Origin: an archaeon
Lineage (GTDB): Archaea; Asgardarchaeota; Heimdallarchaeia; Heimdallarchaeales; JAJRWK01
Length of the DNA: 36,226 nt
Reading direction: 5' to 3'
Assembly (NCBI GenBank): GCA_024276795.1
Contig: JAJRWK010000110.1
Location: forward strand, 1 to 36,226
The position numbers were made by a program, and so were the translations under genes. The notes under the pieces were generated by a model. It did not search any database and was not told the DNA's origin. It worked only from the letters and a program-made list of their open reading frames with translations. Of the stretch, positions 1-36,226 are shown in pieces (the stretch's first letter is position 1; each line of letters opens with the position of its first letter).

Positions 1-489
1 GGTGATTTAGTAATTACATCGGGGGCAGTGCGGCTTGAAGATTCAAGTTCTCACTATGTCAGACCTACATTTCCAGCCATTGCTAATTATGAACTCACTT
101 TAGCACTAATACGTGCGTGTGAGGAAAATAACCTCCCTTATCATGTGGGCATAACTGCGAGTTCATCTTCCTTCTATGGAGGTCAAGGTAGGCCTCTTCC
201 CACAGGATATTTGAGTCACTGGTCTGAAAAGCTCTATGTAGAAATGAAACAAAGCGGCGTAATGAATTTTGAAATGGAAGCCTCCCTGATCTTCATCTTA
301 GCACATCTACTAGGAATGAGGGCTGCTGCTATAAGTGCGGTGTACGCTAACCGAGCTACCAATGAATTTGGAGTAAAAGGAGAAGAAACCGCGATTCTTG
401 CTGCAAACGAGGCCGTACGGATCTTACACGATATCGATGAAGATAAACGAAGTAGAGGAATTGCTCACTGGTTTCCTCGAGATATTTAG
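1..489 (+). CDS. Uridine phosphorylase family protein, 5' truncated
   Basis: The frame is open from base 1, so the N-terminus lies outside the window; the first in-frame GTG (28) is internal. The visible 162 residues match the C-terminal two thirds of the nucleoside phosphorylase (PNP/UDP) superfamily, which splits uridine or a related nucleoside with phosphate into base plus ribose-1-phosphate. Supporting segments are the G-A-V-R-L-E-D stretch near the cut, H-Y-V-R-P before the P-A-I-A-N-Y segment, a G-I-T-A-S-S-S-S-F-Y block, and N-F-E-M-E-A-S, the usual ribose-binding E-M-E motif. Substrate choice (uridine or purine) cannot be fixed from this part alone. A T-run at 514-520 after the stop may end transcription before FEN1. 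Confidence 0.85.
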   Translation, partial: GDLVITSGAVRLEDSSSHYVRPTFPAIANYELTLALIRACEENNLPYHVGITASSSSFYGGQGRPLPTGYLSHWSEKLYVEMKQSGVMNFEMEASLIFILAHLLGMRAAAISAVYANRATNEFGVKGEETAILAANEAVRILHDIDEDKRSRGIAHWFPRDI

Positions 490-543
490 TATCACACAAA
501 CTAGAAGCGACGGGTTTTTTTGCATTAACGTAAATCACTATTT

Positions 544-1578
544 GTGGGTGTTACCGGCTTAGGAGACTTGATCAGCCATCGACGAGAACTTTCCCTTGAT
601 GACCTTAGGCGTAGAAAAATTGCTCTAGATGCTTTCAACACAATATATCAGTTCTTATCGATAATCCGACAACCAGACGGAACGCCTTTGCAGGATTCCA
701 CCGGTCGGTTAACCTCACACTTGTCTGGAATAATATATCGTGTGACCCGCTTGTTAGAGCAACAAATCCAGGTTGTTTTTGTTTTCGATGGTACGCCTCC
801 CGAACTTAAATCTGAAACTATTGCTGAGCGGACTAAGATTCGGGAAAAAGCGCAAACAAACTATGAAGAAGCTTTGAAAGAAGGAGACTGGGAAAAAGCA
901 TTTAGTTTTGCTCAAAGAACAAGCAGACTTACTCAAGAATTAGTTGAAGAATCGAAATTGCTTTTGGAGCTTTTGGGAATCCCCATCATCCAGTCTCCTG
1001 GAGAAGGAGAAGCACAAGCTGCTTGGATGGCTCAACAACACTTGGTTGATTATTGCGGCTCGCAAGACTATGACGCTCTTCTGTTTGGTGCACCTTATCT
1101 TGTTCGCAATATTACTGTCAGCGGCAAGAGAAAACTACCAAGACGAAATAAGTATGTAATTATTCGACCTGAATTGTTACAGTTGGAAGAAGTACTCGCA
1201 GAACTAGAAGTTACAAGAGAACAGCTAATTGACATGGCGATCCTTATTGGAACAGATTATAATCCTGGTGGTATCAAAGGAATCGGTCCGAAAAAATCGC
1301 TTAAACTCATAAAAGAACACGGATCACTAGAAACCCTCATCGAGAAACAAATCATTGGAATTGATGCCCCGTGGAAGAAAATAAGGAGTCTCTTTTTAAA
1401 TCCCGAAGTTGATACGAATGTTTCTCTAGACTTTAAACCCCCAAATGTTGATAAAGTAATTGAATTCTTATGTGAACAGCACGAGTTTGCAGTGTCAAGG
1501 GTCCAAGCCGCATTGGATCGTGCTCTAAGAGGATGGGAAGAACTTCATAAGCAGGCCAGTCTAGATGACTTTTTCTAG
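544..1578 (+). CDS. fen: Flap endonuclease 1 (FEN1/XPG family)
   Basis: A 344-residue structure-specific nuclease that removes 5' flaps in Okazaki-fragment maturation and repair. It starts at a GTG giving M-G-V-T-G-L-G, the conserved FEN1 N-terminus that enters the active site. Visible metal ligands are D29 (A-L-D-A-F), D82 (F-V-F-D-G), E154 and E156 (G-E-G-E-A), D175 and D177 (S-Q-D-Y-D) and D238 (G-T-D-Y), followed by the helix-hairpin-helix segment G-I-K-G-I-G-P-K-K. The final residues Q-A-S-L-D-D-F-F form a textbook PCNA-interacting peptide (Q-x-x-h-x-x-a-a), so the protein should be tethered to the sliding clamp. Length is typical for archaeal FEN1. No part appears broken. Confidence 0.97.
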   Translation: MGVTGLGDLISHRRELSLDDLRRRKIALDAFNTIYQFLSIIRQPDGTPLQDSTGRLTSHLSGIIYRVTRLLEQQIQVVFVFDGTPPELKSETIAERTKIREKAQTNYEEALKEGDWEKAFSFAQRTSRLTQELVEESKLLLELLGIPIIQSPGEGEAQAAWMAQQHLVDYCGSQDYDALLFGAPYLVRNITVSGKRKLPRRNKYVIIRPELLQLEEVLAELEVTREQLIDMAILIGTDYNPGGIKGIGPKKSLKLIKEHGSLETLIEKQIIGIDAPWKKIRSLFLNPEVDTNVSLDFKPPNVDKVIEFLCEQHEFAVSRVQAALDRALRGWEELHKQASLDDFF

Positions 1579-1656
1579 AATATGTTATGCAATGAGAATG
1601 TCTATATTGTAAGGATGCTTGTCCTAGGGTGACATATCACTTATTTGGAGATTTAT

Positions 1657-2004
1657 ATGACTAATAACGAGGAAAACAGTGAAACCAGCGCAAAAGATGA
1701 AACAATTGATCTCTCTCTTGGTGCATACTGCAGATTACCCTCAATCAACAAAGAAGATCATAAGAGAAAAGAGAATCTATTTTTGTTTGAAGTCTCTATT
1801 CTTCATGAATTGAATGAAGAAGAATTTCTCAAACGAGTCGAGCTTATTTTTCCTGAACTAGAGGATGCAGACATGGTTTTGAGAACGGTTGAGAAATACT
1901 ATGAAATTCACTATCCTTCCAAAAAAGATTCTATGCTTCGATTATTTCAGCACATAATCTCAAACCATGCCATTCTTAGGCATTCTTTGAAAAGGAACGA
2001 ATAA
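1657..2004 (+). CDS. Small acidic protein of unknown function
   Basis: I do not recognise this 115-residue protein. The ATG at 1657 is preferred over an upstream in-frame TTG at 1645 because GGAG (1647-1650) sits six bases before it. The first 20 residues are Asn/Glu/Ser rich and probably disordered. The rest looks helical and soluble, with many Glu/Lys, a L-H-E-L-N-E-E-E-F segment and a C-terminal basic stretch ending S-L-K-R-N-E. There is no signal peptide or membrane segment. It lies downstream of FEN1 (78-base gap) and converges with pcm, whose stop is 12 bases away. A helical adaptor or regulator is possible, but this is a guess from composition. Confidence 0.65.
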   Translation: MTNNEENSETSAKDETIDLSLGAYCRLPSINKEDHKRKENLFLFEVSILHELNEEEFLKRVELIFPELEDADMVLRTVEKYYEIHYPSKKDSMLRLFQHIISNHAILRHSLKRNE

Positions 2005-2016
2005 CGTTCTATTTTT

Positions 2017-2700
2017 TTATTTTTCAAAGCCATATTCTCCGATCAAGGGAACAAACATGACTGAATAATCGGGGTGTTGCTGAACCTTTCCTTTCTCGTC
2101 TTTTGTCGCAATCACCAATCGCTGAACGTATTTTGATCCTACGGGGATGACCAATCTTCCCCCTTTCTTGAGGCTATCCAGCAATGGCGGCGGGATAGTA
2201 GGAGCTGCGGCAGTCACGATGATGAGGTCAAATAATTCTCTTTTTGCAATTCCTTTACTTCCATCAGCTATTATTACCTCAACATTCTCGTCAATGGCAT
2301 GATTTTTCAAGGCTTTCTCAGCACGAAATGCTAGAGTAGCTATTCGTTCAATCGAGACTACAAACCCCTCTCCCCTGTGTTTGGGGTCAACGGCTCTTGC
2401 AAGGATTGCCGCGTTATATCCACTTCCCGTCCCTATTTCTAACACATGATCTCCTGGCTGTGGATTACCTGCTTCCTCAGCAATCATCATGAGCACCATA
2501 TGAATCGCACTAATTGTTTGCCCATGGCCTATGGGTAGTGGCCTATCCTGATATGCTACTTTCCGTTGTTTTTCAGGCACGAATAGTGAACGATCTACTT
2601 CTAAGAACGCTTGTTCAACCTGGGGAGAAAAAACAAAGCCCCGTAGCTTCAGATCCTGTAAGATCTTTTTCTTTGTTTTATAGTAAGGATCCTTTTGCAT
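2017..2700 (-). CDS. pcm: Protein-L-isoaspartate O-methyltransferase
   Basis: A 227-residue SAM-dependent methyltransferase that methylates isoaspartyl residues in aged proteins, starting their repair to aspartate. The Rossmann motif I is clear at about residues 95-107 (V-L-E-I-G-T-G-S-G-Y-N-A-A). The N-terminal family signature is present as F-V-P-E-K-Q-R-K-V-A-Y-Q-D-R-P-L-P-I-G, followed by G-Q-T-I-S-A-I-H, the conserved substrate and SAM lid region. The C-terminal G-G-R-L-V-I-P-V-G strand is also standard. Length fits archaeal Pcm. It is divergent from the membrane protein gene at 2794 and convergent with the small gene at 1657. Confidence 0.96.
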   Translation of the reverse strand: MQKDPYYKTKKKILQDLKLRGFVFSPQVEQAFLEVDRSLFVPEKQRKVAYQDRPLPIGHGQTISAIHMVLMMIAEEAGNPQPGDHVLEIGTGSGYNAAILARAVDPKHRGEGFVVSIERIATLAFRAEKALKNHAIDENVEVIIADGSKGIAKRELFDLIIVTAAAPTIPPPLLDSLKKGGRLVIPVGSKYVQRLVIATKDEKGKVQQHPDYSVMFVPLIGEYGFEK

Positions 2701-2793
2701 GCTTTCTCACATATCTATTAGTACTGTATCAGTCAAATGAAATGAATATTCCTACTCTACAAAAACCAATCTAGTTATTTCATATTCTCTTCC

Positions 2794-3711
2794 ATGACCT
2801 CAAGCCATTTAATTCGAGTCCATTTCACTGCAATTGTGAAATGGGTTTACAATTATCTATTTTCTACAGCATTGCTTTTTGTGATTATGGCCAGTTTCGA
2901 TGATGCTGTTGCTTCAGTTTATTCTTTTCTTGGTCTTCAGGCTACAAGTAATGTCGCTATTATTTGGAGTATGTTAGTAACACCAGTGATCCTTGGCCTA
3001 GTTGCGGCTACATTCAGCACCGAGAGCACATATAGGCTCCGCCTTTCTTCATCTGTAATTGTTCTTTTGCGTTCCATTACTGCTCTTTGTATTCTCTTCG
3101 TGATTTTGTTTCTTCTCGGAATTCTTTTTCCATTTGACTCTTCGTTCAAGACTCAGCTCGTGAAAGATGCATATTATGTTGTCTTCGCCACTGCCGTTCT
3201 GCTCATTGCCATAGTTTTAACCAACCTCTTTTTTTCTTCCAAGATTGAAAAGGAAGTACCTTCTCAAATCACTTCTTTCTTGGGTAATTGTTCCTCGAAA
3301 AAAATAGTTTCTTTTTTCATACTTTTATATGCTGCTCTCGGATGGTTCCTATTTTCATATCCTCTTCCTCTCGATCAACAATACCTCATGTTTGTTATCT
3401 CTGGAACGTACTATGAGACAATTGGACTTGCTCTGTCCTTGCACGTTTACTTCCTACTTGGAATAATTGGAGGCCTTATCCTAGCTTATTCAGGCACTGA
3501 AAATGATTACTTTCTTCAAATTCCCAAATCCTCTTTTTGGCTTTCTATAACTCATTCCGTCCTGATTGGTCTTGCTTATACTGCGCTCGGGTATTTTTCA
3601 ACAGTATACTTTATGTTTTTCAGTTCACTTGTTGTTTCAATATTTCTCTTCTCTCTTGGCGGGATTCTAGCATTAATGATCTCTGGAGAAAAACCATTAC
3701 TCAGTGCTTAG
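2794..3711 (+). CDS. Polytopic membrane protein of unknown function
   Basis: A 305-residue hydrophobic protein with about eight predicted membrane helices, at roughly residues 16-34, 52-70, 80-110, 124-148, 168-190, 208-232, 245-268 and 272-297. A charged loop near residues 149-166 (S-K-I-E-K-E-V) and short linkers separate them. No transporter or enzyme motif is recognisable and there are no conserved charged residues inside the helices. A strong ribosome-binding site is not evident. It stands between divergent pcm and a HAD phosphatase, and neither suggests a role. Gene identity is fairly sure from length and composition; function is not. Confidence 0.7.
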   Translation: MTSSHLIRVHFTAIVKWVYNYLFSTALLFVIMASFDDAVASVYSFLGLQATSNVAIIWSMLVTPVILGLVAATFSTESTYRLRLSSSVIVLLRSITALCILFVILFLLGILFPFDSSFKTQLVKDAYYVVFATAVLLIAIVLTNLFFSSKIEKEVPSQITSFLGNCSSKKIVSFFILLYAALGWFLFSYPLPLDQQYLMFVISGTYYETIGLALSLHVYFLLGIIGGLILAYSGTENDYFLQIPKSSFWLSITHSVLIGLAYTALGYFSTVYFMFFSSLVVSIFLFSLGGILALMISGEKPLLSA

Positions 3712-3809
3712 TTTTTTGGCCTCAGATGAGAAAATGTTTTTTCACAACGACTAACTCTTTTAATCAGTGATTAGGTAAAGCTATTAGGGCGTTTTTCGGG
3801 GGACGTTTC

Positions 3810-4532
3810 ATGGATCTAAAACAACATGTCGCTAATGCAAAACTTTTCCTTTTTGACCTTGATGGAACCCTCATTGATTTTAGCCCCAGGGTCTTTTACA
3901 CCGACTACATTTCACTGGCGTATCGACATTTCCGGGACTTGATGGGTTACGAGGAGTTTCAAGCTCTTCTTCTCAAATCAACATTTGACTCCATGAATTC
4001 AATGGATGGATCGCAATTCTTTCTTGATGTTTTCTTGGACAATTTCACTCCTCAAGTTCCTATCTCACGTGAAGAAGTCAATATTCGTTTTCGCTCTTTC
4101 TATTCAACTTCCTTTAATGAATTAGAAAAAATGGTTCGCCCTTACCCCGTAGCAAAAGAACTACTAGAAGTTGCTAGGCGAAAAAAGAATCACGTTGTTC
4201 TCGCAACAAACCCCGTATTTCCTTTAATAGCCATTGAAAAAAGAATCGTATGGGGCGGTCTTTCTCCAAAATATTTTGACTACATCACGCACGCCGAGAA
4301 CTCGAAGTATGTGAAGCCTCAGAGAGAATATTTTCAGGAGTTGATGGATATGTTCCGATGTTCTCCGTATGAGACAATTATGGTTGGAAATGACTTGGCG
4401 ACAGACATTCCTGCTTCACAGCTAGGCATTACAACAATTCTTGTCCCTACTCACATTGAGAACGCTGACAATTCTAAGTTAAAACCAGATTTCGAAGTGT
4501 CGCTAAACGATCTCTTGGATTCAATGGTCTGA
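3810..4532 (+). CDS. HAD-superfamily hydrolase
   Basis: A 240-residue haloacid-dehalogenase-type hydrolase, probably a small-molecule phosphatase. Motif I is F-D-L-D-G-T at residues 15-20, with the nucleophile Asp16 and acid/base Asp18. Motif II Thr is in V-V-L-A-T-N-P, motif III Lys in Y-V-K-P-Q-R-E-Y-F, and motif IV is V-G-N-D-L-A-T-D-I-P-A. The 85-odd residues between motif I and motif II form a helical C1 cap, as in phosphoglycolate phosphatase relatives. The ATG follows a G-rich stretch (GGGGGACG) that can serve as ribosome-binding site. Substrate is not predictable. A structured element follows the stop at 4539. Confidence 0.9.
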   Translation: MDLKQHVANAKLFLFDLDGTLIDFSPRVFYTDYISLAYRHFRDLMGYEEFQALLLKSTFDSMNSMDGSQFFLDVFLDNFTPQVPISREEVNIRFRSFYSTSFNELEKMVRPYPVAKELLEVARRKKNHVVLATNPVFPLIAIEKRIVWGGLSPKYFDYITHAENSKYVKPQREYFQELMDMFRCSPYETIMVGNDLATDIPASQLGITTILVPTHIENADNSKLKPDFEVSLNDLLDSMV

Positions 4533-4538
4533 AATTGG

Positions 4539-4611
4539 TGGCTGGATCAGTTCGCCCGTCGAGGATCATTGCAAAATGCTCTCGGTGACTCTCTTATCAT
4601 CATCCCAGCCA
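4539..4611 (+). ncRNA. Predicted structured RNA element, family unknown
   Basis: This gene-free stretch folds on paper into a nested three-helix stem. The outer helix pairs 4539-4547 with 4602-4611 (nine pairs, one bulged C). A seven-pair helix joins 4557-4563 to 4581-4587, with two G-U wobbles. A four-pair tip (4567-4570 with 4575-4578) is closed by the GNRA loop GCAA. It starts seven bases after the HAD stop codon and ends about 150 bases before the TrpRS start. It could be a 3' UTR structure, an independent small RNA or part of a leader. It is no tRNA or other family I know. Strand is assigned by the neighbouring genes; the fold is nearly symmetric on the other strand. Confidence 0.45.
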
Positions 4612-4762
4612 TGTCGTGTTTTGTTTTCTCAGATTATAACTTTTCCAAGCTTGTGTTTTTTGTAATACCGCACCTAGTTCTCAGTCTCATAACTTATTAA
4701 TTAACGAATAAATCCAATTGACAAGGAAATCAGAATAATCAATAATATTAAGGTGAACATCA

Positions 4763-5938
4763 GTGTCAGAAGAAAATCAAGACGCAGAACAAATGACAAA
4801 AGATGAGACCCCCCAGAAACAATCCAGATCTCCAGTAGTAGACGCTCTCGGAGCCGGTGTTGTGGAGAGTTACCAGAAACTCATGACCGAATTTGGAATT
4901 CGGGACTTTTCTCCCTTAGTTCGGAAACTTCCCCCCGAAAAACAACATTTTCTCATGACTCGAGGAATTATTTTTGGCCATACTGGAATGGAACCCGTTA
5001 TTGACACAATTATTCATGGGAAAAAATTTGGGGTCATGACGGGAATAAAACCGTCTAATTCTTACCACGTCGGAAGTCTGATGACTGCTATGGAAGTTGT
5101 TCATTTTCAGCGTCTCGGAGGAAAAGTCTATTTCTGTATTGCAGATTATGAAAGCTACGTTGTCAATAATCTCTCCTTCACAGACGCAATCGACACTGCA
5201 ATCGACAATATCGCAGATCTACTTGCTTTAGGGTTAGATCTAAAAAATGCCTATATCTACAAGCAGTCTTCTGAAAACTTGGTTAAACATTACGGCCTTA
5301 TTTTTTCTGCGCACGTAACCATGAACGAGTTAAGAGGTGTGTACGGGGAAAAACCCCGATTAGGGTATTACAACGCAGCTCTCATCCAGGTCGCGGATAT
5401 TCTTCTACCACAAATAATAGAAGGTTCAATGCCAACGATTACCCCTGTAGGAGCAGATCAAGCTCCTCATGCTAGGCTCACCCGTGATGTTGTTAGGAGA
5501 GGGGTTTTCAAGAAAAAATTCAATTTACCCAGCTTTACCTATCATAGGCTAATCGGTGGTATAGACGGTACTGATAAAATGTCAAAGCGTAATCCGCTTT
5601 CCATGTTTTATTTACACGAAGACATGAAAGATATTTCATACAAAATACGAAATGCGTACACGGGTGGAAGAGACACTGCTAAGGAACAAAGGAGACTCGG
5701 TGGACGTCCAGAGATTTGTAGGGTTTTTGATCTCTTTAAGTTCATGTTTGAAGAAGATGATGATTTGCTAAAAGAACGCGAACAGCAATGCCGATCTGGA
5801 GAATTGCTCTGCGGGCCCTGCAAGAAGCAGTTGATTGTAAAAATTGAAGATTATCGGGCCGATCACCTCGAGAAAAAAGAAAGTTTGTTTGATCAAGCAA
5901 AGGAGATTGTTCTGTCATTGGAAACGCCCCAAGCATAA
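4763..5938 (+). CDS. trpS: Tryptophanyl-tRNA synthetase
   Basis: A 391-residue class Ic aminoacyl-tRNA synthetase that charges tRNA-Trp. The HIGH-type motif is H-V-G-S at residues 102-105, after G-I-K-P-S-N-S-Y; the KMSKS motif is K-M-S-K-R at 272-276. The segment T-P-V-G-A-D-Q-A-P-H-A-R-L-T-R-D-V fits the archaeal/eukaryotic TrpRS pattern better than TyrRS. The C-terminal region carries C343, C350 and C353 around G-P-C-K-K, a possible metal site. The first 30 residues are polar and probably disordered. The start is GTG at 4763, with AAGGTGAAC just upstream acting as ribosome-binding site. TyrRS is the main alternative because the two are close relatives. Confidence 0.9.
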   Translation: MSEENQDAEQMTKDETPQKQSRSPVVDALGAGVVESYQKLMTEFGIRDFSPLVRKLPPEKQHFLMTRGIIFGHTGMEPVIDTIIHGKKFGVMTGIKPSNSYHVGSLMTAMEVVHFQRLGGKVYFCIADYESYVVNNLSFTDAIDTAIDNIADLLALGLDLKNAYIYKQSSENLVKHYGLIFSAHVTMNELRGVYGEKPRLGYYNAALIQVADILLPQIIEGSMPTITPVGADQAPHARLTRDVVRRGVFKKKFNLPSFTYHRLIGGIDGTDKMSKRNPLSMFYLHEDMKDISYKIRNAYTGGRDTAKEQRRLGGRPEICRVFDLFKFMFEEDDDLLKEREQQCRSGELLCGPCKKQLIVKIEDYRADHLEKKESLFDQAKEIVLSLETPQA

Positions 5939-5981
5939 TGTGTTCAATAAAATGAATCTTTCCGATTTATTACACATTTTT
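5939..5981 (+). terminator. Hairpin plus T-run after trpS
   Basis: Bases 5939-5951 pair with 5966-5976 (TGTGT and AATAAA arms with their complements, leaving a two-base bulge), followed directly by five Ts at 5977-5981. It begins right after the trpS stop codon and is the best terminator candidate before the prenyl synthase gene. Confidence 0.5.
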
Positions 5982-6042
5982 GTGGTGTCTGCACTATAAG
6001 ATTTTAATTAGGTCGCTAGAACAACAATATAACCTCTGCAGA

Positions 6043-6049
6043 TTTATAT
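6043..6049 (+). promoter_or_regulatory. TATA box for the polyprenyl synthase gene
   Basis: The AT-rich heptamer TTTATAT is centred 26 bases before the TTG at 6072. Archaeal transcription starts about 25-27 bases after the TATA centre, so the mRNA would begin at or next to the start codon (leaderless). A weak GAGG at 6063-6066 offers an alternative leadered reading. Confidence 0.4.
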
Positions 6050-6071
6050 CATCATGTAATATGAGGATTGA

Positions 6072-7073
6072 TTGAGCGTGACCGCGGTGATGGCATCTTT
6101 ACAGTCGATGCGACAAAAAATAGTCGAAAAAATCAACTTAATTCTAGACCAAAAGTATGGCGCAGATTCTCCTTTCCGTCGCCTTATTCGCCCTTATTTT
6201 GAAAACAAGGGTAAGAAGTTGCGTCCTCTCTTGTGTGCTAATACTTTTCTACTGTTTGCGGACGAAGCAAATCTCCATCTCGTATATCCTCTTGCGGCAG
6301 CAATTGAGATTACGCATAATGCGAGTCTAATCATTGACGACGTGTTTGATCGGGATATCCGAAGACGCGGAGACGCAGCGTTCTATGTCAAACATGGCAC
6401 GTTTGCTGCGTTATCCGTTTCTTACGCCCTCTCCGCCTTTGTTCTGGAACTCTCATCAAAAACAGGAAACATTGCTGTGATTCAAGAGATTTCGAAAATG
6501 GGTGGTGAACTTTCCTATTCGGTTTATCTCTCGCGCAATCTACGGTCAAATTACGTAATTGGAAAGAAGCGTAGCATGGAGATCCTTTATCTGAAAACCG
6601 CATCGCTCTTTCGTGCCGCGACAAAAAGCGCTGCTTTACTCGCGAATGTTTCACAAGAACATGTTGATAATATGAGCAAATTTGGAGAATCGTATGGAAT
6701 AGCTTACCAACTAAGAGATGATGCGTTAGCAATATTAAATGACGTTGAGAAAATTGGCAAAGGCGGGGAATCAGACATTCTGAATCGTTTACAGACCATC
6801 ATTTTCCTTGAAGCTCTTGAGCGTGCATCCTCCTCTGAAAAAGAAATCCTTAAACAATATTACCTTAAAAATGCCGATTATGAGGTCGAGCTAATTCGAG
6901 ACATTCTGATCTCCTCTGGAGGCGTGCAGGCAGTCATCGATTTGGCAGCAGACTATCTTCAAAAAGCAAGAAATATCCTCGATCACTATCCCGAGTCTCT
7001 TGCTAGAGCGCACTTATACGAATTACTTGATGTTATTGAGCTAGACACTCTTTCAAGGCAAGTAGTCTCTTGA
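6072..7073 (+). CDS. Trans-polyprenyl diphosphate synthase
   Basis: A 333-residue all-helical isoprenyl chain-elongating enzyme that adds IPP units to an allylic diphosphate, for membrane lipid (GGPP) or quinone tails. The IPP-binding G-K-K-L-R-P lies at residues 47-52. The first aspartate-rich motif is D-D-V-F-D-R-D at 89-95. The second motif, usually D-D-x-x-D, reads D-D-A-L-A at 216-220, so its last aspartate is missing. Length is normal. The TTG start is set by an upstream TATA box. The nuo operon follows 244 bases downstream. A role in quinone side-chain synthesis is therefore possible, but GGPP synthase is equally likely from sequence. Confidence 0.9.
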   Translation: MSVTAVMASLQSMRQKIVEKINLILDQKYGADSPFRRLIRPYFENKGKKLRPLLCANTFLLFADEANLHLVYPLAAAIEITHNASLIIDDVFDRDIRRRGDAAFYVKHGTFAALSVSYALSAFVLELSSKTGNIAVIQEISKMGGELSYSVYLSRNLRSNYVIGKKRSMEILYLKTASLFRAATKSAALLANVSQEHVDNMSKFGESYGIAYQLRDDALAILNDVEKIGKGGESDILNRLQTIIFLEALERASSSEKEILKQYYLKNADYEVELIRDILISSGGVQAVIDLAADYLQKARNILDHYPESLARAHLYELLDVIELDTLSRQVVS

Positions 7074-7173
7074 CAGTGGTCTAATTTTGATAGTTTCTCC
7101 GATTTTCTTACTTTTTTTGTATTATATGTACTACTAGTGCTTGATTCTTCAAAGAAATGAGCAGAAATGATCT

Positions 7174-7196
7174 ATCGCTTTGCGATGGAGTACTCC
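7174..7196. promoter_or_regulatory. Two adjacent dyads upstream of nuoH
   Basis: ATCGC-TTT-GCGAT at 7174-7186 is followed without a gap by the ten-base palindrome GGAGTACTCC at 7187-7196. They lie in the 244-base gap ahead of nuoH, downstream of a TATA-like TTATATG near 7120-7126. Position suggests an operator or an RNA hairpin in the nuo leader. The rest of 7074-7317 shows only T-rich sequence and the nuoH ribosome-binding site. Confidence 0.35.
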
Positions 7197-7317
7197 GTTG
7201 TTCTCGTCCGTAAATCGAAAACATATCCTTCAAAGATGAAATTATACATCGGCTAGCTAATGACTGACGGATAGTCTTAAAAAAAATCCCTTTTTATCGC
7301 TCTTCGAAGGTGAGAAG

Positions 7318-8451
7318 ATGAGCAGCCTCCTTTCTTTGATCGATAAAATAGTGGAAGGCATCAGAGACATCCCGCAATGGCTATTAACCTTGCTAAACCG
7401 AATACCCTATGTTGAATTGCAAGGGAAAAATGCTGAGCGAGCAATAGTCGTTTCCTTGCTCTCAGCGGCATTAGGAACATATGTACTCCTTAATCTGCTT
7501 TTGGCTCCGTGGATTGAAAGAAAAGTCATGGCACGAATGATGGGGCGAAGAGGCCCTGTTTACGTCGGAAAATTCGGATTATTGCAATTGATCGCAGATA
7601 TCGCGAAATTGTTGTTCAAGGAAGACACAATGCCAATGACTGCAGATCGCTTCGGATTCAACCTTTCAATTTATCTTATGGGGGCATCTACTATCATGTC
7701 TTTTGGACCCTTGCCATGGGCTAGAGACCTAGCAGGCACCAACATGAGTATCGGTCTGTTGTATATCTTTGCCGTATTCTCCGTCTTCCCACCGGCAATG
7801 TTGCTTGGTGGTTGGGCAAGTAATAGTAAATATTCCCTAATCGGAGGCTTCCGAGCGGCTGCTCAACTTGTGGCTTATGAAATCCCCATGATGATTAGTG
7901 TCCTTGGGGTTATCGTTTATGCTCAGTCATTCAATTTACAAGCAATAGTTGAAGATCAATATCAAAATGGTTGGTACATTTATCGTGCTTTTCCCGGGCT
8001 TCTCATGGCCTTTGTGATTTTTCTTTTCGCAAGTTTGGCAGAAACTGAACGTATCCCCTTCGACATTCCCGAAGCCGAAGCTGAGCTTGTGATGGGGCCA
8101 AGAACAGAATTCAGCGGCTGGAGGTATGGGATTATCTTGTTAGTAGAGTACAGCCACATGTTTGTGAATATCATACTTGTTGTAGTGCTGTTCTTGGGAG
8201 GCTGGGATGTTATCTTCCCATTCAATGGGATGCCTGGCTGGTTAGCTGACCTCCGAGACGATCGCTTGGCACAATTTATAGCCATCAACATTAAAATCTA
8301 TCTTGGTGTATTCTTCGTAACCTGGGTACGCACAACATTCCCTCGTTTCAGAATCGACCAATTCATTGAGTGGGGCTGGAAGACCTTATTGCCATTGTCA
8401 TTGCTTTCCTTGGCTATTGTTGGAGCATATGCCGGATTATACGTTGCTTAG
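7318..8451 (+). CDS. nuoH: NADH-quinone oxidoreductase subunit H
   Basis: A 377-residue membrane subunit that joins the peripheral and membrane arms of complex I and forms most of the quinone chamber. About eight helices are visible. The family signature E-R-K-V-M-A-R-M-M-G-R-R-G-P at about residues 67-80 and the quinone-side loop E-R-I-P-F-D-I-P-E-A-E-A-E-L-V near residues 243-257 are intact. The N-terminus is some 40 residues longer than in bacterial NuoH, with an amphipathic lead. Start ATG is preceded by GGTGAG at 7309-7314. First gene of a tightly spaced nuoHJKLMN run; the homologous Fpo/Fqo subunit H is the alternative name. Confidence 0.96.
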   Translation: MSSLLSLIDKIVEGIRDIPQWLLTLLNRIPYVELQGKNAERAIVVSLLSAALGTYVLLNLLLAPWIERKVMARMMGRRGPVYVGKFGLLQLIADIAKLLFKEDTMPMTADRFGFNLSIYLMGASTIMSFGPLPWARDLAGTNMSIGLLYIFAVFSVFPPAMLLGGWASNSKYSLIGGFRAAAQLVAYEIPMMISVLGVIVYAQSFNLQAIVEDQYQNGWYIYRAFPGLLMAFVIFLFASLAETERIPFDIPEAEAELVMGPRTEFSGWRYGIILLVEYSHMFVNIILVVVLFLGGWDVIFPFNGMPGWLADLRDDRLAQFIAINIKIYLGVFFVTWVRTTFPRFRIDQFIEWGWKTLLPLSLLSLAIVGAYAGLYVA

Positions 8452-8465
8452 GAGTTGATGAAAAA

Positions 8466-8990
8466 ATGGGTTGGTTTTTAGAATTTAATATGATCGTGAT
8501 CATTATTTTCACGCTTTTCATGGCATTTGGCGCTCTTCGCACTGATAAAGTTATGAAGGCTGCTGCTTATCTCTTGCTAACTTTATGGGGGGTTGCTTTT
8601 GCCTACTTATTCTTGGGATCTGAGTATGTCTTTGCGATCCAGCTGATTGTTTATGGTGGTGGTATCGTTGTCTTGTTCCTGTTTTCCGTGTTGCTAACAG
8701 GGCAGGAAGAGTTCCAAATGGATAAAGAATTTGTTTGGAATAATTTGGTTCAGATCCTTATTGCGTTGCTCTTATTCTTCACACTGACAGTGCTGATGCT
8801 TGACGTGTTTGGCGGTTATGAACTGACAGGAAACGAACTAGTAGTCTTGAATGAGACTCAAGACCTAACTCAAACACTTGCGACAGCACTCTTCACAAAT
8901 TACAATTATGTGCTTCCAATACTTGGTATTTTGTTGCTCTCTGCCATGCTTGGGTCGATCAAGATTGCGATTAGAGAGGAGGAATTGTAA
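8466..8990 (+). CDS. nuoJ: NADH-quinone oxidoreductase subunit J
   Basis: A 174-residue subunit with five membrane helices that helps build the proton path near the quinone site. The hallmark Y-G-G-G-I-V-V-L-F-L-F segment, home of the pi-bulge helix TM3, is present near residues 60-70. The frame is open upstream into nuoH, but the ATG at 8466 is chosen because the protein then begins at the usual first helix and GGAG (8451-8454) lies upstream. The 14-base gap to nuoH implies one transcript. The stop at 8990 abuts the nuoK start. Confidence 0.95.
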   Translation: MGWFLEFNMIVIIIFTLFMAFGALRTDKVMKAAAYLLLTLWGVAFAYLFLGSEYVFAIQLIVYGGGIVVLFLFSVLLTGQEEFQMDKEFVWNNLVQILIALLLFFTLTVLMLDVFGGYELTGNELVVLNETQDLTQTLATALFTNYNYVLPILGILLLSAMLGSIKIAIREEEL

Positions 8991-9305
8991 ATGGTCGTAC
9001 CACTCGAATATTTCTTAATTCTCAGCTCTGCATTATTCAGCATCGGCGTCTTCGGCGTAATCACACAAAGAAACGCTGTTAGAATCCTCATTGCGGTAGA
9101 GCTAATCATTAACGCCGCAAATATCAACTTCGTAGCCTTCGCAAGTTACAACCCTGTTGGTGATATTTCCGGCTGGATCTTTGCGCTATTCATTATTGCA
9201 GTAGCTGCCGGAGAGGCAGCAATCGGGCTAGCGATTTTCATCAATGTCTTTCGTAACTATGGAGAAATAGATGTCGGGCATCTATTCACTCTTCGTGAGG
9301 TGTAA
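8991..9305 (+). CDS. nuoK: NADH-quinone oxidoreductase subunit K
   Basis: A 104-residue, three-helix subunit related to MrpC. It carries the two conserved membrane glutamates, one in A-V-E-L-I-I-N-A-A-N in the second helix and one in G-E-A-A-I-G-L-A in the third, both needed for proton transfer between the E-channel and the antiporter-like subunits. It starts immediately after the nuoJ stop and is preceded by GAGAGGAGG, a strong ribosome-binding site inside nuoJ. Length is exactly typical. Confidence 0.96.
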   Translation: MVVPLEYFLILSSALFSIGVFGVITQRNAVRILIAVELIINAANINFVAFASYNPVGDISGWIFALFIIAVAAGEAAIGLAIFINVFRNYGEIDVGHLFTLREV

Positions 9306-9308
9306 AAA

Positions 9309-11417
9309 ATGGCCAGCGAAATTCTACTCGGAAAAACAGTACTCATCTCCCCATTCATTGGGGCTGTCATCGTTTCAATTCTAGCTTTTCTCCATTACAG
9401 TCGTGGTAATAAGCACGAAGGGCACGACTCTGGAAAACACGATACGCACGAAGAGCACACAAGTATTCATTACACCAGGTTTGAAAACGTTGTTTCAACA
9501 TTTGGCATTCTTTCCATTCTCGTGAGCTGGCTTTCAATGGTTTTGCTTGCGATCAACTACTTGCCTGGGGAAGAACATGAAACGCTGCAGTCACAATTTG
9601 GGTTCTTTGGATTTAAAGAAGGAGGCACGCCCGACATTCCTTTTGGATTATTAATTGATCCTCTAAGCGTGTACATGGGCCTAATAGTAACCACTCTAGC
9701 CTTGCTAATTCACATTTACGCAAGAGAATACATGCATGGTGATGCTGGGTATTCCCGATTCTTTGCCACATTCAACTTCTTTACTGGTGTAATGCTGACG
9801 CTCGTTTTCAGCACTAGCTTTCTTGAATTATTCATCTTTTGGGAACTAGTCGGGCTCAGCTCCTATCTGCTTATCGGCTTTTGGTTCTACAAACCAGCTG
9901 CCGCCCATGCTGCAAAGAAAGCATTTCTTTACAACAAAATTGGAGATATTACCCTTTTAGCTGGTTTCCTTATGCTATACAGATATACCCGTACCCTTGA
10001 TTTTGTTGAACTCCCCGCAAAAATGGAAGCCCTCACAGACCAGCAGATCGCAATTGTTGCCGTTCTCATCTTTGGAGGAGTCATAGGGAAATCTGCTCAA
10101 TTTCCACTTTACACATGGCTTGCAGATGCTATGGAAGGTCCAACACCCGTTTCTGCAATTCTGCACTCCTCCACTATGGTAAAAGCAGGAATTTACATGG
10201 TGGCTCGTGTATTTTTCATCTATTACGAAGCACATGATGGACACAACGTATTCGCCGGCGCAGAATGGGCATTAACAGTATTTGCTTGGATTGGTGCAAT
10301 TACTGCTCTTCTTGCCGGACTACAAGCCTTGGTTGAAAATGAGATCAAAAGGATTCTAGCTTATTCAACGGTGTCTCAGATTGGCTACATGGCGATCGCA
10401 CTTGGTACAGGCGGAAAAACTGCAGCAATGTTTCACCTCTTGAGCCATGCAACATTCAAAGCTCTTCTCTTCTTAACTGCAGGAGCAGTTATTCACGCAG
10501 TTCACACAAACAACATCTGGGAAATGGGAGGCCTTCGCAAGAAAATTCCTAAGACGTTTTGGCCCATGCTGATCGGAGCGACAGCTCTAGCGGGCTTTCC
10601 CGGATTTAGTGGCTTTTGGTCCAAAGACGCCGTTCTACTAGCAGCATACGAGAGTAAAGTCCCTGGTCATCTGGTTATTTATTATTTGGGTGCATTGACG
10701 GCATTCATAACCGCACTTTATTCAACACGTTTCATTTACGTAGTATTCTTCCGAACTCCTGATCCCGAACACAAGGAGCACGTCGAGAAGGCTCATGATG
10801 GAGGTTTCTTCCTCACCACGCCTTCCATTATCTTAGGAGTTCTCGTTCTCATAGAGAGCATCCTATTCATTCCAGTATTCAACTTTGAGCATTGGCTCAA
10901 TGAGATACTAGAGCCAGAGGTCAAACCCGAGGCGATTAACTACGTGGTAGCTGGCTCGAGTGCAATCATCGTGCTTCTGGGTATCTTTGTAGGACTAGTG
11001 CTTTATCACTGGAAACCTGAGCTACGAACCTCACTTTACAACATTGATGCATTCAATTGGATTGCAAATGAATTCATAGCCAAGCGGTACCGAATTGACC
11101 AAGTACTATACTGGATCGCCAACGCCCCTGTGATGTGGGTTGCTGGCATTTTGCAAAGCATCGACCTCAAAATCATCGACCGAACTATCATCGATACTTG
11201 GATCGTAAAAGGTTCCCTACAACTGGCCAAAATCTCTGATGTCTTCGACCAAGGATTCATTGACGGTATTGTTAATGGCGTCTGGCAAATATTTCTCTAC
11301 TTTGGTCGTCAATTCCGCAAACTCCAAACCGGCCTCGTCAGCAATTACGCCACAATATTTGCCGCAACACTGGTCTTATTCCTGACATATGTCAACTTCT
11401 TAGTTCTATTCAAATAA
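9309..11417 (+). CDS. nuoL: NADH-quinone oxidoreductase subunit L
   Basis: A 702-residue antiporter-like subunit (MrpA-type), the distal proton pump of complex I. Key charged residues are present: Glu179 in F-W-E-L-V-G and Lys261 in G-K-S-A-Q, with a further Lys in S-S-T-M-V-K-A-G. The C-terminal third (about residues 540-702) holds the long lateral helix and the last membrane anchor, so the subunit is full length. Unusual is a His-rich loop after the first helix, with seven His between residues 29 and 54, and a second cluster near residues 485-497 (E-H-K-E-H-V-E-K-A-H). GAGGTG overlapping the nuoK end serves as ribosome-binding site. Confidence 0.96.
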   Translation: MASEILLGKTVLISPFIGAVIVSILAFLHYSRGNKHEGHDSGKHDTHEEHTSIHYTRFENVVSTFGILSILVSWLSMVLLAINYLPGEEHETLQSQFGFFGFKEGGTPDIPFGLLIDPLSVYMGLIVTTLALLIHIYAREYMHGDAGYSRFFATFNFFTGVMLTLVFSTSFLELFIFWELVGLSSYLLIGFWFYKPAAAHAAKKAFLYNKIGDITLLAGFLMLYRYTRTLDFVELPAKMEALTDQQIAIVAVLIFGGVIGKSAQFPLYTWLADAMEGPTPVSAILHSSTMVKAGIYMVARVFFIYYEAHDGHNVFAGAEWALTVFAWIGAITALLAGLQALVENEIKRILAYSTVSQIGYMAIALGTGGKTAAMFHLLSHATFKALLFLTAGAVIHAVHTNNIWEMGGLRKKIPKTFWPMLIGATALAGFPGFSGFWSKDAVLLAAYESKVPGHLVIYYLGALTAFITALYSTRFIYVVFFRTPDPEHKEHVEKAHDGGFFLTTPSIILGVLVLIESILFIPVFNFEHWLNEILEPEVKPEAINYVVAGSSAIIVLLGIFVGLVLYHWKPELRTSLYNIDAFNWIANEFIAKRYRIDQVLYWIANAPVMWVAGILQSIDLKIIDRTIIDTWIVKGSLQLAKISDVFDQGFIDGIVNGVWQIFLYFGRQFRKLQTGLVSNYATIFAATLVLFLTYVNFLVLFK

Positions 11418-11438
11418 TAGGAGAAAGGTGAAGCGAGA

Positions 11439-12971
11439 ATGGTATTCTATTGGTATCTTTCAATACTCTTATGGCTCCCGCTTATAGCGAGTCCTCTAAC
11501 ATATATGCTCAGCAAAAACAAGGTTGGCTGGGCGAAATGGAGCGCCACAATCATTACATTCGTTGAAATGATCTATTCGTTTGTGTTGTGGATGCTCTAC
11601 ACTTCCAAAGATCGATTTGGAGACAAGTACGTAACAGGTGATGGGTTCGTTTTTCTAGAAAAAACGGACTGGATCGTTGTAGGAAAGATCAAGATTTACT
11701 ATGCTCTCGGCGTTGATGGCCTATCCTTGCCCTTGATCGCCTTGACCACAGTAGTCTTCTTTGCAAGCATGATCAGTTCATTCTACATCAAGGAGAGAGA
11801 ACCCCTTTACTATTCTCTCATGCTTCTGCTTGAAGCTGGAGTCATGGGGACGTTCATTGCTCTCGATCTCTTCCTCTTCTACATTGCATGGGAAGTAGTA
11901 CTTGTACCAATGTTCTTCATCATTGCCTATTGGGGTGGACCCCGACGCAAATATTCTGCGTTTAAGTTCTTCATTTACACTCACTTGGCCTCTCTATTCA
12001 TGCTAATCGGTATCTTCATCCTCTACAATGAGGGTGGTGGAACATTCTACATGCCGCAACTGAAGACTTCACTTTCCACTTACGCAGATGTTGGCCGACT
12101 CATTTTTGCATTCTACTTGTTAGCAATAGGTTTCATTACGAAGTTCCCACAAGTCCCCGTTCATACCTGGCTACCAGATGCTCACGTTGAAGCCCCAAGT
12201 CCTGGTTCAAGCGTCTTAGCTGGCTTGTTGCTTAAAATGGGAGGATACGGTCTAATCCGCTTAGGTGTCTGGCTTTTGCCATCAAGCGTATTCACTGATC
12301 CTTCAAGTCATGTTCGTCTAGTGCTTGCCCTCCTTGGTATGATCTCAATGGCATACACGGCATTCGTTGCACTAAGTCAAAAAGACATGAAACGACTAAT
12401 CGCATATTCTTCCATCGGGCACATGGGTGTTGTCTCACTCGGCGTAGCGTCCTATACCTCAGAAGGAATTAATGCTGCTATCTTCATGATGATTGCCCAC
12501 GGCGTCATTAGTCCTGCTCTCTTTTTGATCAGCGGAGTCATCCAGCACAACGCGGGCACAAGAGACATGACTGTCCTCAAAGGTCTTGGTAACAAAATGC
12601 CAATCACGAGCACTCTAATGGTATTCAGTGGGTTTGCAAGCGCAGGATTACCTGGCCTTGCCGGCTTTGTCGCGGAATTCCTGATGTTTGCTGGTTTATT
12701 CAAGAGTGACATGTTTGGATACGGTGACACCTACTTCTGGATAACCGTAGTTGCCTTGCTCTCTATCATCGTCGTCGCCGGTTACTACTTGTGGATGCTT
12801 CAAAGAGTAGTGTTTGGACAACCAGAAGGTCTAGAGGTTGAACATGACGGGCATTGGTATGAACTAATGCCTCTCTGGTTACTTGCATTCTTCATCCTCT
12901 TCCTGGGCTGGTTCCCATTCGTTGTGCTCAAAGTAACCGACGAGTTTGCACGAACTATTATTCCAATCTGA
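11439..12971 (+). CDS. nuoM: NADH-quinone oxidoreductase subunit M
   Basis: A 510-residue antiporter-like subunit (MrpD-type) with about 14 membrane helices, the middle proton channel of the membrane arm. Essential residues are recognisable: Glu152 in A-W-E-V-V-L-V-P and Lys235 in I-T-K-F-P-Q-V-P, followed by H-T-W-L-P-D-A-H-V-E-A-P, a NuoM hallmark that differs from NuoL and NuoN. GGAGAAAGGTGAAG precedes the ATG; the gap to nuoL is 21 bases. The C-terminal helix ends K-V-T-D-E-F-A-R-T-I-I-P-I without truncation. It is separated from nuoN by 160 bases, the only large gap in this run. Confidence 0.96.
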   Translation: MVFYWYLSILLWLPLIASPLTYMLSKNKVGWAKWSATIITFVEMIYSFVLWMLYTSKDRFGDKYVTGDGFVFLEKTDWIVVGKIKIYYALGVDGLSLPLIALTTVVFFASMISSFYIKEREPLYYSLMLLLEAGVMGTFIALDLFLFYIAWEVVLVPMFFIIAYWGGPRRKYSAFKFFIYTHLASLFMLIGIFILYNEGGGTFYMPQLKTSLSTYADVGRLIFAFYLLAIGFITKFPQVPVHTWLPDAHVEAPSPGSSVLAGLLLKMGGYGLIRLGVWLLPSSVFTDPSSHVRLVLALLGMISMAYTAFVALSQKDMKRLIAYSSIGHMGVVSLGVASYTSEGINAAIFMMIAHGVISPALFLISGVIQHNAGTRDMTVLKGLGNKMPITSTLMVFSGFASAGLPGLAGFVAEFLMFAGLFKSDMFGYGDTYFWITVVALLSIIVVAGYYLWMLQRVVFGQPEGLEVEHDGHWYELMPLWLLAFFILFLGWFPFVVLKVTDEFARTIIPI

Positions 12972-13088
12972 GGTTGAACATCGGGGCATAACCATGGCAT
13001 CCACAACTAATTACATTGCAAACCAGCAATCATACAATATCGCGCTTTGCTCACGTCATGGTGTAATGCCCAATCCCTCTCTTGTCTC

Positions 13089-13097
13089 TTATAAAAG
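13089..13097 (+). promoter_or_regulatory. Internal TATA box for nuoN
   Basis: TTATAAAAG lies 39 bases before the nuoN ATG in the nuoM-nuoN gap. Initiation about 26 bases downstream would leave a short leader carrying AAAGGAGGTC (13114-13123), so nuoN may also be made from its own promoter. The rest of the 160-base gap could encode at most a 44-residue peptide (ATG at 12994) with no recognisable features. Confidence 0.45.
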
Positions 13098-13131
13098 AAA
13101 AGGGAAAAAGCAAAAAGGAGGTCTATAATTC

Positions 13132-14607
13132 ATGTCAGAATATGAAATTGTCATAAAATCATTCATGCCGATCTACATCCTAATAGGGGGTAGCATCCTA
13201 TCTCTCCTAATGGACTGGTTGCTTAATGAAGAGAAGAACAAACATGCATTGCCCAGCATAACCTTACTCACATTATTGCTCTCTGCATTCTCTGTCTGGA
13301 ATCGACCAGACCCTGCTCTATTTCCTGGTAATCCCGCAATGTTTTACTTCGGGAGCTATTACGTGTTCTTTGCCCTTACAAGCATTGCAGCGAGTATTAT
13401 CGTTGTTCTTGCTGCTTGGAAGGACATGGAACTTGAGCTAAGCTTGGGAGTGTTTTATGCATTGTTAATGTTAGCAAACATTGGCATCTTCGTAATTGGT
13501 GCCTCAAATAACTTAATCCCTCTCTACGTTGGCTTCGAAGTACTTAGCATCTCAACCTATGCAATGATCGGCTTCAGAAAGAAATCACGATCTGGTGCGG
13601 AAGCAGCGATAAAATACTTCTTACTAGGTGCTCTTTCATCTGGGATCATCCTCTTTGGAATGAGTTTATACTACGGGGCGACTCATACGCTTCAAATGAA
13701 CTCAACAGTTGCCGCAGCGCTAGTATCTTCGGGTTCATCACCCAACGCCTTCGGTCTTTTCACCATGGCGGTATTAGTTGCTGGGGTGAGCTTCAAAATT
13801 GCGGCTGTTCCATTCCATGTATGGGTACCCGATGTTTATAGAGGGGCACCATTAAGCGTTACGAATTTCCTTGCCATTGGAAGCAAAGCAGGAGGCTTCG
13901 CCTTTCTCTTTAAGCTATTCTTTGTAGCACTTCTAACGATCAAGGCCGGTTGGGCCCCCGTCTGGGCGGGACTGGCTCTGCTCACAATGGTAATTGGAAA
14001 TCTTGCAGCTTTGCCACAAACAAGCGTTACTCGAATTCTTGCATATTCAAGTATCGGCCATGTTGGCTACATTCTTATTGCCATGGTGGCGTTTGCAGAC
14101 GGGTCAACAGAGCTTGCGGTTGTTGGTGCGCTGTATCATATCTTGGCCAATGTATTCATGAAAGGAACTGCATTCGTAGTAGTGCTTATCGTAGTTTTGA
14201 CGAAAGGCGGGGACACTTTGGATGACTTTAAAGGATTAGGCAAGCGCGATCCTCTCGTCGCATTCTTCATGAGTATTGCTCTTCTTTCCCTCGCAGGAGT
14301 GCCGCCCTTTGCCGGATTCTTTGGCAAATTCTTCTTGTTCTATGCTGCCGTTGATTCAGGGAATATGTATCTTGCCGTGGTTGGCATTATTATGAGTGCG
14401 ACCTCGCTATTCTATTATGCTCGCATCATCCATGTCATGTATTTCTATGAACCTGTAGATGATGCCTCTGACCAATCACAACCACGCTTCTTGGTTCTAC
14501 TCGTAGCTTTGCTACTCGCAAATCTAGCACTTTCCCTTGGAGCTATCTTTTACACACGCAGTATTGTTGATTTTGCGACCCAAGTGGCTCAAGAATTTTT
14601 TGTGTAA
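13132..14607 (+). CDS. nuoN: NADH-quinone oxidoreductase subunit N
   Basis: A 491-residue antiporter-like subunit with about 14 membrane helices, the proximal proton pump. Glu136 (G-F-E-V-L-S-I-S) and Lys222 (S-F-K-I-A-A-V-P-F-H) correspond to the conserved pair. The F-H-V-W-V-P-D-V-Y-R-G-A-P stretch is typical of NuoN. The ATG has a perfect AAAGGAGGTC ribosome-binding site upstream, and a TATA box in the nuoM-nuoN gap could drive separate expression. Last gene of the cluster; a hairpin terminator follows. No nuoABCDI or electron-input genes adjoin it. Confidence 0.96.
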   Translation: MSEYEIVIKSFMPIYILIGGSILSLLMDWLLNEEKNKHALPSITLLTLLLSAFSVWNRPDPALFPGNPAMFYFGSYYVFFALTSIAASIIVVLAAWKDMELELSLGVFYALLMLANIGIFVIGASNNLIPLYVGFEVLSISTYAMIGFRKKSRSGAEAAIKYFLLGALSSGIILFGMSLYYGATHTLQMNSTVAAALVSSGSSPNAFGLFTMAVLVAGVSFKIAAVPFHVWVPDVYRGAPLSVTNFLAIGSKAGGFAFLFKLFFVALLTIKAGWAPVWAGLALLTMVIGNLAALPQTSVTRILAYSSIGHVGYILIAMVAFADGSTELAVVGALYHILANVFMKGTAFVVVLIVVLTKGGDTLDDFKGLGKRDPLVAFFMSIALLSLAGVPPFAGFFGKFFLFYAAVDSGNMYLAVVGIIMSATSLFYYARIIHVMYFYEPVDDASDQSQPRFLVLLVALLLANLALSLGAIFYTRSIVDFATQVAQEFFV

Positions 14608-14611
14608 GTAG

Positions 14612-14637
14612 TAGGCAAAAGACCTCCTTTTTGCCTA
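14612..14637 (+). terminator. Hairpin terminator after nuoN
   Basis: TAGGCAAAA at 14612-14620 pairs perfectly with 14629-14637 across an eight-base loop, four bases after the nuoN stop. A long pyrimidine-rich tract (14638-14700) follows. It plausibly ends the nuo transcript. The remaining bases up to 14805 hold only AT-rich sequence. Confidence 0.6.
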
Positions 14638-14805
14638 TCCCCTCGCTTCTTTCTTTCTCTCTCCTCTGTATCAATTCGTGTTTTCTTTTTTGGCGCTTTC
14701 ATTTTTTTCTGCTTTGCTCTCTTGTCTACAAAAAACAACGATTTAGAATTTCTTCGCTTCAAAAAAATTGCGTATATAAATGATTTTTCTGCTTCTTTTG
14801 AATGA

Positions 14806-14815
14806 TATTTAAATA
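14806..14815 (+). promoter_or_regulatory. TATA box of the TBP gene
   Basis: TATTTAAATA is centred 26 bases before the GTG start at 14837, predicting transcription from the start codon itself. No ribosome-binding site is visible in between, in keeping with a leaderless mRNA. TBP may bind its own promoter, as in other archaea. A second TATA-like ATATAAAT lies near 14774. Confidence 0.6.
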
Positions 14816-14836
14816 CACATAGTTCTTTGCTAGCTT

Positions 14837-15463
14837 GTGTCAGATCAAAACTCCAATGAAGAATTAACTCCAGAACAAAAGAACTCGCAAGACGGACTGG
14901 ACTTTCAGATCGTCATTCAAAACGTAGTTGCGAGCGTTAATCTCTTCACAACAATCAACTTGACGGATGTCTTTCAGCATCTAATTGATGAAGATGATTT
15001 GGAGGTCTCCTACGATCCGGAGAAATTTCCTGGATTAATCATGAAATTAACTCAGCGCAGAATCTCGACACTTGTGTTCTCAAGTGGAAAACTGGTTATT
15101 ACTGGAGCCAAGAGTACCATGATGGTTCACGAGGCATTAAAAGAAATAATCAAAATTCTTAGATCAACTGGGACAACAATTGACGAGGAAGCAGAAGTAA
15201 CGATCCAAAATATTGTTGCAAGTGGAAATTTCAACAATCGAACTATTAATCTTGAACTTGCAGCGATGTGGCTCGATAATTCCATGTATGAGCCAGAGCA
15301 ATTCCCTGGTCTTATTTACCGATTACCTGATCCTAAGACAGTTCTTCTTCTATTTCAGAGTGGTAATTTTGTCTGTACTGGTGCCAAGACTGAACAACAA
15401 GTTCACTTGGCTGTAAGACGAACTTACGATTCACTTGATGGAATTGAAGCCTTTGATAACTAG
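14837..15463 (+). CDS. tbp: TATA-box binding protein (TBP)
   Basis: A 208-residue general transcription factor that binds and bends promoter DNA with TFB to recruit RNA polymerase. The saddle is built from two direct repeats of about 85 residues. Each carries I-Q-N-(V/I)-V-A-S, F-P-G-L-I and G-A-K-(S/T): repeat one at about 26-110, repeat two at about 118-200. Phenylalanines and hydrophobics on the DNA face (L-V-F-S-S-G, L-L-F-Q-S-G) are kept. The first 24 residues are an acidic, Asn/Gln-rich tail longer than in most archaeal TBPs. GTG is the start because the TATA box lies 26 bases upstream. It stands alone between the nuo cluster and GTPase 1. Confidence 0.96.
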   Translation: MSDQNSNEELTPEQKNSQDGLDFQIVIQNVVASVNLFTTINLTDVFQHLIDEDDLEVSYDPEKFPGLIMKLTQRRISTLVFSSGKLVITGAKSTMMVHEALKEIIKILRSTGTTIDEEAEVTIQNIVASGNFNNRTINLELAAMWLDNSMYEPEQFPGLIYRLPDPKTVLLLFQSGNFVCTGAKTEQQVHLAVRRTYDSLDGIEAFDN

Positions 15464-15883
15464 GTTTCTTATCGAGAATGCTTCTATAGCTTGCTTGTTG
15501 CTTTTTATTTTCCATGTTGATTTTTTCCATCAAAGTCTTGTTTATCTCTTTGCCCTATTTTCTGAATAGAGTTTTTGTGGAAACCTTGGTTACTAAGGCT
15601 TAGGAAACTATCGTTTTTTGTTCATTTGTTCGTTTTTTTTCTTGACTCATACACGACCTCATTTCCCGGCATTACTTTGACTAATTTGTCAGAAATGAAG
15701 GAAAAAAAGGGAGAGTTGAATCAGATGTTCCCCCCTAGGAAGTCTGAAAGTGCTAAGAACCAGAAAAACCCTTGGGAGAAAGCCTTATAACAGAAAAATC
15801 ATTTCTTTCAATAGGAATTGTTGCGAAGTTGACAGTCGTCAACTTTCAATATCAGGGAATCAACCTAGAGTGGGTCATTCGCT
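15464..15883. other. 420-base intergenic region upstream of GTPase 1
   Basis: No convincing gene is seen; the short open frames here (near 15575-15790 and 15750-15962) lack homology, good starts and a coding look. The first half is T-rich, with several T-runs that could end the TBP transcript. The second half holds a TATA-like CTTATAAC (15784-15791) and a perfect dyad (15826-15845) ahead of the GTPase start, so this is probably a control region. Confidence 0.6.
15826..15845. promoter_or_regulatory. Perfect dyad, putative operator of GTPase 1
   Basis: AAGTTGAC-AGTC-GTCAACTT is an eight-base perfect inverted repeat with a four-base centre, ending 38 bases before the ATG at 15884. Seen directly. 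It could be the site of a dimeric repressor or a leader hairpin. A TATA-like CTTATAAC at 15784-15791 would place transcription start near 15814, so the dyad would lie just inside the transcript. Confidence 0.45.
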
Positions 15884-16651
15884 ATGCAAAGTAGTCACCT
15901 GTTTAAAAGAGACGCAGAAGGAGTCCCGCACATCAAAATTGTTATTTGGGGACCCTCTCTAGCCGGAAAAACCAGCATGCTAACAGTATTCAACATCTTG
16001 AAAAGGATTGAAGATCCTGATTTGGTTTATTCTGAATTGAAAAGAATCGACGATCCTTCGGGAAGAACGATTTATTACGATCAGAGCATATTTGAGCTCC
16101 CCAAGGGTCAGGGAACTAGTCTCCCGTTACTAAGATACCAGGTCTGGACTGTTGCTGGTCAAGAACGACACAGAGATACGCGCCGAATCGTCATACGTGG
16201 TGCCGATGGCATTATCATCATGTTTGATCCCAGCAAAGAACAATGGGAGGCCAACAAAAAAAGCCTTGCTGAGCTGAAAACGTTAATGGGTGATGAATTA
16301 GGTTCAAAAATCCCATTTTTGGTAATTGTAAACAAAATCGATCTACCAAAGGAGGAAAGAACCCCTACTGAAGAGTTTATGCAACTTCTGGTTGAGATGG
16401 GACTTGCCGCAAATGTTGGAGAAGCGTACATGAAAACCCTCGAGATTAGCTGTCTTGATGCGAGAAATGATTTGCTTGCCTTGCCTCGTCGTCCAGATTG
16501 GCGAGATCTTATTGATGGAAAAGGAAGGTTGAAACGAGAAGCCAGACCCGAAAGTGTGAGAAGAGTTGCTCAGCCAATAGAGCAAATTACGAGGATGATC
16601 ATTGAAAACAAGATCAAGCAGCACAAGACAAAGCCTCATCCAGAGGCCTAA
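15884..16651 (+). CDS. MglA-like small GTPase 1 (long form)
   Basis: A 255-residue Ras-superfamily GTPase. The P-loop is G-P-S-L-A-G-K-T at residues 23-30. The switch II motif is T-V-A-G-Q-E at 89-94, the MglA-type form lacking the Asp of canonical D-x-x-G. The base-specifying N-K-I-D lies at 150-153. Arg61 in S-G-R-T-I-Y-Y-D matches the position of the intrinsic arginine finger of bacterial MglA (inference). Compared with the second GTPase at 20273 it has an insertion around residues 38-56, an insertion at 73-82 and a basic C-terminal tail of about 70 residues. There is no lipidation motif. The paired dyad upstream and roadblock genes nearby suggest a regulated molecular switch. Confidence 0.9.
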   Translation: MQSSHLFKRDAEGVPHIKIVIWGPSLAGKTSMLTVFNILKRIEDPDLVYSELKRIDDPSGRTIYYDQSIFELPKGQGTSLPLLRYQVWTVAGQERHRDTRRIVIRGADGIIIMFDPSKEQWEANKKSLAELKTLMGDELGSKIPFLVIVNKIDLPKEERTPTEEFMQLLVEMGLAANVGEAYMKTLEISCLDARNDLLALPRRPDWRDLIDGKGRLKREARPESVRRVAQPIEQITRMIIENKIKQHKTKPHPEA

Positions 16652-16661
16652 GGCCCTTTTT
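16645..16661 (+). terminator. GC hairpin plus T-run ending GTPase 1
   Basis: GGCC-TAA-GGCC, with the stop codon of the GTPase as its loop, is followed by C and five Ts (16657-16661). It is short but GC-rich in an AT-rich setting and sits exactly at the gene end. Confidence 0.45.
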
Positions 16662-16741
16662 CGATTTTTCCTCGATGTAGAGATTTTTCTTTCGCCGCAA
16701 CAACCGTAATTAAAATGAACCCAATTCCTTTTTGAAAATCT

Positions 16742-17629
16742 GTGAGGGCATGGGCACCCGGTCAAATAACTATGTTCTTTTCTCCGTTCAAAGCTACAAA
16801 TCCCTTATTCTCGGGCTCTTATGGTGTTTCATTCACTATTGAAAAAGGCATAACCGCAAGGATCTCTTCCATTATAGAATCAAGAGACATTGTCCATTAT
16901 AATAACATGAAGCTTTCATCTGGTCCCTCACTAGAGGTAATCTCTCATCTGAGATCTCTGTCGGATAAATACATTCCCCCGATCATGGTAGAACAGAAAG
17001 GAGTCCTACCCATATCTGCCGGGCTCTCTTCTAGTGGGGCGGGAGCACTTGCAACAGCAATCGCGCTAAATCAGCATTTTTCTCTGGGTTTAGATATCAC
17101 AACCTTGGGTCAAGTCGCTCATAAGGCTGAAGTACAATGCTTAACCGGTCTGGGCTCTGTGTTCACCCAATTTCATGGTGGGTTTATTCTTAGAAGTTAT
17201 CCGGGGGCTCCTGGCATCGGTTCATTTATTCGCTTTAAGCTACCCAACTCATGGGACCGATCGGTTTTGATTTTGTCTTGGGGTGGTCTCTCTACGTCAG
17301 AGATCCTTCAAGACCATCAACAATTTGCTAGAATCAAGAAAATTGGTCTTAGCCACACACATAATCTTATGAGTGAACCAACTTTTGAAAACGCACTCTT
17401 TCTTGCCAAGGACTTCATGAATCAAAGCCAGTTACTGCCACCGTTTCTAGCTTCTATTCTTTCTGAGTTAGAATCGTTTGATGTCATGGGAGCAGGAATG
17501 GCGATGTTGGGAAATACGATTTTCATTTTTGCTAATGATGACGTCCTTCATGAGATCGTGCAATCATTTTCAGCACCAACTACTATTAGAACCAAAATAA
17601 GGGAGTTGCCATTACGGGAAGGTAATTGA
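16742..17629 (+). CDS. Pantoate kinase (GHMP family)
   Basis: A 295-residue GHMP kinase that phosphorylates pantoate with ATP, the first dedicated step of the archaeal route to 4'-phosphopantothenate. It begins W-A-P-G-Q-I-T-M-F-F, close to the A-P-G-H-I-T-x-F-F start of archaeal PoK, followed by a G-S-Y-G segment. The ATP-binding GHMP loop is P-I-S-A-G-L-S-S-S-G-A at residues 90-100. The C-terminal M-G-A-G-M-A-M-L-G block matches the third motif. GTG is the start; TATA-like AATTAAAA lies about 30 bases upstream. The assignment is strengthened by the next gene, which carries out the following step; other GHMP sugar or mevalonate kinases are less likely. Confidence 0.9.
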   Translation: MRAWAPGQITMFFSPFKATNPLFSGSYGVSFTIEKGITARISSIIESRDIVHYNNMKLSSGPSLEVISHLRSLSDKYIPPIMVEQKGVLPISAGLSSSGAGALATAIALNQHFSLGLDITTLGQVAHKAEVQCLTGLGSVFTQFHGGFILRSYPGAPGIGSFIRFKLPNSWDRSVLILSWGGLSTSEILQDHQQFARIKKIGLSHTHNLMSEPTFENALFLAKDFMNQSQLLPPFLASILSELESFDVMGAGMAMLGNTIFIFANDDVLHEIVQSFSAPTTIRTKIRELPLREGN

Positions 17630-17687
17630 AGGTTGCGTGAAGAACTCTTACTGAAAAACTCTCAATTTCCGAGAAACCATTTGCTAG

Positions 17688-18521
17688 GTGAACTTATTGA
17701 CTGAAACAGGTTCAACTGATAATTTCATTCCAGATGATCATCCTCGCTCGGAGTCCCTACGAATTAGGCATAAACTGGTAGAAGGCTTTGAAAAGGGATT
17801 AGTTGCAAAAGCCGGACTAATTGCTCATGGGCGGGGGGAAGCCTTTGACTACCTCCTTGGAGAAAAAACCATTGAAAGTGCGGAAAAAGCAATTCAAGCC
17901 TCAGTTGCGCAAATGTTACTTTGCAAGCATCCTGTGATCAGCGTGAATGGCAATGTAGCAGCACTCGTTGCCGAAGAAATAGTTGGATTGTCAGAAGCAG
18001 TTTCAGCTCCTTTAGAAGTTAATCTTTTTTATCGTTCACGCGAGAGGGAGCTCGCCATACAAGAAGCTCTCCTCGAAGCTGGCGCTAAGCAAGTCCTAGG
18101 GGTCGACCTAGATCATCGAACCTTGCTTCCAGGAATCTCACATCAGCGAAGATATGTTGATGATCGTGGCATAGCCAACGCAGACATTGTGCTTGTGATG
18201 CTGGAAGATGGAGATCGGACAATCGCCTTAAGAGCGGCTAATAAATTCGTTGTTGCAATCGACTTAAACCCACTTTCGCGAACCGCGCTTGCCGGGTCGT
18301 TTACGATTGTAGACAATTTGATACGGTCTATACCACTAATGACGAAGATGGCTGATAAGCTCAAAGGGAAAGATGTGGTTGAACTGCAACAAATTATTGA
18401 TACATATTCCCATCAGAGAACGCTTGAGGATGCGCTAAGAGTTATGGGGCAATCATACAAACAAGTTGCCCCAATGCTTGATTCCATTATTGTAGCTATT
18501 AAGGACAAGCAGAAGAAATAA
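17688..18521 (+). CDS. 4-phosphopantoate-beta-alanine ligase (phosphopantothenate synthetase)
   Basis: A 277-residue protein of the archaeal DUF137 family, which condenses 4-phosphopantoate and beta-alanine with ATP to give 4'-phosphopantothenate for CoA. Recognisable segments are L-I-A-H-G-R-G-E-A-F-D-Y-L-L-G-E near residues 45-60, the P-V-I-S-V-N-G-N-V-A-A-L block, E-V-N-L-F-Y-R, and V-A-I-D-L-N-P-L-S-R-T-A. The frame can start at GTG 17688 or at TTG 17697; in the latter case AGGTGA at 17686-17691 would be the ribosome-binding site, and I slightly prefer it. It follows pantoate kinase after 58 bases, forming a two-step CoA module. It converges with the V4R gene. Confidence 0.93.
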   Translation: MNLLTETGSTDNFIPDDHPRSESLRIRHKLVEGFEKGLVAKAGLIAHGRGEAFDYLLGEKTIESAEKAIQASVAQMLLCKHPVISVNGNVAALVAEEIVGLSEAVSAPLEVNLFYRSRERELAIQEALLEAGAKQVLGVDLDHRTLLPGISHQRRYVDDRGIANADIVLVMLEDGDRTIALRAANKFVVAIDLNPLSRTALAGSFTIVDNLIRSIPLMTKMADKLKGKDVVELQQIIDTYSHQRTLEDALRVMGQSYKQVAPMLDSIIVAIKDKQKK

Positions 18522-18550
18522 TACATTTTCCCATGGTCTTACTTTTTTCT

Positions 18551-19774
18551 CTAAACGGACTTTACTGAGAGCTCCATTAAACAGTACTTGTCTTTACGTT
18601 TTGTCGCAGGATATCTGTTTGTAAATTTGAATTCCTTCCCTAGAATTTCAGTAAGAGCTCCTTCCCATATACCCATTATGAAATCGCATAATTGAACGTT
18701 GCTAGGTTGGCATCTTTCCCCTGGCTTGAGGAAGCAGAAACACCTCGCTTTGATGTCTCGGATAATCGTAGTACTTTGGGATTCAGTAATTTCTTGGATA
18801 AGAATTGCATTGGGATCGTTTCCCGCAATACCAATGACACCTTTCCCAAAAAATTTCCCAACATCATATCCTATGCTATTTGTTGGGACTCCCTCAGCCA
18901 AGGATTTCTCGACTAAAAATTTTACCAGAATCAAGACTGCTACCTTGTGGTCTACATTTCCTGCTTGCTCTAGAGGATTAGTCTGATACTTTGTTTGAAT
19001 GAAGTCTGACATGATTTCTATTAGGATACGATAAAGCGTGTCAAGCCCTAGTGCCTTATTAAAAATTGGGGTAAGTATTTGTTCTGGATCGATGTTTGCG
19101 ATGTAATCTTGGATTTCTTCTTCCAGACTGCTTATACTGGTCGAGGGCGTTGAACTAATACCCATTTCTTGTTTGTTGCTAAGCTGGGGTGTAGCACTTG
19201 TGGTCTGTTTTTTTGCGATCACTTTTGTCCCTATCAGAATGCTACTGCTGGGCGCTAAGACGACGTTCCAAACTGCTCCTGCTAGCTCGTCGAACGTGGC
19301 TTCAACCTTGACTTCTTTTGAGAACACATAATATCCAATTCCAGTAAAGACACCTTCGATGAATATTTTGACCGCTTCATGAGATATTCCCGTTTCCGGA
19401 ATGAATCGATTGTTCCCTAGGACCGCTCTAGCCTCGGTTGCCGAAACCACTCTGATCTCACTATTTTTCCATCCGAGCGTGAGGAGAAACATCTGGATTT
19501 GCTCGTTGATATTATATGCAATGTCTGGCTGGAAGTATTCCCGAAAGATTCTTGCTATGCTTAGCTTATATTCCTCATTTTCTCCTTCCCCTTTATTCTG
19601 AGCTTGCTCTCCAAGTTCTAATAATGCATTAATTAGGGCTCTCAACACTTGGCTATTGCGGATTTTTTCACTCCCGAATTTGGTCCAAATCGATTTGATC
19701 GTTGACACGCTTGATCTCCTCTCTTTCGAATCTTCGATAGGAGCACTTACATAAAGTTGCTGATGGGATTTCAC
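18551..19774 (-). CDS. Tandem V4R (4-vinyl reductase/Bet3-fold) domain protein
   Basis: A 407-residue soluble protein that appears to contain two V4R-like domains. Copy one spans about residues 40-175 and ends I-F-I-E-G-V-F-T-G-I-G-Y-Y-V-F. Copy two spans about 235-405 and ends C-D-F-I-M-G-I-W-E-G-A-L-T-E-I-L-G-K. Both show the family pattern of a small-residue helix (x-G-x-x-x-G) then a beta strand. Five Cys (345, 347, 355, 363, 398) lie only in copy two and may bind metal. A Ser/Thr/Gln linker (about 187-217) joins the halves. V4R shares its fold with TRAPP Bet3 subunits. Start GTG; it is divergent from the roadblock/GTPase genes, sharing a 107-base promoter gap, which suggests a linked role. 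Domain calls are from pattern alone. Confidence 0.65.
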   Translation of the reverse strand: MKSHQQLYVSAPIEDSKERRSSVSTIKSIWTKFGSEKIRNSQVLRALINALLELGEQAQNKGEGENEEYKLSIARIFREYFQPDIAYNINEQIQMFLLTLGWKNSEIRVVSATEARAVLGNNRFIPETGISHEAVKIFIEGVFTGIGYYVFSKEVKVEATFDELAGAVWNVVLAPSSSILIGTKVIAKKQTTSATPQLSNKQEMGISSTPSTSISSLEEEIQDYIANIDPEQILTPIFNKALGLDTLYRILIEIMSDFIQTKYQTNPLEQAGNVDHKVAVLILVKFLVEKSLAEGVPTNSIGYDVGKFFGKGVIGIAGNDPNAILIQEITESQSTTIIRDIKARCFCFLKPGERCQPSNVQLCDFIMGIWEGALTEILGKEFKFTNRYPATKRKDKYCLMELSVKSV

Positions 19775-19881
19775 CCAAGTGGAATAATAAGTGAGCCTCT
19801 TTTCTAGCAGATCACATAGGGCAAATGTATAAAACTCCTTAAAAGAATAAACAACTTAGAGATTTCTGAGGCGAGTGATGC

Positions 19882-20217
19882 TTGTTATCACAACGCAAAT
19901 TCCAACCAATACTAGAAAACCTACTCAAATACAACGGTGTCAAGTCCGTGGTCATTGCAAATGAGGAAGGATTTCCTCTTGCATTTCAGTCGAAGGATCC
20001 TTCCTTCACCTCAGATGATGCTGAAGTAGCGGCTGCCGTATTTGCGTCCCTCGTGGGCAAGGCAAATCTGGCAACAAAACAGATCAATAGGGGAGAACTT
20101 AATTTCTTCACCTTAGATCTAACCACTGGTGAGATTCTGGTTGCTCTCGAACAAGACTATATTGTTATTGCTATACGTGAGAGACCAGATAAAACATCTC
20201 GAAGTTTAATGTCCTGA
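19882..20217 (+). CDS. Roadblock/LC7-like domain protein 1
   Basis: A 111-residue small alpha/beta protein of the roadblock/LC7 superfamily, dimeric platforms that bind small GTPases (MglB, LAMTOR, dynein LC7). It shows the usual pattern of an N-terminal helix (F-Q-P-I-L-E-N-L-L), the strand G-V-K-S-V-V-I-A-N-E-E-G-F-P-L-A, a long helix (E-V-A-A-A-V-F-A-S-L-V-G-K-A), and paired strands ending Y-I-V-I-A-I-R-E-R. The final helix is shortened compared with roadblock 2 at 21034. The start is TTG at 19882, after GAGGCGAG. The GTPase gene follows 55 bases downstream in the same direction, so the two are probably co-transcribed. Confidence 0.82.
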   Translation: MLSQRKFQPILENLLKYNGVKSVVIANEEGFPLAFQSKDPSFTSDDAEVAAAVFASLVGKANLATKQINRGELNFFTLDLTTGEILVALEQDYIVIAIRERPDKTSRSLMS

Positions 20218-20272
20218 TGGATCAACATAGGAACTCATTGTAATTGCTGAACAAAGGAAGGAGAATAGAAGC

Positions 20273-20869
20273 ATGCGAAAGGATACCAAGGGAAGAATTC
20301 ATTTTAAAGTCGTTTTCGTTGGGCCGTCATTGTCCGGCAAAACCACACTCCTCCGATACCTGCATGATCAAGTACAGGGTCTACTCAAGGGGAGTCTCAC
20401 TTCGGTAGAGGATCCCAGTGGAAGAACGATTTATTTTGACTTTGTCCCGTTTAGTGCTACGGGGAAAGTATTGCTAGATGTATACACCGTTGCGGGGCAA
20501 CGTAGACATCGCGATCAGAGAAAATTGATTTTGAAAGGAGTTGACGGGTTACTCTTTGTTGCAGACTCTAATCCCGAGTTACGAAACGACAATATAGAAT
20601 CTGCTGATGAGCTTCGATTGTTCTTCGGTGACAAGCTTGGTAGTGAAATCCCCTTGGTAATTGTTCTAAACAAGAGAGACCTTCCTAATGCGATGGATCG
20701 AGACGACATGATCAAGGACTTGTCATTCCCACCCGGCACCCCTGTGTTCGAGACGATCGCAACAAAAGGAGTAGGCGTTAAGAGAGCATTTCAAAGCTTG
20801 TCCCGTGAAATCATCTTAAGAAAACTTTACGCACCAAGTGCTGAAACAAAACCAACCACAACAGAATAA
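20273..20869 (+). CDS. MglA-like small GTPase 2
   Basis: A 198-residue GTPase of the MglA type. The P-loop is G-P-S-L-S-G-K-T at residues 17-24, the switch region contains S-G-R-T-I-Y-F-D-F with Arg51 at the MglA arginine-finger position, switch II is T-V-A-G-Q at 72-76, and guanine specificity comes from N-K-R-D at 133-136. The stretch L-I-L-K-G-V-D-G-L-L-F-V-A-D-S is almost diagnostic of MglA-family proteins. Length equals bacterial MglA. ATG with GGAGAA upstream (20259-20264). It is flanked by roadblock genes on both sides, the classic MglA-MglB pairing, in which the roadblock dimer acts as GTPase activator or exchange partner. Confidence 0.93.
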   Translation: MRKDTKGRIHFKVVFVGPSLSGKTTLLRYLHDQVQGLLKGSLTSVEDPSGRTIYFDFVPFSATGKVLLDVYTVAGQRRHRDQRKLILKGVDGLLFVADSNPELRNDNIESADELRLFFGDKLGSEIPLVIVLNKRDLPNAMDRDDMIKDLSFPPGTPVFETIATKGVGVKRAFQSLSREIILRKLYAPSAETKPTTTE

Positions 20870-21033
20870 GGCAAAAGAATGTCAGACCTCTCGAACTCGT
20901 ATTATTCTCTTGCATATTTGCTCTTATCTTTTTGCCGAAAAATCATTTGAATGAATACACTACACAGAAAGCATTAAAATCAAAGACGAAGTAAGTACTA
21001 ATGTCATAAACACAAAGGCGAGGGCCGATCACA

Positions 21034-21420
21034 TTGTTTGACATTGGATTCGAATCAAAACAAACAGAATTGCGAAGTATATTGAAAGAACTGGAAATGA
21101 ACATTCGAGAAATCGAAGCAGCTGCAGTTGTTAGCATCGAGGGGCTACCCATAGCAGCATCATTGCCTGACGACATTGAGGAAACCATGTTGGCAGCGAT
21201 GACAGCTTCCATGCTGAGCCTAGGAGAAAGAGTTTCCCAAGAGCTCAAACGAGGAAATCTCGAAAAAATCTTTGTCGAAGGCTCCAATGGTTATGTGATC
21301 TCAACAGCAGCCGGCCCCAATGCAGTACTCGCCGTTTCGGCTAGAAAAGATGCCAAACTCGGCCTAATCTTCCTCGACATGCAGCAAGCGGCCCAGAAAA
21401 TCGCCCAACTCCTTTCGTGA
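21034..21420 (+). CDS. Roadblock/LC7 domain protein 2 (MglB-like)
   Basis: A 128-residue roadblock/LC7 protein closer to MglB than roadblock 1. An N-terminal helix (L-R-S-I-L-K-E-L-E-M-N-I) leads to strand A-A-A-V-V-S-I-E-G-L-P-I-A-A-S-L-P, a long helix (E-E-T-M-L-A-A-M-T-A-S-M-L-S-L-G-E-R), and G-N-L-E-K-I-F-V-E-G. The final strands A-V-L-A-V-S-A-R-K-D and helix are complete. Its likely partner is GTPase 2, 164 bases upstream. In that gap GGCAAAA (20870-20876) can pair with TTTTGCC before 20938 across a long loop. The start is TTG at 21034; GGCGAGG lies upstream. Whether it activates or anchors the GTPase cannot be read from sequence. Confidence 0.93.
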   Translation: MFDIGFESKQTELRSILKELEMNIREIEAAAVVSIEGLPIAASLPDDIEETMLAAMTASMLSLGERVSQELKRGNLEKIFVEGSNGYVISTAAGPNAVLAVSARKDAKLGLIFLDMQQAAQKIAQLLS

Positions 21421-21485
21421 AACACTTGGAGATTCTTTTTAAAACCATTTTTTCTATTTCCTCCATTTTCTCCCTTAGATAGAAC

Positions 21486-21492
21486 TTTATAG
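21486..21492 (+). promoter_or_regulatory. TATA box of the translin gene
   Basis: TTTATAG is centred 26 bases before the GTG at 21515, with no ribosome-binding site between, again predicting a leaderless transcript. It would serve the translin and the overlapping riboflavin kinase fusion. Confidence 0.5.
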
Positions 21493-21514
21493 TTCTCGTT
21501 TTTTTATCACCATA

Positions 21515-22141
21515 GTGAATTCCGAAATATCTGACTTGATCTCCTCTCTATACCAATCGTTTGAAATTAAAGATAACATCCGGGAGCAATTGTTGCAATA
21601 TAATCGACAACTTACGCTGGCTAGTGGCAAAGCTATTCAAGCCATACAGCGTGAAGACATGGGATCCGTGCAAAAATGGTTGTCGGAAGCAAAGGTAATG
21701 TTAGTGAACATCATGGATTTACTTGAAAAATACCCTTGGTTCCTAGGCTGGGGAGGTGTTCATTCCGGGATCGAAGAATATTGTGAAGCTGAAATTCTCT
21801 ATGCGATAATAACCAATGCTCCGTTGCCAACTCCCGATAAGTTAGGTGTGCCTGAAGAATTATACCTTTTAGGGATTGGAGATGTTCCGGGAGAGTTACG
21901 AAGAATTCTACTTCGAGACCTCTCTAAAGGAGAAACCCAAAGACCGAGGCGTTTCGTTGAGCTGATCGGTGAAATATATTCCTCCATGATGCAAATTGAA
22001 TTCTCAAAGGGTCTTATTTCAAATCTTAGGAAAAAGATTGATCGTATTAGGTTTGTCCTTGAACAGAGTGAAAGTGATTATGCTAGGGCTGTATTAACAC
22101 TCAGACTAGAATCCAAACTTGATCAATACTCTGGGGAATGA
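21515..22141 (+). CDS. Translin family protein
   Basis: A 208-residue all-helical protein of the translin/TRAX family, which forms octameric barrels binding single-stranded RNA or DNA; in eukaryotes translin-TRAX (C3PO) trims small RNAs and tRNA 5' leaders. The family pattern is seen as R-E-Q-L-L-Q-Y-N-R-Q-L-T near residue 23, S-G-I-E-E-Y-C-E-A-E-I-L-Y-A-I at about 86-100, then Y-L-L-G-I-G-D-V-P-G-E-L-R-R at about 117-130, the best conserved stretch. The C-terminus L-R-K-K-I-D-R-I-R matches. Whether the TRAX-type catalytic acids are present cannot be settled by eye. Its stop overlaps the start of the next gene (ATGA), suggesting translational coupling. Confidence 0.9.
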   Translation: MNSEISDLISSLYQSFEIKDNIREQLLQYNRQLTLASGKAIQAIQREDMGSVQKWLSEAKVMLVNIMDLLEKYPWFLGWGGVHSGIEEYCEAEILYAIITNAPLPTPDKLGVPEELYLLGIGDVPGELRRILLRDLSKGETQRPRRFVELIGEIYSSMMQIEFSKGLISNLRKKIDRIRFVLEQSESDYARAVLTLRLESKLDQYSGE

Positions 22142-23169
22142 CGATGAAAACGGTTACGGGGATAGTAGCTTCGGGTCTAGGAAGAGGTCGACGTTTCTGT
22201 TCATTGCTTCCCTACCGTAATGCCTTTCGCGATTTAATGGGTTTGGAAGTATTTCCCGGAACTTTGAATCTCGAGCTCGGCAAGAAAGAAAGTCATCTCA
22301 TCTGGCAATACGTGGAACAAAGGGGAGAACACGTTCGGTCATTTCGCTGGGATGGCAAGCAATATGGCGCTATTCAGCTCGCTCACGTCGATATCAATGG
22401 AACACCTGCTGCGATCGTTGCGCCTCACAAAACAACACACACTGAAACTACTGTTGAGATTATTGCAGAGTCCAAACTTCGTGACTCTCTAGGACTCGAG
22501 GATGGTGATCGGGTACGTCTTGAATTCCCCGGAAGACGAGTACAGTTGCGGAAGGCAGACAATCTATGCATTCTAAAGAAAGCTCTGTCAGCATTTTACT
22601 TTTCCACGCCATTTTCTCCGAAAGGAATTTCGTGCATGACTGATCAGCGAGCACAACAACTTACTCAAGAGCTTGTGGGAGCAGGAGCATTAGTTCCAGT
22701 TAGTGAAGGCTATGAACTTACTTATTCCGGACGTTCCCTTCTCCGAGTTGTGTTCACAGGTGGGGTCTATGATTTATTACATGTTGGCCACCTAGCAACA
22801 TTGCAAGAAGCAAAGAGTCTAGGGGACTATCTTCTAGTGATAGTTGCTAGAGACGAGACTGTTATGAAATTCAAACAACGAAAACCCATAAAGCCTGAGG
22901 AAGAAAGGCGTAAGATCTTAGAGCAACTCCGTCCTGTTGATCTCGCATTGCTTGGCCAACGTCAGAACTATCTTCAAACTGCGCTACAATTTCGGCCAGA
23001 TATGATCGTAATGGGACACGATCAAAGAATGGAAATCGAGGGGATCCTCTCATTTCTTGAGGAAAAGGGATATCCACATATTCGAGTTGAAAGATTAACT
23101 GCTAGAGTTGAGGGCAGATCCACGACGAAGCTAATCGAACAAGCAAAACACAGAAATTCTGGAAAATAA
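22138..23169 (+). CDS. ribK-ribL: Fused CTP-dependent riboflavin kinase / FAD synthetase
   Basis: A 343-residue apparent fusion of the two last steps from riboflavin to FAD. Residues about 5-135 are the archaeal CTP-dependent riboflavin kinase (DUF120): G-L-G-R-G-R-R-F nucleotide loop near 13-20 and P-G-T-L-N-L with Thr42/Asn44 as metal ligands. Residues about 135-205 form a linker resembling a winged helix (Q-Q-L-T-Q-E-L-V-G-A-G-A-L-V). Residues 205-343 are an archaeal RibL-type cytidylyltransferase fold with H-V-G-H at 215-218 and S-T-T-K-L-I near the end. In Methanocaldococcus the two activities are separate proteins. Start ATG overlaps the translin stop. No frameshift joins them: one open frame. 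Confidence 0.92.
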   Translation: MTMKTVTGIVASGLGRGRRFCSLLPYRNAFRDLMGLEVFPGTLNLELGKKESHLIWQYVEQRGEHVRSFRWDGKQYGAIQLAHVDINGTPAAIVAPHKTTHTETTVEIIAESKLRDSLGLEDGDRVRLEFPGRRVQLRKADNLCILKKALSAFYFSTPFSPKGISCMTDQRAQQLTQELVGAGALVPVSEGYELTYSGRSLLRVVFTGGVYDLLHVGHLATLQEAKSLGDYLLVIVARDETVMKFKQRKPIKPEEERRKILEQLRPVDLALLGQRQNYLQTALQFRPDMIVMGHDQRMEIEGILSFLEEKGYPHIRVERLTARVEGRSTTKLIEQAKHRNSGK

Positions 23170-23203
23170 TTCTCTTTCGAGTAGTGAATCGTGTCATTCA
23201 TCT

Positions 23204-23655
23204 TTACGCTGGAATTGGGGAATTCAATTCGATTATATTTCTTTCAGGATCAACAAAGTGAGCCACTTGAATTCGCCACTCTTTTTTGTTGATTGGCTTG
23301 GTTAAGAAATTGACACCTTTCGCCTTTAGTTCTTTGAATTTCTTGTCAACATCTTCTACGGGCATAGTCAGAACTAAATCTAGATTGATTTGATTAGCGA
23401 CGTTATTCTGATGTTTTTGATTCCCAACGTCCTTACCATTTCTTTTCTGTTAAATAGGGCTAACTTACTACCTCCTGTTTCGAATTCTTCGTAGGGACCG
23501 TTTCGAGCTGAGAACTTTGCTTTGAATCCAAGCTGCTCCCCGGAGAACTGGTGCATCTCTTTGAAATTATCTGTGAGGAATCGGACGTATTCTATTCCTA
23601 GTATCATTGGTTGATTGTAACTGACATCCTTATTCATGTATTCTGTGAAAATCAC
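23204..23655 (-). pseudogene. VOC (glyoxalase/bleomycin-resistance) family protein, frameshifted
   Basis: The first part (GTG at 23655 or ATG at 23637 to the stop at 23380) encodes a VOC-type half: E-Y-V-R-F-L-T-D-N-F, then G-S-K-L-A-L-F-N-R-K. The rest continues in another frame down to a TAA at 23204-23206, with V-L-T-M-P-V-E-D-V-D-K-K-F and V-A-H-F-V-D-P-E-R-N-I-I-E-L, the metal-ligand strand that ends these domains. Joining them needs a single-base change near the A-rich GAAAAGAAA (minus strand) around 23448. The joined protein would be about 150 residues, normal for a single VOC domain. It may be a recent pseudogene or an assembly error. Reaction unknown. Confidence 0.75.
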
Positions 23656-23767
23656 CTAAGTCTCTAAAAACCCTCAATTTTTCTTCGCCTTGTTCGAACC
23701 TTGGTTCAATGATTTTCTTGCTTTTTTCTTTGATCGATAAGTTAAGACATATTTAGTTCGTCGATGG

Positions 23768-24625
23768 ATGAATCAACGAATATTTATGCACTCGAGCGAA
23801 GTAACTGCCGAAATTCTATCAATGGGAAACGAATTACTTATTGGCAGAACAGTAAATACCAATGCTACGTGGATATGTCGGGAACTGGTCAAACTAGGTG
23901 TTTTACCTGTGAGAGGAGTGACTTTCCGAGACGTTAAGGAAGAAGCGATAAGGGTCATCAGAGAGAGTATTCAACGAAATCCACATTTTATCTTCATAAC
24001 TGGTGGGTTAGGTCCTACATTTGATGACATTCAATTAGAATGTGTTGCTGCTGCCGCTGACCTGGCCTTGGAAATAAATTCAACTGCCTTAAAGTGGATA
24101 GAAACTTTTTACAAGGAACGAGGCTATGAGTTAAACCCTGCACGAGAAAAAATGGCCTTACTTCCGAAAGGAAGCAAACCATTGTTTAACTCTGTCGGAG
24201 CAGCTCCTGGTTGTTTACTCTCCATCAATGAGACGTCCATTGTCTGCTTACCGGGTGTGCCTTCAGAGATGAAAGCCATAATGAGTGAAGAGGTTATCCC
24301 AACTATTAGAGAAGAAATGAAAGCGAGAGGGCTGAATTTCTTTACTTACGGTTTTTACATTAAAGGTGTGCCCGAATCTGAAATCAGCGCAGTACTGACT
24401 AAGCTGGTTAAAAAATACCCGTATGCTAATTTCAAGACCCATCCCAAGGGTTCGGAAGGAAATCCCATCTTGGACTTTAATATTTATGGTTTCACAACAG
24501 ATCCCACTCTCATTGCCCAAATCACTAGAGAAGTGAAGCTCTTTCTTAGGAAAAGCTTCCCTAACGCTGACATCGGGCCGATTCGAGTCGTAAATGAAGA
24601 AGATCCCGAAGTAGAAAACATCTAA
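23768..24625 (+). CDS. CinA N-terminal / molybdopterin-binding domain protein
   Basis: A 285-residue protein of the CinA/MoaB-like fold (COG1058), whose members include ADP-ribose or nicotinamide-nucleotide pyrophosphatases. Typical segments are I-L-S-M-G-N-E-L-L-I-G-R-T-V-N-T-N-A near residues 16-33, F-I-T-G-G-L-G-P-T-F-D-D at 76-87, and C-L-P-G-V-P-S-E-M-K-A-I. The C-terminal deamidase domain of bacterial CinA is absent, as usual in archaea. The start may be ATG 23768 or ATG 23786; the later one fits the family N-terminus better. The neighbours (frameshifted VOC gene, GPN GTPase) say little about its role. Confidence 0.9.
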   Translation: MNQRIFMHSSEVTAEILSMGNELLIGRTVNTNATWICRELVKLGVLPVRGVTFRDVKEEAIRVIRESIQRNPHFIFITGGLGPTFDDIQLECVAAAADLALEINSTALKWIETFYKERGYELNPAREKMALLPKGSKPLFNSVGAAPGCLLSINETSIVCLPGVPSEMKAIMSEEVIPTIREEMKARGLNFFTYGFYIKGVPESEISAVLTKLVKKYPYANFKTHPKGSEGNPILDFNIYGFTTDPTLIAQITREVKLFLRKSFPNADIGPIRVVNEEDPEVENI

Positions 24626-24685
24626 GAATGTCGCCAAGATATTGGCTTGCTCTTGGAAAAAAGGAAGGGTTCTATCGGAAAAAGG

Positions 24686-24692
24686 ATATATC
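24686..24692 (+). promoter_or_regulatory. TATA box of the GPN-loop GTPase gene
   Basis: AAAGG (BRE-like) followed by ATATATC is centred about 24 bases before the GTG at 24713. No ribosome-binding site of note lies between, so the message is probably leaderless. Confidence 0.5.
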
Positions 24693-24712
24693 GCTAAGGC
24701 TTAGGTTTCCTT

Positions 24713-25483
24713 GTGAGTAAGTTCGGCTTCATCCTTGGTCCAGCTGGCAGTGGAAAAAGTTTGATGACCTACGCGTTGCACCACTGGATGGAGCTTGTAG
24801 AATTAGATGTTGCAATTCTAAATTTAGATCCCGGAGTAAGAGCACTCCCTTATTCTCCCCATATTGATGTTAGAGACTACATTGATATTGACAAAATCAC
24901 AGAGAATTATATGCTAGGACCTAACGGGGCTCTAATGGCTGCAATGGACCATGTTTTAACAATAATTGACAAACTCATCACTGATATTGAGACCATTGGG
25001 CCTGAATATGTACTAGTAGATACTCCTGGTCAGATGGAGATTTTTGCCTACCGCCAAAGCGGTCCGATTATTCAAAAGCTACTTTTAGGCGCAGACAACC
25101 TTGGTGCAGGCCTATTTCTTGTTGATCCAACTTTGGCCTCAACTGCAAGTAGCTTCGTAAGCATTCTCTTGCTCTCACTTAGTGTATCTTATCGCTTACA
25201 ACTCCCTCACACTCTGTTGATTACTAAGAGTGACCTTCTCCGTCCGAAAACTAAAGAACGCCTAATAAGGTGGGGTGAAGATCCCGAATTGCTCGTTACT
25301 GATCTGCTACAAGAAGGAACTCAACTTGAGGCTGATTTATCCAGAGACATTACTGAAGTTCTGAAAAACCACAACTATGTTTCCGAATTTCCCGCTGTGA
25401 GTGCAGAAACCAATGAAAACATGGAAATCGCATTCGGAATGCTCCAGAGAATGTGGGGTGATGACCACGAAGTATTCGGGTGA
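24713..25483 (+). CDS. GPN-loop GTPase
   Basis: A 256-residue dimeric GTPase of the GPN family (eukaryotic Gpn1-3, which help assemble RNA polymerase II; archaeal homologue known from Pyrococcus). The P-loop is G-P-A-G-S-G-K-S at residues 9-16. The name-giving G-P-N is at 69-71 (L-G-P-N-G-A-L), whose Asn stabilises the hydrolysis transition state. Switch II is V-D-T-P-G-Q-M-E at 102-109, and T-K-S-D gives guanine specificity. Start GTG, with a TATA box about 24 bases before it. The next gene begins just four bases after the stop, so the two are co-expressed. An archaeal role in polymerase assembly is inference. Confidence 0.95.
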   Translation: MSKFGFILGPAGSGKSLMTYALHHWMELVELDVAILNLDPGVRALPYSPHIDVRDYIDIDKITENYMLGPNGALMAAMDHVLTIIDKLITDIETIGPEYVLVDTPGQMEIFAYRQSGPIIQKLLLGADNLGAGLFLVDPTLASTASSFVSILLLSLSVSYRLQLPHTLLITKSDLLRPKTKERLIRWGEDPELLVTDLLQEGTQLEADLSRDITEVLKNHNYVSEFPAVSAETNENMEIAFGMLQRMWGDDHEVFG

Positions 25484-25487
25484 TCAT

Positions 25488-26327
25488 GTGAAACGTCAAG
25501 AAGATCTCCTAGACTTGGACACATTGCAACTAAAGTTGCAACACTTAAGGGAAATTAGAGATGCGTTTTTCACCAAGAGCAAGAGTGTCCAAGAAGAAAT
25601 TGAAAAATGGCAAAAACTACTTCAAGAAAAAATGGCAATCTTGAAATCCTATCAAGAACAAGTTGTTCAATTGAATGATGAGCTTACTCAGATGCAATTT
25701 AGGCAGGAAGAGTTAAAGAAAAGGAGCCAAATCGATCCTATCAAGGATTACGAGAAAATTAAGGTCTCAATGTTGAAAAAAAGACGAATGTTGCACCTTC
25801 AGACACAAATCAAGAAACTTGAATGGGAATATGAAACGCGCCAACTAAGCTTTAGTGAAGAAAAAGAACTAATTTCACGCTTGAACGAGCTTCAAGAAAA
25901 GCTCGATGTGTTGCGATCTGAAACGATCATGGTTGACTCTCTATTACATGCAACCGAGGAGTTAGAACGTCTAGATCAATCCATTCATGATAAGGTTGAA
26001 GAAGCAATCGTGCTCGCAGAAAAACTGTCTGAGCTAATGGATGAGCTTAATAACATTAAGGCCAAGATCGTTGGGCTAAGTCGATCTGAACGAGAATACA
26101 AAATGCAATCGGAACTCGCTCATAATGAATATATGAGCCTTTTTGCCCTATATGAGCGTTTTAAGAAGAAAATCGACCGCTTGCCACGAAATCTGAACTC
26201 CGAAGAAAGGAAGAAAATGGAGGAAGAAGTTTCAAGAGAACTGACCGTTGCATTTGAGAATTTCAAGTCTGGCCGTGGATTGACAGTGGATGAGTTCATT
26301 CTCTTGACAAAAGCAGGGCTGATTTAG
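25488..26327 (+). CDS. Archaeal coiled-coil protein (COG1340-like)
   Basis: A 279-residue protein made almost entirely of coiled coil. Heptad-rich Leu/Glu/Lys sequence runs from about residue 10 to 235, broken near S-Q-I-D-P-I-K-D-Y-E. The segment I-K-K-L-E-W-E-Y-E-T-R-Q-L-S-F-S-E-E-K-E-L matches the signature of an uncharacterised archaeal coiled-coil family. The C-terminal G-R-G-L-T-V-D-E-F-I-L-L motif is shared with it. The frame is open upstream inside the GPN gene, but GTG 25488 is preferred: GGGTGA (25478-25483) gives a ribosome-binding site and the product starts at the coil. Function is unknown; close linkage to the GPN GTPase hints at a shared complex. Confidence 0.82.
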   Translation: MKRQEDLLDLDTLQLKLQHLREIRDAFFTKSKSVQEEIEKWQKLLQEKMAILKSYQEQVVQLNDELTQMQFRQEELKKRSQIDPIKDYEKIKVSMLKKRRMLHLQTQIKKLEWEYETRQLSFSEEKELISRLNELQEKLDVLRSETIMVDSLLHATEELERLDQSIHDKVEEAIVLAEKLSELMDELNNIKAKIVGLSRSEREYKMQSELAHNEYMSLFALYERFKKKIDRLPRNLNSEERKKMEEEVSRELTVAFENFKSGRGLTVDEFILLTKAGLI

Positions 26328-26333
26328 AATACT

Positions 26334-27101
26334 TTACTCCCCGAAATTTCTTGTTCTTTGTTGATATGTTCGAATCGCCCTTAGTAAATCGATCTTTCTA
26401 AATAATGGCCAGAAAACTTCTGCAAAATAAAATTCCGAATAGGCACTCTGCCACATCAAGAAACCACTCAATCGTTCTTGGCCGCTTGTTCTAATGATGA
26501 GATCAGGGTCTGGAAGTCCGGCTGTGTACAAATTCCTGGCAATGACTTCTTCAGAAATTTCCTCCGGATTTAGATCTCCATTTTTAACATGCCGTGCGAT
26601 ATTCCTGACCGCATCTGTGATTTCTCTGCGCCCCCCGTACGCCAATAATATGTTCAATATTCTTTGATCATAATTCTCAGTTGCTTTTTCGGTTAACTCT
26701 ATCTCTTCTATTAGCTCAGGCGGAAGGAGCTCCCTCGCACCAGAAACTATTACTTTGACTTTTCTTTCATGCGTTTTCCTGTCTTCACGAATCTTTCTCA
26801 TTTTCTCTTTTGCCATTTTCATGATGAGTTCCACTTGTTCTTTTGAACGATTAAAATTCTCAGTGGAGAACACCCAAACCGAAACTACCTTTATATCCAA
26901 ATCCCAGCACCATTCTAGAACTTCTTCAAGTTTCTTGGCTCCTTGTTCGTAGGCCGACGCATAATCAATCCCTTTGAAAGCGGCGTATCGGCGATTGCCG
27001 TCCAGGATAATACCAATGTGTTTTGGAATTGGTCCTTGGGAAATTTGGCTAAGTAATTTTCTAGTGTAGACAACGTAAGCAGGGGCTAGGACTGACTGCA
27101 T
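26334..27101 (-). CDS. uppS: Cis-prenyltransferase (undecaprenyl/decaprenyl diphosphate synthase type)
   Basis: A 255-residue enzyme that extends a prenyl diphosphate with cis double bonds to make the lipid carrier for glycan transfer (dolichyl phosphate precursor in archaea). The family signature H-I-G-I-I-L-D-G-N-R-R-Y-A is at residues 28-40, with catalytic Asp34. S-V-W-V-F-S-T-E-N-F and D-L-I-I-R-T-S-G-Q-E-R-L-S-G-F-L-M-W-Q are the substrate and IPP-binding motifs. ATG start with GGTGA (minus strand, 27107-27111) five bases before it and a TATA box upstream. Its stop lies six bases from the converging coiled-coil gene. Product chain length is not predictable. Confidence 0.96.
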   Translation of the reverse strand: MQSVLAPAYVVYTRKLLSQISQGPIPKHIGIILDGNRRYAAFKGIDYASAYEQGAKKLEEVLEWCWDLDIKVVSVWVFSTENFNRSKEQVELIMKMAKEKMRKIREDRKTHERKVKVIVSGARELLPPELIEEIELTEKATENYDQRILNILLAYGGRREITDAVRNIARHVKNGDLNPEEISEEVIARNLYTAGLPDPDLIIRTSGQERLSGFLMWQSAYSEFYFAEVFWPLFRKIDLLRAIRTYQQRTRNFGE

Positions 27102-27141
27102 TCAATTCACCATAAACTATCTTCTCTAAAAGCCCTCATTT

Positions 27142-27149
27142 TTTTATAT
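27142..27149 (-). promoter_or_regulatory. TATA box of the cis-prenyltransferase gene
   Basis: On the minus strand this reads ATATAAAA, about 44 bases before the ATG. A start some 26 bases downstream gives an 18-base leader holding GGTGA. An open frame of 63 codons (27298-27107, minus) crosses this box and is therefore probably not a gene. Confidence 0.5.
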
Positions 27150-27313
27150 GATATAATTATTATGAAATGACGGGATTCTCTGCAAGAATCCAAAGAAAAA
27201 CCATTTTCTCGGTTTAATGCCTCATTTTTTAGGATCCACGTTATGGCATCATATTTAGAAGCTTCCTTTTCTGTCTTATTTCCATGCATCGCTCTCATTA
27301 GTGTTTTGATGGC

Positions 27314-28527
27314 TCACAATGGGAGATCTGTTTTCCAGAACGATCCTTTAACTACACCTGGGTGGGCATGTAGGATAACCCAAGAAATAAGATCTTCTTT
27401 GTCAAGGTCAGCAGGATAAGCCAGAACTAAGTATCTGTCATGCTTTAAAATGGGGAATCGCTTTGCAAACCGTTCAATAAGTTTTGGATGCGTTCCAGTA
27501 ATTGCTTGAAAGATTCGCTTAAGATATTCTGCTTTTTTCTCTTCAACTATTCTTGCGAGATAGTCTGCTTCTCGAAAAATGTTGGGGGAAGAAATGAAAG
27601 CATTGTCAGTACCTAAAAGAAAGGGTGAGTCTTTTCTGATGAATTCCAGCACAGGTGGGATTCCATTGGATAGAAAGCCATTTGAACGAGGGCAAAAAAC
27701 CGGAATGGCTTCAGATCTGATCACTGATTCGAGATCCCGTTGTGTTGCGTGTGTGAGATGCACAAGCATGTCAATGTCAAGGTCAAGAGCGAATTCAATA
27801 TCTGATTCGCCTTCTCGCTCCAAGAATCTATTCCTTGATTCCTTAGTCTCTGACACGTGTATGGCTGTGAACATGTCAAGGCTTTTGGCTTGTTCCACAA
27901 GTTCCTCAATAGTCTTCCTGGGCCAACGCGTCGCGTCTGGAATCCCTATCCCATCTGCCCATTTTCTTAGCTCCCAAAGTTCCCTCACTTTTTGAGTTCT
28001 CCCAAGGATGAATGCTTGAATATTTTTTTCTTCTGCAACCTCTCGGGCGATCCGGGATCCCTTTATTCCTCCTTCTCGAAAATCAAAAATAACAAGGCTT
28101 CCTTCGGCTTCGCTTTTTTTCATGAAGGCTTTGACTGTTTCTTTCAGCTCTGTTTCTGACATATTTGAAAGGAGATCTTTTTTCAATCCTTGTCTTCCTA
28201 CTAGCTTACTGGTGTTTTTCCGTATCCCTGTCCAACTAGTTTGTAATCTGCTGAATGAACGTGGCCGTTAATTGGCGCTGGAATAGCGATTAATCTTTGC
28301 TCCCCTACCTTTTCCTTTTTCGTGTCCTTGAGAATCAACGTTTCTTCATCAGCCCTAAACTGCTCATGAATTGTTCCATCTATATCAACGAAGAATTCGA
28401 AAGTAACTTGTGTTTCCATTAGCATCCCATCTGTATAATTGAATAAGTAGACGTTTGAATCTTTTCCAAAGAAATTGTTTGAATGCAAGAACAAAAAGCA
28501 ATGACTGTAATCATTTAGGAAGCACAA
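27314..28527 (-). pseudogene. Amidohydrolase, frameshifted after the HxH motif
   Basis: Two pieces of one metal-dependent amidohydrolase. The upstream piece (28527-28201) ends with P-A-P-I-N-G-H-V-H-S-A-D-Y, the first metal-binding H-x-H, then hits a stop. The downstream piece (to 27314) supplies V-I-F-D-F-R-E-G-G, the metal/catalytic His in T-A-I-H-V-S-E, V-H-L-T-H-A, and Asp in L-G-T-D-N-A-F. Adding one A to the A5 run (minus strand, near 28219) would join them as G-Y-G-K-N-T-S-K-L-V-G-R-Q-G-L-K-K, giving about 400 residues. The N-terminal start is unclear: TTG 28527 overlaps the preceding gene; ATG 28425 may be too late. Real decay or a homopolymer error. Confidence 0.75.
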
Positions 28528-29344
28528 ACTTGAAAGGGGGTTGGTTTAGAACATAGGCATTTAGAAAAGTATCATATTCATGCTTCTCTTCTGGAATTCT
28601 TTTCTGCAACTCTTGTATGATCTGATTCAGTCGCTCGACTTCTTGATTAGTGATAATGGTGCTCTCATGCCCTCCCAGAACGATTAGGTCTTGTTCTTGA
28701 ATGAAGTTAGTCAATAGATCGTTTAGTGACTTGGCATAACTTGGAAGAAACTCTTTAGGAGGAAGATAGACTATACCGTTATGGATAGTGTCTCCAGCTA
28801 TTAAGTGTCCCCTTGATGTCAAAACACAAATCGATCCCGGTGTGTGTCCAGGGGTATGAATAATCCTTAGGTCAATCTCTCCTAATTCAAATAATTCTCC
28901 TCCGATCAAAGGATAGTGTTCATCTGCTGGGACGGTTTTTCCCCCTTTCTTGAGCAATTCATGAGCATAAGGTCCCTTTGCAGTTTCTAGGAAATCAAGC
29001 TTCTCTGGTAATGCGACTCGCTTAAGATCAAATCGATGAACATAAACCTTAGACCACTCATAATTATTTCCTATGTGGTCAAAATGATGGTGAGTGTTAA
29101 AGACCAATATCGTCTTATTCTTGACAAGAGGTTCAACAACTTTTTTCATGCTGTGAATACCGATCCCTGTGTCGATTAATGCCGCTTTACTCTTTCCAAC
29201 GATTAGGTAACTGTTTGCAAATTTTGTCAAAAAACGGGGTTCTATTAAATCTAGTCTTTCTCTGATCGCATAAACCCATTTGTCAATTTGCTGAAGCTCA
29301 AACCATGAATTCTCAATAGAATTTGCAGTGATTTTGATCACCAT
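28511..29344 (-). CDS. Metallo-beta-lactamase-fold hydrolase
   Basis: A 277-residue MBL-fold protein. The dinuclear zinc motif H-x-H-x-D-H is T-H-H-H-F-D-H at residues 84-90. The next metal His is in H-T-P-G-H-T-P-G-S, the bridging Asp in I-A-G-D-T-I-H, and the last His in L-G-G-H-E-S-T. This pattern is that of glyoxalase II and related general hydrolases. ATG at 29344 is four bases after the stop of the upstream membrane protein, and its end overlaps the amidohydrolase frame, so all three probably share a transcript. Substrate unknown. Confidence 0.9.
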   Translation of the reverse strand: MVIKITANSIENSWFELQQIDKWVYAIRERLDLIEPRFLTKFANSYLIVGKSKAALIDTGIGIHSMKKVVEPLVKNKTILVFNTHHHFDHIGNNYEWSKVYVHRFDLKRVALPEKLDFLETAKGPYAHELLKKGGKTVPADEHYPLIGGELFELGEIDLRIIHTPGHTPGSICVLTSRGHLIAGDTIHNGIVYLPPKEFLPSYAKSLNDLLTNFIQEQDLIVLGGHESTIITNQEVERLNQIIQELQKRIPEEKHEYDTFLNAYVLNQPPFKFVLPK

Positions 29345-29348
29345 TTCT

Positions 29349-29636
29349 TCAAGGTTTGATTTTCAGTGTTTTTACACCAAGCTTCTCTTGCTGTTTGTTA
29401 GGGTTTCCAATTACGTCATTTAGCATTTTGGCAATTGCTAGGAAAACCCCATACACAATGATAACAGCATATAGAATCGGAATAAGACTTTGTAGTGTGG
29501 GAATGTTAGAAAGTAAGAAGCTTAGAGGGTAAATAATTGCAAAATATCCGATCAAGTAAATCACAGAGAAATAAATGAGCATTCTAAATGCGTCTTCTGC
29601 ACTTGCCTTCCACTGGGCTAGGCCTTCACTGGTCAC
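29349..29636 (-). CDS. Small membrane protein with two helices, unknown
   Basis: A 95-residue protein I do not recognise. It has a short polar N-terminus (about 18 residues), two membrane helices at roughly 19-42 and 49-70 joined by a tight N-I-P-T-L-Q turn, and a basic cytoplasmic tail ending K-T-L-K-I-K-P. The start is GTG at 29636, only about 30 bases after the SRP RNA 3' end on the same strand. It is followed after four bases by the MBL-fold gene. The layout makes a real gene likely; no function can be given. Confidence 0.75.
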   Translation of the reverse strand: MTSEGLAQWKASAEDAFRMLIYFSVIYLIGYFAIIYPLSFLLSNIPTLQSLIPILYAVIIVYGVFLAIAKMLNDVIGNPNKQQEKLGVKTLKIKP

Positions 29637-29666
29637 TTTTTCACATTCCCTTTGGTTCTAATCCTT

Positions 29667-30008
29667 CTGCGCTCGTCTAGGCTACGCGGCGAAGCCTCGA
29701 CCCTCCATCCCCCGCTGGGTGTGCACGGGTTCCCTCTGCCCAGCGCTCTAGCAGCACGAACCGCCGGCCTTAGGGCTGCTGCCTTCCGGCCCTGACCCGG
29801 TTTGGCCTAAGCCGCTTCTAACTTTCTCCTCCGAGAAAGCCTCGCGGCGCGGCCCGTTTGCTAGTGCCAGGCTTCATTGTTCTTCCCGCGCTCTTCAACG
29901 GGTTAGGAGAGCCTTGAACCCCGCTCACGCCCTGGCATATCGACCATTTCCAGCTTCCAGGGGAGGCCGAACCCCCCGGCGTGCGTAGTAGCCCCGAGCG
30001 CAGATGAC
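29667..30008 (-). ncRNA. Archaeal signal recognition particle RNA (7S RNA)
   Basis: A GC-rich island of about 340 bases in an AT-rich window. On the minus strand it contains GGTCAGGGCCGGAAGG, then CAGCAGCCCTAAGG, the conserved helix 8 of SRP RNA where SRP54 binds. The two ends pair: CTGCGCTCG at 29995-30003 is the exact complement of CGAGCGCAG at 29667-29675, forming the terminal helix of the Alu domain. Length fits archaeal SRP RNA (about 300-340). A TATA box lies 26 bases before the predicted 5' end near 30008. With SRP54/SRP19 it targets membrane and secreted proteins to the translocon. Ends are accurate to a few bases only. Confidence 0.93.
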
Positions 30009-30030
30009 ATGCTATTTTTTCCAGTAGTTC

Positions 30031-30037
30031 TTTTATC
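30031..30037 (-). promoter_or_regulatory. TATA box of the SRP RNA gene
   Basis: Minus strand GATAAAA, about 26 bases before the predicted RNA 5' end. The remaining bases to 30177 include an imperfect inverted repeat (TTGACT arms at 30079-30113) and no gene. Confidence 0.55.
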
Positions 30038-30177
30038 CCTTGTCATCCATGTCTACCAAATATGTTTAATTATGCTGTGTTGACTTTGCCGATGCAGATT
30101 TTTAGCAGAGTCAAGAAAAAAGAAAGAATGGTGGCTTGCATTTGCTATTTCGAGGTCTGTGCTTCCTGACTGGTGGA

Positions 30178-31590
30178 TCAATCTGATTGCGTGAGTCTAG
30201 CCATGTTGTTGCCAAGCGCTTCTATGCCCTCTGCCAAAACTGGATGTCCATAGATCATTTCTCCCAGTTCTTTCCATCCAAGCCCATTGTCTCTAGCAAG
30301 AACCAACATTTGAATGATACTCGCGGTTCGCATTCCCCATAAATGTGCGCCGATGATTTCATTTGATCCCTTGATTCCTATCCCTTTAAGAAATCCGACC
30401 CAATCATTGACTATCATTGATTTTCCGAGCCATTTATTGTAGAACTTATATACAACTACTTGATCTCCGTATTTCTCTCTCGCCTCTTCTTCCGTAAGAC
30501 CAACTGAGGCCAGTTCTGGAACGGTAAAAGTTATTCGGGGGATACTGGGTGAAACAAGTGGTTTCCAATCATCTGATTTTGTTTTTGACTTTTTCAGATT
30601 CTTGATCAGCACTCCTGCTTGAAATGCAGCCCAGTTTGTGAACATTGGATTGCCGACAACGTCTCCTATGGCGAATATGTGGGGTCTGCTGGTCTGAAAG
30701 AATTCATTGACCTTAATGGCGCCTTTCTCGATCTCCACACCTGCATTCTCGACTCTCAACTGACTGATTCTTGGTTTTCTCCCTGTTGAAACGAGTAACA
30801 TGTCTCCCTTGTACACTCCCGCATTCTCCCCCTCGTAAAGATGAACTTCAAATTCTCTTGTCCCGTTTTCTTTGGTAATTTCCTTTACTTCGTCAACAAA
30901 TCTTCCCGTGTAAATATTAATCCCAAGAGAGACAAGGTAATCTTTCAATGCATTTGCCATTTCTGTATCTTCACCAGGAAGTATTTGTTGCATCCCTTCA
31001 AAGATCGTAACTTGTGAGCCAAATTTATGTAACATTTGCCCGAATTCGAGGCCTATTCTTCCTCCTCCAATAATCAGTAATCGCTTTGGAGGTTTTTCGA
31101 GCTTCAGTATATCTTCATTAGTGCTGTAATGAACTTGATTAATTCCTTTAATTGGCGGTATAGCCGGCTCACTACCTGTTGCAATGACAAAATAATCCGC
31201 AGAATACCTCTCCCCGTTAACTTCAATTGTGTGGTCATCAACAAATGATGCAAACCCCCTTATGACCGTAACTCCAACTCTTTCAGTCACATGACGTAGG
31301 GTTCCCTTGCGTATTCTTTCCACGATTTTCTTTTCATGCTCTTTTGCTTCTGAAAATGAATATCCATTGTGAGCTGCTTCTACTAAGGCTTTTGTTGGAA
31401 TACATCCGGTATTGATGCAAGTTCCACCAAAATGATCTTCGACTCTTGCTTCGACCAACGCAGTATTCCATCCCGCCCGCTTCAGAACTACTGCAACTTT
31501 TCTCCCTGCGGAACCGCTTCCTATTGAAATTAGATCAAAGTGTTTTGTATCATTCGCTTCTGACATGGGCATGGAATCCATCTTGATCAT
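30178..31590 (-). CDS. Pyridine nucleotide-disulfide oxidoreductase (lipoamide dehydrogenase/mercuric reductase-like)
   Basis: A 470-residue FAD-dependent disulfide oxidoreductase. The FAD-binding G-S-G-S-A-G is at residues 24-29. The redox-active C-I-N-T-G-C-I-P-T-K has Cys58 and Cys63. A second Rossmann motif (G-G-G-R-I-G-L-E) binds NAD(P)H, A-I-G-D-V-V-G is the second FAD segment, and the C-terminal G-H-P-V-L-A-E-G-I carries the His-Glu pair of the dimer partner active site. Candidate roles are dihydrolipoamide dehydrogenase, mercuric reductase (though the N-terminal metal domain and C-terminal Cys pair are absent) or soluble transhydrogenase. The first dozen residues may be overlong; ATG also occurs at codons 4, 7 and 9. 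Confidence 0.92.
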   Translation of the reverse strand: MIKMDSMPMSEANDTKHFDLISIGSGSAGRKVAVVLKRAGWNTALVEARVEDHFGGTCINTGCIPTKALVEAAHNGYSFSEAKEHEKKIVERIRKGTLRHVTERVGVTVIRGFASFVDDHTIEVNGERYSADYFVIATGSEPAIPPIKGINQVHYSTNEDILKLEKPPKRLLIIGGGRIGLEFGQMLHKFGSQVTIFEGMQQILPGEDTEMANALKDYLVSLGINIYTGRFVDEVKEITKENGTREFEVHLYEGENAGVYKGDMLLVSTGRKPRISQLRVENAGVEIEKGAIKVNEFFQTSRPHIFAIGDVVGNPMFTNWAAFQAGVLIKNLKKSKTKSDDWKPLVSPSIPRITFTVPELASVGLTEEEAREKYGDQVVVYKFYNKWLGKSMIVNDWVGFLKGIGIKGSNEIIGAHLWGMRTASIIQMLVLARDNGLGWKELGEMIYGHPVLAEGIEALGNNMARLTQSD

Positions 31591-31693
31591 AAAAAACGTT
31601 CATGTATTCCCTATTTTCAGTTCTGAGTAATCAACGAATGATAACGCTTGCTGTTCCAAATTCTCAAATATCTTTCATTTTAGACACTAGAAG

Positions 31694-32143
31694 ATGATTC
31701 GTCATTTCACTTCAACAACGTATCTCTTTTTTCAGAGGAAATTGGTTCTTGTATGGCATAACACGCTGAAGTCATGGCTTCCGCCCGGGGGTCATGTGGA
31801 ACTAAACGAAGCTCCCCATGAAGCGGCGATTAGAGAAATCCTCGAGGAAACAGGGATTAAAAACTTGGAATTCCTTTTCACTAAACCCAATGTGAACTAT
31901 GATTCAAGAGTCAAATCGCTTCCAGAACCATATCGTATTCTCGAAGAATTGATTGAAGAAAAGCACTACCATCTAGATTTTATTTATGTAGCAAAAGCAA
32001 ACGAAGGTCCACGCATAAATGACTCTATTTCATTGTTTGATATTAACAAGCTGATGCTTGAAAAAAACATATTTCCCAATGTACAGACAATTGGACTGGA
32101 ACTTTTTTCTCGTCTCGGGTTCAAAGCTGAAAAAAAGGATTAG
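31694..32143 (+). CDS. Nudix hydrolase
   Basis: A 149-residue Nudix-fold pyrophosphohydrolase, which cleaves a nucleoside diphosphate linked to another group. The Nudix box is complete: G33-x5-E39-x7-R47-E48-x2-E51-E52-x-G54. The residue pattern before it, W-L-P-P-G-G-H-V-E, is typical. Cellular substrate is not readable. The ATG at 31694 lies 26 bases downstream of an AT-rich AAATATC near 31665-31671, a weak sign of a leaderless transcript. It converges with the RibD-type gene, whose stop is three bases away. Confidence 0.92.
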   Translation: MIRHFTSTTYLFFQRKLVLVWHNTLKSWLPPGGHVELNEAPHEAAIREILEETGIKNLEFLFTKPNVNYDSRVKSLPEPYRILEELIEEKHYHLDFIYVAKANEGPRINDSISLFDINKLMLEKNIFPNVQTIGLELFSRLGFKAEKKD

Positions 32144-32146
32144 CTA

Positions 32147-32779
32147 TCACTTTTCATAAATATCGACCGTCCCATTTCCAAGCAAATATGTTCTAATTCT
32201 CTTAAGATCAACAATTGTTTCAAAAGCTAAAGGGACACTATTTGTGCCTCCGAGGATTAATGGTGATCTAAAGACCCTAAGTCTCAGATTTATCCCTGAA
32301 CGCAAGAATAAAGAAAAAATCTTGCTTCCCCCTTCAACAAAAAGGCTATGGTAACCTTTGTCTTCCATCCATCCTAATATTTCTTCAACTGCATTATCCG
32401 GGTTAATTGTAACAATTTCTGCTTGGTTAAGCACACCTTTCTCTTGTAATACTTTCACTCCCTTAGGAGAAGAAAAAAGTGTAGTAGGAGCATTCGAATC
32501 TAGGACTCTTGCTTTAATCGGAATGTTGCCGGAAATTGTAAGCACCGCTCTGTGGGGGTGTTTTCTAGGTTTCTTGCCTATCCATTCTTGCTTGACAAGG
32601 AGGGAAGGGTCATCGATTCGAAGCGTTTCTGCTCCTACTAATATGACATCATACGCTTCTCGTAAAAGATGGACTTGTTTCCAATCTTCATCATTGCTAA
32701 GCTTTGTTTCCCTCCCTTTTCTTCCAAGGAAACCATCTGAAGACACTGCACAATTCAAAAGAACCTTAATAGGTCTCAT
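32147..32779 (-). CDS. RibD C-terminal-type reductase, riboflavin pathway
   Basis: A 210-residue dihydrofolate-reductase-fold protein of the RibD C-terminal family. In archaea the free-standing form reduces 2,5-diamino-6-ribosylamino-4(3H)-pyrimidinone 5'-phosphate with NAD(P)H, an early riboflavin step. Supporting segments: L-N-C-A-V-S-S-D-G-F-L-G near residues 8-19, D-V-I-L-V-G-A-E-T-L-R-I-D-D-P-S-L, and L-F-V-E-G-G-S-K-I-F in the C-terminal half. Length is that of the archaeal single-domain enzyme. With the kinase/FAD synthetase fusion at 22138 it gives two flavin-pathway genes in the window, not adjacent. ATG start; divergent from ileS. Confidence 0.92.
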   Translation of the reverse strand: MRPIKVLLNCAVSSDGFLGRKGRETKLSNDEDWKQVHLLREAYDVILVGAETLRIDDPSLLVKQEWIGKKPRKHPHRAVLTISGNIPIKARVLDSNAPTTLFSSPKGVKVLQEKGVLNQAEIVTINPDNAVEEILGWMEDKGYHSLFVEGGSKIFSLFLRSGINLRLRVFRSPLILGGTNSVPLAFETIVDLKRIRTYLLGNGTVDIYEK

Positions 32780-32928
32780 TCATCGAAGCTTTGTGGTTGA
32801 ATCTATTATCAGTTTTGCTTACTATTCTGGCCCACCTATCTTGTAATGCATGTGATCTTGGTTTTGCTTCATTTTATGGCTCTAACTAAATTGGAAAGCC
32901 TTTAAAATGACGTTACAAATTTACTCTT

Positions 32929-33045
32929 GGTGAAATTCTAGGATGGATCGCCAAATTCGTCTCCAGTGATAATGATTTGTTTTTTCTTCTTCCTAATGGA
33001 GAATCCGTCCTAGAGCTCGATGATTTTGGAGGTGTACCAACTTGA
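32929..33045 (+). other. Possible small ORF in the ileS leader
   Basis: One frame is open from a stop at 32908 to TGA at 33043-33045, which overlaps the ileS TTG in the coupled TTGA form. Its 38 codons read like protein (I-L-G-W-I-A-K-F-V-S-S-D, then L-P-N-G-E-S-V-L-E-L-D-D-F). There is no ATG or GTG in this frame; TTG at 32977 would give only 22 residues, and ATT 32935 is a rare start. A TATA-like TTTAAAA (32901-32907) puts transcription start near 32930. It could be a leader peptide, a real small gene with a sequence error at its start, or chance. Nothing else is seen in 32780-33041. Confidence 0.25.
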
Positions 33046-36000
33046 CCGAACAATCAGAACAGACTAAATTTGACACAGTTCCACCCATCTCAAAACTACC
33101 TGAAGTCGAAAGCAAGATCTTGGATTTCTGGAAACAAGAACATGTCTTTGAAAAATCCCAAGAAAACCGAAAAGGAGCGCCAGTATTTGCGTGGCTTGAA
33201 GGACCGCCAACAGCTAATGGCTTACCACACATGGGACACGCACTCACAAGAGTCTACAAGGACGCGATGCTTCGATTTCAAACTATGAATGGTAAGCAAG
33301 TACTACCAAGAAAAGCTGGGTGGGATTGCCATGGCCTACCCGTTGAAATCGAGGTTGAGAAAGAATTAGGTTTTACCAAGAAACAGCAAATATTGGACTA
33401 TGGTATCGACAAATTCAACCGTAAGTGTAGAGAATCTGTGTTGCGATACGAGAAAGAATGGAGAGCATTGACTGAAAGAATTGGGTTCTGGCTAGATATG
33501 GATAATCCCTATCTCACAATGAGTGATGAATATATCGAAAGTGTTTGGTGGTCATTAAAGCAATTGTGGGAAAAAAGGCTATTGTATAAGGGCGTTAAAG
33601 TGGCTCCCTATTGCCCTCGATGCGGAACCACGTTGTCTACCCACGAACTTGCCTTAGGGTATAAGGATGTCAAAGACCCTGCAATCACGGTTAAGTTTAA
33701 AGCCATTGATTTTCCTGATGATGATTCTGTCTATTTCCTCGCATGGACTACTACTCCGTGGACGCTCATCTCAAATGTGATGCTGACAGTCCACCCAGAT
33801 TACGAGTATGCTCTCATCAAACATGAAGGGGAAAAATACATCCTTGCGAAAGAACGGATTGAAGTTGTTTTTGGTGAAAAAATAAAACCCGTCAAAGTCT
33901 TCAAAGGGGTTGATCTAGAAGGAAAACGATACGAACCTCTATTTCCATACTTAGAAAAAGAAGTTGATAAGGGATATTTTGTTTCCTTGGACACATATGT
34001 GACTCTCGACGAAGGAACGGGAATCGTTCACAGCGCTCCTGCCTTTGGTGCAGAAGATGCTGAAACTGGAAGGAAATATGGCGTAACCGTGCTTCGCCCC
34101 GTCAAAGAAGATGGGACCTTTGATGATCGAATAACTGACTTCGCGGGGAAATTCGTAAAAGAGGCAGATCCATTCATAATCAAAAAATTGGAAAAAGAAG
34201 GCAAGCTCCTGAAAAAAGAAACCTACGAGCACTCCTATCCTCATTGCTGGCGATGCAAATCACCATTGCTCTACTATGGAATCGACTCATGGTTTATCGG
34301 AATGAGCAAATTAAGAGACAATCTGCTTAAGAACAACGAACAAATCCAATGGGTTCCCGATCACTTAAAACACGGGCGATTTGGAAAATGGTTAGAAAAC
34401 GTAGCGGATTGGAACCTCTCTCGAACTCGTTTCTGGGGAACTCCATTACCCGTGTGGACTTGTGACTCGTGCGGTTATCAAGAGGCCCTAGGCAGTAAGA
34501 AGGAACTTGAAGAGAAAGCTGGTTCCCTTCCTAATGATTTCGAGCTTCACAGACCATGGGTTGATAAGATCACTTATGGTTGCCCTAAATGCAAGGGGAC
34601 AATGAAGAGAGAAGAGTTTGTAATTGACTGCTGGTACGATAGCGGGTCCGCTTCATTCGCCCAGTATCATTATCCTTTTGAAAACAACGAAATGTTTAAG
34701 GAAACATTTCCATACGACTTTATCACTGAGGCAATTGACCAGACCAGAGGCTGGTTTTACACGCTTCTAGCTGTAAGCACCGCTCTATTCGATGAGCCTG
34801 CTTACAAATCCGTGCTTTGCTTAGCACATGTATTGAATGAAGATGGCTCGAAGATGAGCAAATCCGGCAAAGCAGAAGGCAACCCGTGGACAGTCATCAA
34901 CAAGGAAGGGGCAGACCCCATGCGCTGGTTCTTGCTCTCAACAGTAGCTTGGAATCCAACACGATACTCGCCAAACTTAGTCAATGAGTCAATGAGACGA
35001 TTTATCAACACTTTCTGGAATGTATACAGTTTTTTCGTAAACAATGCTAATGCAGACAATTTTGATCCTAAATCCTTTTACATCCCTCTTGAAAAACGGG
35101 AAGAGCTCGACCGATGGTTGATCAGTCGAGCAAACAAGGTCCTCGAAGAAATAATCTCTGGTTTTGAGGCTCTAGCTTTTCACCAAGGTGCGAAAGCCAT
35201 TGACCAGTTTGTAGTAGAAGAGCTCAGCAACTGGTGGATTCGCAGGTCTCGCCGCAGATTCTGGAGTGAAGAGCTAACAAACACTAAGAAATCAGCCTAC
35301 AGTACTCTTTACGAAGTCATGGTTCTTCTATCTAAAGCAATCGCCCCCTACACTCCTTTCATGGCAGAACACGTATACCAAAATCTTGTCCGAAAAACAA
35401 CGCCCTCATCTAGCAAAGAGTCAGTTCATATGGAGGACTTCCCTCAGCCCGATGAATCAGCTAGAAATCTTGATCTCGAGGGCAAAATGCAGCTTGTACT
35501 CCAAGTGGCCCAAGCTGGGAGAACTGCTCGGGCACAAGCCAACATCAAGCTTCGCCAACCGTTACCTAAGCTTGTCGTGGTTGTTAGTGCATCAAATGCA
35601 ATGAAGCTCCAGCCATTCAAGCAAGTAATTGCCGAAGAACTCAATGTCAAGGAACTTGAAATAACCTCTGAATCTGAGGATTTCGTCATCTATACCGTAA
35701 AACCTAATTTCAAAAGGCTTGCACCAAGAGTTAAGGGCCTAATCAACAAGGTCAAAGAAGCCCTAACCGGCCTAACTCCGCAAGAAGCACGAGTCCTTAA
35801 AGAAAAGATTGACAAAGGCGAACAATACGTTCTCTCTATTAATAGTGAAGAAGTAGTCCTTAATCCTGAAGATGTCGAAGTCCTAGTTGGAACCATCGAA
35901 GGCTACGAATACGCGTCCCAAGATGATGTGGCAGTGTATTTGGACACAACGATCACTCCTGAACTTAAACTTGAAGGATTTGCCAGAGAAATCGTAAGAC

Positions 36001-36226
36001 GCATTCAAGAGTCTCGTCGTCAAGCAAACCTCAAGTTTGTTCAAAACATTGAGACTTGGATAAGTGCGGACAAAGAGCTAAGCCAAAGTGTTGAAGCTTA
36101 CAAGGATTACATCTCCTCTGAAACCCAGTCCTTAACGTTAAACACTGGGATTCCAGACAACTCCTCAGAGTTTGACAAAACTGAATGGGAAGTTGAAGGA
36201 CATAAGCTAACGATCTTCATCAAACC
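33042..36226 (+). CDS. ileS: Isoleucyl-tRNA synthetase, 3' end outside window
   Basis: A class Ia synthetase that charges tRNA-Ile; 1061 codons are visible and no stop is reached, though the usual length of about 1050-1070 means little is missing. H-M-G-H is at residues 63-66 (G-P-P-T-A-N-G-L-P-H-M-G-H), and K-M-S-K-S at 604-608. G-W-D-C-H-G-L-P-V-E is the IleRS form that separates it from ValRS. The editing domain lies at about 190-400. Zinc-type Cys pairs are C-P-R-C near 190 and C-D-S-C and C-P-K-C near 490-520. TTG start at 33042, set by a strong GGAGGTG at 33028-33034. The start overlaps the stop of a possible small reading frame (TTGA). Confidence 0.96.
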   Translation, partial: MTEQSEQTKFDTVPPISKLPEVESKILDFWKQEHVFEKSQENRKGAPVFAWLEGPPTANGLPHMGHALTRVYKDAMLRFQTMNGKQVLPRKAGWDCHGLPVEIEVEKELGFTKKQQILDYGIDKFNRKCRESVLRYEKEWRALTERIGFWLDMDNPYLTMSDEYIESVWWSLKQLWEKRLLYKGVKVAPYCPRCGTTLSTHELALGYKDVKDPAITVKFKAIDFPDDDSVYFLAWTTTPWTLISNVMLTVHPDYEYALIKHEGEKYILAKERIEVVFGEKIKPVKVFKGVDLEGKRYEPLFPYLEKEVDKGYFVSLDTYVTLDEGTGIVHSAPAFGAEDAETGRKYGVTVLRPVKEDGTFDDRITDFAGKFVKEADPFIIKKLEKEGKLLKKETYEHSYPHCWRCKSPLLYYGIDSWFIGMSKLRDNLLKNNEQIQWVPDHLKHGRFGKWLENVADWNLSRTRFWGTPLPVWTCDSCGYQEALGSKKELEEKAGSLPNDFELHRPWVDKITYGCPKCKGTMKREEFVIDCWYDSGSASFAQYHYPFENNEMFKETFPYDFITEAIDQTRGWFYTLLAVSTALFDEPAYKSVLCLAHVLNEDGSKMSKSGKAEGNPWTVINKEGADPMRWFLLSTVAWNPTRYSPNLVNESMRRFINTFWNVYSFFVNNANADNFDPKSFYIPLEKREELDRWLISRANKVLEEIISGFEALAFHQGAKAIDQFVVEELSNWWIRRSRRRFWSEELTNTKKSAYSTLYEVMVLLSKAIAPYTPFMAEHVYQNLVRKTTPSSSKESVHMEDFPQPDESARNLDLEGKMQLVLQVAQAGRTARAQANIKLRQPLPKLVVVVSASNAMKLQPFKQVIAEELNVKELEITSESEDFVIYTVKPNFKRLAPRVKGLINKVKEALTGLTPQEARVLKEKIDKGEQYVLSINSEEVVLNPEDVEVLVGTIEGYEYASQDDVAVYLDTTITPELKLEGFAREIVRRIQESRRQANLKFVQNIETWISADKELSQSVEAYKDYISSETQSLTLNTGIPDNSSEFDKTEWEVEGHKLTIFIK

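What the first reader, a model, noticed from the sequence alone, without database searches (positions are those of the whole stretch)
15884..21420. Clustered MglA-like GTPases, roadblock proteins and a tandem V4R protein
Within 5.5 kb lie two MglA-type GTPases (15884, 20273), two roadblock/LC7 proteins (19882, 21034) flanking the second GTPase, and a two-domain V4R protein divergently transcribed from the roadblock-GTPase pair. Roadblocks are known GTPase partners (MglB, LAMTOR), and V4R shares its fold with Bet3 subunits of TRAPP, a Rab exchange factor. The arrangement suggests a complete switch: GTPase, roadblock activator or platform, and a Bet3-fold regulator. The functional link to V4R is inference from fold and position.
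Basis: partly seen in the sequence, partly recalled or inferred. Interest (0 to 1): 0.75.

Follow-up and report, generated by a model that had tools for sequence, protein, structure and literature searches.

The report
Asgard MglA switch with several roadblocks
This piece of a Heimdallarchaeal genome carries part of a gene cluster found in many Asgard archaea, in which one bacterial-type molecular-switch protein (MglA) sits among up to three different 'roadblock' partner proteins, one of them resembling a eukaryotic dynein light chain; the neighbouring V4R gene is probably not part of it.

Summary
GTPase 2 is MglA-type (PDB MglA E 6e-45; Arf 1.6e-15) and lies between two roadblock genes. The triplet is part of a phylum-wide array, RBa-RBb-MglA-RBc, same order and strand, in 25 genomes of 10 Asgard families. 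Hodarchaeales keep RBb-MglA-RBc (12/12); the window's genus keeps RBa-MglA-RBc (3/3), with RBb on another contig. RBa is nearest dynein light chain roadblock (4e-23), RBb groups with bacterial MglB, RBc is nearest CvnB-type (4e-18).

The V4R claim holds structurally (two Bet3/V4R-fold halves) but not functionally: the family is limited to Heimdallarchaeia plus one outlier family, absent from every genome with the full array, and beside roadblock-GTPase only in this genus. GTPase 1 is an unlinked MglA paralogue. Best reading: an MglA switch served by several roadblock dimers. No interaction was measured or modelled. A published analysis of one Lokiarchaeon found GTPase and roadblock genes generally not in operons; the Lokiarchaeal-type families tested here lack the array. 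New variant of a known kind.

The parts
19882..20217 (+). RBa: short roadblock (RBLC7 type, no C-terminal helix), dynein light chain roadblock-like
   Evidence: Pfam Robl_LC7 2e-13; RBa profile hits dynein light chain roadblock 4e-23, own protein 1e-5; RBa clade SH-aLRT 97
20273..20869 (+). GTPase 2: MglA-type small GTPase, core of the array
   Evidence: PDB MglA 6e-45; R51, T72, Q76 conserved with bacterial MglA; orthologue (E<1e-45) in 53 of 57 relatives, 53-75% identity outside the genus
21034..21420 (+). RBc: full-length roadblock, CvnB-like
   Evidence: Pfam 3e-18; RBc profile hits CvnB5 4e-18, Rv3364c 3e-14
18551..19774 (-). Tandem Bet3/V4R-fold protein; adjacent but probably not part of the switch
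   Evidence: AF2 models pLDDT 79 (whole) and 93 (N-half); Foldseek TRAPPC3/V4R; four conserved Cys in C-half; class-restricted
15884..16651 (+). GTPase 1: MglA-type paralogue with C-terminal extension, not linked to the array in most relatives
   Evidence: on another contig in G002 and more than 1 Mb away in G010
19775..19881 (.). 107-bp divergent intergenic region with a TATA-like stretch (about 19827-19833)
   Evidence: read in sequence; promoter function not tested
26334..27101 (-). cis-prenyltransferase; directly downstream of RBc in many Asgard families, displaced here
   Evidence: Pfam 3e-76; gap to RBc 9-227 bp on the same strand in about 20 genomes of 8 families

Best explanation
The region holds a reduced copy of an ancestral Asgard gene array, RBa-RBb-MglA-RBc, that encodes one MglA-type GTPase and its roadblock regulators. 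Shown here: conserved order and strand, MglA catalytic residues, distinct roadblock lineages. Inferred: the MglB-like roadblock RBb (on another contig in this genome) forms a dimer that binds the GTP-loaded GTPase and stimulates hydrolysis by repositioning the GTPase's own Arg and Gln; RBa (dynein-roadblock-like, lacking the C-terminal helix) and RBc (CvnB-like) form further dimers that dock on RBb or the GTPase, as MglC docks on MglB, and serve as a platform that places or tunes the switch, perhaps at the membrane. The V4R protein is a separate, probably ligand-binding protein.
For: RBa-RBb-MglA-RBc in 25 genomes of 10 families, RBb-MglA-RBc in 12/12 Hodarchaeales, RBa-MglA-RBc in the window's genus, gaps mostly 10-260 bp but up to about 800 bp. 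RBa and RBb stay adjacent (convergent) in all 9 f6 genomes, where the GTPase stands alone (positions). RBb joins bacterial MglB (SH-aLRT 87; both clades starred), and bacterial mglB also precedes mglA. R51, T72 and Q76 in 87, 89 and 88 of 89 Asgard proteins, as in bacterial MglA. Precedents: MglB acts by repositioning MglA residues (PMC4316618, PMC9481161); MglC, an MglB paralogue, binds MglB 2:4 (PMC7949163).
Against: No physical interaction shown. In the window's genome the putative activator RBb is not in the array, so co-expression is not guaranteed. f6 and Lokiarchaeal-type families have an MglA-like GTPase without adjacent roadblocks. RBb is far below the NCBIfam MglB equivalog cut-off (25.9 against 200 bits). 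Neighbouring genes such as the cis-prenyltransferase are also conserved, so part of the synteny may not be functional. RBc clade support is weak (22).
Confidence: 0.65

Rival explanations
1. Complete TRAPP-like switch: the tandem V4R protein is an exchange factor or tether for GTPase 2 together with the roadblocks.
For: Divergent adjacency in 3/3 genomes of the genus with 107-457 bp gaps; both halves have the Bet3 fold; in Hodarchaeales the homologue lies 0.6-1.4 kb from a Rab-type GTPase in 8/8 genomes with both on one contig; in one f7 genome a roadblock is divergent to it.
Against: Absent from all genomes with the full array; 11 kb to over 1 Mb from GTPase 2 in other genomes with both on one contig, G018 (1.2 kb) excepted; next to CoA genes in f3; the Hodarchaeal link lies in a block syntenic within one genus. 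TRAPPC3 in Asgard was proposed to bind ligands (PMC10933270).
Confidence: 0.1
2. Ancestral synteny without joint function: a slowly rearranging block (roadblocks, MglA, cis-prenyltransferase, others) inherited together.
For: Flanking genes such as the cis-prenyltransferase recur in many families.
Against: Three roadblock lineages in fixed order around the GTPase type that roadblocks are known to serve, retained across deep lineages while most flanks change; the RBa/RBb pair stays together after separation from MglA in f6.
Confidence: 0.15
3. The roadblocks form a Ragulator-like scaffold for other GTPases (Rag or Rab type), and the MglA-type GTPase is only one client.
For: Both RB and RBLC7 architectures, as in Ragulator (PMC10933270); the RBb profile weakly hits LAMTOR2 (5e-4).
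Against: The conserved partner in the array is the MglA-type GTPase; no Rag-type GTPase was seen in the array.
Confidence: 0.1

Closest known systems
Bacterial MglA-MglB (with MglC / RomY) polarity switch
   Same: MglA-type GTPase with intrinsic Arg and Gln; MglB-like roadblock gene upstream; an additional roadblock paralogue (MglC) or cofactor (RomY) acting on MglB
   Different: Three roadblock lineages in one fixed archaeal array, one of them dynein-like; Ala instead of Pro in the G3 motif; output unknown
Actinobacterial conservon (CvnA-D)
   Same: Conserved array of MglA-type GTPase and CvnB roadblock; among named solved structures RBc is nearest CvnB5
   Different: No histidine kinase or CvnC seen; several roadblocks
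Asgard RB / RBLC7 / TRAPPC3 proteins (Tran et al. 2024, PMC10933270)
   Same: Same protein families, structures solved there
   Different: That paper found no general operon linkage in MK-D1; the array is not described there
Eukaryotic dynein light chain roadblock and Ragulator
   Same: RBa is close to dynein light chain roadblock in sequence and length; RB plus RBLC7 combination as in Ragulator
   Different: The eukaryotic complexes named contain no MglA; to my knowledge dynein's roadblock has no GTPase partner

Membership tests
MglA family of small GTPases (GTPase 2) | Closest to MglA rather than Arf/Rab/Ras | tested here: met
   Profile A2: MglA 6e-45, Arf5 1.6e-15, Rab7 1e-11
MglA family of small GTPases (GTPase 2) | Intrinsic Arg finger, Thr in G3, catalytic Gln | tested here: met
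   R51 87/89, T72 89/89, Q76 88/89
MglA family of small GTPases (GTPase 2) | Pro before Gly-Gln in G3 (TVPGQ of the bacterial proteins compared); to my knowledge not a family-wide defining residue | tested here: not met
   Ala in 89/89 Asgard, Pro in 55/55 bacterial
MglA family of small GTPases (GTPase 2) | Gene coupled to a roadblock gene | tested here: met
MglB (for RBb) | Groups with bacterial MglB in a tree | tested here: met
   SH-aLRT 87 for the joint branch, quick tree
MglB (for RBb) | NCBIfam MglB equivalog cut-off | tested here: not met
   25.9 against 200 bits; so RBb is called MglB-like, not MglB
MglB (for RBb) | GAP activity on its GTPase | not testable with these tools
   needs biochemistry
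V4R / TRAPPC3 (Bet3) fold | Pfam V4R above cut-off | tested here: not met
   13.9 against 31 bits
V4R / TRAPPC3 (Bet3) fold | Fold by structure comparison | tested here: met
   N-half: TRAPPC3 E 6.8e-4, TRAPPC6 TM 0.61; whole model TRAPPC3 E 3.6e-3
V4R / TRAPPC3 (Bet3) fold | Cys4 zinc site as in Thor-TRAPPC3 | tested here: inconclusive
   C347, C355, C363, C398 conserved in 39, 34, 41, 41 of 41; metal not shown; no such set in the N-half
TRAPP exchange factor | Exchange activity on a GTPase, with longin partners | not testable with these tools
   no prediction of complexes of separate chains available

The most novel reading that the evidence does not exclude
The Asgard array encodes a hetero-oligomeric roadblock platform for an MglA GTPase that preserves the setting from which eukaryotic dynein light chain roadblock (through RBa) and Ragulator-type RB/RBLC7 assemblies arose, so that dynein's roadblock began as part of a small-GTPase regulator.
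Probability: 0.2. Interest if true: 0.85.

Novelty: new variant of a known kind. Interest (0 to 1): 0.6.

Why it matters
Asgard genomes hold dozens of small GTPases and roadblocks, and a 2024 structural study concluded that genome layout gives little help in matching them, on the basis of one Lokiarchaeon. This array gives a specific set of partners (one GTPase, three roadblocks) in most of the non-Lokiarchaeal Asgard families sampled, ready for reconstitution. It also puts a close relative of dynein light chain roadblock into a GTPase gene array, which makes an old idea about the origin of that subunit testable.

Tried and rejected
V4R as a conserved partner of GTPase 2: rejected as a general rule. 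V4R-Rab link in Hodarchaeales as independent proof: not accepted, since the whole block is syntenic within one genus. GTPase 1 as part of the switch: rejected, not linked in most relatives. Sequence test for duplication of the V4R halves by hhalign: negative (probability 0.2). PDB search with the V4R profile: only chance-level hits. Literature search by PDB codes 7F8F, 7F8M, 9JUE gave nothing relevant, so I do not state the source organisms of those entries. Complex prediction was not possible with the tools.

Full report
What is there. The window is contig C20 of a Heimdallarchaeota-type genome (G000; named relatives).

GTPase 2. A profile of 21 orthologues hits solved MglA at 6e-45 and the best Arf at 1.6e-15. 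The MglA catalytic set (Arg finger R51, T72, Q76) is present in 87, 89 and 88 of 89 Asgard proteins; the proline of the bacterial G3 motif is alanine throughout. In a quick tree the bacterial MglA proteins form one clade; the branching between them, the Asgard proteins and two long-branched Asgard paralogues is not resolved. GTPase 1 belongs to a separate paralogous clade and is not linked to the array in most relatives.

The array. In 57 close relatives I mapped the GTPase and both roadblocks. In the window's genus (3 genomes) the order is RBa-MglA-RBc; in f2, f4 and some f3 genomes RBa and MglA stay adjacent; in f5 (includes Ca. Hodarchaeum mangrovi) the order is RBb-MglA-RBc in 12 of 12. 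In the rest of the phylum the full RBa-RBb-MglA-RBc array occurs in the same order and strand in 25 genomes of 10 families, among them Baldrarchaeota (f10), Hermod (f11) and the family that holds Thorarchaeota SZ_4_bin3.344 (f28), often with a fourth, divergent roadblock (RBd) upstream (names matched through contig lengths and coordinates). The window's genome still has RBb, on contig C230. f6 has lost the linkage to MglA but keeps RBa and RBb as a convergent pair in 9 of 9 genomes (positions). Families f14-f19, f22 and f25 (Lokiarchaeal types and others; the assignment to Lokiarchaeia is my inference) have only a more distant MglA-like GTPase with no roadblock found beside it. This fits the published remark that MK-D1 GTPase genes are generally not in operons with roadblocks (PMC10933270).

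Three kinds of roadblock. The RBa and RBb groups are supported clades (97, 98); RBc is one side of a branch but with support of only 22. RBb groups with bacterial MglB (87). Profiles against the PDB separate them: RBa hits dynein light chain roadblock at 4e-23 and no MglB; RBb hits MglB (6e-7) and, weakly, LAMTOR2 (5e-4); RBc hits CvnB5 (4e-18) and Rv3364c (3e-14). The window's own RBa hits dynein roadblock at 1e-5. RBa ends soon after the last strand and so lacks the C-terminal helix, the RBLC7 design described for Asgard proteins (PMC10933270). The class profiles were seeded by gene position, so the class names are partly circular; the tree is the independent check. Whether RBa is the closest of all Asgard roadblocks to dynein's was not tested.

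Downstream neighbour. A cis-prenyltransferase follows RBc on the same strand within 9-227 bp in about 20 genomes of 8 families; in the window it lies 5 kb away on the other strand. Conserved flanks mean that some of the synteny may be inherited rather than functional.

The V4R protein. Both halves adopt the Bet3/V4R fold, and four cysteines of the C-terminal half are conserved. The family is single-copy in Heimdallarchaeia plus one outlier family (54 of 228 genomes) and absent at E<=1e-10 from every genome with the full array. Its neighbours change: roadblock-GTPase in the window's genus, CoA genes in f3, other genes in f4, a Rab-type GTPase in f5 (8 of 8 with both on one contig, 0.6-1.4 kb, but one genus and a syntenic block), a roadblock in one f7 genome. 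I read it as a separate protein, most likely ligand-binding as proposed for Asgard TRAPPC3 (PMC10933270).

How it works. Shown: gene order, families, catalytic residues. Inferred: RBb as MglB-like activator; RBa and RBc as further dimers that form a platform or tune RBb, on the precedent of MglC binding MglB 2:4 (PMC7949163) and RomY stimulating MglB (PMC9481161). The output is unknown.

Prior knowledge. Coupling of MglA to one or two MglB genes is known in bacteria, and archaeal group 4 MglA was reported without conserved neighbours (PMC4316618, before Asgard genomes). Searches of the open library for Asgard with MglA, or with roadblock and operon terms, returned few papers, and none that I read describes this array; subscription papers were not searched.

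Noticed in passing
L074, L075, L130-L135 (f5, Hodarchaeales): A Rab-type GTPase, an antisense 119-124-aa gene without Pfam match, and the tandem V4R gene form a conserved trio in one genus; a possible V4R-GTPase pair to test.
   Followed up: partly
L139:894-1298 and 1481-2563 (f7): A roadblock gene divergent to a tandem V4R homologue, like the window's arrangement but with a different roadblock.
   Followed up: no
window 26334-27101 and the loci: cis-prenyltransferase directly downstream of RBc in many Asgard families, possibly part of the same operon.
   Followed up: partly
L207, L227, L248 (bacteria): Zixiibacteriota and Sumerlaeota MglA genes (349-395 aa) with roadblock genes on both sides, up to four in L207: a bacterial parallel to the Asgard array.
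   Followed up: no
L138:15169-16690 and L141:9573-10900: GTPase 1 orthologues in f5 lie directly next to a Rab-type GTPase gene.
   Followed up: no
L192, L195: Contigs titled Lokiarchaeota and Thorarchaeota match genomes of one family (f28) by coordinates, so a deposited name looks wrong.
   Followed up: partly
window 7318-14607: Block of complex I-type membrane subunits (NuoH, J, K, L, M, N by eye) next to the TBP gene.
   Followed up: no

Follow-up and report, generated by a model that had tools for sequence, protein, structure and literature searches.

A single gene in the window (the whole stretch of archaeal DNA that was analysed, 36,226 nucleotides) joins a predicted CTP-dependent riboflavin kinase, a winged helix and a predicted FAD synthase in one polypeptide. 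The open reading frame lies at 22138-23169 on the forward strand, stop codon included, and contains 343 codons with an ATG start and zero internal stops. Judging from the sequence, the gene most probably encodes a genus-restricted bifunctional RibK–FAD synthase that is convergent with bacterial RibF.

The kinase domain occupies residues 4-132 (22147-22533, forward strand) and is of the RibK/MJ0056 type. In Pfam, residues 10-129 matched PF01982 (CTP-dep_RFKase, DUF120) with an E value of 5.6e-30 and a score of 104 bits against a cut-off of 25, covering positions 1-120 of the 121 in the model. The PDB sequence match for residues 5-132 was the riboflavin kinase MJ0056 (2p3m/2vbu set, 6.5e-20). 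When the AlphaFold model was searched with Foldseek, the best PDB matches of the kinase half were MJ0056 with CDP and FMN (2vbu and 2vbv), 2vbu with an E value of 8e-12 and a TM-score of 0.85 by target length, and RbkR (5trd) was also matched. In an alignment with 14 kinases including MJ0056, residues G8, G13, G17, GTLN 41-44, E107, R115 and D122 were invariant. The kept glycines include those of the nucleotide-loop motif SGLGRG (residues 12-17, 22171-22188, forward strand), and the GTLN motif (22258-22269, forward strand) was found in 15/15 riboflavin kinases. By the PDB alignment, T42 and N44 of this motif correspond to T43 and N45 of MJ0056, which we take to be Mg2+ ligands.

In the kinase tree, the fused kinase half grouped with the wing-less RibK type (MJ0056 and f4, a sister family of the same order), apart from 28 RbkR-type rows, whose group had an SH-aLRT of 100; its exact position is unsure owing to long branches. 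By every feature that a sequence allows to be tested, the kinase half is a member of the DUF120 family, and CTP as its phosphate donor is predicted from that membership. The fold, the GTLN motif and the full PF01982 domain are common to MJ0056 and the fused kinase, and neither has an N-terminal wing. MJ0056, however, is a stand-alone kinase of ~136 amino acids, whereas the kinase described here is fused to a putative FAD synthase.

The putative FMN adenylyltransferase (FAD synthase) domain follows at residues 202-341 (22741-23160, forward strand). Residues 206-333 matched PF01467 (CTP_transf_like) in Pfam with an E value of 3.2e-17 and 63 bits against a cut-off of 21, and the PDB sequence match for residues 201-320 was the archaeal cytidylyltransferase-like protein 3glv of Thermoplasma volcanium (1.1e-20). 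Foldseek gave 3glv as the best PDB match of this half, besides other nucleotidyltransferases. Across the alignment of archaeal FAD synthases, D268, G273, P287-D288, Q296 and the residues H215, G217 and H218 of the HxGH nucleotidyltransferase motif (HVGH, residues 215-218, 22780-22791, forward strand) were invariant, and the same alignment located a C-terminal ISTT-like nucleotidyltransferase motif, GRSTT, at residues 326-330 (23113-23127, forward strand). The sequence-only reading had claimed a DUF120 kinase and an archaeal-type cytidylyltransferase in one open frame, and this was borne out, the order of the domains included, by the matches to PF01982, PF01467, MJ0056 and 3glv within 343 stop-free amino acids.

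No Cys is present in residues 167-343, and the two cysteines of Methanocaldococcus jannaschii RibL are thus missing from the C-terminal domain. The archaeal-type FAD synthase of Entamoeba histolytica is also without these two cysteines and is biochemically active, with ATP only (PMC11423594); therefore, the cysteines are typical of archaeal FAD synthases but do not define them. The cytidylyltransferase-like fold, the HxGH motif and the archaeal relatives are common to the fused half, archaeal RibL (MJ1179) and the Entamoeba enzyme (PMC11423594), whereas only the fused half sits behind a kinase with a winged-helix domain in front.

The nucleotidyltransferase superfamily has a wide range of functions. 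Other substrates were considered for this half, namely that it transfers a nucleotide to a sugar phosphate, to glycerol phosphate or to pantetheine phosphate, in which case the fusion would join two pathways. The best NCBIfam match of the C-terminal half was RfaE domain II, and models of glycerol-3-phosphate cytidylyltransferase and phosphopantetheine adenylyltransferase were matched as well, all of them below their cut-offs. In a superfamily tree with RfaE2/TagD, the nearest rows were archaeal FADS-like proteins, while the long bacterial branches and an AU p of 0.54 left other placements of the bacterial families compatible with the data. On the other hand, the closest stand-alone relatives are archaeal proteins that heimdall and thaumarchaeal genomes encode next to a riboflavin kinase, no other FAD synthase candidate was found in the 87%-complete genome, and the fusion to riboflavin kinase itself favours the next step of the pathway. 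A different substrate is accordingly considered unlikely, and the C-terminal half is very likely an archaeal FAD synthase. In the FADS tree its nearest family was f4 with an SH-aLRT of 80, a placement that long branches make inexact.

The rest of the genome, a MAG that is 87% complete, was searched family by family. The fused gene is the only DUF120 gene in this 87%-complete MAG, where the bacterial RibF domains PF06574 and PF01687 were also absent, with positive controls, and no separate RbkR was found. A second riboflavin kinase or a RibF was likewise not found in the DUF120, PF06574 and PF01687 searches. Two genes contain PF01467, the fusion and an NMN adenylyltransferase-like protein, GIYVGRFQPLHNGHL, named by its sequence. 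Since completeness is 87%, the absence of a second FAD synthase is provisional, and one could lie in the missing sequence. A RibD_C-type reductase gene is located at 32147-32779 in the same window as the fusion. Together with a gene for DHBP synthase, which lies on a different contig of the genome, it fits a cell that makes riboflavin.

A connector helix and a winged-helix segment (residues 133-201, 22534-22740, forward strand) lie between the two catalytic domains. In the AlphaFold model residues ~134-200 form a winged helix, and a profile-profile comparison with hhalign matched the middle segment to the wHTH family of RbkR with a probability of 95.7, in agreement with the winged-helix-like segment described earlier from the letters alone. 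A Pfam search with the middle segment by itself gave no family. In sister Heimdallarchaeota and Thaumarchaeota, stand-alone FAD synthases of 205-230 amino acids have the equivalent segment as their N-terminal domain. Hence, the fold proposed for this segment stood and its description as a linker did not: as far as sequences can tell, the wing is the inherited standard N-terminal domain of the sister FAD synthases and not an invented linker.

RbkR is a known regulator-kinase (PMC8305020) that, like the fusion, carries a winged helix and a DUF120 kinase in a single protein (3cta, 5trd). Its wing, however, is N-terminal and precedes the kinase, and it has no cytidylyltransferase domain, whereas the fused kinase starts at residue 4 and its wing follows. 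The fused wing does not contain SQQTASR, by which the recognition helix of the RbkR rows is marked, and the wing as an RbkR domain was rejected on its position and this missing motif. Because the wing also occurs in the stand-alone FAD synthases and is without SQQTASR, we infer that it was brought in by the FAD synthase and is not a regulator domain of the RbkR type. It could still be argued that the fusion is a flavin-responsive transcription regulator as well, the wing binding DNA as in RbkR, which would give the protein three functions. The hhalign match, the 5trd structure with cognate DNA and the genome without a separate RbkR would agree with such a role. The wing, however, varies freely (between the fused gene and that of the relative G031 it is 44% identical, whereas the catalytic domains are 63-65% identical), and it is enclosed by two enzymes, in contrast to the free N-terminus of RbkR. 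These differences make a DNA-binding third function very unlikely.

The fused frame is real. It recurs as one frame with no internal stops in G030 (93% identity) and in G031 (60% identity), so that 3/3 available genomes of the genus contain it; G030, the same as locus L032, is the published MAG 'Candidatus Heimdallarchaeota archaeon isolate S139'. In the profile search G030 was scored with one stop, which is a codon on the start side or the end side, and its 342-aa frame itself is open. In relatives, the two genes stand in tandem, some in the same frame and one or two stops apart, and a single base error could mimic a fusion of two such adjacent genes by assembly or gene calling. The whole joined frame is nevertheless free of stops in three separate genomes (93% and 60% identity), and therefore a chance frame, a mis-assembly or a gene-calling junction, the last two of which had been named in advance as possible refutations, is excluded; we give an artefact practically no credence. 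Between the two closest genomes, dN was ~0.04 per catalytic domain and dS was saturated at ~4 or more, which places the two catalytic domains under strong purifying selection. AlphaFold gave a confident three-domain model (pLDDT 91.1, pTM 0.85).

The best ~155 matches of each search were considered for the distribution, with Euryarchaeota and DPANN sampled only and a part of the archaeal genera covered. Among the matches listed for 228 Asgard genomes, a stop-free match over both halves occurred only in the three genomes of the genus. Among those listed for 398 genomes from the phylum to which the thaumarchaeal G228 belongs, none spanned both halves. With a both-halves profile run on 393 genomes sampled across the Archaea (228 Asgard and ~165 others), the whole frame was open only in the same three, again among the matches listed. 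In plasmids, the matches listed all had a single domain and were from bacteria and haloarchaea. Four other long frames were rejected as kinase-FADS fusions: those in G570 (325 aa), G664 (408 aa) and G159 (723 aa) are open-frame extensions or contain unrelated neighbours, and that in G078 (426 aa) is two genes one stop apart. Restriction of the fusion to the genus is the best reading of these searches. No report of such a fusion was found in open-access full text.

In the sister families, the riboflavin kinase and FAD synthase genes are neighbours. In family f4, a wing-less RibK gene comes directly after a translin gene. Its member G033 has, beyond the translin-RibK pair, a winged-helix FAD synthase gene in convergent orientation and then genes for a GPN-type GTPase and a roadblock protein. 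The window around the fusion contains the same gene set. Its translin-family gene (PF01997; 21515-22141, forward strand) lies directly upstream, and its stop overlaps the start of the fused gene (ATGA). The fused lineage probably began from an f4-like order in which one gene was turned round. A translin-RibK pair in the ancestor of a single genus of the Heimdallarchaeota type would have adjoined a winged-helix FAD synthase gene, the two genes would have been brought into line, and the intervening stop would have been lost. Tandem riboflavin kinase and FAD synthase genes also occur in f3, f12 and f13, and in some genomes they share a frame, with one or two stops plus a short spacer between them. 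These near-fusions are independent and show how small the step to a fusion is.

Five of the near-fusions (L004, L010, L083, L044 and L045, from f12, f13 and f3) are possible candidate sites of stop-codon readthrough. A translin-family gene was also observed beside a riboflavin kinase or FAD synthase gene in L080 (G570) and L098 (G040), besides the one in the window, which suggests that the translin link is conserved across distant archaea (Asgard and a second phylum); Pfam backed the translin gene of the window only, and those of L080 and L098 were recognised by sequence. Just upstream, at 19882-21420, an Arf/Ras-like small GTPase gene lies between two roadblock/LC7 genes, a typical Asgard small-GTPase cluster. 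Downstream, a glyoxalase/VOC-like gene on the reverse strand (23174-23655) is apparently broken by a frameshift, and its two frames jointly read as one protein. It sits in a gap of ~600 bp that measures 146 and 51 bp in the two relatives. The longer fragment matched no family in Pfam, and the VOC call is a reading of its sequence. Farther away, a run of membrane genes at 7318-14607 resembles subunits of respiratory complex I (Nuo), by translations only.

As predicted from family membership, the N-terminal RibK domain would convert riboflavin and CTP to FMN and CDP, and the C-terminal RibL-like domain would convert FMN and ATP to FAD and PPi. The winged helix between the enzymes may serve as a spacer or a dimer scaffold. 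Direct handover of FMN between the two sites is speculative, and so is a regulatory role of the wing. A fuller proposal, in which an independently evolved, genus-specific analogue of RibF hands FMN over directly and its wing also senses flavin or controls flavin gene expression, seems highly improbable to us.

Bacterial RibF is bifunctional, with a PF06574 FMNAT domain followed by a PF01687 ATP-dependent kinase. Like RibF, the fusion is predicted to take riboflavin to FAD on one polypeptide, whereas its kinase is unrelated, its FMNAT belongs to a different family and the order of the domains is reversed. The independence from RibF that had been put forward on first reading was upheld, as neither PF06574 nor PF01687 was found in the 87%-complete genome and the two halves each group with archaeal genes that are unfused. 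The chemistry itself is expected, and the arrangement is found in one genus only. The fusion offers a natural test of whether evolution has repeatedly favoured the joining of a riboflavin kinase to an FAD synthase, from different kinases and in the opposite order of domains, and of the weight to be given to channelling. As a Rosetta-stone fusion, it also ties archaeal RibK to the winged-helix FAD synthases, and therefore it strengthens the functional call for many Asgard and thaumarchaeal proteins that are now annotated by guess.
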